Translations under genes and position numbers: made by a program
Notes under the pieces: generated by a model
Told to the model about the DNA's origin: nothing
Databases searched by the model: none
What the model saw: the letters and a program-made list of their open reading frames with translations, nothing else
In this document: one piece after another, positions 1 to 64,000 of the stretch
Layout of the letters: each line of letters starts with the position of its first letter
How positions within the stretch are numbered: position 1 is the stretch's first letter
Origin: Candidatus Hydrothermarchaeum profundi
GTDB lineage: Archaea; Hydrothermarchaeota; Hydrothermarchaeia; Hydrothermarchaeales; Hydrothermarchaeaceae
NCBI GenBank assembly: GCA_002011125.2
Contig: MTMF02000009.1
Location: 648,889-712,888, forward strand
Direction of reading: 5' to 3'
DNA: 64,000 bases

Positions 1-18513: not shown

Positions 18514-18914
18514 TTAAGGAGTAATTCTATTTCTCTCTCCATTCCCTTCTTACTTAAGTAGCCTATGAACTTCTTTTCAACCTCCCCCTTATTATTAAAG
18601 AAAACAAATGCTGGAAGGCTATCTATCCCATATTTTTGTGCCAGCTCTTTTTCTTCATCAAAGTTTGCGGTGAGGAAATTTACTTTCCCGCTATACTCTT
18701 TTTTCAGCTCTCTCATAGTTGGAAGCATTTCCCAACAGTAGATACACCAGTCTGCAGCGAATTCAAGCACAATGGGATTTCTGCTTGATAGGGCAGCTTC
18801 AAACTTTTCAGGTGAGTAGTCGTACTCTATTGACTCGCCAGCAGTTTTTTCAATAGATTTCTCGCTAGATATACATCCAACAAGAATTATTAGAAGAAGT
18901 ATTATCTCTTTCAT
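18510..18914 (-). CDS. Thioredoxin-like lipoprotein
   Basis: From the ATG at 18914 the protein is 134 residues: a lipobox (LLIILVGC, Cys14), then a thioredoxin fold with active site WCIYC and a cis-Pro loop SLPAF. It should be anchored outside the membrane and act as a thiol reductase, for example keeping apo-cytochrome cysteines reduced. A longer frame from 18992 adds 26 non-hydrophobic residues and would lie on top of the TATA-like element near 18993-19000, so I reject it. It overlaps the multiheme gene by 4 nt and is first in the operon. Confidence 0.88.
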   Translation of the reverse strand: MKEIILLLIILVGCISSEKSIEKTAGESIEYDYSPEKFEAALSSRNPIVLEFAADWCIYCWEMLPTMRELKKEYSGKVNFLTANFDEEKELAQKYGIDSLPAFVFFNNKGEVEKKFIGYLSKKGMEREIELLLK

Positions 18915-18985
18915 TAAGGAGAAATAGTTTTTAGACGGATAAAAATTTTGCCAGAAAGAATAGTTTTGTGTAGATTTGGCATTAT

Positions 18986-19056
18986 CGTGCATTAAATATA
19001 CTTAATATGTCCTTTTTCCCACACAAACTATGGAAGAAGAAAAAATTTATATATTG
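18986..19056. promoter_or_regulatory. Divergent promoters of the electron-transfer island
   Basis: Two archaeal TATA-like elements face outward. The minus-strand one (AAGTATATTTAA on that strand, about 18989-19000) serves the thioredoxin/cytochrome operon. The plus-strand AATTTATATATT at about 19044-19055 serves the beta-propeller gene. The spacing of about 45 bp would allow shared control. No clear operator palindrome was seen between them. Confidence 0.5.
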
Positions 19057-19110
19057 TTTAGGCAACCCCCTACTAGATTAGGTTAAAATTTTTGGATAGG
19101 AGGTGAAGAA

Positions 19111-20346
19111 GTGAAATATATTTTCAGCGCTACCTTTGTCGCTCTGTTGTTTATGGCCGTACTAGCATCGGGATGCATAGGGGGGGAAAAAGCAGCACCA
19201 TCTGAAACAGTAGCTCCTGAAGAAACTGCCCCGCCGGCTGTAACACTAGCTAAAGGAAGAGCTTTCACAGCGGGGCATGGGGGACACTTAGCGGTTATAG
19301 ATTTTGCGATAAATCCTAAAACTAAGGAATTTACAATATATAGCATAGGTAGGTTGGTGGCATATAGTCCTGATGGAAAAAAATACGGTGCAGAGAAAGC
19401 TTCTCATACAGTGTCTCTTTCTAAGGATGGCAAAACTCTCTACTGGGCGGCATTAGATGGAACGATAACTGAGATTGATCTGGATGCGGTAGGATTGACT
19501 CTAGATAAGGCTCCAGTAGGCACTCTGAAAGAATGGAGGACTTATAAGGCAAAGGATGTTGAGTGGGCTGAATTAGGTGGAGAAACTGATAATCTCCATT
19601 GTGGTTCAAGTCTAAGTCCTGATGGAAAGACGCTCTATGTTTCCAGTATAGGCAGCGGTGCAGTGCTCGTATATGATACCACAACGCATAAAAAAGTGGA
19701 CAAAATACCTGTAGATGCGTTTGGTTGTACTGCTGAAGTTACCCCGGATGGCAAATACTTATACTTCGCAAATATGGCGGCAGGCGTAGTCGACAAAGTT
19801 GACCTTTCTACTAGGGAGATCGTTAAGAAAATAGATACTACACAATACAATGGATATTTCTTGCATATAGGAGAGTTAGCGCCTGATGGTAGATACCTCT
19901 GGCAGACTGCGGCTAATGAATTTAAGGAAGGTAAGCCATACAATATACCCATCGAAGGAGCTTCAGGCATAGGCCAGGGCTATGTGATAATAATAGATAC
20001 GGTGAATGATAAAGTCGTAGATGCACTTAATGTCCCAGGTAACCCGCATGATGTGACCTTTACTAAAGATGGAAGGTTTGCCATTCTTTCAGCGAGGCAT
20101 CTGCCTGAGAATCCAACTAGTAGTGGCTTAGTCCTTGTTGATACTACTGAGAAAAAAGTTATCAGCGAGCATGATGTTTGTGGAGCATGTCATGATGAAC
20201 TAGGTGCTGATGTCAGCGAGTTTATAGATCCTGAGACTCAAGTGCTAACGAATCTAGGCTTGCTTGAACATCCTGAAACCGGACTCGCTTTGGCTTGCGG
20301 TATAGATATTACCTGGGAAAAGAGTACTACCTTAGGGTGCATGTAA
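19111..20346 (+). CDS. Lipoprotein beta-propeller with C-terminal heme c motif; candidate copper enzyme
   Basis: A 411-residue protein with GTG start, set by SD AGGAGGTG at 19098-19105. The lipobox LASGC (Cys22) is followed by a Ala/Pro/Glu linker. The body has YVTN/NHL-like blades (SxDGKxLY repeats). At the same place in successive blades, seven or eight residues before the Asp-Gly turn, lie H99, H163, C206, H252 and H313, with H59 in the first blade. This pattern resembles propellers with a central metal site such as NosZ or SELENBP-type enzymes. A single CGACH heme site (357-361) and two more Cys follow. A terminator hairpin follows at once. Divergent from the cytochrome operon; ABC transporter and copper chaperone are downstream. 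Function is inferred, not known. Confidence 0.75.
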   Translation: MKYIFSATFVALLFMAVLASGCIGGEKAAPSETVAPEETAPPAVTLAKGRAFTAGHGGHLAVIDFAINPKTKEFTIYSIGRLVAYSPDGKKYGAEKASHTVSLSKDGKTLYWAALDGTITEIDLDAVGLTLDKAPVGTLKEWRTYKAKDVEWAELGGETDNLHCGSSLSPDGKTLYVSSIGSGAVLVYDTTTHKKVDKIPVDAFGCTAEVTPDGKYLYFANMAAGVVDKVDLSTREIVKKIDTTQYNGYFLHIGELAPDGRYLWQTAANEFKEGKPYNIPIEGASGIGQGYVIIIDTVNDKVVDALNVPGNPHDVTFTKDGRFAILSARHLPENPTSSGLVLVDTTEKKVISEHDVCGACHDELGADVSEFIDPETQVLTNLGLLEHPETGLALACGIDITWEKSTTLGCM

Positions 20347-20368
20347 AATAGACTGCACCCTTTTTTTT
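20335..20368 (+). terminator. Stem-loop terminator of the beta-propeller gene
   Basis: Perfect 7-bp arms GGGTGCA (20335-20341) and TGCACCC (20354-20360) are followed by eight T. The left arm lies within the last codons of the gene. This should separate the propeller transcript from the ABC genes. Confidence 0.75.
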
Positions 20369-20415
20369 ATTTTTTAAAAATATTTTTTTATTTTAATACT
20401 ATCTGAGGATTTTGC

Positions 20416-21633
20416 ATGGAAAAATTGAGCTTAACGTATGTAGCAAGGAAAAATATTAAGCGAAAGCTCTTTCGCAGTATTGCGTTAATACTAGCGGTAG
20501 GTATAGCAACTGGGGCTCTGTTTTCGAGTATTCTTATAATGAAAAGTGTGGAGCGTGGTTCTAAGACTGCTGTCTCCATGTTAGGGGCAGATTTAATGGT
20601 AGCACCTACTGGTTATGAAGCTGCGGCAAGAAGTTCTTTACTGGCTGGAGAACCACAGACCTTCTATATGGATCGCTCTATAGAAGAAAAAATAGCTAAG
20701 ATAGATGGCGTTGAAAAAACTTCATCACAAGTTTACGCGGAGACCTCTTCTTATCCCTGCTGTGGATTTAGGAAATCCTTTTTAGTCGGGTTTGATCCGA
20801 AAACGGATTTCACCGTCATGCCTTGGCTTAATAAAAAATTAGATAGGCCTTTTGGTGGGAATGATGTTATAATAGGCAGCGAGATTCCGGCTTACCCTGG
20901 ATTTACAACCTATGTGCATGGTCATGAGTTAACAATATGGGGGACTCTTCATCGCACAGGTCTGAAATATTTTGATAACACCATTTTTATTCCTATCGAG
21001 ACTCTCTATAAAATAGCCGAGGAAACTAGGCTGAATAGCAATGTAGCACCATTAGAAATCAACCGAAATCAAATTTCTGTAGTACTTGTTAAAGGAGAAG
21101 AGAAAGTCAGGCCAGACGTGTTAGAAGTTAGAATCGAAGGAAGAGTGCCCGGCGTTATTGCAATTCCTGTTGAGAGCGTAGTTCATACGGTTAAAATACA
21201 GGTTTCCTCTCTTTTTGGGAGCCTCTTCATTTTATCAGCGGTTTTGTGGGTTGCTAATACTCTTATGATTAGCGCTATTTTTTCTACGATCGTTTCTGAG
21301 AGGCAGAGGGAGCTGGGTATTCTTAGGGCGATTGGGGCTGATAGGAACGCGGTTTTTAGGCTTATAATATTGGAGGCGGTTATCTTAACAAGCATCGGAG
21401 GCATACTCGGAATAGCTTCTGGCCAGCTTATATTTTTAGCATTTAAAAATAGTATAACATCATCATTTACTTCTTTAAAAATACCATATATATGGCCTAG
21501 TGCCGTGAACATTTTGATGATTTCTCTGCTGAGTTTTATATCCGCGGTTAGTATGGGCGTCTTTGGGGCCATTTACCCAGCATTCAATAGCACTAAAATG
21601 GAGCCTTATCTAGCAATTAGGGCCGGTGAGTGA
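20416..21633 (+). CDS. FtsX/MacB-type ABC permease, first copy
   Basis: A 405-residue permease with an N-terminal membrane helix, a large external domain (about residues 45-255) and three C-terminal helices (FtsX fold). An adjacent Cys pair occurs in the external domain (SYPCCGF, before LVGFDPKTDF). The same position in the other permease also has CC. It shares a 182-bp identical stretch (21235-21416) with the second permease. As I recall, permeases with this CC...GFDP.TDFTV block accompany P19-type iron/copper uptake loci in bacteria. It overlaps the ATPase gene by 8 nt. Cargo unknown; metal delivery is suggested by the copper chaperone nearby. Confidence 0.85.
   Translation: MEKLSLTYVARKNIKRKLFRSIALILAVGIATGALFSSILIMKSVERGSKTAVSMLGADLMVAPTGYEAAARSSLLAGEPQTFYMDRSIEEKIAKIDGVEKTSSQVYAETSSYPCCGFRKSFLVGFDPKTDFTVMPWLNKKLDRPFGGNDVIIGSEIPAYPGFTTYVHGHELTIWGTLHRTGLKYFDNTIFIPIETLYKIAEETRLNSNVAPLEINRNQISVVLVKGEEKVRPDVLEVRIEGRVPGVIAIPVESVVHTVKIQVSSLFGSLFILSAVLWVANTLMISAIFSTIVSERQRELGILRAIGADRNAVFRLIILEAVILTSIGGILGIASGQLIFLAFKNSITSSFTSLKIPYIWPSAVNILMISLLSFISAVSMGVFGAIYPAFNSTKMEPYLAIRAGE
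21235..21416 (+). repeat. 182-bp direct repeat, copy 1 (within permease 1)
   Basis: Identical over 182 bp to 23130-23311. It starts at TCAGCGGTTTTGTGGG and ends at CTCGGAATAGC. It covers the end of the external domain and the second and third membrane helices. Divergence resumes sharply on both sides, as expected for recent gene conversion. Confidence 0.95.
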
Positions 21634-22312
21634 AATGATAGTTACAGAAAATCTGACTAAAATATATAGGGTTGGAGACAGGGATATAGAGGCAGTCATT
21701 GATGTAGGACTTAGAATTAGTGATAATGAATTCGTATCTATTGTAGGCCATTCTGGTAGTGGGAAGACAACATTATTAAGCATGATAGGCGGTCTTACAA
21801 GGCCGACTAAAGGGAAAGTGTTTGTAGATGGTATAGATATTTGGTCGCTAGGAGATAAGGAACTTTCTAAGTTGAGGAATGAGAAGATCGGGTTTATTTT
21901 TCAGTTCTCAAGTCTAATACCTACTTTAACCGCACTTGAAAATGTCATGCTACCGGCGACCTTCAGCCAAAATAAGAAAAAAGAGGTGGCTATACGAGCT
22001 GAAGAAATGCTTGATCTTGTAGAACTCTCTCATAGGATCGATTCTTATCCATCACAACTTTCAGGAGGTGAGCAGAGGAGAGTTGCCATAGCTAGGGCGT
22101 TAGTAAATAAGCCAAAGATAATTCTCGCAGATGAGCCGACAGGCGATTTAGATCATGAAACGGAAAAAGATGTAATAGACCTCTTTCTCAAAATAAATAA
22201 AGAATTTAATACGACTTTTTTGCTCGTAACTCACAACATAGAATTAGCCATGAAGGCTGATAGAAAATTAGTGATGGATCAAGGTAAAATAATAGAAGAT
22301 CCAAATGACTAG
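21626..22312 (+). CDS. ABC transporter ATPase, LolD/MacB type
   Basis: A 228-residue ATPase. Walker A GHSGSGKTT, signature LSGGEQRR, Walker B ILADEPTGDLD and switch His (VTHN) are intact. Its short length with no extra domain matches LolD/MacB ATPases that drive FtsX-type permeases by mechanotransmission rather than classic import. It lies between, and overlaps by 8 nt, both permease genes, so one ATPase dimer likely serves a permease heterodimer. Confidence 0.92.
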   Translation: MSEMIVTENLTKIYRVGDRDIEAVIDVGLRISDNEFVSIVGHSGSGKTTLLSMIGGLTRPTKGKVFVDGIDIWSLGDKELSKLRNEKIGFIFQFSSLIPTLTALENVMLPATFSQNKKKEVAIRAEEMLDLVELSHRIDSYPSQLSGGEQRRVAIARALVNKPKIILADEPTGDLDHETEKDVIDLFLKINKEFNTTFLLVTHNIELAMKADRKLVMDQGKIIEDPND

Positions 22313-23528
22313 TGTAAGTTTGTCTTATTTAGCACGAAGAAATATAGTTCGCAAATCTTTCCGGAGTATTGTACTTATATTTGCGGTGAGCATCTCAGTC
22401 GGCGTCTTATTCTCTACCACTTTGATGCTTAAAAGCATCGATAAAGGAATAAAAGTGGAAATGGAGAGGTTAGGGGCAGACTTACTTGTGGCTCCGGTAG
22501 GATATGAAGCTAAGGCCCGTACAGTACTTGTTAGTGGAGAGCCGCAAATATTCTATATGGGCGAAGAAGTTGTTGATAAAATAATAGCTATTCCAGGGGT
22601 TGTAGCTGCTTCTCCGCAGATTTTTATGGAAACCTCTTCTTATTTGCTGTGTTGCGAGATTTTAGAAACTTTGTTAGTCGGGTTTGACCCAGAAACAGAC
22701 TTTACAGTGACCCCATGGATAGAGTCTAGGGTAGATGGGCCTATTGATTATGAGCGTGACATTATTACAGGAGGGATGGTGGCTGTGTATGAAGGATATG
22801 CATATTATATCTACGGACAGGAGTTTAGAGTTTATGCGAGACTTCAGAAGACAGGGTTAAATTATTTTGATAGGACGATCTTTATCCCTCGAGCTCGAGC
22901 ATATAAGTTGGCACAGCAAACAAAAGAGAGGAAAGGGGTAGCTCCACTGAAATTATCTTCTGGAGATGTCTCGATTGTTTTAGTGAGAGTTTCGCCTAAT
23001 GCGAATGTAACAAAAATAGCGGAACAGATAAAGAGAGATATCCCTGATGTAAGTGTTTTAAAGATACAGGATATGCTTGCAAATACTAAACAGATATTCC
23101 TTAAATTGTTTGGAGGCTTACTAGTATTTTCAGCGGTTTTGTGGGTTGCTAATACTCTTATGATTAGCGCTATTTTTTCTACGATCGTTTCTGAGAGGCA
23201 GAGGGAGCTGGGTATTCTTAGGGCGATTGGGGCTGATAGGAACGCGGTTTTTAGGCTTATAATATTGGAGGCGGTTATCTTAACAAGCATCGGAGGCATA
23301 CTCGGAATAGCCGTGGGAAGTATTACTTTTACTATTTTTAAGAGCCATATATTATCCTCTTTTACTATGCTTAAGTTCCCTTATATCTGGCCTTCCTCTC
23401 CTGAAATTTTGGCAATCGGTTTAGGTAGCTTCTTGGCATCCCTAGCTATGGGGATTATTGGAGCATTATATCCTGGCTTTATATCTACAAAATTAGAGCC
23501 ATATTTTGCAATAAGAAAAGGAGAATAA
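22305..23528 (+). CDS. FtsX/MacB-type ABC permease, second copy
   Basis: A 407-residue paralogue of the permease at 20416, with the same N-terminal helix, external domain and three C-terminal helices. The matching Cys pair is SYLLCCEI before LVGFDPETDF. The external domains differ at many positions, but 23130-23311 is base-for-base identical to 21235-21416. It should pair with the first permease and share the ATPase. Confidence 0.85.
   Translation: MTSVSLSYLARRNIVRKSFRSIVLIFAVSISVGVLFSTTLMLKSIDKGIKVEMERLGADLLVAPVGYEAKARTVLVSGEPQIFYMGEEVVDKIIAIPGVVAASPQIFMETSSYLLCCEILETLLVGFDPETDFTVTPWIESRVDGPIDYERDIITGGMVAVYEGYAYYIYGQEFRVYARLQKTGLNYFDRTIFIPRARAYKLAQQTKERKGVAPLKLSSGDVSIVLVRVSPNANVTKIAEQIKRDIPDVSVLKIQDMLANTKQIFLKLFGGLLVFSAVLWVANTLMISAIFSTIVSERQRELGILRAIGADRNAVFRLIILEAVILTSIGGILGIAVGSITFTIFKSHILSSFTMLKFPYIWPSSPEILAIGLGSFLASLAMGIIGALYPGFISTKLEPYFAIRKGE
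23130..23311 (+). repeat. 182-bp direct repeat, copy 2 (within permease 2)
   Basis: Second copy of the tract at 21235-21416, with no difference I can find, at the same position in the paralogous gene. The copies lie 1,895 bp apart in the same orientation. Recombination between them would delete the ATPase gene and fuse the permeases. Confidence 0.95.
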
Positions 23529-23554
23529 AGTAATTAAAACTAATTTCCTAACCT

Positions 23555-23950
23555 TTAAGAACGTTGGGCTTTTACTTCAACGCTGCCAAATTTTTCGAAT
23601 TCTAATATGAGAGTTATCTCATCTTCTGAAGGATCAGCTCCAAATGCCATTATATGATAGCCGCCTCTTTTAAGTGGCACCGTTTCTCCTTTTGGAATCT
23701 CAATTTTATCAACCTTTAGCATCATTCCGCCTGCTATGGTATGAAGCTCTACTTTTGCATTTGGAAACTCCTTTATTTTAGCCGAGATTAGATTATCTGC
23801 TCCTCCATGATTCTCTATAACCATAAAAATGGAGATAGCATTAGACATCCCGGAAGACATGAAATATACATCATGGACCTTGATCTCCGGAGGATTATTT
23901 ATGCATCCTGCTGCTACTATAAATATAGCGAGTAGAAGATATCTTCCCAT
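23555..23950 (-). CDS. PCu(A)C-type copper chaperone lipoprotein
   Basis: From the ATG at 23950 this is 131 residues. A lipobox (LLAIFIVAAGC) precedes a domain like the bacterial periplasmic copper chaperone PCu(A)C (DUF461). The key elements are ELHT...GGMM, then about 21 residues with an IPKGETV turn, then GGYHIM, which fits the family's H...M...HxM Cu(I) site. It should carry copper outside the membrane. It converges with the ABC operon and may supply the candidate metal site of the propeller. Another 13 codons upstream are open but lack signal character. Confidence 0.8.
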   Translation of the reverse strand: MGRYLLLAIFIVAAGCINNPPEIKVHDVYFMSSGMSNAISIFMVIENHGGADNLISAKIKEFPNAKVELHTIAGGMMLKVDKIEIPKGETVPLKRGGYHIMAFGADPSEDEITLILEFEKFGSVEVKAQRS

Positions 23951-24152
23951 ATTGGTTGAATAAGCGTAGAATAATCTAGAAAATTTCATATTTCAGAGGC
24001 CCCTAAATTGGATTTCTTTTATTCTTTATACGATTGATGTTTTAACTTTTTTGCTACTTACTGCTAAAAAGGCTCTGAGCTAGTCTTTAAATTTATTATA
24101 TTCAGAAGAAATAATAAAAAACTATATTAACCATAGGAAATACGCTGTTAAT

Positions 24153-25505
24153 ATGCCTATCCATCCTATTGATTTCAGGTACGGAAGTCCTGAGATGAAG
24201 GCTATTTTTGAAGAGGAAAGTAGGTTGCAGAAATTACTTGATGTGGAAGCGGCTTTAGCGAGAGCGCACAAGAAAGTAGGCAATATCCCAAAAGAAGCGG
24301 CTGATATTATATCAAAAAATGCTACCGTGGATAAAGTAAAACTATCGAGGGTTAAAGAAATAGAAAATGAGATAAAACATGATCTTATGGCGGTTGTTAA
24401 GGCTCTGTCGGAGCAATGTGGAGAAGCTGGAAAGTACGTTCACTTGGGCGCTACTTCATATGATATAATAGACACAGCTAATGCATTGCAGTTCAGAGAA
24501 GCTTTAGAGGTCGTTGTTAAAGACCTTTATACTTTGGAGGGTGTGTTGCTAGATCTTGCAGAGAGGTACATCGATACTGTAGCCGTGGGCAGAACTCACG
24601 GACAACACGCCACCCCTATTACTTATGGCTTAAAATTCGCTATTTGGGCGAGAGAAACTAGAAGACATATAAAGCGCTTGCAACAGATGAAAGAGAGGGT
24701 TTTGGTTGGTAAAATGACCGGAGCGGTTGGGACGCAGGCATCTTTCGGTACGCAGGGGCCTAGGATTCAGGAGCTAGTGATGGAAGACTTAGGACTCAAG
24801 GCAGTCATGGTGTCTAATCAAGTAGTGCAAAGAGATAGATACGCTGAACTCATATCTATGCTCGCATTGATAGCAGCGTCACTTGACAAGTTTGCTAAAG
24901 AAATTAGGAATTTAATGCGTACTGAAATAGCGGAGGTTAGCGAGCCTTTTGCAGTAGACAAGCAGGTGGGGTCTTCTACAATGCCTCATAAAAGGAATCC
25001 TATTAATTGTGAGAAGGTCTGTGGATTAGCGAGAGTAGTGAAGTCAAATGTATTTGTCGCTTTAGAAAATGTGGCTCTCGAGCATGAACGAGACCTTACT
25101 AACTCCTCTCCAGAGAGAGTTATCTTTCCAGAGAGCTTTATCCTATTAGATGAGATGTTGAAAACAATGATCAAGGTTCTTAGAGGCTTAGTTTTATTCC
25201 CGGATAATATAGAGAGAAACTTGATGATGACTCGGGGATTAGAGATGGCAGAGGCAGTGATGATAGCTTTGGTCGAAAAAGGATTAGGCAGACAGGATGC
25301 TCACGAAATGTTAAGGGAAATATCTATGGAGGCTTATAAAAAGGGAGAATCGTTAGAGGAGGCTTTAAAGAAGGACTCTAGGATAACACAGCTTCTAAGC
25401 GATGAGGAGATTTCAAAGCTTGTAGATCCTCATAACTATATAGGAACTGCTATAGAGCAGGTGAGAAATGTCCTCGAAGTTTCTAGAAGAGAAAGAATTT
25501 CGTAA
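24153..25505 (+). CDS. purB: Adenylosuccinate lyase
   Basis: A 450-residue fumarase/aspartase-superfamily enzyme catalysing two steps of purine synthesis. The family signature GSSTMPHKRNP lies at about residues 272-282. The catalytic GRTHGQHATP block is present, and the N-terminal active-site segment RYGSPEM is intact. A TATA-like TTTAAATTTATTATA lies upstream at about 24086-24100. The 3' end overlaps the next gene by 38 nt. Confidence 0.95.
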   Translation: MPIHPIDFRYGSPEMKAIFEEESRLQKLLDVEAALARAHKKVGNIPKEAADIISKNATVDKVKLSRVKEIENEIKHDLMAVVKALSEQCGEAGKYVHLGATSYDIIDTANALQFREALEVVVKDLYTLEGVLLDLAERYIDTVAVGRTHGQHATPITYGLKFAIWARETRRHIKRLQQMKERVLVGKMTGAVGTQASFGTQGPRIQELVMEDLGLKAVMVSNQVVQRDRYAELISMLALIAASLDKFAKEIRNLMRTEIAEVSEPFAVDKQVGSSTMPHKRNPINCEKVCGLARVVKSNVFVALENVALEHERDLTNSSPERVIFPESFILLDEMLKTMIKVLRGLVLFPDNIERNLMMTRGLEMAEAVMIALVEKGLGRQDAHEMLREISMEAYKKGESLEEALKKDSRITQLLSDEEISKLVDPHNYIGTAIEQVRNVLEVSRRERIS

Positions 25506-26103
25506 TTTTTTCAACATACTTGGAGACTTGGAGCAAAGGGAAGAAATATTAGCCCAACTAGCAGAAAAAATAGAAGAGGGATCTAAAGTTGTAGATATAG
25601 CGACCGGCTCAGGATATTTTGCAAGGAATTTTTTAGAGAGAGAAGTATTCCTTGTATGCGTTGATATCGATACAAGGGCATTAATGTCTTTGAAAAAAGA
25701 GTTGTCCTCAATTTCTAAGAAAGCGCATTTTGAATTTATAATATCAGATGCCGCATGGTTGCCATTTAAAGAGCACGTGTTTGAGTACTCCATCGGCTGG
25801 TCAGCTCTTGTTCACATAAAAGACTGGAGAATCTCGGTTGAAGAGATGTTTAGAGTTTCTAGGAACATTATTTTAGCTGAGCCCTCCGGCGAGTATGCGG
25901 TTAGAGCGTTTAGAGATTTCATGTACAACTATAGCCCTCCTTCTCCCAGAGAGTGGTTAGGAGAATTTTATAGAAGGGGAAGTGTAAATATAAAGATAAA
26001 GGACTTTGTAATGGTGGTAGAGGTAAAAAGTGAGAATCGTAGTTGTGCTCCTAATGTTAATAGCAGTCTCTGGGTGCCTTCCTCAAAAGGTAGAGAGGCA
26101 TGA
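25468..26103 (+). CDS. Class I SAM-dependent methyltransferase
   Basis: A 211-residue protein. Motif I VVDIATGSGYFA and the acidic strand VCVDIDTRAL bind SAM; SDAAWLPFKEHVFEY is motif II. It resembles small UbiE/type 11 methyltransferases. The substrate is unknown. It overlaps purB by 38 nt and the following lipoprotein by 74 nt. The last 25 or so residues, which lie in that overlap, look non-conserved, so a shifted 3' end is possible. Confidence 0.7.
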   Translation: MSSKFLEEKEFRNFFNILGDLEQREEILAQLAEKIEEGSKVVDIATGSGYFARNFLEREVFLVCVDIDTRALMSLKKELSSISKKAHFEFIISDAAWLPFKEHVFEYSIGWSALVHIKDWRISVEEMFRVSRNIILAEPSGEYAVRAFRDFMYNYSPPSPREWLGEFYRRGSVNIKIKDFVMVVEVKSENRSCAPNVNSSLWVPSSKGREA

Positions 26104-26569
26104 GTTAGAGATTGAACCAGTTCTTGACCACTATGCCCTAAACGGCTATACAGAAAGTGCAGGGGAGGGCCTATACGTTATCCCAGGTTCCATAAAGGAT
26201 GCTAAGAGTGGACTACAGGAGATCGTTATTAACGGTGAGCCTCCTAAAACAGTATTTAGTACTGGTGATGAGCTAAATTTCGTAGTTTTCAGAGGAGTTT
26301 TTCCGACGGGCGGATTTAGTATTGAGATTAGAAGAGTTGAGAAGGAGAACACCTTTTTCTTCATTTTCGCTGACTATATAGATCCTGGGAAGGGCATGGC
26401 TGTGACTCATGCATATACATCACCTGCGGTGATAATACCTATAGGCAGGCTTGAAAGAGGCAACTACCGAGTAATGCTCCTTGTCACTAAAGTCCGTAGG
26501 ACCGCTGAGGGCGATGAAATAGTATATGAGGATAGGGAAAAAGCTATGGCGGAGTTCTCGGTAAAGTAG
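26030..26569 (+). CDS. PrcB-like lipoprotein, partner of the downstream subtilisin
   Basis: A 179-residue lipoprotein from a GTG start, with leader RIVVVLLMLIAVSGC and acylated Cys16. The region from about residue 85 (VFPTGGFSIEIRRVEKEN...DYIDPGKGMAVTHAYTSPAVIIPI) matches the PrcB C-terminal domain pattern: TGGY.I.I..V, a gap, then P.........T.P...V.I. In Treponema denticola the PrcB lipoprotein belongs to the dentilisin complex with the subtilisin-like PrtP. Here the subtilisin gene begins 5 nt downstream, so a chaperone or stabiliser role for that protease is likely. Confidence 0.7.
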   Translation: MRIVVVLLMLIAVSGCLPQKVERHELEIEPVLDHYALNGYTESAGEGLYVIPGSIKDAKSGLQEIVINGEPPKTVFSTGDELNFVVFRGVFPTGGFSIEIRRVEKENTFFFIFADYIDPGKGMAVTHAYTSPAVIIPIGRLERGNYRVMLLVTKVRRTAEGDEIVYEDREKAMAEFSVK

Positions 26570-26574
26570 TTTCT

Positions 26575-29500
26575 ATGAAAAGAGTGGTAGCAGGATTTAT
26601 ATTGCTTCTCTTCCTGAGCCAGCATCTAGCATCTGGCGTGGCTAGTAATCACATTATAAAGGATTTTGGAGAAAAGAAATCAGAGAAATATAAAGAAAAG
26701 TTAAGCCCTGGCTTGCTTAAAAAAATAGAAATAACTGCAGAGGACGAAGAACTACCTATTATCATATTCTATGAAGAGAAGAAAAAGGCGAGATCAGCAG
26801 TAACAGTTGAATCGTCCATTAAGGTCCTCGGAGGAAAAATAAAGCACAAATACACTCTTGTGAAAGCGATCTCAGCTAGATTACCGGCTGGGAAAATAAA
26901 AAAGCTGGCCGAGTCTACAGAGATAAAGAGAATATACCCCGATGAGGTCGTCAGGCTTTCAATATTCTCCAGCAATACGTCAGCCAAACTCGAAACAAGT
27001 GTAAAAGCCATAGGCGCTGATTATGCATGGGAGACCTTGGGCTACGATGGCTCAGGGATAACTGTGGCGGTGGTTGATACAGGCATAGACTATACGCATC
27101 CGGACTTAGGGGGAGGCTTTGGCCAGGGTTATAAGGTAAAGGGGGGCTATGATTTTGTAAACGAGGATACAGACCCAAAGGACGATAATGGGCATGGCAC
27201 TCACGTGGCGGGCATAATAGCTGCTAACGGTACCGTGAAAGGTGTAGCCCCCGGGGCATCATTATTGGCTGTGAAAGTGCTTAATGCTCACGGATCAGGG
27301 TACTCTTCTGATGTCATCGCAGGTATAGACTGGGCAGTTTTCAATGGGGCTGATATAATCAGCTTGTCCTTGGGAAGCTCAGATCAGCCGAACGATGAAT
27401 TCGAGAGCCCTATAAATTTGGTAGCGGATGAAGCAGTGGCCAGGGGAGTTATAGTCGTAGTTGCGGCAGGAAATGAGGGTCCAGGAACCGGAACAGTAGA
27501 TCATCCTGGAGCAGCTAGCAAAGTAATAACAGTGGGAGCATCTGATGATAAGAACACAGTGTCTATTCTAGATGACAGTATATCAGCTATTAGTAGTAGA
27601 GGTCCCTCTGCTTTTGGAAGATTAGATCCTGATCTTGTAGCCCCTGGAGTAAGTATTAATTCCACTTACTTGGTTTCTAATGGTTCTTATGCGGTTTTAA
27701 GCGGTACCTCTATGGCAACTCCTCATGTTGCAGGGGCAGCCGCGCTATTATTGCAGAAAAATGCCTCTCTTACTCCCACCGAGATAAGATCTATTCTTAT
27801 GCGCACAGCTTCAGCCGTCCCAAATGCCCATATATTCGAACAGGGTGCGGGTGTAATAAATGTTACAAGAGCTTTGCTCCAGCGTTCTTCAGCGTTTATT
27901 AATGGAGATGATAGGTGGGAAGTAACTGTCCCTCATGGATTTAGTTCTACCGCTGAGCTGGTATTGGAAAACGATAATAACGCCGGTGTTACCTACTTCT
28001 TTAATTTGCAAGAGTTATTTGATCTCGAGGGAGACAACTATTTGTCTCCTTCAAAATTATTCTTTCCTCAGAGCGTCTACCTTCAGCCTTATAGTAGAAG
28101 AGCAGTCGATGTAATATTTTCTTCTACTGGTGATGAAAATGCGTCTATCTACGGAGGAGTTCTTAATATAACTACTAATAGTTCTGACTCTCTTATGATT
28201 CCAATTGTTATTAATATCCCTCTTCTCGGTAGCGGATTTATTACCGGCACAGTGGACGATAGCGATGGATCTTTAGAAGCCGGTGACTGGATTTACTATA
28301 ATGTCAAAACTCATAATGGGACATCCCTTACAGCTTCTATTAATTGGAGCAATCCAGCGTATGATTTAGATTTATACCTATTTGCTCCGAATGGCGAGCT
28401 TGTGAACAGTTCTAATTCCAGCGACCAAAGTTTAGAGCAGGTAACGCTGTCTGATATGGTCTACCATGAATATTGGCTGGCTATACACAACTATAATTCC
28501 CATGGAACCAAGGTTGTTTATGAATTGACTATAACCTATGATTCTAAATTATATGTGGAACCAGATTCATGGCAGGTTAAAGCTAGGAGGGGTGAAGTTA
28601 AGAACGCAACCTTTAGCCTAATAAACAATGGTGCAGGAAAAGCTGTGAATTTATCTGTTATGAGACTATCTCTTGGTACTAGCGGGTTTACTTCTGGGAC
28701 TTTAGAAAACACAGGAGAATACTATAGGGTGATATGGAATTCTAGTGGAATAGATGTGAAGAACGCCCACTATTTAAATGCTACACTCGTATGGAATGAT
28801 CCCGCAAAAGATCTGGACATGATGGTTGCATATTATAATGGAACCGGCTGGTCGGCCACAAGATTTCTGTCTGCGCATGATAACAAAGAGCTTGGAGAAG
28901 CCAGAGAGAGCTTAGAGAATGTGGACATCCAGTACTATATAAAGACCTACGGAGAAGTTGGCATAGCGGTGAAAAACTATGGTTCATCCGCAGATTATAA
29001 TTTGACGGTTAACTTCACAGAGTTGGTTCCTTGGGAGGCGGCAACTGTAAGTCCATCTAATCTGACATTTGAGCCAATAGGGAATGTAACTGTGAATATC
29101 TCGATCAACACTACTCCTCTAGAAGATAGAGAGACTTATGATGCGGTATTTATAGTATCTAATGCTACAGAGGATTTTGCCATTGTGCCAGTTAGAGTAA
29201 AAGTTCTACCAATAGTTGTAAACCAGACCACTCCAGCGGATGTCGAGGGCTATGTTTATTACTCTTCAATTCAAAACGCTATTGATGATGTAAACTCTGC
29301 ATTCTCCACAATCTATGTTTCTCCTGGAACGTATATTGAAAATTTAGATGTTAATGCTGGAGTAAAAATCATTTCATCTTCTGGGCCAAATTCTACTTTC
29401 ATAAAGCCTAGCACTCCATATGACCACGTAATAGATATAAAGGGGGATTATGCGATAATCTCTGGCTTCACCATTCAGGATGCGAACAAGGGGTATGCAG

Positions 29501-31023
29501 GCATATATGTCCGAGTTAATAACTCCCAAATCTCTAACAGCATTATAAAAGGTAACTATTTTGGTGTTTACTTTAATAGCTCAAGCGGAAACGTTTTGCT
29601 AGGGAATACTTTCGATAATATTTGGGATTATTATTCTACATCTTCATCGGTTAACAACTCTGTTATAAATTGCTATATTAATCAGACTAGAGTTACATTT
29701 AAAGCCACAGATGTAGCGGTTACTTCTGTTGCTTCTCCTCCGCCAGTAGGGGATGAGCTTTTTGATATAGGCAAATTCGTTAACATAACAAACACCTCTA
29801 ATAATAGCTGGATAAGCTTAAACATTTATTACGACTCATCAGAGGTCGGGAGGATTACAGAATCTACGCTGGGATTATATAGATTTAATGGAACCGAGTG
29901 GGGGAGAGTAGAGGGGAGCGGGGTTAATCTTTCTGAGAAGTATGTTTACGCTAATATATCCGAGTTCAGTGTGTTCGCCCCATTAGGTAAGGATCTGCCG
30001 CCTGCCATCTCACAAGTAGAGGCAACTTCGATAACCACAACCTCTGCCTTGATTATATGGAAAACAGATGAAGAGTCCGATTCGCTTGTGAAGTATGGTA
30101 CTCGGACGGGAGACTATATCTACACGGAGAGGGATTATTCTAATGTTACAAGTCATCAAGTTCAGCTTACTGACTTAAATCCAAGCACTAAGTACTATTT
30201 CGTGGTTAATTCTACAGACAAGAGTGGTAATTCAAATCAAAGCGGAGAATATACATTCACTACAACTGCCCAGGCGATAGTAGCGGTTGGAGGAGGAGGG
30301 GTAGCTCCAACCAAAGAAATTGTCACAGAGCCAGGGAGGGCAGTTATTACTCTTCCATCAATACCGGCTGGAAAAACTGAGGAGATAGTCTTCCCATCAA
30401 CTGAGGATTTCTACTTCACAAGACTTGAGATAACTACAAAGAAGACAGTTTCAGATGTAGAAATTACTATCAGCACTCTTTATAAAAAACCACAAGACTT
30501 AGCCGAAGATATTGAAGGGATAGTATACCGCTATATTAAAGTAACGCCCAAAAACCTTAGAGACGAAGACATCTTCAGAGTTAACATTTATTTTAAAGTA
30601 GAAAAGTCTTGGATAAAAGCTGGCAATATAGATCCTGCTTCAATATTTCTAGCGAGATATAAGAATGGGGAATGGAGAAATATTTCTACAGTAAAAATCG
30701 AAGAAGACGCAGAATCTATTTACTATTCAGCGGTATCACCTGGCCTCTCGATATTCGCTATATCCGGAGTTCCTATACCTATAGTTACTACGCCCCCACT
30801 GAGCACAGTACCTCCTCAAACTTTCCCACCAGTAACTGCCGAAGCGCCTTCGCAAACTGAAGCTCCTAAAATGACTCCGCAACCTTTGGAGATTCCAATG
30901 ACTCCTCCTCCAGAAATCCCCCGGCGAAATATAACTGGAATATTTTTTGGGGTAATAGCCTTAGTAGGTGTAGTAGGATATCTCTTCAGGAAAGCTCTAA
31001 AGAAGAAATTAATAAAAAGATAG
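26575..31023 (+). CDS. Large cell-surface subtilisin-like protease, multidomain
   Basis: A 1482-residue exported S8 protease. Order: signal peptide; inhibitor-I9-like propeptide (about 40-125); catalytic domain with D168 (AVVDTGID), H207 (GHGTHVAG), oxyanion N300 (AAGNEGPG) and S379 (GTSMATPH); pre-peptidase C-terminal-like beta domains (about 550-860); a NosD-like parallel beta-helix (about 885-1000); a fibronectin-III-like domain (about 1140-1240); a PGF-pre-PGF-type domain (about 1245-1400); a Pro/Thr linker; and a C-terminal membrane helix with basic tail. All catalytic residues are intact. It is rich in NxS/T sites, fitting AglB glycosylation. No PGF-CTERM motif is seen; the anchor is a plain helix. 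Co-transcribed with the PrcB-like lipoprotein. Confidence 0.9.
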   Translation: MKRVVAGFILLLFLSQHLASGVASNHIIKDFGEKKSEKYKEKLSPGLLKKIEITAEDEELPIIIFYEEKKKARSAVTVESSIKVLGGKIKHKYTLVKAISARLPAGKIKKLAESTEIKRIYPDEVVRLSIFSSNTSAKLETSVKAIGADYAWETLGYDGSGITVAVVDTGIDYTHPDLGGGFGQGYKVKGGYDFVNEDTDPKDDNGHGTHVAGIIAANGTVKGVAPGASLLAVKVLNAHGSGYSSDVIAGIDWAVFNGADIISLSLGSSDQPNDEFESPINLVADEAVARGVIVVVAAGNEGPGTGTVDHPGAASKVITVGASDDKNTVSILDDSISAISSRGPSAFGRLDPDLVAPGVSINSTYLVSNGSYAVLSGTSMATPHVAGAAALLLQKNASLTPTEIRSILMRTASAVPNAHIFEQGAGVINVTRALLQRSSAFINGDDRWEVTVPHGFSSTAELVLENDNNAGVTYFFNLQELFDLEGDNYLSPSKLFFPQSVYLQPYSRRAVDVIFSSTGDENASIYGGVLNITTNSSDSLMIPIVINIPLLGSGFITGTVDDSDGSLEAGDWIYYNVKTHNGTSLTASINWSNPAYDLDLYLFAPNGELVNSSNSSDQSLEQVTLSDMVYHEYWLAIHNYNSHGTKVVYELTITYDSKLYVEPDSWQVKARRGEVKNATFSLINNGAGKAVNLSVMRLSLGTSGFTSGTLENTGEYYRVIWNSSGIDVKNAHYLNATLVWNDPAKDLDMMVAYYNGTGWSATRFLSAHDNKELGEARESLENVDIQYYIKTYGEVGIAVKNYGSSADYNLTVNFTELVPWEAATVSPSNLTFEPIGNVTVNISINTTPLEDRETYDAVFIVSNATEDFAIVPVRVKVLPIVVNQTTPADVEGYVYYSSIQNAIDDVNSAFSTIYVSPGTYIENLDVNAGVKIISSSGPNSTFIKPSTPYDHVIDIKGDYAIISGFTIQDANKGYAGIYVRVNNSQISNSIIKGNYFGVYFNSSSGNVLLGNTFDNIWDYYSTSSSVNNSVINCYINQTRVTFKATDVAVTSVASPPPVGDELFDIGKFVNITNTSNNSWISLNIYYDSSEVGRITESTLGLYRFNGTEWGRVEGSGVNLSEKYVYANISEFSVFAPLGKDLPPAISQVEATSITTTSALIIWKTDEESDSLVKYGTRTGDYIYTERDYSNVTSHQVQLTDLNPSTKYYFVVNSTDKSGNSNQSGEYTFTTTAQAIVAVGGGGVAPTKEIVTEPGRAVITLPSIPAGKTEEIVFPSTEDFYFTRLEITTKKTVSDVEITISTLYKKPQDLAEDIEGIVYRYIKVTPKNLRDEDIFRVNIYFKVEKSWIKAGNIDPASIFLARYKNGEWRNISTVKIEEDAESIYYSAVSPGLSIFAISGVPIPIVTTPPLSTVPPQTFPPVTAEAPSQTEAPKMTPQPLEIPMTPPPEIPRRNITGIFFGVIALVGVVGYLFRKALKKKLIKR

Positions 31024-31176
31024 GATAAAGGCTAATTTTTTAAGCTAAATAATAAGAAATATTATTTTATATAATGTTTAAACGCATTATTTTTTCTAAA
31101 AAAACAAAACAAAAATTTTTTATACTCGATTAAGCAATAAAAAAACAGTTTAAAAATAGAGGAGGCTGGAGTTATA

Positions 31177-34100
31177 ATGAATTCTGGTAAACTATTGTTA
31201 TTATTTATTTTAATTGGAGGTACAGTAGGGGGGACTTCTATCGTAAGTGCTCAAGAGGAGCCGCCATCCCTGCCAAGTAGCTTTAATTTTTATGGATATA
31301 CTTATGATTTAAATCTCAATCCGCTTAATGGCACTAACGTAACGATAGAAGTCTATGAATTTCTCCCAGGACAGCCTCCTCAAATAAATAGTACGTATTC
31401 TACTCTCTCTAATGAATCAGGTTTTTTTAATATAAGCGATATTCCCGTTAGTGAGGAATTTTTTTACAAACCTGTTGTGAGATACTTTAATGGGTCAAAT
31501 TTAACCTATATGGGACAGAGCCTACCTCAATTGCCGATATTTGAGTTCCTCAATCTTGGGGCAGTTAAGTTCTATCTGCGGGAGGCAGCTACACTTAATA
31601 TTACTGCGGTGGGTGATGAGAGAGAGCTGGAAAGCATGATAGTCGGCACTTCTAATAGCGTTTCAAATTATGGTGTAGGATTAGAATGGCTTCAAGATGT
31701 AAATGGAGGAACTTGGTTTTACCTTAATCTCAGTGGATATGGTATTGAATATTCCTCTGATTTTTCATCTTTTGTAACTACTTCTCAGCCTATTCCCCTA
31801 CAGAATCCTACTGCTTTGGACTACAATGGGGGGAATATTTTCTATATAGCCAACGCTACGACAGTTATAGTATATAATAGAACTTCAGAAAGTGTTCTTG
31901 CTAGTTATAATGTATCGGGAAGGAATTATTATCAATTAGCGGGGCTTCAATATAATCCAGATGACGGGATGTTTTATATTAGTGCAACCAGAACAGCACC
32001 ACCAAACGTTGTTATAGATGTATATAACTCTTCTTTTGACTTAATAAATACGATATCAGGGAATATTCCATCCGGAACATTATTTAGATACGCTGGCGAA
32101 TGGTATCTAGCCTATAACGATACGTATGAAGGGGTCTATGCTTTAACAAAATATGATGATAATTGGGGGTACTTGTGGCGTTGGACTTTCTCGAAGAGTG
32201 TTGGAGGGATAGCTCATAATGGTATGAGCTGGTACTTTGCTTCTTCAAATGATAGCACTATAACTCCGATAACCCTAACAGATAAGGGCATTAAAAGTTT
32301 CATGTATATGGTTAAAGATACAAAGCTTGGGTATCCGGTTGCTGAATCCTTTAGCAGTTTTGTCCAGCAAGCCACGGTATATGTTCCGGCAGATAGAAAC
32401 TACTCTATAATGCTATATCCCAACATGGCAATGCCCGTAAGCTATGATTTGAATAATATCTCAGCATATGGCCCGTCTCCAAAGATTGATATAACTTTCA
32501 ACATTTCCGAAGACTTTAAGTGGGTGTCCGGCTATGTAAATTGCGGTGGCAGTTATAGCTTTGATGATCTAAAAGTGGTGCCCTACTTATTAGAGCCGGG
32601 AAATATGGTATTCCCGAGGGCTATGCCCTATAATATGAGTGCGTGGAGAGAGCCTTTTGCATCGCAGAGTGATGAATATAGTCCAAGCATTGGATTTTAC
32701 AATATAACGCTTATAGGCTCCGCGATGGGCGCAGATGTGATGCTATTCATAACAGCTAAGAATGGCACACAGTACTGCGGAGGCTTTCAGAATGTCACTC
32801 TCTACTATGGTGGAGGAGACTTAACTGGAATTAATATCACTTTGCAGCCGCTGATAGGTAGCGAGTCAAACATTAGCGTAGAAAATGCTGCAGATTTCAG
32901 TCAAACCGTTAATATCACAACTAAACTGAAGTCTTTCAGGCTTCAAAACTCGACAGGAGATGCACCTACCAATGCTTTCGTAGAGTTCACAATAGATTAC
33001 ACTTCTTACTTCCCCAATAGCACGAGTTTCTCATGGATGGTGGACGTAGGTCAAGACGACAACGGGATTTTTAAATTGCCTGTGTTGAGTGCAAACGTGA
33101 AAGAGATAAATATATATAGTGCCGAATTCGCGCCTAAGGAGACATCCTTGAAAGCTAGCGATCTCGCCACTGAGCCCGTGAATATTACCTTATCTTCCTT
33201 TAGTCCTGGAGCTATAGATCCTGAGGAAATATTTACTGACCTCTATCTAGACCTCCTGCAGAGTAATTCTACCTGTGACGTGCCTAACCCGCCACCCGGC
33301 TGTTCTTTAGTACCTTCTCAGGAAGAGATGTTATTAGAACAGTTCAATCCTATGACAGTGATAATGGGCGGGGGCGATATAAGCTTCAGAATGAAGAAGC
33401 TCAGCAATAATATCACGGTGCACTATGCGCTGGTAGATCTTCTTGCTTCAGGACCGCCAGATGCGTTATTTGATAGTAATGCTTCAGAAACAACTACTGG
33501 TGCTACATTAGCGGAGGCATGGAGATTTGGAAGCAGTGGACCGGATATATATGATCATGTCTTAATTGGTATACCCTATAATGAAAGCAAATATGATGAG
33601 AGTGGGAATTTCACTGTAAATATAAAGTACTTCTACGATGCGGATTGGAATGTTATCTGGAATATAAGCGAAAATACTACAGAGGAGTTGCCTGACGAGT
33701 ATAGTGAGTTCTTGCAGGATGAGTATCGACAGTACTTAAATCTTACAAACCCAATGCCATGCGATAAGACTGATCAGACTAGCACTTGCTACGTGGATAC
33801 AGTTAACAACATGGTATGGATGAAGATACCTCACTTTTCCGGTGTAGCTCCTCTTGTTAGCGGTGAAGCGGTTGATAGTACTCCTCCATCCGTTATACCT
33901 CATAGCGTATCATATCCGAGTGGACAGACTTTTGCTAAGCCTTCTGACACTATAACCTTAAATGCTACAGTGACAGATGACCTTTCAGGTGTAAAGAATG
34001 TAACAGTGGATGCAAGCGATATAAATGCTGGAGTCATCATCCTTCAAAATCTAACTTCCATGTACTACAACGACAGCGTAGTTATCGGGAGCAATGTTGA

Positions 34101-35370
34101 TTCTGGTGTTTATCAACTACCAATCTATGCATATGATAATGATGGGAACTTGAACAGTACTGAAAGAATAACTGTAATGATAGACTCAGATAACCCGAGT
34201 CTTACTGTGTATACGCCTACGGATTCCTATATCTCAACTAGCCCGAATGTCACTTTCACTTTCTTAGCATCTGACAATAACGCTACTACATTGCAGTATG
34301 AGCTAACATTAAATGGAACCGTTAACAAGACAGGAACTATAACGGCTGGAGAACTCAACAGCGTAACCATATATAACCTTGCTGACGGTTATTATACATG
34401 GAGTATAAGAGTATATGACGGGGCCAATAACACTAATACGAGTACAACTCAGGCATTTACTGTGCTGACCGAGATTGAGCTTCAGGTGCCGATAGCTTCT
34501 ATGCCAGCAAATTATTCTACTGAACTGGTTACTAATGAGACTCCAATCGGAAAAGTTGCGTACTCAATAACCACTAATGGCACTACGCCAGCTGTGAATC
34601 TAACCATTAAAGTTTCTATATCCCCAGTAGGTGGGGCCGAAAGCCTTTCCAGTAGTACAGATATCCCTGAGTTGTATATACAGTTCAGCATCAGCAATGA
34701 ATCTTGGTACTCGTATATATCCCATGTGCATGTTAGACTCTACTATAATGAGTCAAAGATACCTTCGGGAGTTAGCGAGAGTAGTCTTAGACCTAAGAGG
34801 TACACCAGTGGGAGCTGGGTTAGACTAACAGGAGCCGCAACTCTGGCGGATGGAACCGTTGTCTATGCTGCAGGGGTTGACGCTGATAATAACTATGTAT
34901 GGGCCAATATCTCTAGGTTCTCTGTATACGGTGTTGGAGGAACTATTGTTCAGGCTGCTGCTCCTAGCGGAGGTGGGAGATATAAACCCGATGTAGTAGT
35001 ACTTGCTAACTCTATTGATGCCGAGTTATCAGCTGACTTCCTAGGATTCCTTAAGACTCAGGCTCTCAATGTTATCTATGTCGATGCGAGCAACTTCTCT
35101 AAATACAAGGATAAGAAGTTTATAGTAATCCTTGGCGGTCCAGACGCTTATGAAGGAGTTGGCGAGATAGTGCAGGAAGTGTTAGATGATGCTGAAGAAG
35201 CTTTCCTTAGAATTCCTGGTAATAGGAAGATGTATGTTAAGACGAATGTTTGGGCTACCGGGCAGGTTGTTAGAGTGATCGCTGGCAGCGGCAGGACTTT
35301 AACTAGGGATGAAGCTTTAGAGAACCAGGCTGACGTAGCGTATAGGATCCGGTTTTATCCGGTAAGTTAA
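31177..35370 (+). CDS. Giant secreted surface glycoprotein, S-layer-like
   Basis: A 1397-residue protein with a signal peptide (KLLLLFILIGG...VSA). A beta-rich, NxS/T-dense body includes a carboxypeptidase-regulatory-like first domain (about 30-120) and two Ig/Big-like domains (about 895-1100). A PGF-pre-PGF-like domain ends ISRFSVYGVGG. The last 135 residues (KPDVVVLANS...ILGGPDAYEGVGE...) form an alpha/beta domain I know from other archaeal surface proteins. There is no C-terminal helix or sorting motif, so it may assemble by self-association, as S-layers do. An AT-rich promoter region and SD GGAGG (31161-31165) precede it. Confidence 0.7.
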   Translation: MNSGKLLLLFILIGGTVGGTSIVSAQEEPPSLPSSFNFYGYTYDLNLNPLNGTNVTIEVYEFLPGQPPQINSTYSTLSNESGFFNISDIPVSEEFFYKPVVRYFNGSNLTYMGQSLPQLPIFEFLNLGAVKFYLREAATLNITAVGDERELESMIVGTSNSVSNYGVGLEWLQDVNGGTWFYLNLSGYGIEYSSDFSSFVTTSQPIPLQNPTALDYNGGNIFYIANATTVIVYNRTSESVLASYNVSGRNYYQLAGLQYNPDDGMFYISATRTAPPNVVIDVYNSSFDLINTISGNIPSGTLFRYAGEWYLAYNDTYEGVYALTKYDDNWGYLWRWTFSKSVGGIAHNGMSWYFASSNDSTITPITLTDKGIKSFMYMVKDTKLGYPVAESFSSFVQQATVYVPADRNYSIMLYPNMAMPVSYDLNNISAYGPSPKIDITFNISEDFKWVSGYVNCGGSYSFDDLKVVPYLLEPGNMVFPRAMPYNMSAWREPFASQSDEYSPSIGFYNITLIGSAMGADVMLFITAKNGTQYCGGFQNVTLYYGGGDLTGINITLQPLIGSESNISVENAADFSQTVNITTKLKSFRLQNSTGDAPTNAFVEFTIDYTSYFPNSTSFSWMVDVGQDDNGIFKLPVLSANVKEINIYSAEFAPKETSLKASDLATEPVNITLSSFSPGAIDPEEIFTDLYLDLLQSNSTCDVPNPPPGCSLVPSQEEMLLEQFNPMTVIMGGGDISFRMKKLSNNITVHYALVDLLASGPPDALFDSNASETTTGATLAEAWRFGSSGPDIYDHVLIGIPYNESKYDESGNFTVNIKYFYDADWNVIWNISENTTEELPDEYSEFLQDEYRQYLNLTNPMPCDKTDQTSTCYVDTVNNMVWMKIPHFSGVAPLVSGEAVDSTPPSVIPHSVSYPSGQTFAKPSDTITLNATVTDDLSGVKNVTVDASDINAGVIILQNLTSMYYNDSVVIGSNVDSGVYQLPIYAYDNDGNLNSTERITVMIDSDNPSLTVYTPTDSYISTSPNVTFTFLASDNNATTLQYELTLNGTVNKTGTITAGELNSVTIYNLADGYYTWSIRVYDGANNTNTSTTQAFTVLTEIELQVPIASMPANYSTELVTNETPIGKVAYSITTNGTTPAVNLTIKVSISPVGGAESLSSSTDIPELYIQFSISNESWYSYISHVHVRLYYNESKIPSGVSESSLRPKRYTSGSWVRLTGAATLADGTVVYAAGVDADNNYVWANISRFSVYGVGGTIVQAAAPSGGGRYKPDVVVLANSIDAELSADFLGFLKTQALNVIYVDASNFSKYKDKKFIVILGGPDAYEGVGEIVQEVLDDAEEAFLRIPGNRKMYVKTNVWATGQVVRVIAGSGRTLTRDEALENQADVAYRIRFYPVS

Positions 35371-35423
35371 GGGGTAGTGCTAGGAATCAAAACTCTTCTA
35401 AATATTTTTTATTTTTAAAGATG

Positions 35424-35438
35424 TTAGGTATAACCTAA
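35424..35438. promoter_or_regulatory. Palindromic operator candidate for vapBC
   Basis: TTAGGT-ATA-ACCTAA, an inverted repeat with 6-bp arms and 3-bp centre, lies 30 bp before the VapB start. AGGTATAA recurs at 35461. AbrB-type antitoxins bind such sites to repress their own operon. Inference only. Confidence 0.5.
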
Positions 35439-35468
35439 AGTTATACTAAAGTAATACTTGAGGTATAA

Positions 35469-35729
35469 ATGGAAATTAAAGAAGAGATGAAAGTCGGTCC
35501 CAAGGGGCAGGTAGTAATCCCTAAAGTGTTTAGGAAAGCTCTTGGTATAGTGCCGGGGTCTACTGTAGTTATGAAAATAAAAAACGGCAATATAATAATC
35601 GAGAAACCAAAAAAAGACGTAGCTGGGATATTTAAAGAAATCGCTTTTTCAGGTACGGTTAAAAAAATTCATCCTCACTATGGCTATGAAACAAGTTTAA
35701 AAAAGCGGATTGAGAAGGCCTCTAAATGA
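35469..35729 (+). CDS. vapB: AbrB-family antitoxin
   Basis: An 86-residue protein. The N-terminal swapped-hairpin AbrB/MazE domain is clear: VGPKGQVVIPK.FRKALGI.PGS.V. The C-terminal 35 basic residues would wrap the toxin. The stop codon overlaps the VapC start by 4 nt, the classic toxin-antitoxin arrangement. SD GAGGT sits just before the ATG. Confidence 0.88.
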   Translation: MEIKEEMKVGPKGQVVIPKVFRKALGIVPGSTVVMKIKNGNIIIEKPKKDVAGIFKEIAFSGTVKKIHPHYGYETSLKKRIEKASK

Positions 35730-36151
35730 TTTATCTTGATTCAAATGTCTTCATTATAGCGGCACTTTACACTAATACATTAGCGGAAAAAGCAAGAGAG
35801 TTAATAAGGGAGGTGGAAGAGGGGAAGGTTAAAACTGCTACTTCTGCGTTAACCTACGATGAAGTTTATTGGAGCGTGAGAAAGATAAAGGACAAAGGTG
35901 CTGCCCTTAAAGCTGGTGATGCACTTCTCACACTTTCTAATCTCTCTATTATAGGGGTAGATAGAACCGTGCTTTTTAAAGCTCACGGCCTTTTAGAGGA
36001 GTATCTGCTACATCCAAGAGACGCTATCCACGTTGCTAGTGCTCTTTCTAGAGGTATAAAAACGGTAATCTCTGAGGATAAAGATTTTGATAAGGTTAAA
36101 AGTATTACGAGGATATCCCTGGGAGATTTCAGATTATCTACTATAAAATGA
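35726..36151 (+). CDS. vapC: VapC-family PIN-domain toxin (ribonuclease)
   Basis: A 141-residue PIN-domain protein. The acidic site residues are visible: D5 (YLDSNVF), E46 in LTYDEVYW, D in HPRDAIHVA and D in ISEDKDFD, which together bind Mg2+ for RNA cleavage. It pairs with the AbrB-type antitoxin upstream. The target RNA is unknown; archaeal VapC toxins usually cut tRNA or rRNA. Confidence 0.88.
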   Translation: MIYLDSNVFIIAALYTNTLAEKARELIREVEEGKVKTATSALTYDEVYWSVRKIKDKGAALKAGDALLTLSNLSIIGVDRTVLFKAHGLLEEYLLHPRDAIHVASALSRGIKTVISEDKDFDKVKSITRISLGDFRLSTIK

Positions 36152-36179
36152 GGCACAGATCAACATGGAGAACTCAATG

Positions 36180-36488
36180 TTAGTTGTATTCTCTCCATGT
36201 GAATTTGCACTTGGTACACCTAAAAAACCTTGTTTCTGCCTCATCAGCTTTCCTCGTCTGTAAGAGCCACCACTCCGCCTCGGTGTTTCCACATTTGCGG
36301 CATTCAGCCTTTGTCGTAGGCAGGGTATTAATATCCTCTTCAAGGATAAGGAGCTTTTTTTTCTTTTCTCTATTCTTAGTTAAAGTGAACTCTTTTTTAT
36401 CTGCTATTTCTTTGGTGGCTCCACATCTCTTACATACTAATTTATTATCTTTTGGAAGTAATAGACTTCCGCATTTTTCGCAGAACAT
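36180..36488 (-). CDS. tfs: Transcription factor S (TFIIS-like cleavage factor)
   Basis: A 102-residue protein with two zinc ribbons. The N-terminal one is CEKCG...CKRCG. The C-terminal one is CRKCG...CTKC, with the invariant acidic loop KADEAETRFF that reaches into the RNA polymerase active site to trigger RNA cleavage in stalled complexes. Length and layout are those of archaeal TFS. The start overlaps the Nudix gene by 44 nt. Confidence 0.95.
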   Translation of the reverse strand: MFCEKCGSLLLPKDNKLVCKRCGATKEIADKKEFTLTKNREKKKKLLILEEDINTLPTTKAECRKCGNTEAEWWLLQTRKADEAETRFFRCTKCKFTWREYN

Positions 36489-36900
36489 TGTAATCCTCTA
36501 GAATCTTACCATGGTCAAAAGCTAGCTTTAAATTGGATATTTCTTCTATATTAAAAAATCTTGCATCCTCTGCGTCACTACCGGATTTTTCTTTACCTTT
36601 TGCTTTGGCGATATAGCATATAGATACTACATGTCCCCTAGGATCTCTTGAGGGATCGGAATAGACGCCGAGGAGACTTTCTACCTTCACATCTAGGCCT
36701 GTTTCTTCTTTAGCCTCTCTTATTGCAGCCTCTTCTGTGGTTTCTCCACACTCTACGAAGCCACCTGGAATAGCCCACTGCCCTTTGAACGGACTATTCT
36801 TTCTTTTTATAAGTAACACCTTATCATCTCTTTCAATGATTATATCTACTGTTAATGCTGGGGCTTCATGTCCGTTGCAGATACAGAAACAGCGTACCAT
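36445..36900 (-). CDS. Nudix hydrolase, ADP-ribose pyrophosphatase-like
   Basis: A 151-residue protein. The complete Nudix box GGFVECGETTEEAAIREAKEE..GL is present and the fold matches archaeal ADP-ribose pyrophosphatases of MJ1149 type. It probably hydrolyses a nucleoside diphosphate linked to X. An odd N-terminus carries CFCICNGHE (three Cys plus His) before the first strand. It is upstream of and overlaps TFS. Confidence 0.88.
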   Translation of the reverse strand: MVRCFCICNGHEAPALTVDIIIERDDKVLLIKRKNSPFKGQWAIPGGFVECGETTEEAAIREAKEETGLDVKVESLLGVYSDPSRDPRGHVVSICYIAKAKGKEKSGSDAEDARFFNIEEISNLKLAFDHGKILEDYNVLRKMRKSITSKR

Positions 36901-37036
36901 ATAGGTTCCTTTATTATTTAACTATAAAAGTTTGTGTAAGAGATTTTTCATCTATAACATAAGAAAACAAATATTAACGGTGCGGAAGTATTTCTAACTT
37001 AGTATTTTATAAAACCTAGATGATTGGAGGCAACTT

Positions 37037-38506
37037 ATGAGAAAGATACCTCGCTGTATGTCGACCCAGCATCCTGATAACGTGACGGTGCCTTTTTTCT
37101 CAGAGAATAGTGTTTTAGCGGGCGAGGACGAAATAAAAGAAGCTTACTATGTTTTCTCTTCGTTAGAGTGTGATGAGCAGATGTGGGATTTTGAGGGTAA
37201 AGAAGTAGACGCATTTGTCGTAAAGAAACTTTTTTCTAAGTATGAGCACTTTTTTAGGGATAAGATATTGGGCGAAGATGTATTTTTGACTTTTCGAGTT
37301 CCGAACCCTGAGGTAGAGAAGGCTGAGGCGAAGGTACTTTTGGAAACCTTGGAAAGCATTCCTCGTTGTTATGATGCTGCGAAGTTATTTTATGAAAGAG
37401 AGGTAATTCCGGTATTCGAAGTCATTTTGCCTATGACCACATCCTCTAGGGCTTTGAATAGGGTATACCATTTTTATAGGCGCTTTATCTCTGGGAGGCA
37501 GTGGGAATGTATCTCTAATGGTGATATCGAAGTTCATGAATGGATCGGGGATTTCAAGCCTGAGGAGATTAATGTGATACCTCTAATCGAGGATATGGAA
37601 CACCTTCTAAAGGCCCATACTATTGTCGGAGAATATGTTAAGGATAAAAGTCTTGAATATCAGCGGGTCTTCTTAGCAAGGAGCGATCCAGCCTTAAACT
37701 ATGGGCTAGTTAGCGCTGTTTTGTTAAATAAGATAGCGCTCCAAAGGCTGGCGGTGGTTGAAGAGGAAGAGAGCATACCCATATATCCTATTATCGGCGT
37801 TGGTGCAGCTCCCTTTAGAGGGAATTTTAGACCGGATTTAGTGGAAAATTGCCTTGCAGAGTATCCCAGTGTTCAAACTTTCACAATCCAGTCTGCCTTT
37901 AAGTATGATTTTTCAGAGCACGTTGTACGTAAGGGAGTGGAGCATATAAAGAAGGCTAAGAGGAGGAAACCTCTCCCGTTAGATGAAGAAAGATGTCTTG
38001 AACTTCTCACAAGGTTTTCATCTTCCTATATAATGCAGCTGAAAGATGTGGTTCCATTGGTAAGTGCTTTATCAAAGCATGTTCCCAGTAGAAGGGCTAG
38101 AAGACTGCATATAGGTCTGTTTGGGTACTCGAGAGAAGTTGAAGGCTTCCAGCTTCCTAGGGCTATTACGTTCTGCGCAGCATTATACTCTATGGGTCTA
38201 CCACCAGAGCTCTTGGGCATAAGCGCTTTAAGTGAAAAAGATTTGGACTACCTTTCTGAGGTTTATAAGAATTTTCATTCGGACATGGCTATGGCATTGA
38301 GGTATTTTAATAAGAACTCGCTCTCACTACTCCCAGATAGAGTTTCATCCAAGATTGAAGGAGTTTTAAGATTCTTCGATTACGAGGTCGATGAGGAACA
38401 TTCTAGGGCGGTTGACGATATTTTACAAAGTTTTAAAAGAGGTCAAACGGAGGTTCTCACGGAAAAAATAGCTAGAGCAGCATGGATAAGACATTTTCTT
38501 GGTTAG
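37037..38506 (+). CDS. ppcA: Phosphoenolpyruvate carboxylase, archaeal type
   Basis: A 489-residue archaeal-type enzyme, about half the size of the bacterial form. It makes oxaloacetate from PEP and bicarbonate. The N-terminus IPRCMSTQHPDN is the family signature; GVGAAPFRGNF and the later HIGLFGYSRE block match the catalytic core. An upstream TATA-like TATTTTATAAAA (about 37002-37013) and SD GGAGG precede the ATG. It supplies the C4 pool used by the succinyl-CoA ligase genes, forming an anaplerotic route with PEP synthase at 42.8 kb. Confidence 0.95.
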   Translation: MRKIPRCMSTQHPDNVTVPFFSENSVLAGEDEIKEAYYVFSSLECDEQMWDFEGKEVDAFVVKKLFSKYEHFFRDKILGEDVFLTFRVPNPEVEKAEAKVLLETLESIPRCYDAAKLFYEREVIPVFEVILPMTTSSRALNRVYHFYRRFISGRQWECISNGDIEVHEWIGDFKPEEINVIPLIEDMEHLLKAHTIVGEYVKDKSLEYQRVFLARSDPALNYGLVSAVLLNKIALQRLAVVEEEESIPIYPIIGVGAAPFRGNFRPDLVENCLAEYPSVQTFTIQSAFKYDFSEHVVRKGVEHIKKAKRRKPLPLDEERCLELLTRFSSSYIMQLKDVVPLVSALSKHVPSRRARRLHIGLFGYSREVEGFQLPRAITFCAALYSMGLPPELLGISALSEKDLDYLSEVYKNFHSDMAMALRYFNKNSLSLLPDRVSSKIEGVLRFFDYEVDEEHSRAVDDILQSFKRGQTEVLTEKIARAAWIRHFLG

Positions 38507-38512
38507 TTTAAT

Positions 38513-38878
38513 CTAATTCTTCTCTCTTATATTTTTAAGCAAGTCTGCAAATCCTTCCACAGAGGATTTTCTAATGTTCTCAGCGTCGAGCTTGTTGGCA
38601 AGTATCCCGACACAGTCCTCTATACTAATTTTTCCCTCTATCCAGCCTTGGAAGATATAGCCCTCCGCGTAGTCAGCTAATCCATGCATATCGACTCGAG
38701 TACCAGCTAGGTCTCGCATCCCAGCTTCTATAATGGCCTCTCTTAAAATGTGGTTATGCACTCTTTTTCCTATAGGTTTTCCTGAAACCATTGATAGAGC
38801 TAGAGAATAGATAAGGTTTACAAAACTATCCCCCAAGCTAGAAAACTCTCTAACATCCTTTACCTTAAGCTTGAGCAT
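38513..38878 (-). CDS. RNase III-like domain protein, archaeal
   Basis: About 121 residues from the ATG at 38878. It has the helical RNase III-like pattern FSSLGDSFVNLIYSLALS...GKRV.N..LREAIIEAGMRD. The canonical catalytic ELLEFLGDS signature is reduced to SLGDS, without its first Glu, and no dsRNA-binding domain is present. It is grouped with archaeal ribonuclease III family proteins of unclear activity. It overlaps the RpoL end by 14 nt and is last in the methylase-Csl4-RpoL unit. Confidence 0.7.
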   Translation of the reverse strand: MLKLKVKDVREFSSLGDSFVNLIYSLALSMVSGKPIGKRVHNHILREAIIEAGMRDLAGTRVDMHGLADYAEGYIFQGWIEGKISIEDCVGILANKLDAENIRKSSVEGFADLLKNIREKN

Positions 38879-39347
38879 TAACCTTAGCCTCGGAAACAAC
38901 TCTTTGCAGGTCTTTTAAAGCTTCCTTTAGAATTATCCTTGGAATTGTATCCTTTGTGTAATCCAGTTTTTTTGCTTCTTTTATGTATTTTTCCAGCATT
39001 TTTTCAGTTATCCCTGTTTTTTCCGAAAGGGCTGTGACATCAGCCTTAAGTAAGGCATTAGCTGTGTCTATTCCTCCATCTTTTAGTTTTTTTTCCACTT
39101 TTGGGCCAATGCCTTTAACCTCGGTAAGTGGTACAATCCTCTCCGCTTTTTTGGGAAGAGGCTTATCTTTTGTCTTAATATAAATCTTTGGATTGCTTAG
39201 GAGGGGATGCTCAACCTTATATGATGCGAAAATCACATCTTTGTGTTTATTTAAAATATGGCGCAGAGCGTTGCAGAAAGTGTGGTCCTCTCCAATAAGC
39301 TCGAATTCCAGCTCGTTTTTACTTTCTTTAATAATTTTGATTTCCAT
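38865..39347 (-). CDS. rpoL: RNA polymerase subunit L (Rpo11) with inserted helix-hairpin-helix domain
   Basis: Archaeal RpoL is usually about 90 residues; this one is 160. Residues 1-61 are canonical (ELEFELIGEDHTFCNALR, then HPLLSNPKIYIKT). Residues about 135-155 are the usual final dimer helix (RIILKEALKDLQRVV). Between them, about residues 63-134 form a Pol-beta-like/HhH segment (TEVKGIGPKVEKKLKD, then a second hairpin TEKMLEKYIKEAKK). One continuous frame encodes all three, with no sign of a frameshift. The insert could bind DNA or protein on the outside of the Rpo3-Rpo11 assembly platform. Co-transcribed with csl4. Confidence 0.9.
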   Translation of the reverse strand: MEIKIIKESKNELEFELIGEDHTFCNALRHILNKHKDVIFASYKVEHPLLSNPKIYIKTKDKPLPKKAERIVPLTEVKGIGPKVEKKLKDGGIDTANALLKADVTALSEKTGITEKMLEKYIKEAKKLDYTKDTIPRIILKEALKDLQRVVSEAKVNAQA

Positions 39348-39358
39348 CGCAGATTCCT

Positions 39359-39928
39359 CTAGAGAGTTCCTTTCCCGTATTCTGATGATATCTTTCTATA
39401 AACTATTTGGTTGCAGTTACTGCATTTAAGCTTGTTGTTTATTTTTAAGAGAGGCATATTGCACTGGCTACAGTATCCCTTTATAACCCCTAATTCCTTT
39501 TCCACAGTGCTTAGAGCGAGAGGGGTTCTATCTGTATCAATTATCCTAGCTAGAATGATATCTCCGTGACCAAATTCCTTAGATAAATCAGGAACATAGC
39601 TATCCTTAGTCTTTGATATGTGTATGCTTCCTGAAACGCTACCGGATAGTTCTCGGTCAACACCCTTTATCTTGAGTATATCCACAATCGCAAACTGGGG
39701 TTTAATATCCACAATAGTTCCTACGATTATATCCCCTTTTTTAGGCACGGCAGGAGAGCTTGTTTTTGGTTCAACAGACATCTTCCTCTCTTTTAAATCT
39801 ATTTTTAGTGTCCCTGTTATAGAAGCGTATATTTTCCCATCTTCCTCATAAGTACCCTCTCCAGGTATAAATTCCTCTGCATATCCTACTTCCATGCCTG
39901 GTAAGACTAACTCTTCACTTTCAACCAT
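39359..39928 (-). CDS. csl4: Exosome subunit Csl4
   Basis: A 189-residue RNA exosome cap protein. The N-terminal domain opens LVLPGMEVGYAEEFIPGEGTY, the family hallmark. A central S1 RNA-binding domain (about 65-140) follows, and a C-terminal zinc ribbon has CSQCN...CSNCN. It sits 2 nt from the RNA methylase and 11 nt from rpoL in an information-processing operon. Confidence 0.95.
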   Translation of the reverse strand: MVESEELVLPGMEVGYAEEFIPGEGTYEEDGKIYASITGTLKIDLKERKMSVEPKTSSPAVPKKGDIIVGTIVDIKPQFAIVDILKIKGVDRELSGSVSGSIHISKTKDSYVPDLSKEFGHGDIILARIIDTDRTPLALSTVEKELGVIKGYCSQCNMPLLKINNKLKCSNCNQIVYRKISSEYGKGTL

Positions 39929-39930
39929 TT

Positions 39931-40533
39931 CTACTTCCTCCTTATTCTTAATACGATGACATTTATTTTTTTCAATTTTTTCCTATGGAACGCATACGTG
40001 TAGGGCAATTCGAATTCTAGCTTCATAGCCTCAGTTATTTCTCCACCTATATCTCTAATATATTCTTTGAGGAATCCCGAGGTTTCAGCTTTATGCATAG
40101 AGTATGTTATCATTCCAAGTTCCAAGGCTTTTTCTAGGAATACTCGGTCGGCACCTCTTCTTTTAACCCCGAAAGGGGGATTTTGAAATACTGTGTCGCA
40201 TTCTCCCTTTATATCCTTTACGTTGGATTTAACCCATTTCACGTTTACACCAAGGTTAGCGGAATTGTGGGATGCTATCTTTAGAGCTTCTTCATCTATA
40301 TCGACTCCCGTAATCTCCTTGGCCCCTAGGAGCGCACAGCCGATCGCAAGCCGGCCTGTGCCGCAACCTAGATCATATATCCTCTTATCTTTTATGTCTC
40401 CTTTCATGTACGCTAGATATAGTATCTCAGCTGCAGCCTTTGAAGGTATCGTGTATTGCTCTAAGACAGCTTTTGGGCTTTCAAACGCTTTACATTTCTC
40501 CAGCAGAATCTCAAGCCTCTTTTTAGTGAGCAT
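39931..40533 (-). CDS. RNA N6-adenine methyltransferase, METTL5-like
   Basis: A 200-residue class I methyltransferase. Motif I DLGCGTGRLAIG and motif IV NPPFGVKRRGADR are diagnostic of the COG2263/METTL5 type, which modifies adenine in rRNA. The PPF motif together with VFLEKAL and a C-terminal HRKKLKKI basic strand supports an RNA substrate. It is first of the methylase-csl4-rpoL-RNase III-like operon. Confidence 0.88.
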   Translation of the reverse strand: MLTKKRLEILLEKCKAFESPKAVLEQYTIPSKAAAEILYLAYMKGDIKDKRIYDLGCGTGRLAIGCALLGAKEITGVDIDEEALKIASHNSANLGVNVKWVKSNVKDIKGECDTVFQNPPFGVKRRGADRVFLEKALELGMITYSMHKAETSGFLKEYIRDIGGEITEAMKLEFELPYTYAFHRKKLKKINVIVLRIRRK

Positions 40534-40652
40534 AATAGTTAACTTAGAGGGTTGTAGTGAATATAGTTTTATGCGACGGTAGAAAGTCTTCGCGCTTTTT
40601 CTAGCTGTTGATATAGCGGCAGACTACTGTAAGTATTCAATAATAAAACGGT

Positions 40653-41642
40653 TTATCCTATTTGATCTATTCGGTAGTCTTCCCAGCTTTCTTCTCCAAG
40701 TAGGACTTCTACTTCAAATGGTGTAAGCATGGGTTGCTGATACCTTGCTGCATCGTCGATCGCAATCCTCGGACAGGCTGTGTTAACGAGAGCATCAAGC
40801 TTCCGGAATGAGATAAGGTGTTCTGGTGTTATCTCCCGCAGCGATATGAGATAAGCCCTTTTACCTTTTTCTTCCAGTTTCTTTTTTAGCTTCAAGGCTA
40901 ATTGAACCCTCATTTGCCCTCTCTTTTCTCCAATAATGATCCCGAATGTATTAGCATCTTTAGCTTTTGCTATCCTCACGTATCTCTGGCGTAGAATTTT
41001 TTCCTTGAATTCATCCAGTTTTCTAACTTCACCTAGTATGGGGTCGAGAGCAAGAGTTGGCTTCTTGGTAGCTAGGCAGACCCCAAGAGGATGAAAGTTT
41101 CCGCTACCGATATAAAGAAAGCAGTCCACTTTATCTGCGATATCAGTTGCAGTCGTAAAGGAACATCCCAGTACCTGTCCAGGATATTTTACTCTACCTC
41201 CTGCTTTTCCTATGTGCACTTCAAATCCCTTGCTCACTAAAAATTCCTTTACTTCAGCTAGAATGTTGATATGTTGCACCGTACTAACAAGCCCAATTCT
41301 TGCGGGAAAGAGGTGGAGATTTTCTTCAATCAATTTCAATATGTTACTCCGTAAGTTAATCTCTATATAATAGACCGGTATAGAAGTATTTTTCAATATT
41401 TGTGAGTGACCAAAATGGAAGAGGCCATCACATCCGATGTTTTTCATTTCTTCATCAGCGAGATCGCAAGAGCCATAGCATGGATCGGAGGATATCACTA
41501 CTAGGCAGCCGGTCATAGAGGATATTTCGTCAGCAACTCTTACGGCGTGGTCTTTTATGCCCTCAGGGAACTGTAAGCCAACCATCCTATAGTTGTTCTC
41601 CTTTATTATCCGGCTAATGCGTTCTATTTCAAAATCATACAT
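40653..41642 (-). CDS. dph2: Diphthamide synthase subunit Dph2 (radical SAM-like)
   Basis: A 329-residue homodimeric archaeal Dph2 that transfers the aminocarboxypropyl group of SAM to the histidine of elongation factor 2. Three cysteines that hold the [4Fe-4S] cluster appear in the family contexts DPCYGSC, VLGCSF and NTACPRIAIDD. The order and length match the archaeal enzyme. It is 2 nt downstream of mfnA, in the ppsA operon. Confidence 0.94.
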   Translation of the reverse strand: MYDFEIERISRIIKENNYRMVGLQFPEGIKDHAVRVADEISSMTGCLVVISSDPCYGSCDLADEEMKNIGCDGLFHFGHSQILKNTSIPVYYIEINLRSNILKLIEENLHLFPARIGLVSTVQHINILAEVKEFLVSKGFEVHIGKAGGRVKYPGQVLGCSFTTATDIADKVDCFLYIGSGNFHPLGVCLATKKPTLALDPILGEVRKLDEFKEKILRQRYVRIAKAKDANTFGIIIGEKRGQMRVQLALKLKKKLEEKGKRAYLISLREITPEHLISFRKLDALVNTACPRIAIDDAARYQQPMLTPFEVEVLLGEESWEDYRIDQIG

Positions 41643-41644
41643 AT

Positions 41645-42784
41645 TTATCTTTTTAAAATATCCTTCAAATCTTCTATGAATTGTATGATATTCTCTTCTC
41701 TAATATGGGGCATGATAACAAGCCTAATTTCCCCGCTTCTCGTCCTCGAAGTGACCCATCCTTTCTCTGCGAGTTTCTGAGAGATAATGTCTGCCTTATT
41801 ATGATTAAAAACAAGGATATTCATAGTGGGCTTTAAAACATCCATTCCCAACTCTTTAAGTTCATTATAGAGAAGAATAGTTCTATCCATGCATTTTTTC
41901 ACATTATCTCTGTAGCCCTTTTTTCCGAGTAGCTTCAATAAAGAAAAAGTAGTAGCTGCTGATGCTCCACTTCTAGTTCCTAATATAGTATGTTGAACTT
42001 TTTCAGTCAAATATGGTGCTTCTGTTTCGATGTATTTTAACAATTCTCTGTTTCTAAAAAGTATACCTCCGCTTGGGATTACAGATAGGCCCATCTTATG
42101 AGGGTCTATAGTTATTGATGACACTCCTCTGAGTGAAAAATCGAACTTTCTTACCTCATATCCTAGATCTCTAAGAAAGGGTATCACAAATCCTCCAAAT
42201 GCAGCGTCTACGTGAAGGTATATCCCCTCGTTTAAAGCTATTTCCGATAAAGCCTCTACGTCATCTATAGTCCCATACTCTGTGCTCCCGGCAGAAGCTA
42301 CTATTGCAACAGTTTTCTCCCCTATATTTTTCTTTACATCATTAATGTCAACTGATCTATCCTTTTTATTCCTAGCTTTTATCAACTTCATTCCAAGCAA
42401 ATTAGATGCTTTTTCTAAGGAAAAGTGGGCACCTTCTGATACTACTACTTCAGGTTTTTCTTTACCAGCTTTATTTCTAGCAACCCACAGAGCCATTAGG
42501 TTAGCTTCTGTACCCCCAGACACTATGAATCCACAAGCATCCTTATTGCTTAATAGTGATCCGAGCAACTTTATGCTTTGATCTTCCAATTCTTTAGTTC
42601 CCTTAAAAAGGCCCGCATCTCCTAGGTTAGTTTCCAGAAAAAAACGGTAGACTTTTCTCGCAAATATATGAGGCATAGTGCACATAGAACTCAGTATCTT
42701 ACCATCCGAATATTTCAAATCTTTACGCCTACTAAGCCCTAATATTTTCAGAACTTCTTTTTCGCTGATCCCGTCTTCTTGCAT
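41645..42784 (-). CDS. mfnA: L-tyrosine/L-aspartate decarboxylase MfnA
   Basis: A 379-residue PLP-dependent group II decarboxylase. HVDAAFGGF holds the PLP-contacting Asp and TIDPHKMG the Schiff-base lysine (about residue 227). Archaeal MfnA decarboxylates tyrosine for methanofuran or aspartate to beta-alanine for coenzyme A. No methanogenesis gene is in view, so the CoA route is the safer guess. Linked to ppsA (28 nt) and dph2 (2 nt). Confidence 0.92.
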   Translation of the reverse strand: MQEDGISEKEVLKILGLSRRKDLKYSDGKILSSMCTMPHIFARKVYRFFLETNLGDAGLFKGTKELEDQSIKLLGSLLSNKDACGFIVSGGTEANLMALWVARNKAGKEKPEVVVSEGAHFSLEKASNLLGMKLIKARNKKDRSVDINDVKKNIGEKTVAIVASAGSTEYGTIDDVEALSEIALNEGIYLHVDAAFGGFVIPFLRDLGYEVRKFDFSLRGVSSITIDPHKMGLSVIPSGGILFRNRELLKYIETEAPYLTEKVQHTILGTRSGASAATTFSLLKLLGKKGYRDNVKKCMDRTILLYNELKELGMDVLKPTMNILVFNHNKADIISQKLAEKGWVTSRTRSGEIRLVIMPHIREENIIQFIEDLKDILKR

Positions 42785-42812
42785 TATAGACCTCTACTGG
42801 GATATGTGTTTT

Positions 42813-45122
42813 TTATCTCTCTAAAGCTTTCTCTAGAAGGATCTTTTGCTCTATACTTGCAACCAGTTTTTTAACTGCAATGGCGGTATCAGGATTGACG
42901 GACATCGAATCTATACCTGCGCGAACCAGAAATTCACAGGCAGAGTAGCTTATAGATGGAAGCTGTCCACATATTGAAACGGTTGCACCATTTGCGTGTG
43001 CCTTCTCTATAAGTATTTGCATAGCTTTTCTTAATGAAGGATCATCTGCACCATACTTCTCTGCCAATATCTCATTATCTCTATCAGCTCCTAAGACCAG
43101 CATTAAAAGATCATTACTACCTATTGAGAACCCCATCGCACCTGCTTTAATGAAATCTTCCGCTAGAAGCACATTCGAGGGAACTTCAGCCATTACCCAC
43201 AGCTTGAAATCGTCACTAGGCTTCAATCCTTCCTCTTCGAGCAACTTCTTAACCTGCGCGAACTCTTCAACGGTCCTGCAAAACGGTACCATGACCCACA
43301 GGTTTGTTAGTCCCATTTCTTGCCTAATTTTTTTAACCGCCTTTACTTCCAGTTTAAATGCAGGCGCATATCGAGGATCAGTATACCGGGCAGCGCCTCT
43401 GAAGCCGATTAAAGGATTACTCTCCACTATTACGCTTTCATACTTATCCCCCCCCTTCAGCTTGGCGTATTCATTTGTCTTAAAATCACTAAAACGAAGT
43501 ACAACTGGCCGGGGGTAGAAGGCCCTGCAGAATGTAGCTATACCCTCTGCTAGCTTTTCTACGAATTCTTCTCCTCTACCCTCATCTATCATATGCATAG
43601 GATGTTCTCTTATATAGTCGTTTATTATAAACTCCATTCTAAGAAGTCCCACACCGTCTACAGGGAGTTTTGCAACCTTCTCAGCGAGCTCAGGCTCACC
43701 TAGGTTAACGTATATCTTAGTGCCTGTGATTGGGGCGATTTCGGATATAGCAGGAGTAATAGCCGCTTCTTCAGTTTTTTTCTCAACTAATTCTTCGACT
43801 ACCCCCTTATATACTACTCCTCTATGGGCATCTACTGTTACATAATCCCCTGTTTTAAGCACCTTAGTAGCATTTTTAGTACCAACTATACAGGGTATTT
43901 GCAGTTCTCTGCTTACTATTGCTGCATGGCAGGTTAGCCCCCCGCTATCAGTTATTATGGCTATACTTTTTTTCATCGCTGGCACCCAGTCTGGTGAGGT
44001 CATTTCAGTAACTAGTATCTCGCCTTTACGAAATTCAGATATTCTATCTGCAGATTCGATTACGTGGACTTTACCTGCCACAGTTCCAGGAGAAGCTGCG
44101 AGACCCTTCAATAGAATCTCTTTATCCTCAGTCTTTTCAGCTTCGAGTTCACTTTCATCTTTGTAGAATACGGTTATAGGCCGTGATTGAAGAAGGTAAA
44201 TATCACCGCTTTCTATAGCCCACTCTATATCTTGTGGAAAATCATAATGTTCTTCTACTTTTTTCCCTAAACGAGCAATCGCTTTAATTTCCTCTTCGGT
44301 TAGAACCTGAGCGTTCGCCTTATCCTTAGGCACTTTAACTTTGACTGTTTTACCAGTTTTTTTGTCTCGAACAAACATTACTTCTTTCCGTGAAATTTCT
44401 TTTTCCAAGATTTCACCGTTTTCTTTATCAACTACATAATGATCAGGTGTCACCGTTCCAGAAACAACACCTTCACCGAGGCCCCAGCCCCCCTCTATCA
44501 CTATTTTATTTTTATCTCCTGTAGCTGGGTGTACAGTAAACATGACTCCTGCTTTTTCGGAGTTAATCATCTTTTGAACAACGACAGCTATCAGCACCTT
44601 TTCATGAGGGAAGCCCTGTTTCTCTCTATAAAATATGGCTCTTGGGGTAAAAAGGGAGGACCAACATTTATGAACAGATTCTAAAAGGTTGTCTTTTGTT
44701 ATATTCAAAAAAGTTTCCTGCTGTCCTGCAAAGCTGGCATTAGGCAAGTCTTCCGCTGTTGCAGAGCTTCGTACCGCTACAAACTCTTTTTTTGTCCCTG
44801 TTAGCTTGCAAAGCTTATCGTAGCTACTGATAATTTTCTTCTGCAGATCCTTAGGCATTTCTGCTTTTAATATTATCTCACGTATTTTTTTGGAAGCGTT
44901 ATCCAGTTCCCCAGAATCGTCTACATTAGTCTTCTTTAGAACGTCCATTATTTGTTCGTAGATACCTCTTTCTTTCAGGAATCTTTTATAAGCTTCAGCG
45001 GTAACCACAAAGCCCGGCGGAACAGGTAAACCCGCCCGAGTCATTTCTCCAAGATTAGCTCCTTTCCCTCCAGCTATTCCAACGTCGTCTTTATTAAGCT
45101 CATTAAACCATACTACCTCCAT
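42813..45122 (-). CDS. ppsA: Phosphoenolpyruvate synthase
   Basis: A 769-residue enzyme making PEP from pyruvate, ATP and water for gluconeogenesis. The N-terminal ATP-grasp-like domain (GGKGANLGEMTRAGLPVPPG), the phosphohistidine swivel domain (SGGLTCHAAIVSREL) and the C-terminal PEP/pyruvate barrel ending in CGQ.PS are all present and complete. Six nt separate it from the upstream HTH regulator, which probably controls it. It pairs functionally with PEP carboxylase at 37.0 kb. Confidence 0.96.
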   Translation of the reverse strand: MEVVWFNELNKDDVGIAGGKGANLGEMTRAGLPVPPGFVVTAEAYKRFLKERGIYEQIMDVLKKTNVDDSGELDNASKKIREIILKAEMPKDLQKKIISSYDKLCKLTGTKKEFVAVRSSATAEDLPNASFAGQQETFLNITKDNLLESVHKCWSSLFTPRAIFYREKQGFPHEKVLIAVVVQKMINSEKAGVMFTVHPATGDKNKIVIEGGWGLGEGVVSGTVTPDHYVVDKENGEILEKEISRKEVMFVRDKKTGKTVKVKVPKDKANAQVLTEEEIKAIARLGKKVEEHYDFPQDIEWAIESGDIYLLQSRPITVFYKDESELEAEKTEDKEILLKGLAASPGTVAGKVHVIESADRISEFRKGEILVTEMTSPDWVPAMKKSIAIITDSGGLTCHAAIVSRELQIPCIVGTKNATKVLKTGDYVTVDAHRGVVYKGVVEELVEKKTEEAAITPAISEIAPITGTKIYVNLGEPELAEKVAKLPVDGVGLLRMEFIINDYIREHPMHMIDEGRGEEFVEKLAEGIATFCRAFYPRPVVLRFSDFKTNEYAKLKGGDKYESVIVESNPLIGFRGAARYTDPRYAPAFKLEVKAVKKIRQEMGLTNLWVMVPFCRTVEEFAQVKKLLEEEGLKPSDDFKLWVMAEVPSNVLLAEDFIKAGAMGFSIGSNDLLMLVLGADRDNEILAEKYGADDPSLRKAMQILIEKAHANGATVSICGQLPSISYSACEFLVRAGIDSMSVNPDTAIAVKKLVASIEQKILLEKALER

Positions 45123-45128
45123 TTGTTT

Positions 45129-45563
45129 TCACGCTCCTCCTTTTATTCTCTTTATAATTTTATTTCGAGATTTTTGATATCCTCTGATGCCTATTTCGAA
45201 TATCAGTTTAAGATCATTTGGGGGTATTTTTAGATACACAGCGAGCATTGAAGTAGGGATAACGGCTGGATTTTTACCTTTTATTATAGAAACCTCCTCT
45301 AGGGCTTGTAAATCTCTTATAATTTTAGCCGCAGCCGCAATTTTTGAGAACTTTTTAACGAATTCGAAGGTAGGGGTTATGGCTCCACCTTCAATCCTTG
45401 ATATAGTTTCTCTCCTAAGTTTTACTAGGGTACCTAGGTCTTCCTGGGTCATTCCTAGAATCTTTCTGATATTCCTAATTTCCCTATTCGGATTTCTAGC
45501 TGAAACGATCCTACCTCCAATCTCTCGGAAATATTTCGTGAACTCTTCATCAATATTATACAT
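45129..45563 (-). CDS. XRE-type HTH regulator, likely controls ppsA operon
   Basis: A 144-residue regulator. The helix-turn-helix lies at about residues 27-80 (IRKILGMTQEDLGTLVKLRRETISRIEGG). The C-terminal about 55 residues form a small dimer or sensor region I cannot assign. It is first gene of an operon with ppsA, mfnA and dph2. A 25-bp perfect inverted repeat sits just upstream of its TATA box (45619-45643), the place where archaeal activators bind, so autoregulation or activation is likely. Confidence 0.85.
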   Translation of the reverse strand: MYNIDEEFTKYFREIGGRIVSARNPNREIRNIRKILGMTQEDLGTLVKLRRETISRIEGGAITPTFEFVKKFSKIAAAAKIIRDLQALEEVSIIKGKNPAVIPTSMLAVYLKIPPNDLKLIFEIGIRGYQKSRNKIIKRIKGGA

Positions 45564-45618
45564 TCTCCCAAATTCCTAGTTGATGCGGGAGATTAATATT
45601 TGGACAAGTATAAATAAC

Positions 45619-45643
45619 TTTTGTTACGCAATACGTAACAAAA
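45619..45643. promoter_or_regulatory. Perfect inverted repeat, candidate operator upstream of the HTH-ppsA promoter
   Basis: Arms TTTTGTTACG and CGTAACAAAA (10 bp each, 5-bp spacer CAATA). On the minus strand it lies directly upstream of the TATA-like TTATTTATACTT (about 45606-45617), about 35-58 bp before the expected transcription start. It follows the L10e stop by 3 nt but has no T-run on the L10e strand, so a terminator is less likely. Confidence 0.65.
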
Positions 45644-45646
45644 AAA

Positions 45647-46177
45647 TTAGAGTTTTAATATTTCTTTGCCTTTATCGATGGAAATACCACAAGGCATAGG
45701 TAGTTTAGCAGCCGCTCTTTTAAGGGCATCCTTCGCCGTTTGGAAGTGTTGAGGATCTACTTTTACTGTTATAATTTTCTGTCCTTTTTGGACTTTAGCA
45801 GCCAAACTCACTGGCTTACCAAAGGCTCTCCTCATCCCGTCTGATACCCTATCTGCACCTGCTCCAGTAGCCTGCTTATTCTCTCTTAAAATCTCGTGGG
45901 GAAACAGTCTTGCCTTCATGTAGAAACCATATCTGCCAGCTCTGTTCACTAAGTATCTATTAGCAGCTATTCTACTGGCTTCTAACGCATTATGGGTAAT
46001 CTGCCCACTCTCCTTGGCATAAAGAGATAGCTCAAGAGCAAATCTATCAGGGTTTTTTACATCTCCCATATCGAATATAGTAATCTTTGGGGCAGGAGTT
46101 CCTTTCATATATTCCCGCCGAGTGTATGATCGATTTTTTGGTATTCGATAAATTTTTCCAGGTTTTTTAGTTGCCAT
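45647..46177 (-). CDS. rpl10e: Ribosomal protein L10e (L16 family)
   Basis: A 176-residue large-subunit protein. The N-terminus KPGKIYRIPKNRSYTRREYM...PAPKI and the block RLFPHEILRENKQATGAGADRVSDGMRRAFG are near-invariant in archaeal L10e. A minus-strand TATA-like AAAATTTTATATTT lies at about 46220-46233. It is a single-gene unit here. Confidence 0.97.
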   Translation of the reverse strand: MATKKPGKIYRIPKNRSYTRREYMKGTPAPKITIFDMGDVKNPDRFALELSLYAKESGQITHNALEASRIAANRYLVNRAGRYGFYMKARLFPHEILRENKQATGAGADRVSDGMRRAFGKPVSLAAKVQKGQKIITVKVDPQHFQTAKDALKRAAAKLPMPCGISIDKGKEILKL

Positions 46178-46236
46178 TTTTTTTAAACCTCAACGAAGCA
46201 AAGCTTTTCATGACGTCTGCAAATATAAAATTTTCT

Positions 46237-46590
46237 ATGGTATTTATATACAAAGAGGAACATTTAATATGTCGAGCTGAAATAGCCGATAGTTTCTTTG
46301 AGAGAGCAAGAGGGTTGATGTTCAAGAAAAGGCTAAAGAACAAAGAAGGCCTTTTAATTAAGTTTTCTGCTAAATTAAAATCTAGAACTATACATTCCCT
46401 TTTCATGAGATTTCCAATAGATTTAATATTTATTGATGAAAATCACTGTATAACTGAAGTAACAACACTGTATCCCTGGAGTTTTTATAAACCAAAAATT
46501 CGTTCCAGTAAAATGGTGCTGGAAGTTAATGCTGGAACAATTAACTCCCTTGGTCTAACAACGGGAGATAAGTTGAGATTCGTCAGATAA
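46237..46590 (+). CDS. DUF192 family protein
   Basis: From the ATG at 46237 the product is 117 residues and has the DUF192 pattern: ADSFFERARGLMF, IHSLFMRFPIDLIFID, then VLEVNAGTINSLGLTTGD. Two further in-frame ATGs upstream (46171, 46210) fall within the L10e coding and promoter region and add no conserved sequence. Archaeal members have no established function and no secretion signal here. The 3' end overlaps sucD by 8 nt in a convergent arrangement. Confidence 0.85.
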   Translation: MVFIYKEEHLICRAEIADSFFERARGLMFKKRLKNKEGLLIKFSAKLKSRTIHSLFMRFPIDLIFIDENHCITEVTTLYPWSFYKPKIRSSKMVLEVNAGTINSLGLTTGDKLRFVR

Positions 46591-47443
46591 CATTTTTCAC
46601 TAATCTTGGTATTTCGTATGGAAACTTTGCTATTGTTGCTCCTGCTTTTTTTAGCGCATTTATTTTACTAAGAGCGGTGCCTTTACCTCTTGATATGATA
46701 GCTCCAGCGTGACCCATTTTTTTCTCTTCTGGCGCAGTTATACCTGCAATATATCCTATCACAGGCTTACTCATTTCCTTTATAACTTCTGCTGCTTTTT
46801 CTTCCTCCTCTCCCCCTATCTCCCCAATTAGAACAATGGCTTTTGTTTCAGGATCTTCCTCAAATTCTCTAAGAACTTCAGACATAGATGTACCTAAAAC
46901 TGGGTCTCCACCTATCCCCACTAAGGTGCTCTGACCCAGACCTTCTTCCAATAAGGCGAGTGCGATTTCATAGGACAGAGTGCCGCTCCTGGAAACTAAC
47001 CCTACTTCACCTTCTTTAAAAAACATTCCAGGCATTATACCTACCTTACATTTACCCGGGGAGATTATACCGGCAGTATTAGGACCGATTAGCCTCGAAC
47101 CTTTTAATTCGGAAAAAGCTTTAATTTTCATAGAGTCATGCACAGGGATGCATTCAGTTATTACAACAACCATATCAAGATACTCTAAAGCAGCAAAAGC
47201 GGCGTCCTTGGCGAACATAGATGGCACAAATACTATAGAAACATCAGCATCATGCTCTGACAATGCGGCTTTCATGGTGTCATATACAGGCACTCCATTA
47301 ATGTGTTCTCCTCCTCTCCCGGGAGTAACGCCCGCTACAATCTTTGTACCATAATCTAACATAGCTTTAGTGTGGAAGCTTCCATGTTGCCCTGTGATCC
47401 CCTGAACAATAACTTTAGTGTCCTCATCTATATAGATGCTCAT
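46583..47443 (-). CDS. sucD: Succinyl-CoA ligase, alpha subunit
   Basis: A 286-residue subunit. GITGQHGSFHTK is the CoA-binding N-terminal loop. GPNTAGIISP and the phosphohistidine loop MGHAGAII are intact, so the catalytic phospho-His is retained. With SucC it interconverts succinate, CoA and ATP/GTP with succinyl-CoA. It overlaps sucC by 4 nt. Confidence 0.96.
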   Translation of the reverse strand: MSIYIDEDTKVIVQGITGQHGSFHTKAMLDYGTKIVAGVTPGRGGEHINGVPVYDTMKAALSEHDADVSIVFVPSMFAKDAAFAALEYLDMVVVITECIPVHDSMKIKAFSELKGSRLIGPNTAGIISPGKCKVGIMPGMFFKEGEVGLVSRSGTLSYEIALALLEEGLGQSTLVGIGGDPVLGTSMSEVLREFEEDPETKAIVLIGEIGGEEEEKAAEVIKEMSKPVIGYIAGITAPEEKKMGHAGAIISRGKGTALSKINALKKAGATIAKFPYEIPRLVKNVI

Positions 47444-48504
47444 CTCGCTAGCTCCACCACTTTTTTTGCGGCCTTATCCATTGAAACCAAAATCTCAAAG
47501 CCCTTCGACTCTAGTAGTCTAGTAGCTTCTTTTTCATTTGTACCACGCAATCTTATTACTAAAGGTATATCGAGTAAGTCTTTGCTATCTATTATCCCTC
47601 TAGCAATTTCATCACATTTAGTTATTCCACCTAGAATGTTAATAAATACAGCTTTCAGTTGGGGGTGTGAGATTATTTTTTCTATCGCTTCTTTCATTTT
47701 TTCCTTTGAGGCTCCGCCTCCGATGTCAAGGAAATTAGCGGGCTTCCCTCCAAGATTTTTAATAGTATCCATAGTACTCATCGCTAGACCTGCCCCGTTA
47801 ACTATACATCCTATATCGCCGTCAAGTTCCACATAGCTTAAACTACTCTCAATTTTGATCCCCTGTCTAAATAAGGCATTGTCATCTACGACCATCCTAG
47901 CGTCCACAGCATAAGCGCCTTCATTAGTAATTCCAAGAGGATTAATTTCTAAGAGAATACAGTCTCTCTCTTCGAATATATTATAAAGTAAATAAAGAAT
48001 ATTACTTACAGATTTAAATTCCTCCCTTTTAAGTCCTAGGTTACCGATAATTTCTCTAGCCCTATGTGGGTAAAATCCGAGTAGAGGGTCAACGGTCTCT
48101 GAAAAAATACAGTCTTTCTTCACGGATTCTATATCTACCCCACCAAAACCACTAGCCATAACGACAGGTTTGCCCAAATTTCTATCGATTGTAATGCCTA
48201 AATATAGCTCTTTCTCAATCTTTATTTTTTCTTCTACTAGCAATTTGTCGACTGTGAAGCCCTTGATATTTGATTTAAGCAGTTTCTGTGCAATTTCATA
48301 GGCAGCTTGAGGATTGCTTGCAAATCTGATGCCTCCAGCTTTACCTCTGCCCCCAACCGGTATCTGGGCCTTTACTGCTACTGGAACCGCTAGTTCAGAA
48401 GCATATGCCGCAGCGGCTTCTGGAGTATATATGACTCTACCTCTAGGGGCCGGTATACCGTACTCTGTAAAGACTTCTTTGGCTTGGTATTCATAGAAAT
48501 CCAT
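47440..48504 (-). CDS. sucC: Succinyl-CoA ligase, beta subunit (ATP-grasp)
   Basis: A 354-residue subunit, with YEYQAKEVF.EYGIP at the N-terminus and VKAQIPVGGRGKAGGI in the nucleotide-binding ATP-grasp domain. EINPLGI marks the metal-binding strand, and the C-terminal CoA-ligase domain has NILGGITKCDEIA. It sits 16 nt downstream of DUF166, so the two tiny Cys proteins, DUF166 and both ligase subunits probably form one transcript. Confidence 0.96.
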   Translation of the reverse strand: MDFYEYQAKEVFTEYGIPAPRGRVIYTPEAAAAYASELAVPVAVKAQIPVGGRGKAGGIRFASNPQAAYEIAQKLLKSNIKGFTVDKLLVEEKIKIEKELYLGITIDRNLGKPVVMASGFGGVDIESVKKDCIFSETVDPLLGFYPHRAREIIGNLGLKREEFKSVSNILYLLYNIFEERDCILLEINPLGITNEGAYAVDARMVVDDNALFRQGIKIESSLSYVELDGDIGCIVNGAGLAMSTMDTIKNLGGKPANFLDIGGGASKEKMKEAIEKIISHPQLKAVFINILGGITKCDEIARGIIDSKDLLDIPLVIRLRGTNEKEATRLLESKGFEILVSMDKAAKKVVELAR

Positions 48505-48520
48505 AAGAAAGGTAAGGAGA

Positions 48521-49102
48521 TTATTTTCTTAAAGCTTTTTTTAATGCATTGGAGTGGACATCACCCGCTACGTGAAGTGGCGCCTTCTTTTTTGAAATAG
48601 AGTAACCCCCTTTTGCTTTGCAAAGATACTGGACCTCTAGTGCTATCCTAGGAATTGCTTCTTCTACCTTCATACCTTTAATTTTCTCTGCGGCAACCCA
48701 GGTAGCCCCACAGGGAGAGCCCTTCAGGACATCTATCTCCCATATTCTTCCATCTTTCACTTTCACTCTAAACTCTGGGTGTCCGAATTTAAAATCCCGT
48801 AAATTAAGAGAACAGCATACGGGAGGGGTTATAGCGCCTTTGACTTTCTTATTTGGTACTATTATGGGTATATTCTTTTCTCTAGCGATTTCTATGAGAT
48901 AGTCTGTTAGATCGCCATGATGCATGTGGTCAATTATTAATTCGGCTTCAAAATTTTCATCAATATACTCGGAGGGTTCATCTATTATCTGAGGTAGAAA
49001 CTCATCCACGGATATAGTTATGACATCTACATCACCATATTTCTTTAATCCCTCTACGATATGGTCGGCAGAATGTCCTCTCTGAAAAACTGCTACCTTC
49101 AT
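48521..49102 (-). CDS. DUF166 family protein
   Basis: From the ATG at 49102 it is 193 residues: MKVAVFQRGHSADHIVEGL..YG, then ITPPVCCSLN and DVLKGSPCGATW, the hallmarks of DUF166, an archaeal family of unknown function. Conserved cysteines in the CC and PCG motifs suggest a cofactor or metal site. The ATG overlaps the stop of the small Cys protein upstream as ATGA, which fixes this start. Another in-frame ATG 24 nt further upstream lies inside that gene and is not favoured. Confidence 0.8.
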   Translation of the reverse strand: MKVAVFQRGHSADHIVEGLKKYGDVDVITISVDEFLPQIIDEPSEYIDENFEAELIIDHMHHGDLTDYLIEIAREKNIPIIVPNKKVKGAITPPVCCSLNLRDFKFGHPEFRVKVKDGRIWEIDVLKGSPCGATWVAAEKIKGMKVEEAIPRIALEVQYLCKAKGGYSISKKKAPLHVAGDVHSNALKKALRK

Positions 49103-49242
49103 GGTCCCGGTTGAAAGTCTATACATTTTCTCTCCACTATAATGTCAAGATCAATCTCTCCGCTTATTGGGCATCTATTCCAAGTGGAGCCTTGGGATGT
49201 AGTGTGTATTTCTAATAAAACGCAGTCTTGACATTTAACCAC
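49099..49242 (-). CDS. 47-residue four-Cys protein in the DUF166-sucCD operon
   Basis: GTG start at 49242, sharing one base with the stop of the upstream 43-residue protein (TAGTG). The product begins VVKCQDCVLLEIHTT, continues to a WNRCPI segment and ends VERKCIDF. Four Cys (CxxC, C, C) suggest a small zinc or iron site. The stop overlaps DUF166 as ATGA. Coupled overlaps on both sides strongly support that it is translated. No named family. Confidence 0.75.
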   Translation of the reverse strand: MVKCQDCVLLEIHTTSQGSTWNRCPISGEIDLDIIVERKCIDFQPGP

Positions 49243-49373
49243 TACTTCCTCACCACCGCCATCCTCCTTTTAGAAGGCTCCAAGCATGTTAAGTGATAAT
49301 GTTCGAACCTATAGAAGATGCTCGGCTGTGAAGATTCAATGATCCTCCCACATCTAGCGCATTTAAATGTCAT
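49242..49373 (-). CDS. 43-residue LIM/treble-clef-like zinc-finger protein
   Basis: ATG at 49373. The protein MTFKCARCGRIIESS... contains CxxC (residues 5-8), then HYHLTC in the second half and a basic tail KRRMAVVRK. The Cys2...His/Cys spacing is like half a LIM domain or a treble clef. A minus-strand TATA-like AAATTATAG lies near 49426-49434. It is first gene of the operon running to sucD. Confidence 0.75.
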   Translation of the reverse strand: MTFKCARCGRIIESSQPSIFYRFEHYHLTCLEPSKRRMAVVRK

Positions 49374-49434
49374 TTTTACCACGGTCTTGGAGAGCCCAAT
49401 CAACTTTAACGAGTTAAAATCAAGCTATAATTTT

Positions 49435-49959
49435 TTAGAAGGTAACAGATTTCAACCCTGCAGCAATAGCAGCGAGTATTATACTTTCTAAAATTTTTCT
49501 AACAGAATTTTTCTTTGGTGTTTCGTCATTTATGTAGCCTGTATCGAAAATGTCACGGTAATATAGATACAGATATAGGCCTCCTACAGAGGCGTAAAGG
49601 AATGAAATCGATTCTATTAAGCTTCTACAGACCTCTACTAAAGCATAAGCCGCTGATGGATCGACATTAGCTTCTTTTAATATAAAATAATCCCCACCAG
49701 CGATGTATCTGCCTATTAATATGCCGTTATTATTGCCTAGTATCAATATAGCGAGGAAAGGACCTACTCCACTGAAAATCATTCCTGACAGTATACCGGC
49801 AATAGGCCAAAACAAGGTTCCAATCCGAGTTTCAATAGTGAGAAAATGCGATGGATTATTTTGCTTTATCCCCACAACGATCCCTATTATAAGCGCTAGT
49901 ACATACCCTCTTATTAGAATCATCTGAAAACATTTTTTATTCATTTTTTTCTTTTTCAA
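49435..49959 (-). CDS. Hypothetical membrane protein
   Basis: A 174-residue protein with four or five hydrophobic segments and no recognisable motif. It starts with a lysine-rich MKKKKMNKK. The 23-nt overlap with the gene at 49937 suggests the two membrane proteins are made together. No family assigned. Confidence 0.6.
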   Translation of the reverse strand: MKKKKMNKKCFQMILIRGYVLALIIGIVVGIKQNNPSHFLTIETRIGTLFWPIAGILSGMIFSGVGPFLAILILGNNNGILIGRYIAGGDYFILKEANVDPSAAYALVEVCRSLIESISFLYASVGGLYLYLYYRDIFDTGYINDETPKKNSVRKILESIILAAIAAGLKSVTF

Positions 49960-50410
49960 TATACCTCTGAATAGCCTTCCTAAGTTCCTCTAACTCTTTT
50001 TCAATGTCTTTTTGCTCTCTAAATGCTTCTCCGGAGTTCATTAGTCCTAATTTTTTAAGAAAAACCTCTTCTTCCTTTAATATCCCCTCTATTTCAGAGT
50101 CATCGATTTTGAATACTCCCCCATATTTCTCCTTTAAATCGGACTGTTCCGCTTGGAACTTCCTTGGGAATTTTGAGTTCAGTATTTTAGCGACCATCTT
50201 TTCAATTATTAAAGAGGAAATTATAGCAGCGGTATATAGCCCAAGATCAATTTTACTTAATGGATAAAGTGCTATAGTAGTAAATACCCCGATAGCAATG
50301 CCGGTAATTAGTCTTCTCTTTTTTGTCCATACCTCATACTTCCCTACTTCGATGAGTACCATCTGCCCCATAGTAAAGGACCCGCATAGAAAATATAGAA
50401 CATCGAGCAT
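49937..50410 (-). CDS. Hypothetical membrane protein with C-terminal coiled coil
   Basis: A 157-residue protein. Three N-terminal membrane segments (about 1-75) precede a charged helical region with a predicted coiled coil (SEIEGILKEEEVFLKKL...KDIEKELEELRKAIQRY). It overlaps the following membrane-protein gene. Function unknown. Confidence 0.6.
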   Translation of the reverse strand: MLDVLYFLCGSFTMGQMVLIEVGKYEVWTKKRRLITGIAIGVFTTIALYPLSKIDLGLYTAAIISSLIIEKMVAKILNSKFPRKFQAEQSDLKEKYGGVFKIDDSEIEGILKEEEVFLKKLGLMNSGEAFREQKDIEKELEELRKAIQRYIEKEKNE

Positions 50411-50560
50411 GTTGCAAAGCTCTATAACTCCGTTAAATTAAATTTTCGAAAGCCGTTATAATTTTATGAATTCAAAAAGAAATGAAGTCAAATATATCCC
50501 ATAAGGATACCCAAAAATCTTTTTAATTAGAATTTAATATTATTATTTGAGGTGATTTCA

Positions 50561-50761
50561 ATGGGAGAACTTCCAATTGCAGCGTGTGATAGAATTATAA
50601 GAAAGGCAACCGGTTTGAGGGTGGGTAATGATGCAGCAGAAGCTCTTGCAGAATATTTGGAGGAGGTCGGAAAAGAGATTGCTAGAGAAGCAGGTGTTTT
50701 AGCCGAGCATGCTGGGAGAAAGACAGTTAAAGCTAGCGATATAAAGCTTGCTACTGAGTAA
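50561..50761 (+). CDS. Archaeal histone
   Basis: A 66-residue histone-fold protein (ELPIAACDRIIRKATGLRV...AEHAGRKTVKASDIKLA), with the canonical three-helix layout and the R/T and K residues for DNA contact. The start is fixed at ATG 50561 by SD GAGGTGAT (50549-50556); the GTG inside that SD is not the start. Archaeal histones wrap DNA into hypernucleosome-like fibres. Confidence 0.97.
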   Translation: MGELPIAACDRIIRKATGLRVGNDAAEALAEYLEEVGKEIAREAGVLAEHAGRKTVKASDIKLATE

Positions 50762-50857
50762 ACCTTACGGGGGGAGGAAACTCTTTAAATTCTAAGAATT
50801 TTGGGACCCCTTGGAATAATACAAAATTTTAATTATTTGATATGCTATTTATTTTCG

Positions 50858-52900
50858 ATGCTCTCAAGTCTTACTGAAATAAAAGGAGTAGGTGAAAAAG
50901 TAAGGAAGGCTTTGGTAGAACATTTCGGTTCTGAAGAGACCGCCATAAACTCTTTTCTAAACCTTGAATTCTATCCTTTATTCTCATCTCCCTTACCCGC
51001 TCACAAAGCTCTTGAAATAGCGAGGGAAGTCTATTCTCAAGTCGAGGGGTTTCATTATCAGGACATGCTCAAAACACAAGAAATGCGGGAGATCTATACC
51101 GAGATATTTGATATTTTAAAGTCTTTTGCATCTACTGAATTCGGCAGGTTCAAGTTAGGCCTCTTCTTTCCAACTTGCTCAAAAACAGAGCTTGAGAAGA
51201 GGCATAGGCAGGTCAGAAAGGCGATTGAGCTAATTGAATCAACTGAGAGAGATAAAATTAGAGAAATAAAGAAGACGTTGCCTAAACTGCTGGCTGAAGA
51301 TGAAAACACCTCTCCAGAGACATTCTCGGCAGTTATAGTAACTGAAGATAAAAGTTTAACTCAAGAGTTGATTGAGAAAGTAAAAGGGCAAATAGAGGTT
51401 TTTTTATTAGAATCATCTGAGGATATTAGGTACCTCCTTGAATATAAGCACATTAGATACATCCAAACCGAGAATTCTAGGTTTCTGTCGCAGATAGAGT
51501 CTTTAGATAATGTCGAGGTCTTTTTTAATCCGAGAGATGAAGATTTAATCCCGGAAGTTGTTCTCTCTTATTATATAAAAAAAAGAAAAGCAATACTAGC
51601 TGGAAAGAAGATTATTGAATCCTTGGGCGTAGATAAACTCCACAGGCTGAAGCTGGATATAGATGTATCTGAGTTTTTATCTATCGCTGAAAAAGTTGAA
51701 CTTATAAACGGTAACGAAAGGGAATCCGTATTTAATAGGTTCTCGCTAGCATGTAAAAACTTTCACGAGGTAATTGAGCGGGTTTCAAATGAAATAAACC
51801 GAGAAATTAGGGCAATTCTTGAGCAAGATGTGGCATTAAGAGGTAAAGATGTTCTAGCTATACTAGAGAGGGGAGATGTATATAAGTCTCTTCCAAATAA
51901 GATCTTGGAAATCCTGAAGGAAGGAGCAGAAAAATGTGAGAGAGCTATAGCTAAAGAGTTAGGCCTAGAGAAAGAGAGCCTCATGTTTTCTGGGCTCTTT
52001 GATATAAGGTATCCTTTTCAGCCCAATCAAGAGAAGCAGATTGAGATCCTTAGGTGGCTAGAATCTAAGAGAGCTGAAAAAGAGTTTGAATTAAAAAGAA
52101 AGTTAGCACATGAGCTGGGTGACAGACAAGATATAGTAAGGCGGAGCATAGAAAAACTACTCGAAATTGATGTCTTAATAGCGCTGGGAGAATTTTCGAT
52201 AACATATAGAGGAGTTATCCCATCCTTTGGTGAGGAACTCAGTTTTAAAGGCGGCAGGCACATTAAACTTCAAGAACTAGAGCTGGCAGGAAACTATAAA
52301 GTGCAGCCGGTGGACTATAATATAAAAAAGATTTGTGTTTTGACAGGTGCTAACTCTGGGGGGAAGACCACTCTTTTGGAAACAATTGGGCAGATACAGG
52401 TTATGGCGCAATGTGGGCTTCCAGTATTGGCATCTAGTGCCGTGGTACCTATGATTGATGAAGTCTATTATTTTAGAAAAAGTATCCATGGGGCTAGTGC
52501 CGGAGCATTAGAAAACCTCTTAAAGTCCTTTGCAAGTCTCTCTACTTCTAGTAAAAAAAGACTAATACTTGCTGATGAGATCGAATCAGTAACAGAACCC
52601 GGCGCGGCTGCAAAAATAATCTCTTCCATCCTTGAATGGTTTTTGAAAGATGAAAATACTCAAATTGTCTTAGTTACTCACCTGGGAGAGGCTCTTAAAG
52701 ATATCCCTAATGTTAGAATAGACGGGATAGAGGCTAAAGGCTTGGACGAGAATTTAAATCTAATTGTAGACAGGAATCCTCGTATAGGCAGGATAGCTAA
52801 GTCAACGCCAGAGCTAATATTAGAAAGACTGAGGAAAAAAGAAAAATCAACTGACTTTTATCGATACATTTTAGGAAAATTCAATAAACACAACCCTTAA
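50858..52900 (+). CDS. MutS-related ATPase with N-terminal helix-hairpin-helix
   Basis: About 680 residues from the ATG at 50858. It begins with an HhH segment (LTEIKGVGEKVRKAL), then a long helical core-like region. The ABC-type MutS ATPase is at about 490-670: Walker A TGANSGGKTT (about 496-505), signature-like GASAGALEN and Walker B LILADEIES, with switch TH in LVTHLGEA. It has no mismatch-binding N-domain (no FxE) and no Smr domain, so it is not classic MutS1 or MutS2. This is an archaeal MutS-like subgroup, probably for branched DNA or recombination. The ATG at 50801 would add 19 residues across a TATA-like AATTTTAATTATTT, so I reject it. Confidence 0.85.
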   Translation: MLSSLTEIKGVGEKVRKALVEHFGSEETAINSFLNLEFYPLFSSPLPAHKALEIAREVYSQVEGFHYQDMLKTQEMREIYTEIFDILKSFASTEFGRFKLGLFFPTCSKTELEKRHRQVRKAIELIESTERDKIREIKKTLPKLLAEDENTSPETFSAVIVTEDKSLTQELIEKVKGQIEVFLLESSEDIRYLLEYKHIRYIQTENSRFLSQIESLDNVEVFFNPRDEDLIPEVVLSYYIKKRKAILAGKKIIESLGVDKLHRLKLDIDVSEFLSIAEKVELINGNERESVFNRFSLACKNFHEVIERVSNEINREIRAILEQDVALRGKDVLAILERGDVYKSLPNKILEILKEGAEKCERAIAKELGLEKESLMFSGLFDIRYPFQPNQEKQIEILRWLESKRAEKEFELKRKLAHELGDRQDIVRRSIEKLLEIDVLIALGEFSITYRGVIPSFGEELSFKGGRHIKLQELELAGNYKVQPVDYNIKKICVLTGANSGGKTTLLETIGQIQVMAQCGLPVLASSAVVPMIDEVYYFRKSIHGASAGALENLLKSFASLSTSSKKRLILADEIESVTEPGAAAKIISSILEWFLKDENTQIVLVTHLGEALKDIPNVRIDGIEAKGLDENLNLIVDRNPRIGRIAKSTPELILERLRKKEKSTDFYRYILGKFNKHNP

Positions 52901-52932
52901 ATAGATTGTAGAGGAATTCAGAAAGAAGGGAA

Positions 52933-53730
52933 ATGGCTAAGGTAAGTATAGTGAGGTCCAAGAAGCCTGATATCAGGCCAGCTCTTGATTTTATAAATTT
53001 TACTCCAAAAGAGTGCGAGATAGTGGCTATAAAGCCTAATATTTCTTCTCCAGACCCGTATAATACTGGCATCACTACTGACTTACGAATTCTCGAACAA
53101 GTACTGAAAATGTACGAGGGATTAGCCGAGAGAGTGGTTATAGAAAGCAATCCTTATTCTCATAAGATGGAGGAGGTCTTTGAAAAGACCGGTGCCCAAG
53201 AACTCTGCGAATACTACGGTGCGAAGATAGTAAACCTGAGCGAGGATCGCTTGATACCGGTAGAGCTAGATTACTTGGTTCTTAAAAATTTTAAAGCTCC
53301 CAGTACAATTCTGAAGGCCGACTTTCTTATAAATCTCCCTGTGATGAAGACCCATCCAATCACTAAAGTTAGCCTTGCATTAAAAAACATGATGGGGATT
53401 ATACCGGGCTCTAAAGCTATTTATCATCCTAGGATAAGTGAGGCTATAGTTGACGTAATGCGTGTGAGAAAACCGGATTTAAATATATTGGATGGTATTG
53501 TAGGAGTAGAGGGAAGAGCTGGGAGAAAACCTAAGGAGATGGATTTAATTATGGCCAGCACCGACGCGGTTGCTTTGGACACTATTGCCTGCAAAGTAAT
53601 GGGGGTTAACCCTATAAACGTTGAGCATATTTATATGGCTGGATACTACGGTATCGGGGAATATGTGGAGAGAAAAATTCAGGTGGTTGGGGAAACGGTT
53701 GAGAACGTTAGAGACAAATTCGAATATTAA
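52933..53730 (+). CDS. DUF362 domain protein
   Basis: A 265-residue protein with the DUF362 pattern: AIKPNIS, LINLPVMKTHPITKVSLALKNMMG, then DLNILDGIVGVEG and ALDTIACKVMGV. Many members carry a ferredoxin domain; this one does not. Function unknown. SD AGAAGGG-like sequence precedes ATG 52933. It converges with the deacetylase-family gene, overlapping by 4 nt. Confidence 0.85.
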   Translation: MAKVSIVRSKKPDIRPALDFINFTPKECEIVAIKPNISSPDPYNTGITTDLRILEQVLKMYEGLAERVVIESNPYSHKMEEVFEKTGAQELCEYYGAKIVNLSEDRLIPVELDYLVLKNFKAPSTILKADFLINLPVMKTHPITKVSLALKNMMGIIPGSKAIYHPRISEAIVDVMRVRKPDLNILDGIVGVEGRAGRKPKEMDLIMASTDAVALDTIACKVMGVNPINVEHIYMAGYYGIGEYVERKIQVVGETVENVRDKFEY

Positions 53731-54716
53731 ATATCCCAGAATTCTAAAACTCTTCTTTTCACGGCTTGAAGCCTAGATTCTATGTAGTTAGTGACCATTT
53801 CTTCTTCGTTAATCGATTCTTCTAGCGGCTCGTCATATAGATCCATGATGGGAATTAAAGTAGCATAAACACATCTTGCTAAAGCGCTTAAGTTATATCC
53901 TCCTTCAAGTACGAAGATAGTGTTTGCCCCATATTCAACAAGTCTTTTTGATATCTCATAATAAGCCTGGGTTGTGAGCTTCATACCGCCAAGGGGGTCT
54001 TCATGGTGGGCGTCATATCCTGCGGAAACAAACACTAGTTTTGGTTTAAACTCCTCGAGCACTGGTAAGATGATTTCATCTATAGCCTTGAGGTAGCTGC
54101 TATTGCAGGTTCCAGGTGGTAGAGGAATATTTATTATATTTTCCTTTATTTCATCAATTCCGCCTGTTCCAGGGTAGAATGGATATTGGTGGAGAGAAGC
54201 GAAAAGCACGTGAGTATTGCTCTGAAAGATATCTTGTGTCCCGTTTCCATGATGAAGGTCGAAGTCTAATATGAATACTCTCTTTATTTTTCGTTTAGCT
54301 ATAGCGTATCCAGCTCCGACAGCTAGATTATTAAATAGGCAGAAGCCCATTGCCCTGTCCTTTTCAGCATGATGACCTGGCGGCCTCACTAAGGCAAAAG
54401 AATACTTATAATCGTCCATTTGATCTACACAAGTTATAACTCCTCCAGCAGCTAGCATTGCTACTTCATAGCTTTTATCGGTCACATACGTATCAGCATC
54501 TATCATGCCCGTTGGGAAATTTGCTATAAACTCAAGGTGTTCTTTCGTGTGGACTCTTAGTATATCCTCTTTCTTAGCGGGTGAGGGCTCTATGAGAGGT
54601 ATTTTTTCAAACGCATCTTTCTTAGTAAGAAAATTCATCACAGATTTTAGTCTTTTATTGTTTTCAGGATGGGTATCGTTATTATGTAGGAGATACTTTT
54701 CGGAGTAAACTATCAT
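53727..54716 (-). CDS. Histone deacetylase / acetoin-utilization family amidohydrolase
   Basis: A 329-residue zinc hydrolase. RPPGHHAE provides the catalytic His pair, DFDLHHGNGTQ the zinc Asp and His, and SAGYDAHHEDPLGG the second Asp; LEGGYN closes the pocket. All active residues are intact. Natural substrates in archaea may be acetylated lysines or polyamines. It is 1 nt from the GT2 gene on the same strand. Confidence 0.93.
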   Translation of the reverse strand: MIVYSEKYLLHNNDTHPENNKRLKSVMNFLTKKDAFEKIPLIEPSPAKKEDILRVHTKEHLEFIANFPTGMIDADTYVTDKSYEVAMLAAGGVITCVDQMDDYKYSFALVRPPGHHAEKDRAMGFCLFNNLAVGAGYAIAKRKIKRVFILDFDLHHGNGTQDIFQSNTHVLFASLHQYPFYPGTGGIDEIKENIINIPLPPGTCNSSYLKAIDEIILPVLEEFKPKLVFVSAGYDAHHEDPLGGMKLTTQAYYEISKRLVEYGANTIFVLEGGYNLSALARCVYATLIPIMDLYDEPLEESINEEEMVTNYIESRLQAVKRRVLEFWDI

Positions 54717-54717
54717 A

Positions 54718-55374
54718 TTACTTCCTCACTAGGAAAGATATTACATGATACATCACGATTAAAGTATCGTAGAATGGTCTTATTGAGGTTTTCTCTTTAG
54801 CGTAAATACAGGATATAGGTACTTCTTTTATTCTGAAGCCTTTACGGGCTGCTTCCAGTATCATGATATGCTCTATAGCATACCTTTCGGCCTTTAATTC
54901 TAGTTCTAAAAGTTTAGAGGTTTTTATAGCACGGAACCCTGACTGGGGATCTGTGATTTTAACTCCTCCGAGAATCGATATCAACGTACTTGCGATATAA
55001 TTAGAAATTCTATTTGCAAAAGGCATACCAGGGGTTTCGCTTAAAAACCTACTGCCTATACATAGATCGCAATCGCTGATACATTCCAAAAGTGAAGGTA
55101 TTTCCTCTGGTGGATGCTGCAGGTCTCCGTCCATTAATACTATGACATCAGAATCTTTCGCTTTTTCTAATCCACGTTTGATAGCTCTTGCTTTTCCTTC
55201 ATTTTTTGGAGACCTTATTACTGAGGCACCCGATGCCTTAGCCTCTCCATAAGTATTATCATAAGACCCATCATCAACTACTATAACGCGATCAACGTAG
55301 TGTGAAGCCTTTTTTACTACAGTACCAATATATTTCTCTTCGTTATAGGCAGGTATTATAGCAACAATTTCCAT
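54718..55374 (-). CDS. GT2-family glycosyltransferase (dolichyl-phosphate sugar synthase-like)
   Basis: A 218-residue GT2 enzyme. IIPAYNEEKYIG, VVDDGSYDNT and the DxD-type VLMDGDLQHPPEE are present. DPQSGFRA matches DPM1-like enzymes that load a sugar on a polyprenyl phosphate. It has no C-terminal membrane helices. It could feed the AglB N-glycosylation pathway. Confidence 0.87.
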   Translation of the reverse strand: MEIVAIIPAYNEEKYIGTVVKKASHYVDRVIVVDDGSYDNTYGEAKASGASVIRSPKNEGKARAIKRGLEKAKDSDVIVLMDGDLQHPPEEIPSLLECISDCDLCIGSRFLSETPGMPFANRISNYIASTLISILGGVKITDPQSGFRAIKTSKLLELELKAERYAIEHIMILEAARKGFRIKEVPISCIYAKEKTSIRPFYDTLIVMYHVISFLVRK

Positions 55375-55649
55375 CTTCTAATATTAGCCCCCTATGACAA
55401 GTAAGATTTATTTTCATGCCGTAATACTTAACTCCTACGTCTACTAGGTATTATTTAATTCTGTTTCCGGTAATAAAAACATAAAAATAGATTACCCTAA
55501 GATAAATCAGTATTTCACTTTTATATGTTATCTCCTTCTGTTGTCCTGACCTTCAATAGTGGGGCTAGAGATTTCTTCAAAAGTCACTACTTGCTACTAA
55601 AGTTATTAGAACTAACTAGCTAGGCACAAAGCCCTTTTCCCCCGAAAAA
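55375..55649. other. Intergenic stretch with possible promoters
   Basis: No convincing gene. A minus-strand TATA-like CATATAAAAG (about 55519-55528) could drive the GT2 gene with a long leader. The same AT-rich spot reads as a plus-strand TATA and might start another RNA towards 55640. A short hairpin GGC-acaaa-GCC with CTTTT follows at about 55623-55637. All weak. Confidence 0.35.
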
Positions 55650-55657
55650 TTTAAATA
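55641..55657 (+). promoter_or_regulatory. BRE/TATA promoter of the small RNA candidate
   Basis: CCCGAAAAATTTAAATA: a purine-rich BRE (CGAAAA) directly before TTTAAATA (55650-55657). The expected start about 25 bp on is position 55680-55681, exactly where a GC-rich hairpin begins. Confidence 0.7.
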
Positions 55658-55680
55658 CTGTATCCTATAATTATCACATT

Positions 55681-55745
55681 GCCTGGAGGACTGTGGTACT
55701 AGTTTTCCTTGTCCTCTAGGCCCCCTCCCCCTCCACTTATTTTTT
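55681..55745 (+). ncRNA. Candidate small RNA: hairpin plus C-rich tail
   Basis: In an AT-rich genome this stretch is GC-rich and non-coding. It starts with an 11-bp stem, GCCTGGAGGAC (55681-55691) pairing with GTCCTCTAGGC (55711-55721, one G-U pair), with a 19-nt loop. A single-stranded CCCCCTCCCCCTCC and then TTATTTTTT follow as a likely terminator. The C-rich tail is complementary to Shine-Dalgarno-type G-rich sequences. The end overlaps the last bases of the convergent permease gene. Family unknown. Confidence 0.6.
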
Positions 55746-56949
55746 AAAATGATAAAAAATATAGTATAGTAGGCACCATTAACACAGACATACAATGTGA
55801 CCTTTTTATGCCGCAGAGAGGCGTAATGAAACCTATTGATGTTGCTGTAACAGCGATTATGAGACCTTTTACGCCTGTTATACCTAGGATTAAAATAGTC
55901 AAGAATATTACTACAGTGCTAGATAGCTTTGCGTAGTCTATCTTTTTCACGTATCTAATGGATATTTTAGCTAACCCTAGCGTTATTCCAACTGCAAGTG
56001 AAGTGGTTAGCATTACCAGCGAGATTACCAGCAGAAAATCCGTATAAGTGAAGTCTCTCAGAATATATTCTACGGCGATAGAGGCACCACTTCTCGGATT
56101 ATTTATCAGGTACAATGCAAGTATAGCGTATATGGACGCACTGGTATTAACACCTCCTTGGGCTACTAGAAACTGTTTTTCGTTCTTTTTTCCCAAGATA
56201 TTTTGCACTATTAGAGCGCTTTGAGATGCCCCAATACTGGGGAGAAGACCTGCCAATAGTCCAGCTACGGATCCTATTCCTATGCCTTTTGCGTACAATT
56301 CCTGTGGGGAGCTTATAATTTGTTCTGGAGGATTAGACTTGGTCTTTAGAGACATGAGCAATGTTGAGAATCCAAAGAGCCCAGTTAAGGCTGGGAACAA
56401 TGAGAATTTTGGTGCTAATATCTTGCCGTTTAACACGAGAATACCTAAAGCGCCTGAGTAGAGGGTAATAATAAGAGCAAAAATCTTTTTCTCCATTGTA
56501 TCCTCTATATAGATCATATAGAATATAATCCCGATTAGGATAAATGGAAGAAACCTTTTTGTAAAAGAATATAGCTCCGGGAGAGCAATTATTCCAACCG
56601 GTAAAAAAGCGCAGCTTAGGATTATAGAACCTAGGCCCCCTACTACAGTGAGCCATATAGCCTCATATCCCCTTCCTTGCATTAGTAATCTGTGTCCGGG
56701 CAGTACTGATAAGACACTATCTTCCTCTGGCGCTCCTATTAAAATAGAGGGTATATACGACACAAAGGAATGTGTAATGCTCATTGCAACAACTATTGAT
56801 ACAATCTCGCGAGGCGTGAAATATTCTAGGAGTTTTGGAAGGAATGATAAAATAACGAGCACCACGGTGTTAACATGAATGCCAGGTACTAGGCCTGTGA
56901 AAGTTCCAAGTAGAATTCCTAATAGGGCTAATACTAAAGTGGCTAGCAT
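55744..56949 (-). CDS. TctA-like membrane permease (tripartite tricarboxylate transporter family, archaeal)
   Basis: A 401-residue protein with about ten membrane helices. GTFTGLVPGIHVNTV and the repeat-like GLLAGLLPSIGASQSA carry the two glycine-rich loops of the TctA/DUF112 family. Members move carboxylates with small TctB and binding TctC partners, neither of which is here. It overlaps the OB-fold gene by 7 nt and ends the pilin operon. The substrate is unknown. Confidence 0.8.
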   Translation of the reverse strand: MLATLVLALLGILLGTFTGLVPGIHVNTVVLVILSFLPKLLEYFTPREIVSIVVAMSITHSFVSYIPSILIGAPEEDSVLSVLPGHRLLMQGRGYEAIWLTVVGGLGSIILSCAFLPVGIIALPELYSFTKRFLPFILIGIIFYMIYIEDTMEKKIFALIITLYSGALGILVLNGKILAPKFSLFPALTGLFGFSTLLMSLKTKSNPPEQIISSPQELYAKGIGIGSVAGLLAGLLPSIGASQSALIVQNILGKKNEKQFLVAQGGVNTSASIYAILALYLINNPRSGASIAVEYILRDFTYTDFLLVISLVMLTTSLAVGITLGLAKISIRYVKKIDYAKLSSTVVIFLTILILGITGVKGLIIAVTATSIGFITPLCGIKRSHCMSVLMVPTILYFLSF

Positions 56950-57320
56950 CGTAAATCATCGGTGTTTCGTAGGATTAATTCTAAAGTGCCTTTGTAGTCT
57001 TCAATCTCGCCTGCGACCTCTATCTTATTCTTTTTTGATAGGCATTTTATCTTGTCTCCAAGCTTAGATGCTTGGGAACTGAATATAATCACATCTATTT
57101 TTCCCGAGGCATCTGCGACTTTTAGGAAAATGTGACCATCCTTATGAACTCTCTTTGATATTATTTGCCCCTCTATGAGTACTCTTTCCCCTATATCGTC
57201 GTAGGTAAGGTCTGCGATACTCGCATGAATAGGAGTTGAATTGAGGGATATATAATAAAGGAGGAGTACTCCAGCTGTAGAGATCAGGAATGATATGCCT
57301 ATTAGATGACGTTCTTCCAT
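56943..57320 (-). CDS. Membrane-anchored OB-fold (tRNA_anti-like) protein
   Basis: A 125-residue protein. One N-terminal membrane helix (about 7-27) precedes an OB-fold nucleic-acid-binding-like domain (GERVLIEGQIISKRVHKDGHIFLKVADASGKIDVIIF, then VAGEIEDYKGTLELIL). Archaeal proteins of this type are unstudied. It sits between DUF2101 and the TctA-like gene in the pilin operon. Confidence 0.75.
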   Translation of the reverse strand: MEERHLIGISFLISTAGVLLLYYISLNSTPIHASIADLTYDDIGERVLIEGQIISKRVHKDGHIFLKVADASGKIDVIIFSSQASKLGDKIKCLSKKNKIEVAGEIEDYKGTLELILRNTDDLRC

Positions 57321-57367
57321 TTTATCCCAAGATCCCCCTCTACCGGTTTAATTCTATCTAATCTCGG

Positions 57368-58090
57368 CTAAATTTTTTCAAGGACCTCTATAACTCTGCT
57401 TCCCCGTAAATTAAAAAGCCCTCGTTTAGTAAGTAATTTTAATGTATCTCCTACCCTAGCGTTTATATTGTTTTCAAAAATGTATACTCCAGGCTTAGTC
57501 CCTGCCATTAGGTCGTAGTTTACTTTTACCATCATGCGCTCAGAGCTAACTTCAATTACTTTCCCGAAGGTGTAGTCCCGGCCATATTTCTTCTTAAAAA
57601 CTATCGATACTGCGCCTACTAATATAATAGAGATAGCAAAGAGATGAAGAAATTGAAATCCTACTTTTACTGTAGGCTTTATGATTTTAGTTATTAATAG
57701 GACTAGGGAGATTCCGAAGTAGGATAAGAAGAAATCTCTATAGGCTGGAAAATCGCTGGCATAATATTTTTTCAATGAGGTAAGCAGGCTTAAAAAGTAC
57801 GAGCCTATTAAAATCAATCCAACTATTATTACTTGGGAAGTTGAAAATTCGAAGATGTATATAACAGAGAGAAAGAGGAATAGCATCACAGAAATCTGGG
57901 TTTTTAGTACGGCGTAGTCTTTCTCTTCTATCCCTTTTTTTTCGAAATAATTGTAGAAGCTTATTCCAGTTTTCTCCTTTATTTTTCTAAATGCTCCTAT
58001 AACGAAGATTAGAAATCCAATTATGTAATAGGATACTCGATAGAAGAGTTTGATAACAGTCTCTCCGAGGTCCTCTATATAGCCCATCAA
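57368..58090 (-). CDS. DUF2101 family membrane protein
   Basis: A 240-residue protein with about five membrane helices and a C-terminal soluble beta domain (FGKVIEVSSERMMVKVNYDL...RVGDTLKLLTKRGLFNLRGSRV). It matches DUF2101, an archaeal family often near pilin genes. It is 18 nt from the last prepilin gene, supporting a pilus-related role, which remains unproved. Confidence 0.75.
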   Translation of the reverse strand: MMGYIEDLGETVIKLFYRVSYYIIGFLIFVIGAFRKIKEKTGISFYNYFEKKGIEEKDYAVLKTQISVMLFLFLSVIYIFEFSTSQVIIVGLILIGSYFLSLLTSLKKYYASDFPAYRDFFLSYFGISLVLLITKIIKPTVKVGFQFLHLFAISIILVGAVSIVFKKKYGRDYTFGKVIEVSSERMMVKVNYDLMAGTKPGVYIFENNINARVGDTLKLLTKRGLFNLRGSRVIEVLEKI

Positions 58091-58108
58091 TAATCCCTCA
58101 ATATTTGT

Positions 58109-58588
58109 TCACCCACTTTCGAATTCAACTCTCACATAAAATTTATAATCAGAAATTGTTACACCATTGGCCCAAAGGTTGCTGTCTACCGTTGTCCAAT
58201 ATCCATTAAAACCATAGAATATGTAGTTTGTTGCGACTGCACCTAGAAATTTTCCAATATTGCTTTCAGAAGAGGGGGGATCATCCCCACCAGTTCCCAC
58301 TTTTAATGTTAGATTATAAATCTTTAAGCTATTTACCTCACCGGCGTAGGCTATTTCTACATCCTTTAACCTCCATTTATCTGTGGGATAGCTTATGTCT
58401 TGGTCAAAGCTTGTTGTATAACCCATATTCAATAGGGAAAGAGCGTAGATGCCTCCATCCCGCGCCATAGTGGTTGCCTTATTAAGAACATTTTGCTGCG
58501 AAAGATATGGAAAGAGAGATATAACGATTATGAAGAGCACTCCTGTAACTAGGATAAATTCAAGGGAAACTTGTCCTTTCTCTCCCAT
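58109..58588 (-). CDS. Class III signal peptide prepilin (5)
   Basis: A 159-residue prepilin. The KGQVSLEF motif (Q6, S8, E10) immediately before a hydrophobic helix is the class III (EppA-processed) signature, with cleavage expected just before Gln. The C-terminal beta-rich domain would be exposed. Directly adjacent to prepilin 4. Confidence 0.88.
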   Translation of the reverse strand: MGEKGQVSLEFILVTGVLFIIVISLFPYLSQQNVLNKATTMARDGGIYALSLLNMGYTTSFDQDISYPTDKWRLKDVEIAYAGEVNSLKIYNLTLKVGTGGDDPPSSESNIGKFLGAVATNYIFYGFNGYWTTVDSNLWANGVTISDYKFYVRVEFESG

Positions 58589-59068
58589 TTATAACACCCT
58601 AATATACGTTTGGTTAGCATAAATAATAACAAAGCTTCCATTATTTCTAATCGTAGTTTGAGGATACAATATCGTGGGATCTTCCCTCGTTATATTAGCT
58701 GGTATAATGGATATAGAAACATTCCAGACTTCCATCCCGGTTTTGCTTGAGTTTTTCGTAATATTAATAGTCCGACTGCTTGTATCTACAATTAGAGGGA
58801 GTTGAACTCCAAGTCCTTCTATCGTAGTAGAGTTAAGCAAAGTAAAATTTAGGGTAGCAGAACTCAGATATAGGCTGAATCCTTCACCATTAGCGTAGAC
58901 ATTGTTAATCGCGGTAGCCAAAAGTTCACCAATAATTCTCGCTTCACCAGCTTCTCCGATTTCTCTCGCAGTGTTCAGCCTCTCCAGATTTATGCTTACA
59001 AGTGAAGTTAGTATTATAATAGTCAGCCCAAGCACCATTATCGCTTCTAATGATATCTGGCCTCTCAT
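58589..59068 (-). CDS. Class III signal peptide prepilin (4)
   Basis: From ATG 59068 the protein is 159 residues, MRGQISLEAIMVLGLT..., with Q4xSxE8 before the hydrophobic helix. A frame from 59125 adds 19 residues that would bury the signal, and that frame overlaps the previous gene, so I reject it. Several NxS/T sequons lie in the exposed domain. Confidence 0.87.
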   Translation of the reverse strand: MRGQISLEAIMVLGLTIIILTSLVSINLERLNTAREIGEAGEARIIGELLATAINNVYANGEGFSLYLSSATLNFTLLNSTTIEGLGVQLPLIVDTSSRTINITKNSSKTGMEVWNVSISIIPANITREDPTILYPQTTIRNNGSFVIIYANQTYIRVL

Positions 59069-59069
59069 T

Positions 59070-59645
59070 TTACCTTCCTCCGGGAACTCTAGCGGCAAAT
59101 CCTTGGGATGTGCAGTTATCAACAATCCATTCTAGTTCTGTTTGGGATGTAATATTCTTCCAGGAAATCACGAGAGTATAAGTGTATCCCTCATCTTCAA
59201 AAATTGGCTTTGGGGCAGTAGAGTTAGGTACATATATAGCCCACCCGGTACCAGGAAGGTCTTTTGTGAAACTATACTCCTCTTGCTTAGTGATTATGCC
59301 TTCATTACTGTACCTAATAGTTTGCACCGTAGTATTCAACACATCTCCATCCGTGCTGATGCACGATCTTATCCATATTAATGGATCTCCGGCCGGGGTC
59401 GTGCCAGAAGAGGAATATCCGGGTATATATATTCTTAATATTTTTTTTTCATAGGGGTTGGTTATTGAACTAGCATAGGTGGCTATTTGTTCTGCGACAT
59501 ATTTAGCGTCTGATACCACTCTAACGTCTCGTGTGGTGTCGACGGCTTCGAAAATATTGGAAATCGATACAGTAACCAGTATTAAGATAAAGACCCCCAT
59601 AATGAAAAGGGCCTCGATCGTTACCTCTGCTTTTTGATTAATCAC
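59070..59645 (-). CDS. Class III-like prepilin (3), variant signal motif
   Basis: A 191-residue protein starting MINQKAEVTIEALFIMGVF. The motif reads E7xT9xE11 in place of QxS/TxE, so cleavage may be altered. Otherwise it has the same architecture as its neighbours and a gap of only 1 nt from prepilin 4. It is the longest of the five. Confidence 0.8.
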   Translation of the reverse strand: MINQKAEVTIEALFIMGVFILILVTVSISNIFEAVDTTRDVRVVSDAKYVAEQIATYASSITNPYEKKILRIYIPGYSSSGTTPAGDPLIWIRSCISTDGDVLNTTVQTIRYSNEGIITKQEEYSFTKDLPGTGWAIYVPNSTAPKPIFEDEGYTYTLVISWKNITSQTELEWIVDNCTSQGFAARVPGGR

Positions 59646-59654
59646 ACAATCACC

Positions 59655-60182
59655 TTAATCCTCAAGGGTAATCAGCACGGTAGTTCCATTTGCTGATATA
59701 CTAATTTCTGGCGAAGTTGTTGTAGCTCTATTCTCAATTTTTACTGAATAGGTGCCTGGGGAGAGATATCCACTCGAACTTTCATTGCCAGAGCTGGAAA
59801 CTCCCTCTATGGAATTTTTTCCAAGCCCTCCTGAAGAACCGTTTTTTATCAGCTCTGAAGGTACTCTGTCGGTAGTTTTCCATTTAATCCAGTAGGTGAG
59901 GATGTCGTTGTTTGGATTGTCCGAATCATAGGCAGAGATACTCCAATTTAAGCTTGAACTCTTTATGGTGACCGTCCTTATTGATCCATTTCCATTTGCT
60001 CTAACCATCTCGATTGCTTTCGAGATCTTATCCAAATTCTCCCGACTTTCAAGTATGATTGATGCATCATTACTCGCTTTGTAAACCTTGATCATTGCGG
60101 GAAAAGATATTCCTACGAATATGAGGATGAAAAAACCCATTATCAGGATCCCCTCCATCGTCATCTGTCCTTTATTATCCAT
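59655..60182 (-). CDS. Class III signal peptide prepilin (2)
   Basis: A 175-residue protein, KGQMTMEGILIMGFFIL, with Q6xT8xE10 and then the hydrophobic helix. A Gly/Ser-rich stretch occurs in the exposed domain (about 120-145). Its start overlaps the peptidase gene by 8 nt. Confidence 0.88.
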   Translation of the reverse strand: MDNKGQMTMEGILIMGFFILIFVGISFPAMIKVYKASNDASIILESRENLDKISKAIEMVRANGNGSIRTVTIKSSSLNWSISAYDSDNPNNDILTYWIKWKTTDRVPSELIKNGSSGGLGKNSIEGVSSSGNESSSGYLSPGTYSVKIENRATTTSPEISISANGTTVLITLED

Positions 60183-61254
60183 ACAACAGCACCCGTATCG
60201 CAGTAGGAATATCGCCTAAAAGCAATGAAATAGTTAACCCTATTGCTATAACTGGAGCAAAGGGCATGCTTTTTTTTATTTTTATTCTATCCTCCATCTT
60301 TCCCCTCCTGACCAGGTCTTTTAACATTTCAACTTCTTTCTGAGTCAGCCCAGCAGCACCCATTGAAATGCCCTTTCTTCTAAGTTCTGAGATATTTCCA
60401 TTTTTTACGGCATTCAGTATCTTTTCCGATAAGCTTCTCTCCTCCCTAATAATATCCTCTCCTTTGATATAAATTTCTTCTGCGGGAATCATGCCTTCTT
60501 GTAGGTTAGATATCTTTATTGTTTCTTGAAGGGCTTCCCTTCTCAAAAGTTTTATTGAATTCCAAAATATTCCAAAAATAATCATGACGACAAGTACCAA
60601 GAGATATGATGAAAAAATGAAGCCAGCTTCTGTGATGTTAGTTACCAGATAGGCTAGGGTTATCAGCAGAGATAGCGGTATAGCGAAGCTATTCCGAAGT
60701 CTATAAAGGAATATAATATATAAGACCCCAAGTATACTAACTCCGCTTTCCTTAGATATTACTATACCACTGACGAAAATCAAGGAAATTAAAGCGTACT
60801 CGCTAATATTCTTTAAAGGCTCTAAAAATCTTCTTGGATTTGTTTTAGATATTGAGAATAACAAAATAAATGGGAAGATTGCGATAAATGTATTAGCGAG
60901 GATGGATAATATAAAGGGGTAGGGTGGCAAGGCAGGGTTTAAATATTTAGCTAAAAACTCAGGGTATTTAGGAATCAGGGCAGCTATAAATAGGAACTCC
61001 TTAGCATCTCCAGCGCTCCAGCCTCCAAGGATCCAGAAAAGATATCCAATAATAAAAATAATAACAACGTTTTCTATAGTCAATACCAGAAGACTTAGGT
61101 CTCCTATATAGAGGCTATATGAGAAATATCCGGCTAACCCTAAAAAAGTTAAGGGGAAAGTAAGCTTGTTTGGGATTATTCCTTTCTTTAGGTCGGTAAA
61201 GCTGGCTATTAAAGCACCTAGGATTGCAATAGAAACAAAAAATTCTTCGATCAT
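60175..61254 (-). CDS. Prepilin peptidase, EppA-like (A24 family)
   Basis: From ATG 61254 this is 359 residues. FTDLKKGIIPN holds the first catalytic Asp (D21) and GGWSAGDAKEF the second (about residue 80), in the usual TM1/TM3-4 context. About nine helices flank a C-terminal soluble insert (about 240-330) with an HTH-like QKEVEMLKDLVRRG. It should cleave the class III signals of the five adjacent prepilins. The start overlaps prepilin 1 by 4 nt (ATGA), fixing it. Confidence 0.88.
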   Translation of the reverse strand: MIEEFFVSIAILGALIASFTDLKKGIIPNKLTFPLTFLGLAGYFSYSLYIGDLSLLVLTIENVVIIFIIGYLFWILGGWSAGDAKEFLFIAALIPKYPEFLAKYLNPALPPYPFILSILANTFIAIFPFILLFSISKTNPRRFLEPLKNISEYALISLIFVSGIVISKESGVSILGVLYIIFLYRLRNSFAIPLSLLITLAYLVTNITEAGFIFSSYLLVLVVMIIFGIFWNSIKLLRREALQETIKISNLQEGMIPAEEIYIKGEDIIREERSLSEKILNAVKNGNISELRRKGISMGAAGLTQKEVEMLKDLVRRGKMEDRIKIKKSMPFAPVIAIGLTISLLLGDIPTAIRVLLYG

Positions 61255-61445
61255 CGTGTGATCTTGGTTAAAGTAGCGTTTCTTTCTTTTTCCACCCAAT
61301 TCGTAGTTACATCTGCAAAGGATTTTATAGTGCCCTGCAGTGACCATATTGTAAGGGCCGCTACGACAATTCCCCCTGTAAGAAATATGAATTCTATACT
61401 AACTTGGGCTCTCTCATTGACAATGAAATCCTTCAAACGAAGCAT
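61251..61445 (-). CDS. Class III signal peptide prepilin (1), minor/short
   Basis: A 64-residue protein with NERAQVSIEFIF (Q14xSxE18) before the hydrophobic helix, then about 25 residues only. Its size is typical of major structural Epd-type pilins. It is first in the nine-gene operon, with a TATA-like TTTATATA about 26 bp upstream, giving an almost leaderless transcript. Confidence 0.87.
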   Translation of the reverse strand: MLRLKDFIVNERAQVSIEFIFLTGGIVVAALTIWSLQGTIKSFADVTTNWVEKERNATLTKITR

Positions 61446-61469
61446 ACTTTATTAATTTTCTCTTACAAG

Positions 61470-61477
61470 TATATAAA
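61470..61477 (-). promoter_or_regulatory. TATA box of the pilin operon
   Basis: TTTATATA on the minus strand, centred about 28 bp before the ATG at 61445; the preceding CCCC is a weak BRE. Drives prepilin 1 and probably the whole operon to 55744. Confidence 0.6.
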
Positions 61478-61488
61478 AGGGGAGTAGC

Positions 61489-61773
61489 TTAGAATGCAGA
61501 TTCTAGATCCGCTTCATTAACACTACTCTTATATTTATCTAATACCGCTTCAACTAAAATATCTCTTGCTTCCTTTGTTATTGGATGGAATATGTCTTTA
61601 AATTCTCCTCTTTTATTCTTATTGGCCGGCATGCTAACCCATAAGCCTGCCTCTCCTTCTATTACTCTTAGCCCATGCACAACATATGAATCGTCGAGGG
61701 TAACTGTGGCATAGGCTTTTAAGTTCCCTGTACCCTCCATTTTGTATATTCTAACGTCAGTTATTTCAGCCAT
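61489..61773 (-). CDS. spoVG: SpoVG family protein
   Basis: From ATG 61773 the protein is 94 residues: ITDVRIYKMEGTGNLKAYATVTLDD, then LWVSMPANKNKRGEFKDIFHPITKEAR, the SpoVG core pattern. Bacterial SpoVG binds RNA and DNA and controls sporulation and envelope genes. Archaeal copies exist but are uncommon, and their role is unknown. Upstream of the pilin operon on the same strand, 43 bp apart. Confidence 0.88.
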   Translation of the reverse strand: MAEITDVRIYKMEGTGNLKAYATVTLDDSYVVHGLRVIEGEAGLWVSMPANKNKRGEFKDIFHPITKEARDILVEAVLDKYKSSVNEADLESAF

Positions 61774-61856
61774 TTGAGTCACCTGTGCTTAGTTAAAGAT
61801 TAGTGGTAAATAAAGATTATGCTAAAATTATATACCTGCTAAGCTAATATGATTTC

Positions 61857-62453
61857 ATGGACACTAGGACACTTAGGGAAATTCATCGAATGGAAAGAAT
61901 GCATGCTAAATTACAGAAGCTAGATAAGGATTTCTATGATAAAGTTGAAAACTCTATAAAAAATCTACACTCTCGATATCTAGAGCTTATGGAAAAAGGG
62001 GAGCTAACTAGGGCCGGGGTCCTGCTTGGAGAGCTAGAGAATATAAAGGCCGTGATAACTGATATTTATGAGATCAGAGAGAGGAAAATTGTTCTAGGGG
62101 CCTTAAATTATGCGCGTAGGGGAGATAGTTCTCAAATGGAGAATCTATTAGAACAGGAAAAAATTATGTTCAATAAGATCACAGAGCAACTTGGAAAAAA
62201 TCGTAAGGAGATATTGGAGAACCTCCTATCCGATAAGCCGATAAAAAAAGTACAGGACAGTGGATTACAAAGAAAAATAGAGTTTCCATTGATAACTGTT
62301 AGAATATTAGAAGATTTACCTCCTCTGGTTGGTATTGATGGTAAGATCTACGGTTCTTTCAGAAAAGAGGATATCGCCAGCTTGCCTGAGCCGAACGCTA
62401 GGGCTCTTATTAGCCGAGGGGCAGCGGAGGAAATCCGAGTCAGTTTAAGATAG
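61857..62453 (+). CDS. GINS complex subunit Gins51 (Sld5/Psf1-type)
   Basis: A 198-residue replication factor. The N-terminal helical A-domain spans about 1-130; the C-terminal B-domain has TVRILEDLPPLVGIDGKIYGSFRKEDIASLPEPNARALISRGAAEEI, the hallmark of archaeal Gins51. It joins MCM and Cdc45/GAN in the replicative helicase. A TATA-like AAATTATATA at about 61824-61834 lies about 27 bp before the ATG, so the mRNA is probably leaderless. Confidence 0.9.
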   Translation: MDTRTLREIHRMERMHAKLQKLDKDFYDKVENSIKNLHSRYLELMEKGELTRAGVLLGELENIKAVITDIYEIRERKIVLGALNYARRGDSSQMENLLEQEKIMFNKITEQLGKNRKEILENLLSDKPIKKVQDSGLQRKIEFPLITVRILEDLPPLVGIDGKIYGSFRKEDIASLPEPNARALISRGAAEEIRVSLR

Positions 62454-62478
62454 GTCACTCCTAATTCTTCATCTATTA

Positions 62479-62835
62479 TTATCTAAGGAAGGGCAGCCGA
62501 ACTATAGCTTGTATAAAAGTACCCCATCCGATCCCCACCAGTAGGCCGACAATGAAAAATACCCATCGATTATTTAACTGACTTATAGTATTGAGTAGCA
62601 CGATTGTTGCGAATGTCAAAATAACTGCAAGAATAAATAAGGATTTCTTTTCTCTGCTGATAAATCCCCATATTCGTTCTCTTTTCTCAAGCTCTTCCTC
62701 TAGCTCATGTATTCTCCTTTCATATTCTCCAAAAACTTCAAACCTATCCTTAAATCGCTTATAGCACTCCTCCCACATCTCTAAATCTTCATCCAGTCTG
62801 CGCTTTTCCTCCTCAAGTTTTTCTTCGATGGCCAT
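62479..62835 (-). CDS. Small coiled-coil membrane protein
   Basis: A 118-residue protein. The N-terminal 65 residues are a highly charged coiled coil (EEKLEEEKRRLDEDLEMWEECY...), then two membrane helices close to the C-terminus. No family known. It is 9 nt downstream of the di-heme lipoprotein and co-directional, so probably its partner. Confidence 0.65.
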   Translation of the reverse strand: MAIEEKLEEEKRRLDEDLEMWEECYKRFKDRFEVFGEYERRIHELEEELEKRERIWGFISREKKSLFILAVILTFATIVLLNTISQLNNRWVFFIVGLLVGIGWGTFIQAIVRLPFLR

Positions 62836-62844
62836 TAAATACCC

Positions 62845-63540
62845 TCAGAATTTCCATAAAGTCATAGTCTCAAAGAAAACTCTATGGCAGCCGGTAAACG
62901 AGCACGTAGTATTAGATATTAGGCTGATGGCTTTTTTTGCTTCGGTTTCATTTCTTGATTCAATAGCTTTTTCGAGTTCTTTAAGATATTCGTCTCTCAT
63001 AAGGACTTCTGTGATCCTCGGCATTATTATGCTGACATCTTTCTTAGATTCGGTCCAATACTTTTTAAAGTCAGATAGGTGTTTTTCAGCTTCAGAAAGA
63101 TTGTCCTCTTCTATAGCTTTTTTTATGTTTCCGTACTCTACTTCCAATTTGGCCATGGAACTCCCTGCGCGAGCATGGCAGAATTTAACTCCACAGCCTC
63201 CTCCTATTTCAGCCGAGAGCAATTTTGCATCTTCTAAGTCTCCAGAGTCTAATTTTTCTCCTAGAAGCTCCAGCTCCTCTTCAAGTACAAAGAAATCCAA
63301 GTGTTCTTTACCTACAACATTTTTAGCCTTCTCATACATTTCAGTCATAGTGTGGTAGCTTTCTTCAGCTTCTTTAATATTGCCCGTGTCGAGAGCGGCT
63401 TTCATGGAAAAAAAAGCATTCTCAAAATTTTCTTGGATTTGAGTTCCATTAAGAGGAGTTGTTGGTTCGGATGGGGGAGATTGGCTAATACAGCCAATAA
63501 CAAATAACAAGAGTAGAAGAGATAACTTTTTAACATCCAT
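62845..63540 (-). CDS. Lipoprotein with two CX4CH heme-type motifs
   Basis: A 231-residue lipoprotein (lipobox LLFVIGC, Cys17). The body is all-helical and seems to be two similar about 100-residue units, each ending in CX4CH: C116GVKFC121H122 and C213SFTGC218H219. A His lies about 60 residues before each (H63, H154). CX4CH is known as a variant heme c site in tetraheme cytochrome c3, while the four-helix size resembles cytochrome c-prime. Covalent heme attachment is inferred. It may serve the electron-transfer island at 15-24 kb. Confidence 0.75.
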   Translation of the reverse strand: MDVKKLSLLLLLFVIGCISQSPPSEPTTPLNGTQIQENFENAFFSMKAALDTGNIKEAEESYHTMTEMYEKAKNVVGKEHLDFFVLEEELELLGEKLDSGDLEDAKLLSAEIGGGCGVKFCHARAGSSMAKLEVEYGNIKKAIEEDNLSEAEKHLSDFKKYWTESKKDVSIIMPRITEVLMRDEYLKELEKAIESRNETEAKKAISLISNTTCSFTGCHRVFFETMTLWKF

Positions 63541-63611
63541 ATGCGATTCCTATTTTTCTTCAAATTTATATAAATGTTATTAAAAATACTTCAGTGAAAA
63601 GGAGAGGAAAT

Positions 63612-64000
63612 ATGAAAAATTTAGGTTTATACGTTATAGGGTTCTTAATTATTTCTATACCTACCTGCAGTGCAGTTGAGCCTCTTAGGGATTGGCCTAC
63701 CTTTCAACATGATTACATGAGAACAGGATATAGTGATATAAATTCTACTGATTTAACGGCTGGAGGCTATCTATTGTGGGACTTTGAAACAGAGGGAGTT
63801 ATTCGTTCATCAGCGGCAATAGCAGACATAAATGATGACGGAGTTCAGGAGGTGATAGTTGGCTCATATGATGGGAACTTATATGCCTTATCTGGCTTAG
63901 GGAGGGAGGCTGAAGAGTTATGGAGCTTCAAAACTAAGGATTGGATTTCTTCTTCTCCTGCTGTTGTTGATTTGGATGGTGATGGTAGGTTGGAGGCGGT
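63612..64000 (+). CDS. Secreted FG-GAP/PQQ-like repeat protein (partial)
   Basis: The first 129 codons are present; the rest lies past the window. It has a signal peptide (LGLYVIGFLIISIPTCSA), then repeats with DINDDGVQEVIVGSYDGNLYAL and VVDLDGDGRLEAV. These Asp-rich D.N.DG.......G..DG motifs are typical FG-GAP/VCBS-like calcium-binding beta-propeller blades. It is an exported surface protein. SD GAGAGGAAA precedes ATG 63612. Confidence 0.8.
   Translation, partial: MKNLGLYVIGFLIISIPTCSAVEPLRDWPTFQHDYMRTGYSDINSTDLTAGGYLLWDFETEGVIRSSAAIADINDDGVQEVIVGSYDGNLYALSGLGREAEELWSFKTKDWISSSPAVVDLDGDGRLEA

Follow-up and report, generated by a model that had tools for sequence, protein, structure and literature searches.

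The window, a stretch of 64,000 nucleotides from Candidatus Hydrothermarchaeum profundi, carries a gene for a lipoprotein predicted to fold as a six-bladed beta-propeller. A cytochrome operon diverges from it on one side, and ABC transporter and copper chaperone genes lie on the other. The features, with the residues discussed below, are as follows.

15372 to 16298, minus strand: cytochrome b of a bc/b6f-like complex
16295 to 16726, minus strand: Rieske 2Fe-2S protein
16723 to 18513, minus strand: multiheme cytochrome c (10-CxxCH family), the constant partner of the propeller
18510 to 18992, minus strand: thioredoxin-like lipoprotein (WCIYC), divergent from the propeller gene and kept in four orthologous loci
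19111 to 20346, plus strand: propeller lipoprotein gene, 411 aa, GTG start; six blades predicted (ORF reading, AlphaFold2 models, orthologues at 60-68% identity)
19111 to 19176, plus strand: Sec signal peptide, ending at the lipobox LASGC (C22)
19273 to 19287, plus strand: GHGGH motif, residues 55-59, including H59
19405 to 19407, plus strand: H99, blade 1, position D-7, invariant
19597 to 19602, plus strand: H163 (D-8) and C164 (D-7, invariant), blade 2
19726 to 19728, plus strand: C206, blade 3, D-7
19864 to 19866, plus strand: H252, blade 4, D-7
20047 to 20052, plus strand: H313 (D-7, blade 5) and D314, both invariant
20179 to 20193, plus strand: CGACH, residues 357-361, putative heme c site in the loop from blade 5 to blade 6
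20296 to 20298, plus strand: C396, invariant, opening the blade 6 inner strand
20332 to 20343, plus strand: LGCM tail at the C-terminus (VxLGCG in relatives and in a PCuAC chaperone)
20416 to 21633, plus strand: FtsX/MacB-type ABC permease
21626 to 22312, plus strand: ABC ATPase
22305 to 23528, plus strand: second FtsX/MacB-type permease
23555 to 23989, minus strand: PCu(A)C copper chaperone lipoprotein (PF04314, E 5.6e-16)

The first-pass annotation had described the product as a lipoprotein with a single CGACH, and reading of the ORF agrees. The lipobox cysteine C22 is aligned in the orthologues and in most paralogues, and CxxCH, the heme-attachment motif of c-type cytochromes, is present once, at residues 357-361. 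The protein ends 15 residues past C396. A Shine-Dalgarno sequence (GGAGGTG, 19099-19105) precedes the ORF, and a TATA-like AT stretch (19040-19056) lies upstream of the gene within the 118-bp divergent promoter region.

The window genome (G000) and Ca. Pyrohabitans (JdFR-16 and JdFR-17; Hydrothermarchaeota) belong to one order. Four Pyrohabitans-clade genomes have orthologues with 60-68% identity, and four genomes have distant paralogues with 24-28% identity. A still more distant relative, truncated where its contig ends, comes from G044, which belongs to a different archaeal phylum. Among 394 archaeal genomes searched with a profile, only Hydrothermarchaeota and G044 had clear relatives, weaker matches being generic propellers. 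A search of a plasmid collection returned only generic YncE, YVTN and cytochrome D1 propellers, and a defence-system profile search gave no match. The genomes compared are metagenome-assembled, and phylum-wide counts given below run over 23 Hydrothermarchaeota genomes.

Two AlphaFold2 models, built on an alignment of three sequences (mean pLDDT 70.6 and 68.8; pTM 0.74 and 0.76), are both six-bladed when blades are counted from their DSSP strands, with the inner strand of the closing blade supplied by the C-terminus. The best structural match of the model was the six-bladed propeller 1npe (Z 26.3, rmsd 2.6 over 257 residues). Many other propellers followed, including NosZ (1fwx, Z 20.5), thiocyanate dehydrogenase (8z75, Z 20.3), NirF, NirN and cytochrome cd1. 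Since NosZ and thiocyanate dehydrogenase score level with unrelated propellers, the fold by itself is uninformative on function.

In five blades the inner strand enters an xDG[KR] turn, and the residue seven positions before the Asp (D-7) is H99, C164, C206, H252 or H313. None of 200,000 shuffles of the mature sequence reached His or Cys at D-7 in all five turns. Unrelated archaeal propellers have His or Cys there in 3 of 22 turns, and at this base rate the chance of five in five is still about 5e-5. Blade six has no DG turn; in the models C396 opens its inner strand (the DSSP strand that contains or abuts it spans 397-402 in one and 395-402 in the other) and is the sixth blade-equivalent ring residue. 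H59, which is nearly invariant, is located in the loop between strands b and c of this closing blade. One face of a propeller bears the b-c loops, the interblade loops and the inner-strand starts alike, so the ring, H59 and the CxxCH motif are expected on the same side. Register and homology suggest that the ring residues converge on the propeller axis.

This arrangement differs in part from the first-pass annotation, which had put six residues at the same place in successive blades. H99, C206, H252 and H313 do occupy D-7. H163, in contrast, lies at D-8 beside C164, which is both in register and invariant, and H59 sits in a b-c loop and not at a blade-equivalent position. Three cysteines, C164, C396 and C410, had been omitted from that list.

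Conservation singles out largely the same residues. No variation is seen at H99, C164, H313, C357, C360, H361 or C396 among the orthologues, the paralogues and the relative in G044, nor at H59 where it is present, and H59, H99, C164, H313, CxxCH and C396 are kept down to 24-28% identity. The CxxCH motif is exact in all relatives except the most distant one, G044, which has CxxxCH. Invariant columns include 8 of the 17 His/Cys positions compared to 17 of 349 other residues (p 2.4e-6). C206 and H252 are kept in the orthologues and in G044, but not in every paralogue. Even a truncated copy in genome G007 retains the GGH motif, THGVTLLSDG and KFCDAMLGPDG, equivalent to H59, H99 and C164, respectively. 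Membership of the YVTN/PD40 superfamily is clear from repeat matches above cut-off (PF07676, 45.6 vs 20.9 bits; TIGR02276, 40.4 vs 27.85 bits) and would fit an ordinary surface propeller in which these residues occur by coincidence. The shuffling and conservation results make that explanation hardly credible. A plain YVTN protein with unconserved residues, named beforehand as one refuting outcome, is contradicted by their conservation in orthologues and distant paralogues.

The ring register resembles that of the CuZ domain of NosZ (clades I and II). Copper-site motifs of a solved NosZ read NPHGLNTSPDG, with His at D-7, and CHHPHISMTDG, with a His-His pair at D-8/D-7, where the window propeller has H163-C164. 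Blade II of NosZ donates two consecutive histidines to CuZ, and the ligand of its closing blade is on the C-terminal inner strand (PMC11573801), like C396 here; we paired these ligands with the two motifs ourselves, and the correspondence is a putative one. NosZ also has copper chaperone and ABC genes nearby. The two proteins differ in that NosZ has seven blades and seven His ligands, whereas the window protein has six blades (in two models) and a mixed Cys/His ring. NosZ further has a CuA cupredoxin domain, which a Pfam scan of the whole window protein did not find; this Sec lipoprotein has CxxCH instead. Membership in NosZ is ruled out by the lack of a CuA domain, the six blades and the mixed ring. 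Separately from the propeller studied here, JdFR-17 carries a canonical nosZ, whose best solved relatives are all NosZ (E 1e-226), followed by genes resembling the nosD/F/Y/L set (G017:C7, 5569-14057).

Other copper-linked propellers were compared as well. The best NCBIfam match was L-NosZ, the clade III lactonase-type N2O reductase (NF052460, E 3.4e-13), which is a propeller too; the score of 48.9 bits against an equivalog cut-off of 700 excludes membership. SELENBP1/methanethiol oxidase MtoX is likewise a copper-linked propeller and acts on sulfur compounds, and its family is also excluded (NF052453, 13.1 bits against a cut-off of 650). Thiocyanate dehydrogenase from Thiohalobacter has thioredoxin-like and copper-transport genes beside it (PMC6504805). 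Like the enzyme proposed here, it is a copper propeller acting on a sulfur compound; unlike the window protein, it is seven-bladed and Tat-exported. Similarity between the two is a weak phmmer match (E 0.008 to 0.14), in addition to a fold score shared with many propellers. To our knowledge, no heme site is known in thiocyanate dehydrogenase. Nothing relevant on a copper/heme propeller lipoprotein taking part in sulfur oxidation turned up in a literature search.

The genes downstream of the propeller bear on the nature of the metal. A copper chaperone had been noticed in the first pass, and the Pfam match identifies it as PCuAC; the adjacent ABC genes, which had been taken for a metal-type system, are of the FtsX/MacB type and not of the metal-uptake type. 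PCuAC is found in 5 of the 23 phylum genomes, all five of them propeller-positive, and adjoins FtsX-type permease genes in four of the five, the window included. It was not detected in four propeller-positive genomes, and in Pyrohabitans the FtsX genes are unlinked to the propeller. In G021, a single cluster holds PCuAC, the ATPase, two FtsX permeases, Rieske and cytochrome b, the components that are split over two loci in the window. As a side observation, genes next to PCuAC in G021 and G001 (2721-3524, minus strand, locus L119; 402-1223, plus strand, locus L122) encode proteins that begin with a twin-arginine-like SRREF and have a C_GCAxxG_C_C redox domain.

Chaperone and propeller also share a C-terminal tail. 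The pattern VxLGCG-stop occurs exactly six times in the 23 genomes: on the four Pyrohabitans-clade propellers, the G021 propeller and the G021 PCuAC. The reversed-pattern control gave four matches, in other genomes or places. The window propeller ends in LGCM, the only LGC[G/M/V/R]-stop in its genome. We had considered the tail as a SoxY-like sulfur-carrying arm, an idea dropped once the same tail was seen on the PCuAC chaperone, which makes copper hand-off or a shared anchoring role likelier. The common tail is the best single hint of copper in the ring. NosDFY and NosL have been implicated in CuZ assembly (PMC6530538), and by analogy we infer that they are the nearest known counterpart of the PCuAC and ABC pairing. 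A literature search for PCuAC with FtsX found nothing relevant.

The CxxCH motif can be read in more than one way. Cytochrome cd1, NirN and NirF also combine a propeller with heme, as the window protein may do at its putative site. Their d1 domain is eight-bladed, and the heme c domain, where present, is separate and N-terminal. One alternative makes heme c itself the catalytic centre, placed over the channel like the heme d1 of cytochrome cd1, with the ring providing a distal ligand and pocket and no copper. The single conserved CxxCH in a loop over the channel face is compatible with this, and so are NirF, NirN and cd1 among the fold matches and a Cytochrom_D1 match just above cut-off (PF02239, 29.1 vs 25.5 bits) that covers only 86 of 368 positions. 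A ring of three Cys and three His in CuZ-like register, the PCuAC linkage with its common tail, and the absence of a surrounding cytochrome c domain nevertheless speak against it, and we consider it rather improbable.

This same absence, together with the presence of just one CxxCH, would suit a heme-free protein in which CxxCH, C396 and the ring form one Cys-rich site for a copper cluster or another metal. C357, C360, H361 and C396 are all invariant, and the CxxxCH of the most distant relative is rare for heme c. On the other hand, the motif is exact elsewhere, and DSSP assigns a helix to it in the models, as at heme c sites, although the loop from CxxCH to C396 is of low confidence in both. 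The genome also encodes multiheme cytochromes and so presumably attaches heme. On balance such a site seems unlikely, and we prefer a metal ring accompanied by heme c.

The divergent cytochrome operon noticed in the first pass proved to consist of decaheme cytochrome, Rieske and cytochrome b genes. The thioredoxin-like lipoprotein and the multiheme cytochrome are divergent from the propeller in the window and in four of four orthologous loci, and copies of the cytochrome from relatives contain 10 CxxCH. The decaheme cytochrome occurs in 8 of 9 propeller-positive versus 1 of 14 propeller-negative genomes of the phylum (p 1.6e-4, treating related genomes as independent), and most of the closest relatives of this operon's cytochrome b come from those eight genomes. 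Another, related type of multiheme cytochrome with 9 CxxCH (ORFs of about 640-690 aa) was found with no propeller gene nearby in G014:C130, G016:C27, G018:C116 and G020:C59.

It might be argued that the propeller is no enzyme but serves the cytochrome system as copper carrier, sensor or assembly factor. Its Cys tail in common with PCuAC and its ABC and thioredoxin-like neighbours would agree with such a role; the ring register and the constant pairing with decaheme cytochrome and cytochrome b suit an electron-transfer enzyme better, and we give this explanation little chance. We think it probable that the propeller is a metal enzyme of archaeal respiration that has not been characterised before.

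A sulfur-trafficking context, absent from the first-pass annotation, points towards the class of substrate. One contig of G007 holds the propeller fragment, decaheme cytochrome and cytochrome b as well as TusA, rhodanese and YeeE/YedE genes. In G021, Pfam identifies DsrH, DsrE, a second DsrE-like gene, the decaheme cytochrome and a split YeeE/YedE pair after the paralogue, and gene order indicates the same arrangement in G020. An orthologue of the window FtsX-ABC operon in G013 adjoins YeeE/YedE, TusA and a cupredoxin-like protein. DsrEFH-type carriers, YeeE and TusA are known as a set for sulfur transfer (PMC13293266). In the window genome, the closest YeeE/TusA/DsrE genes found lie about 1.05 Mb from the window. 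A cluster in that genome (G000:C9:1757000-1773000, 3863-11200) combines DsrM-like and DsrK-like genes, a small two-CxxCH protein, a YeeE/YedE pair, and TusA and DsrE-like genes. Beside the TusA and rhodanese genes of G007 (G007:C166, 7891-8490, minus strand), a small protein with no Pfam match ends in PPGAGGC-stop and, with this C-terminal Cys, could act as a sulfur carrier.

The best reading of these data, to which we give an even chance of being right, is an extracytoplasmic redox protein of a sulfur-linked respiratory system, with a metal (probably copper) and heme c. The NosZ-like register, the conservation and the linked PCuAC support the earlier proposal of a metal propeller with its own heme c. 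The ligand register, conservation, six-blade prediction, gene linkage and co-occurrence are results of the analysis; copper as the metal, the attached heme, the electron path and the sulfur substrate we infer. The enzyme would be lipid-anchored outside the cell, with H99, C164 together with H163, C206, H252, H313, C396 and possibly H59 forming a CuZ-like ligand shell at the top of the central channel. The neighbouring PCuAC chaperone would load copper outside the cell, and the FtsX-type ABC machine may assist maturation, in the role that NosDFY plays for NosZ. Heme c would be carried by CxxCH, in the loop leading to the last inner strand, on the same face as the metal site. A sulfur compound, the probable substrate, would react at the ring metal, and electrons could pass in either direction between ring metal, heme c, decaheme cytochrome, Rieske/cytochrome b complex and quinone pool, while the thioredoxin-like, DsrE/DsrH, TusA and YeeE/YedE partners would handle the substrate sulfur.

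Hydrothermarchaeota have been reported with DsrAB and without thiosulfate reductase (PMC6775978), and a conserved, membrane-facing copper/heme/sulfur-carrier system is a concrete candidate for extracellular sulfur handling in this phylum. More speculatively, and with distinct doubt, the propeller may represent a new metalloenzyme class: a six-bladed protein that carries a multicopper cluster bound by Cys and His as well as a heme c of its own, is matured by PCuAC and FtsX-ABC through the shared C-terminal Cys tail, and catalyses sulfane sulfur or thiosulfate redox chemistry outside the cell, exchanging electrons with the decaheme/bc complex and passing sulfur to or from YeeE-TusA-DsrEFH. Only a few propeller copper enzymes are known (NosZ, thiocyanate dehydrogenase), and they have seven blades; six blades, ring cysteines and an attached heme would, if true, widen the scope of propeller copper clusters. 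Elsewhere in the window (26030-31023), a PrcB-like lipoprotein gene is followed by one for a subtilisin-like surface protein of 1482 aa that has a membrane segment at its C-terminal end.
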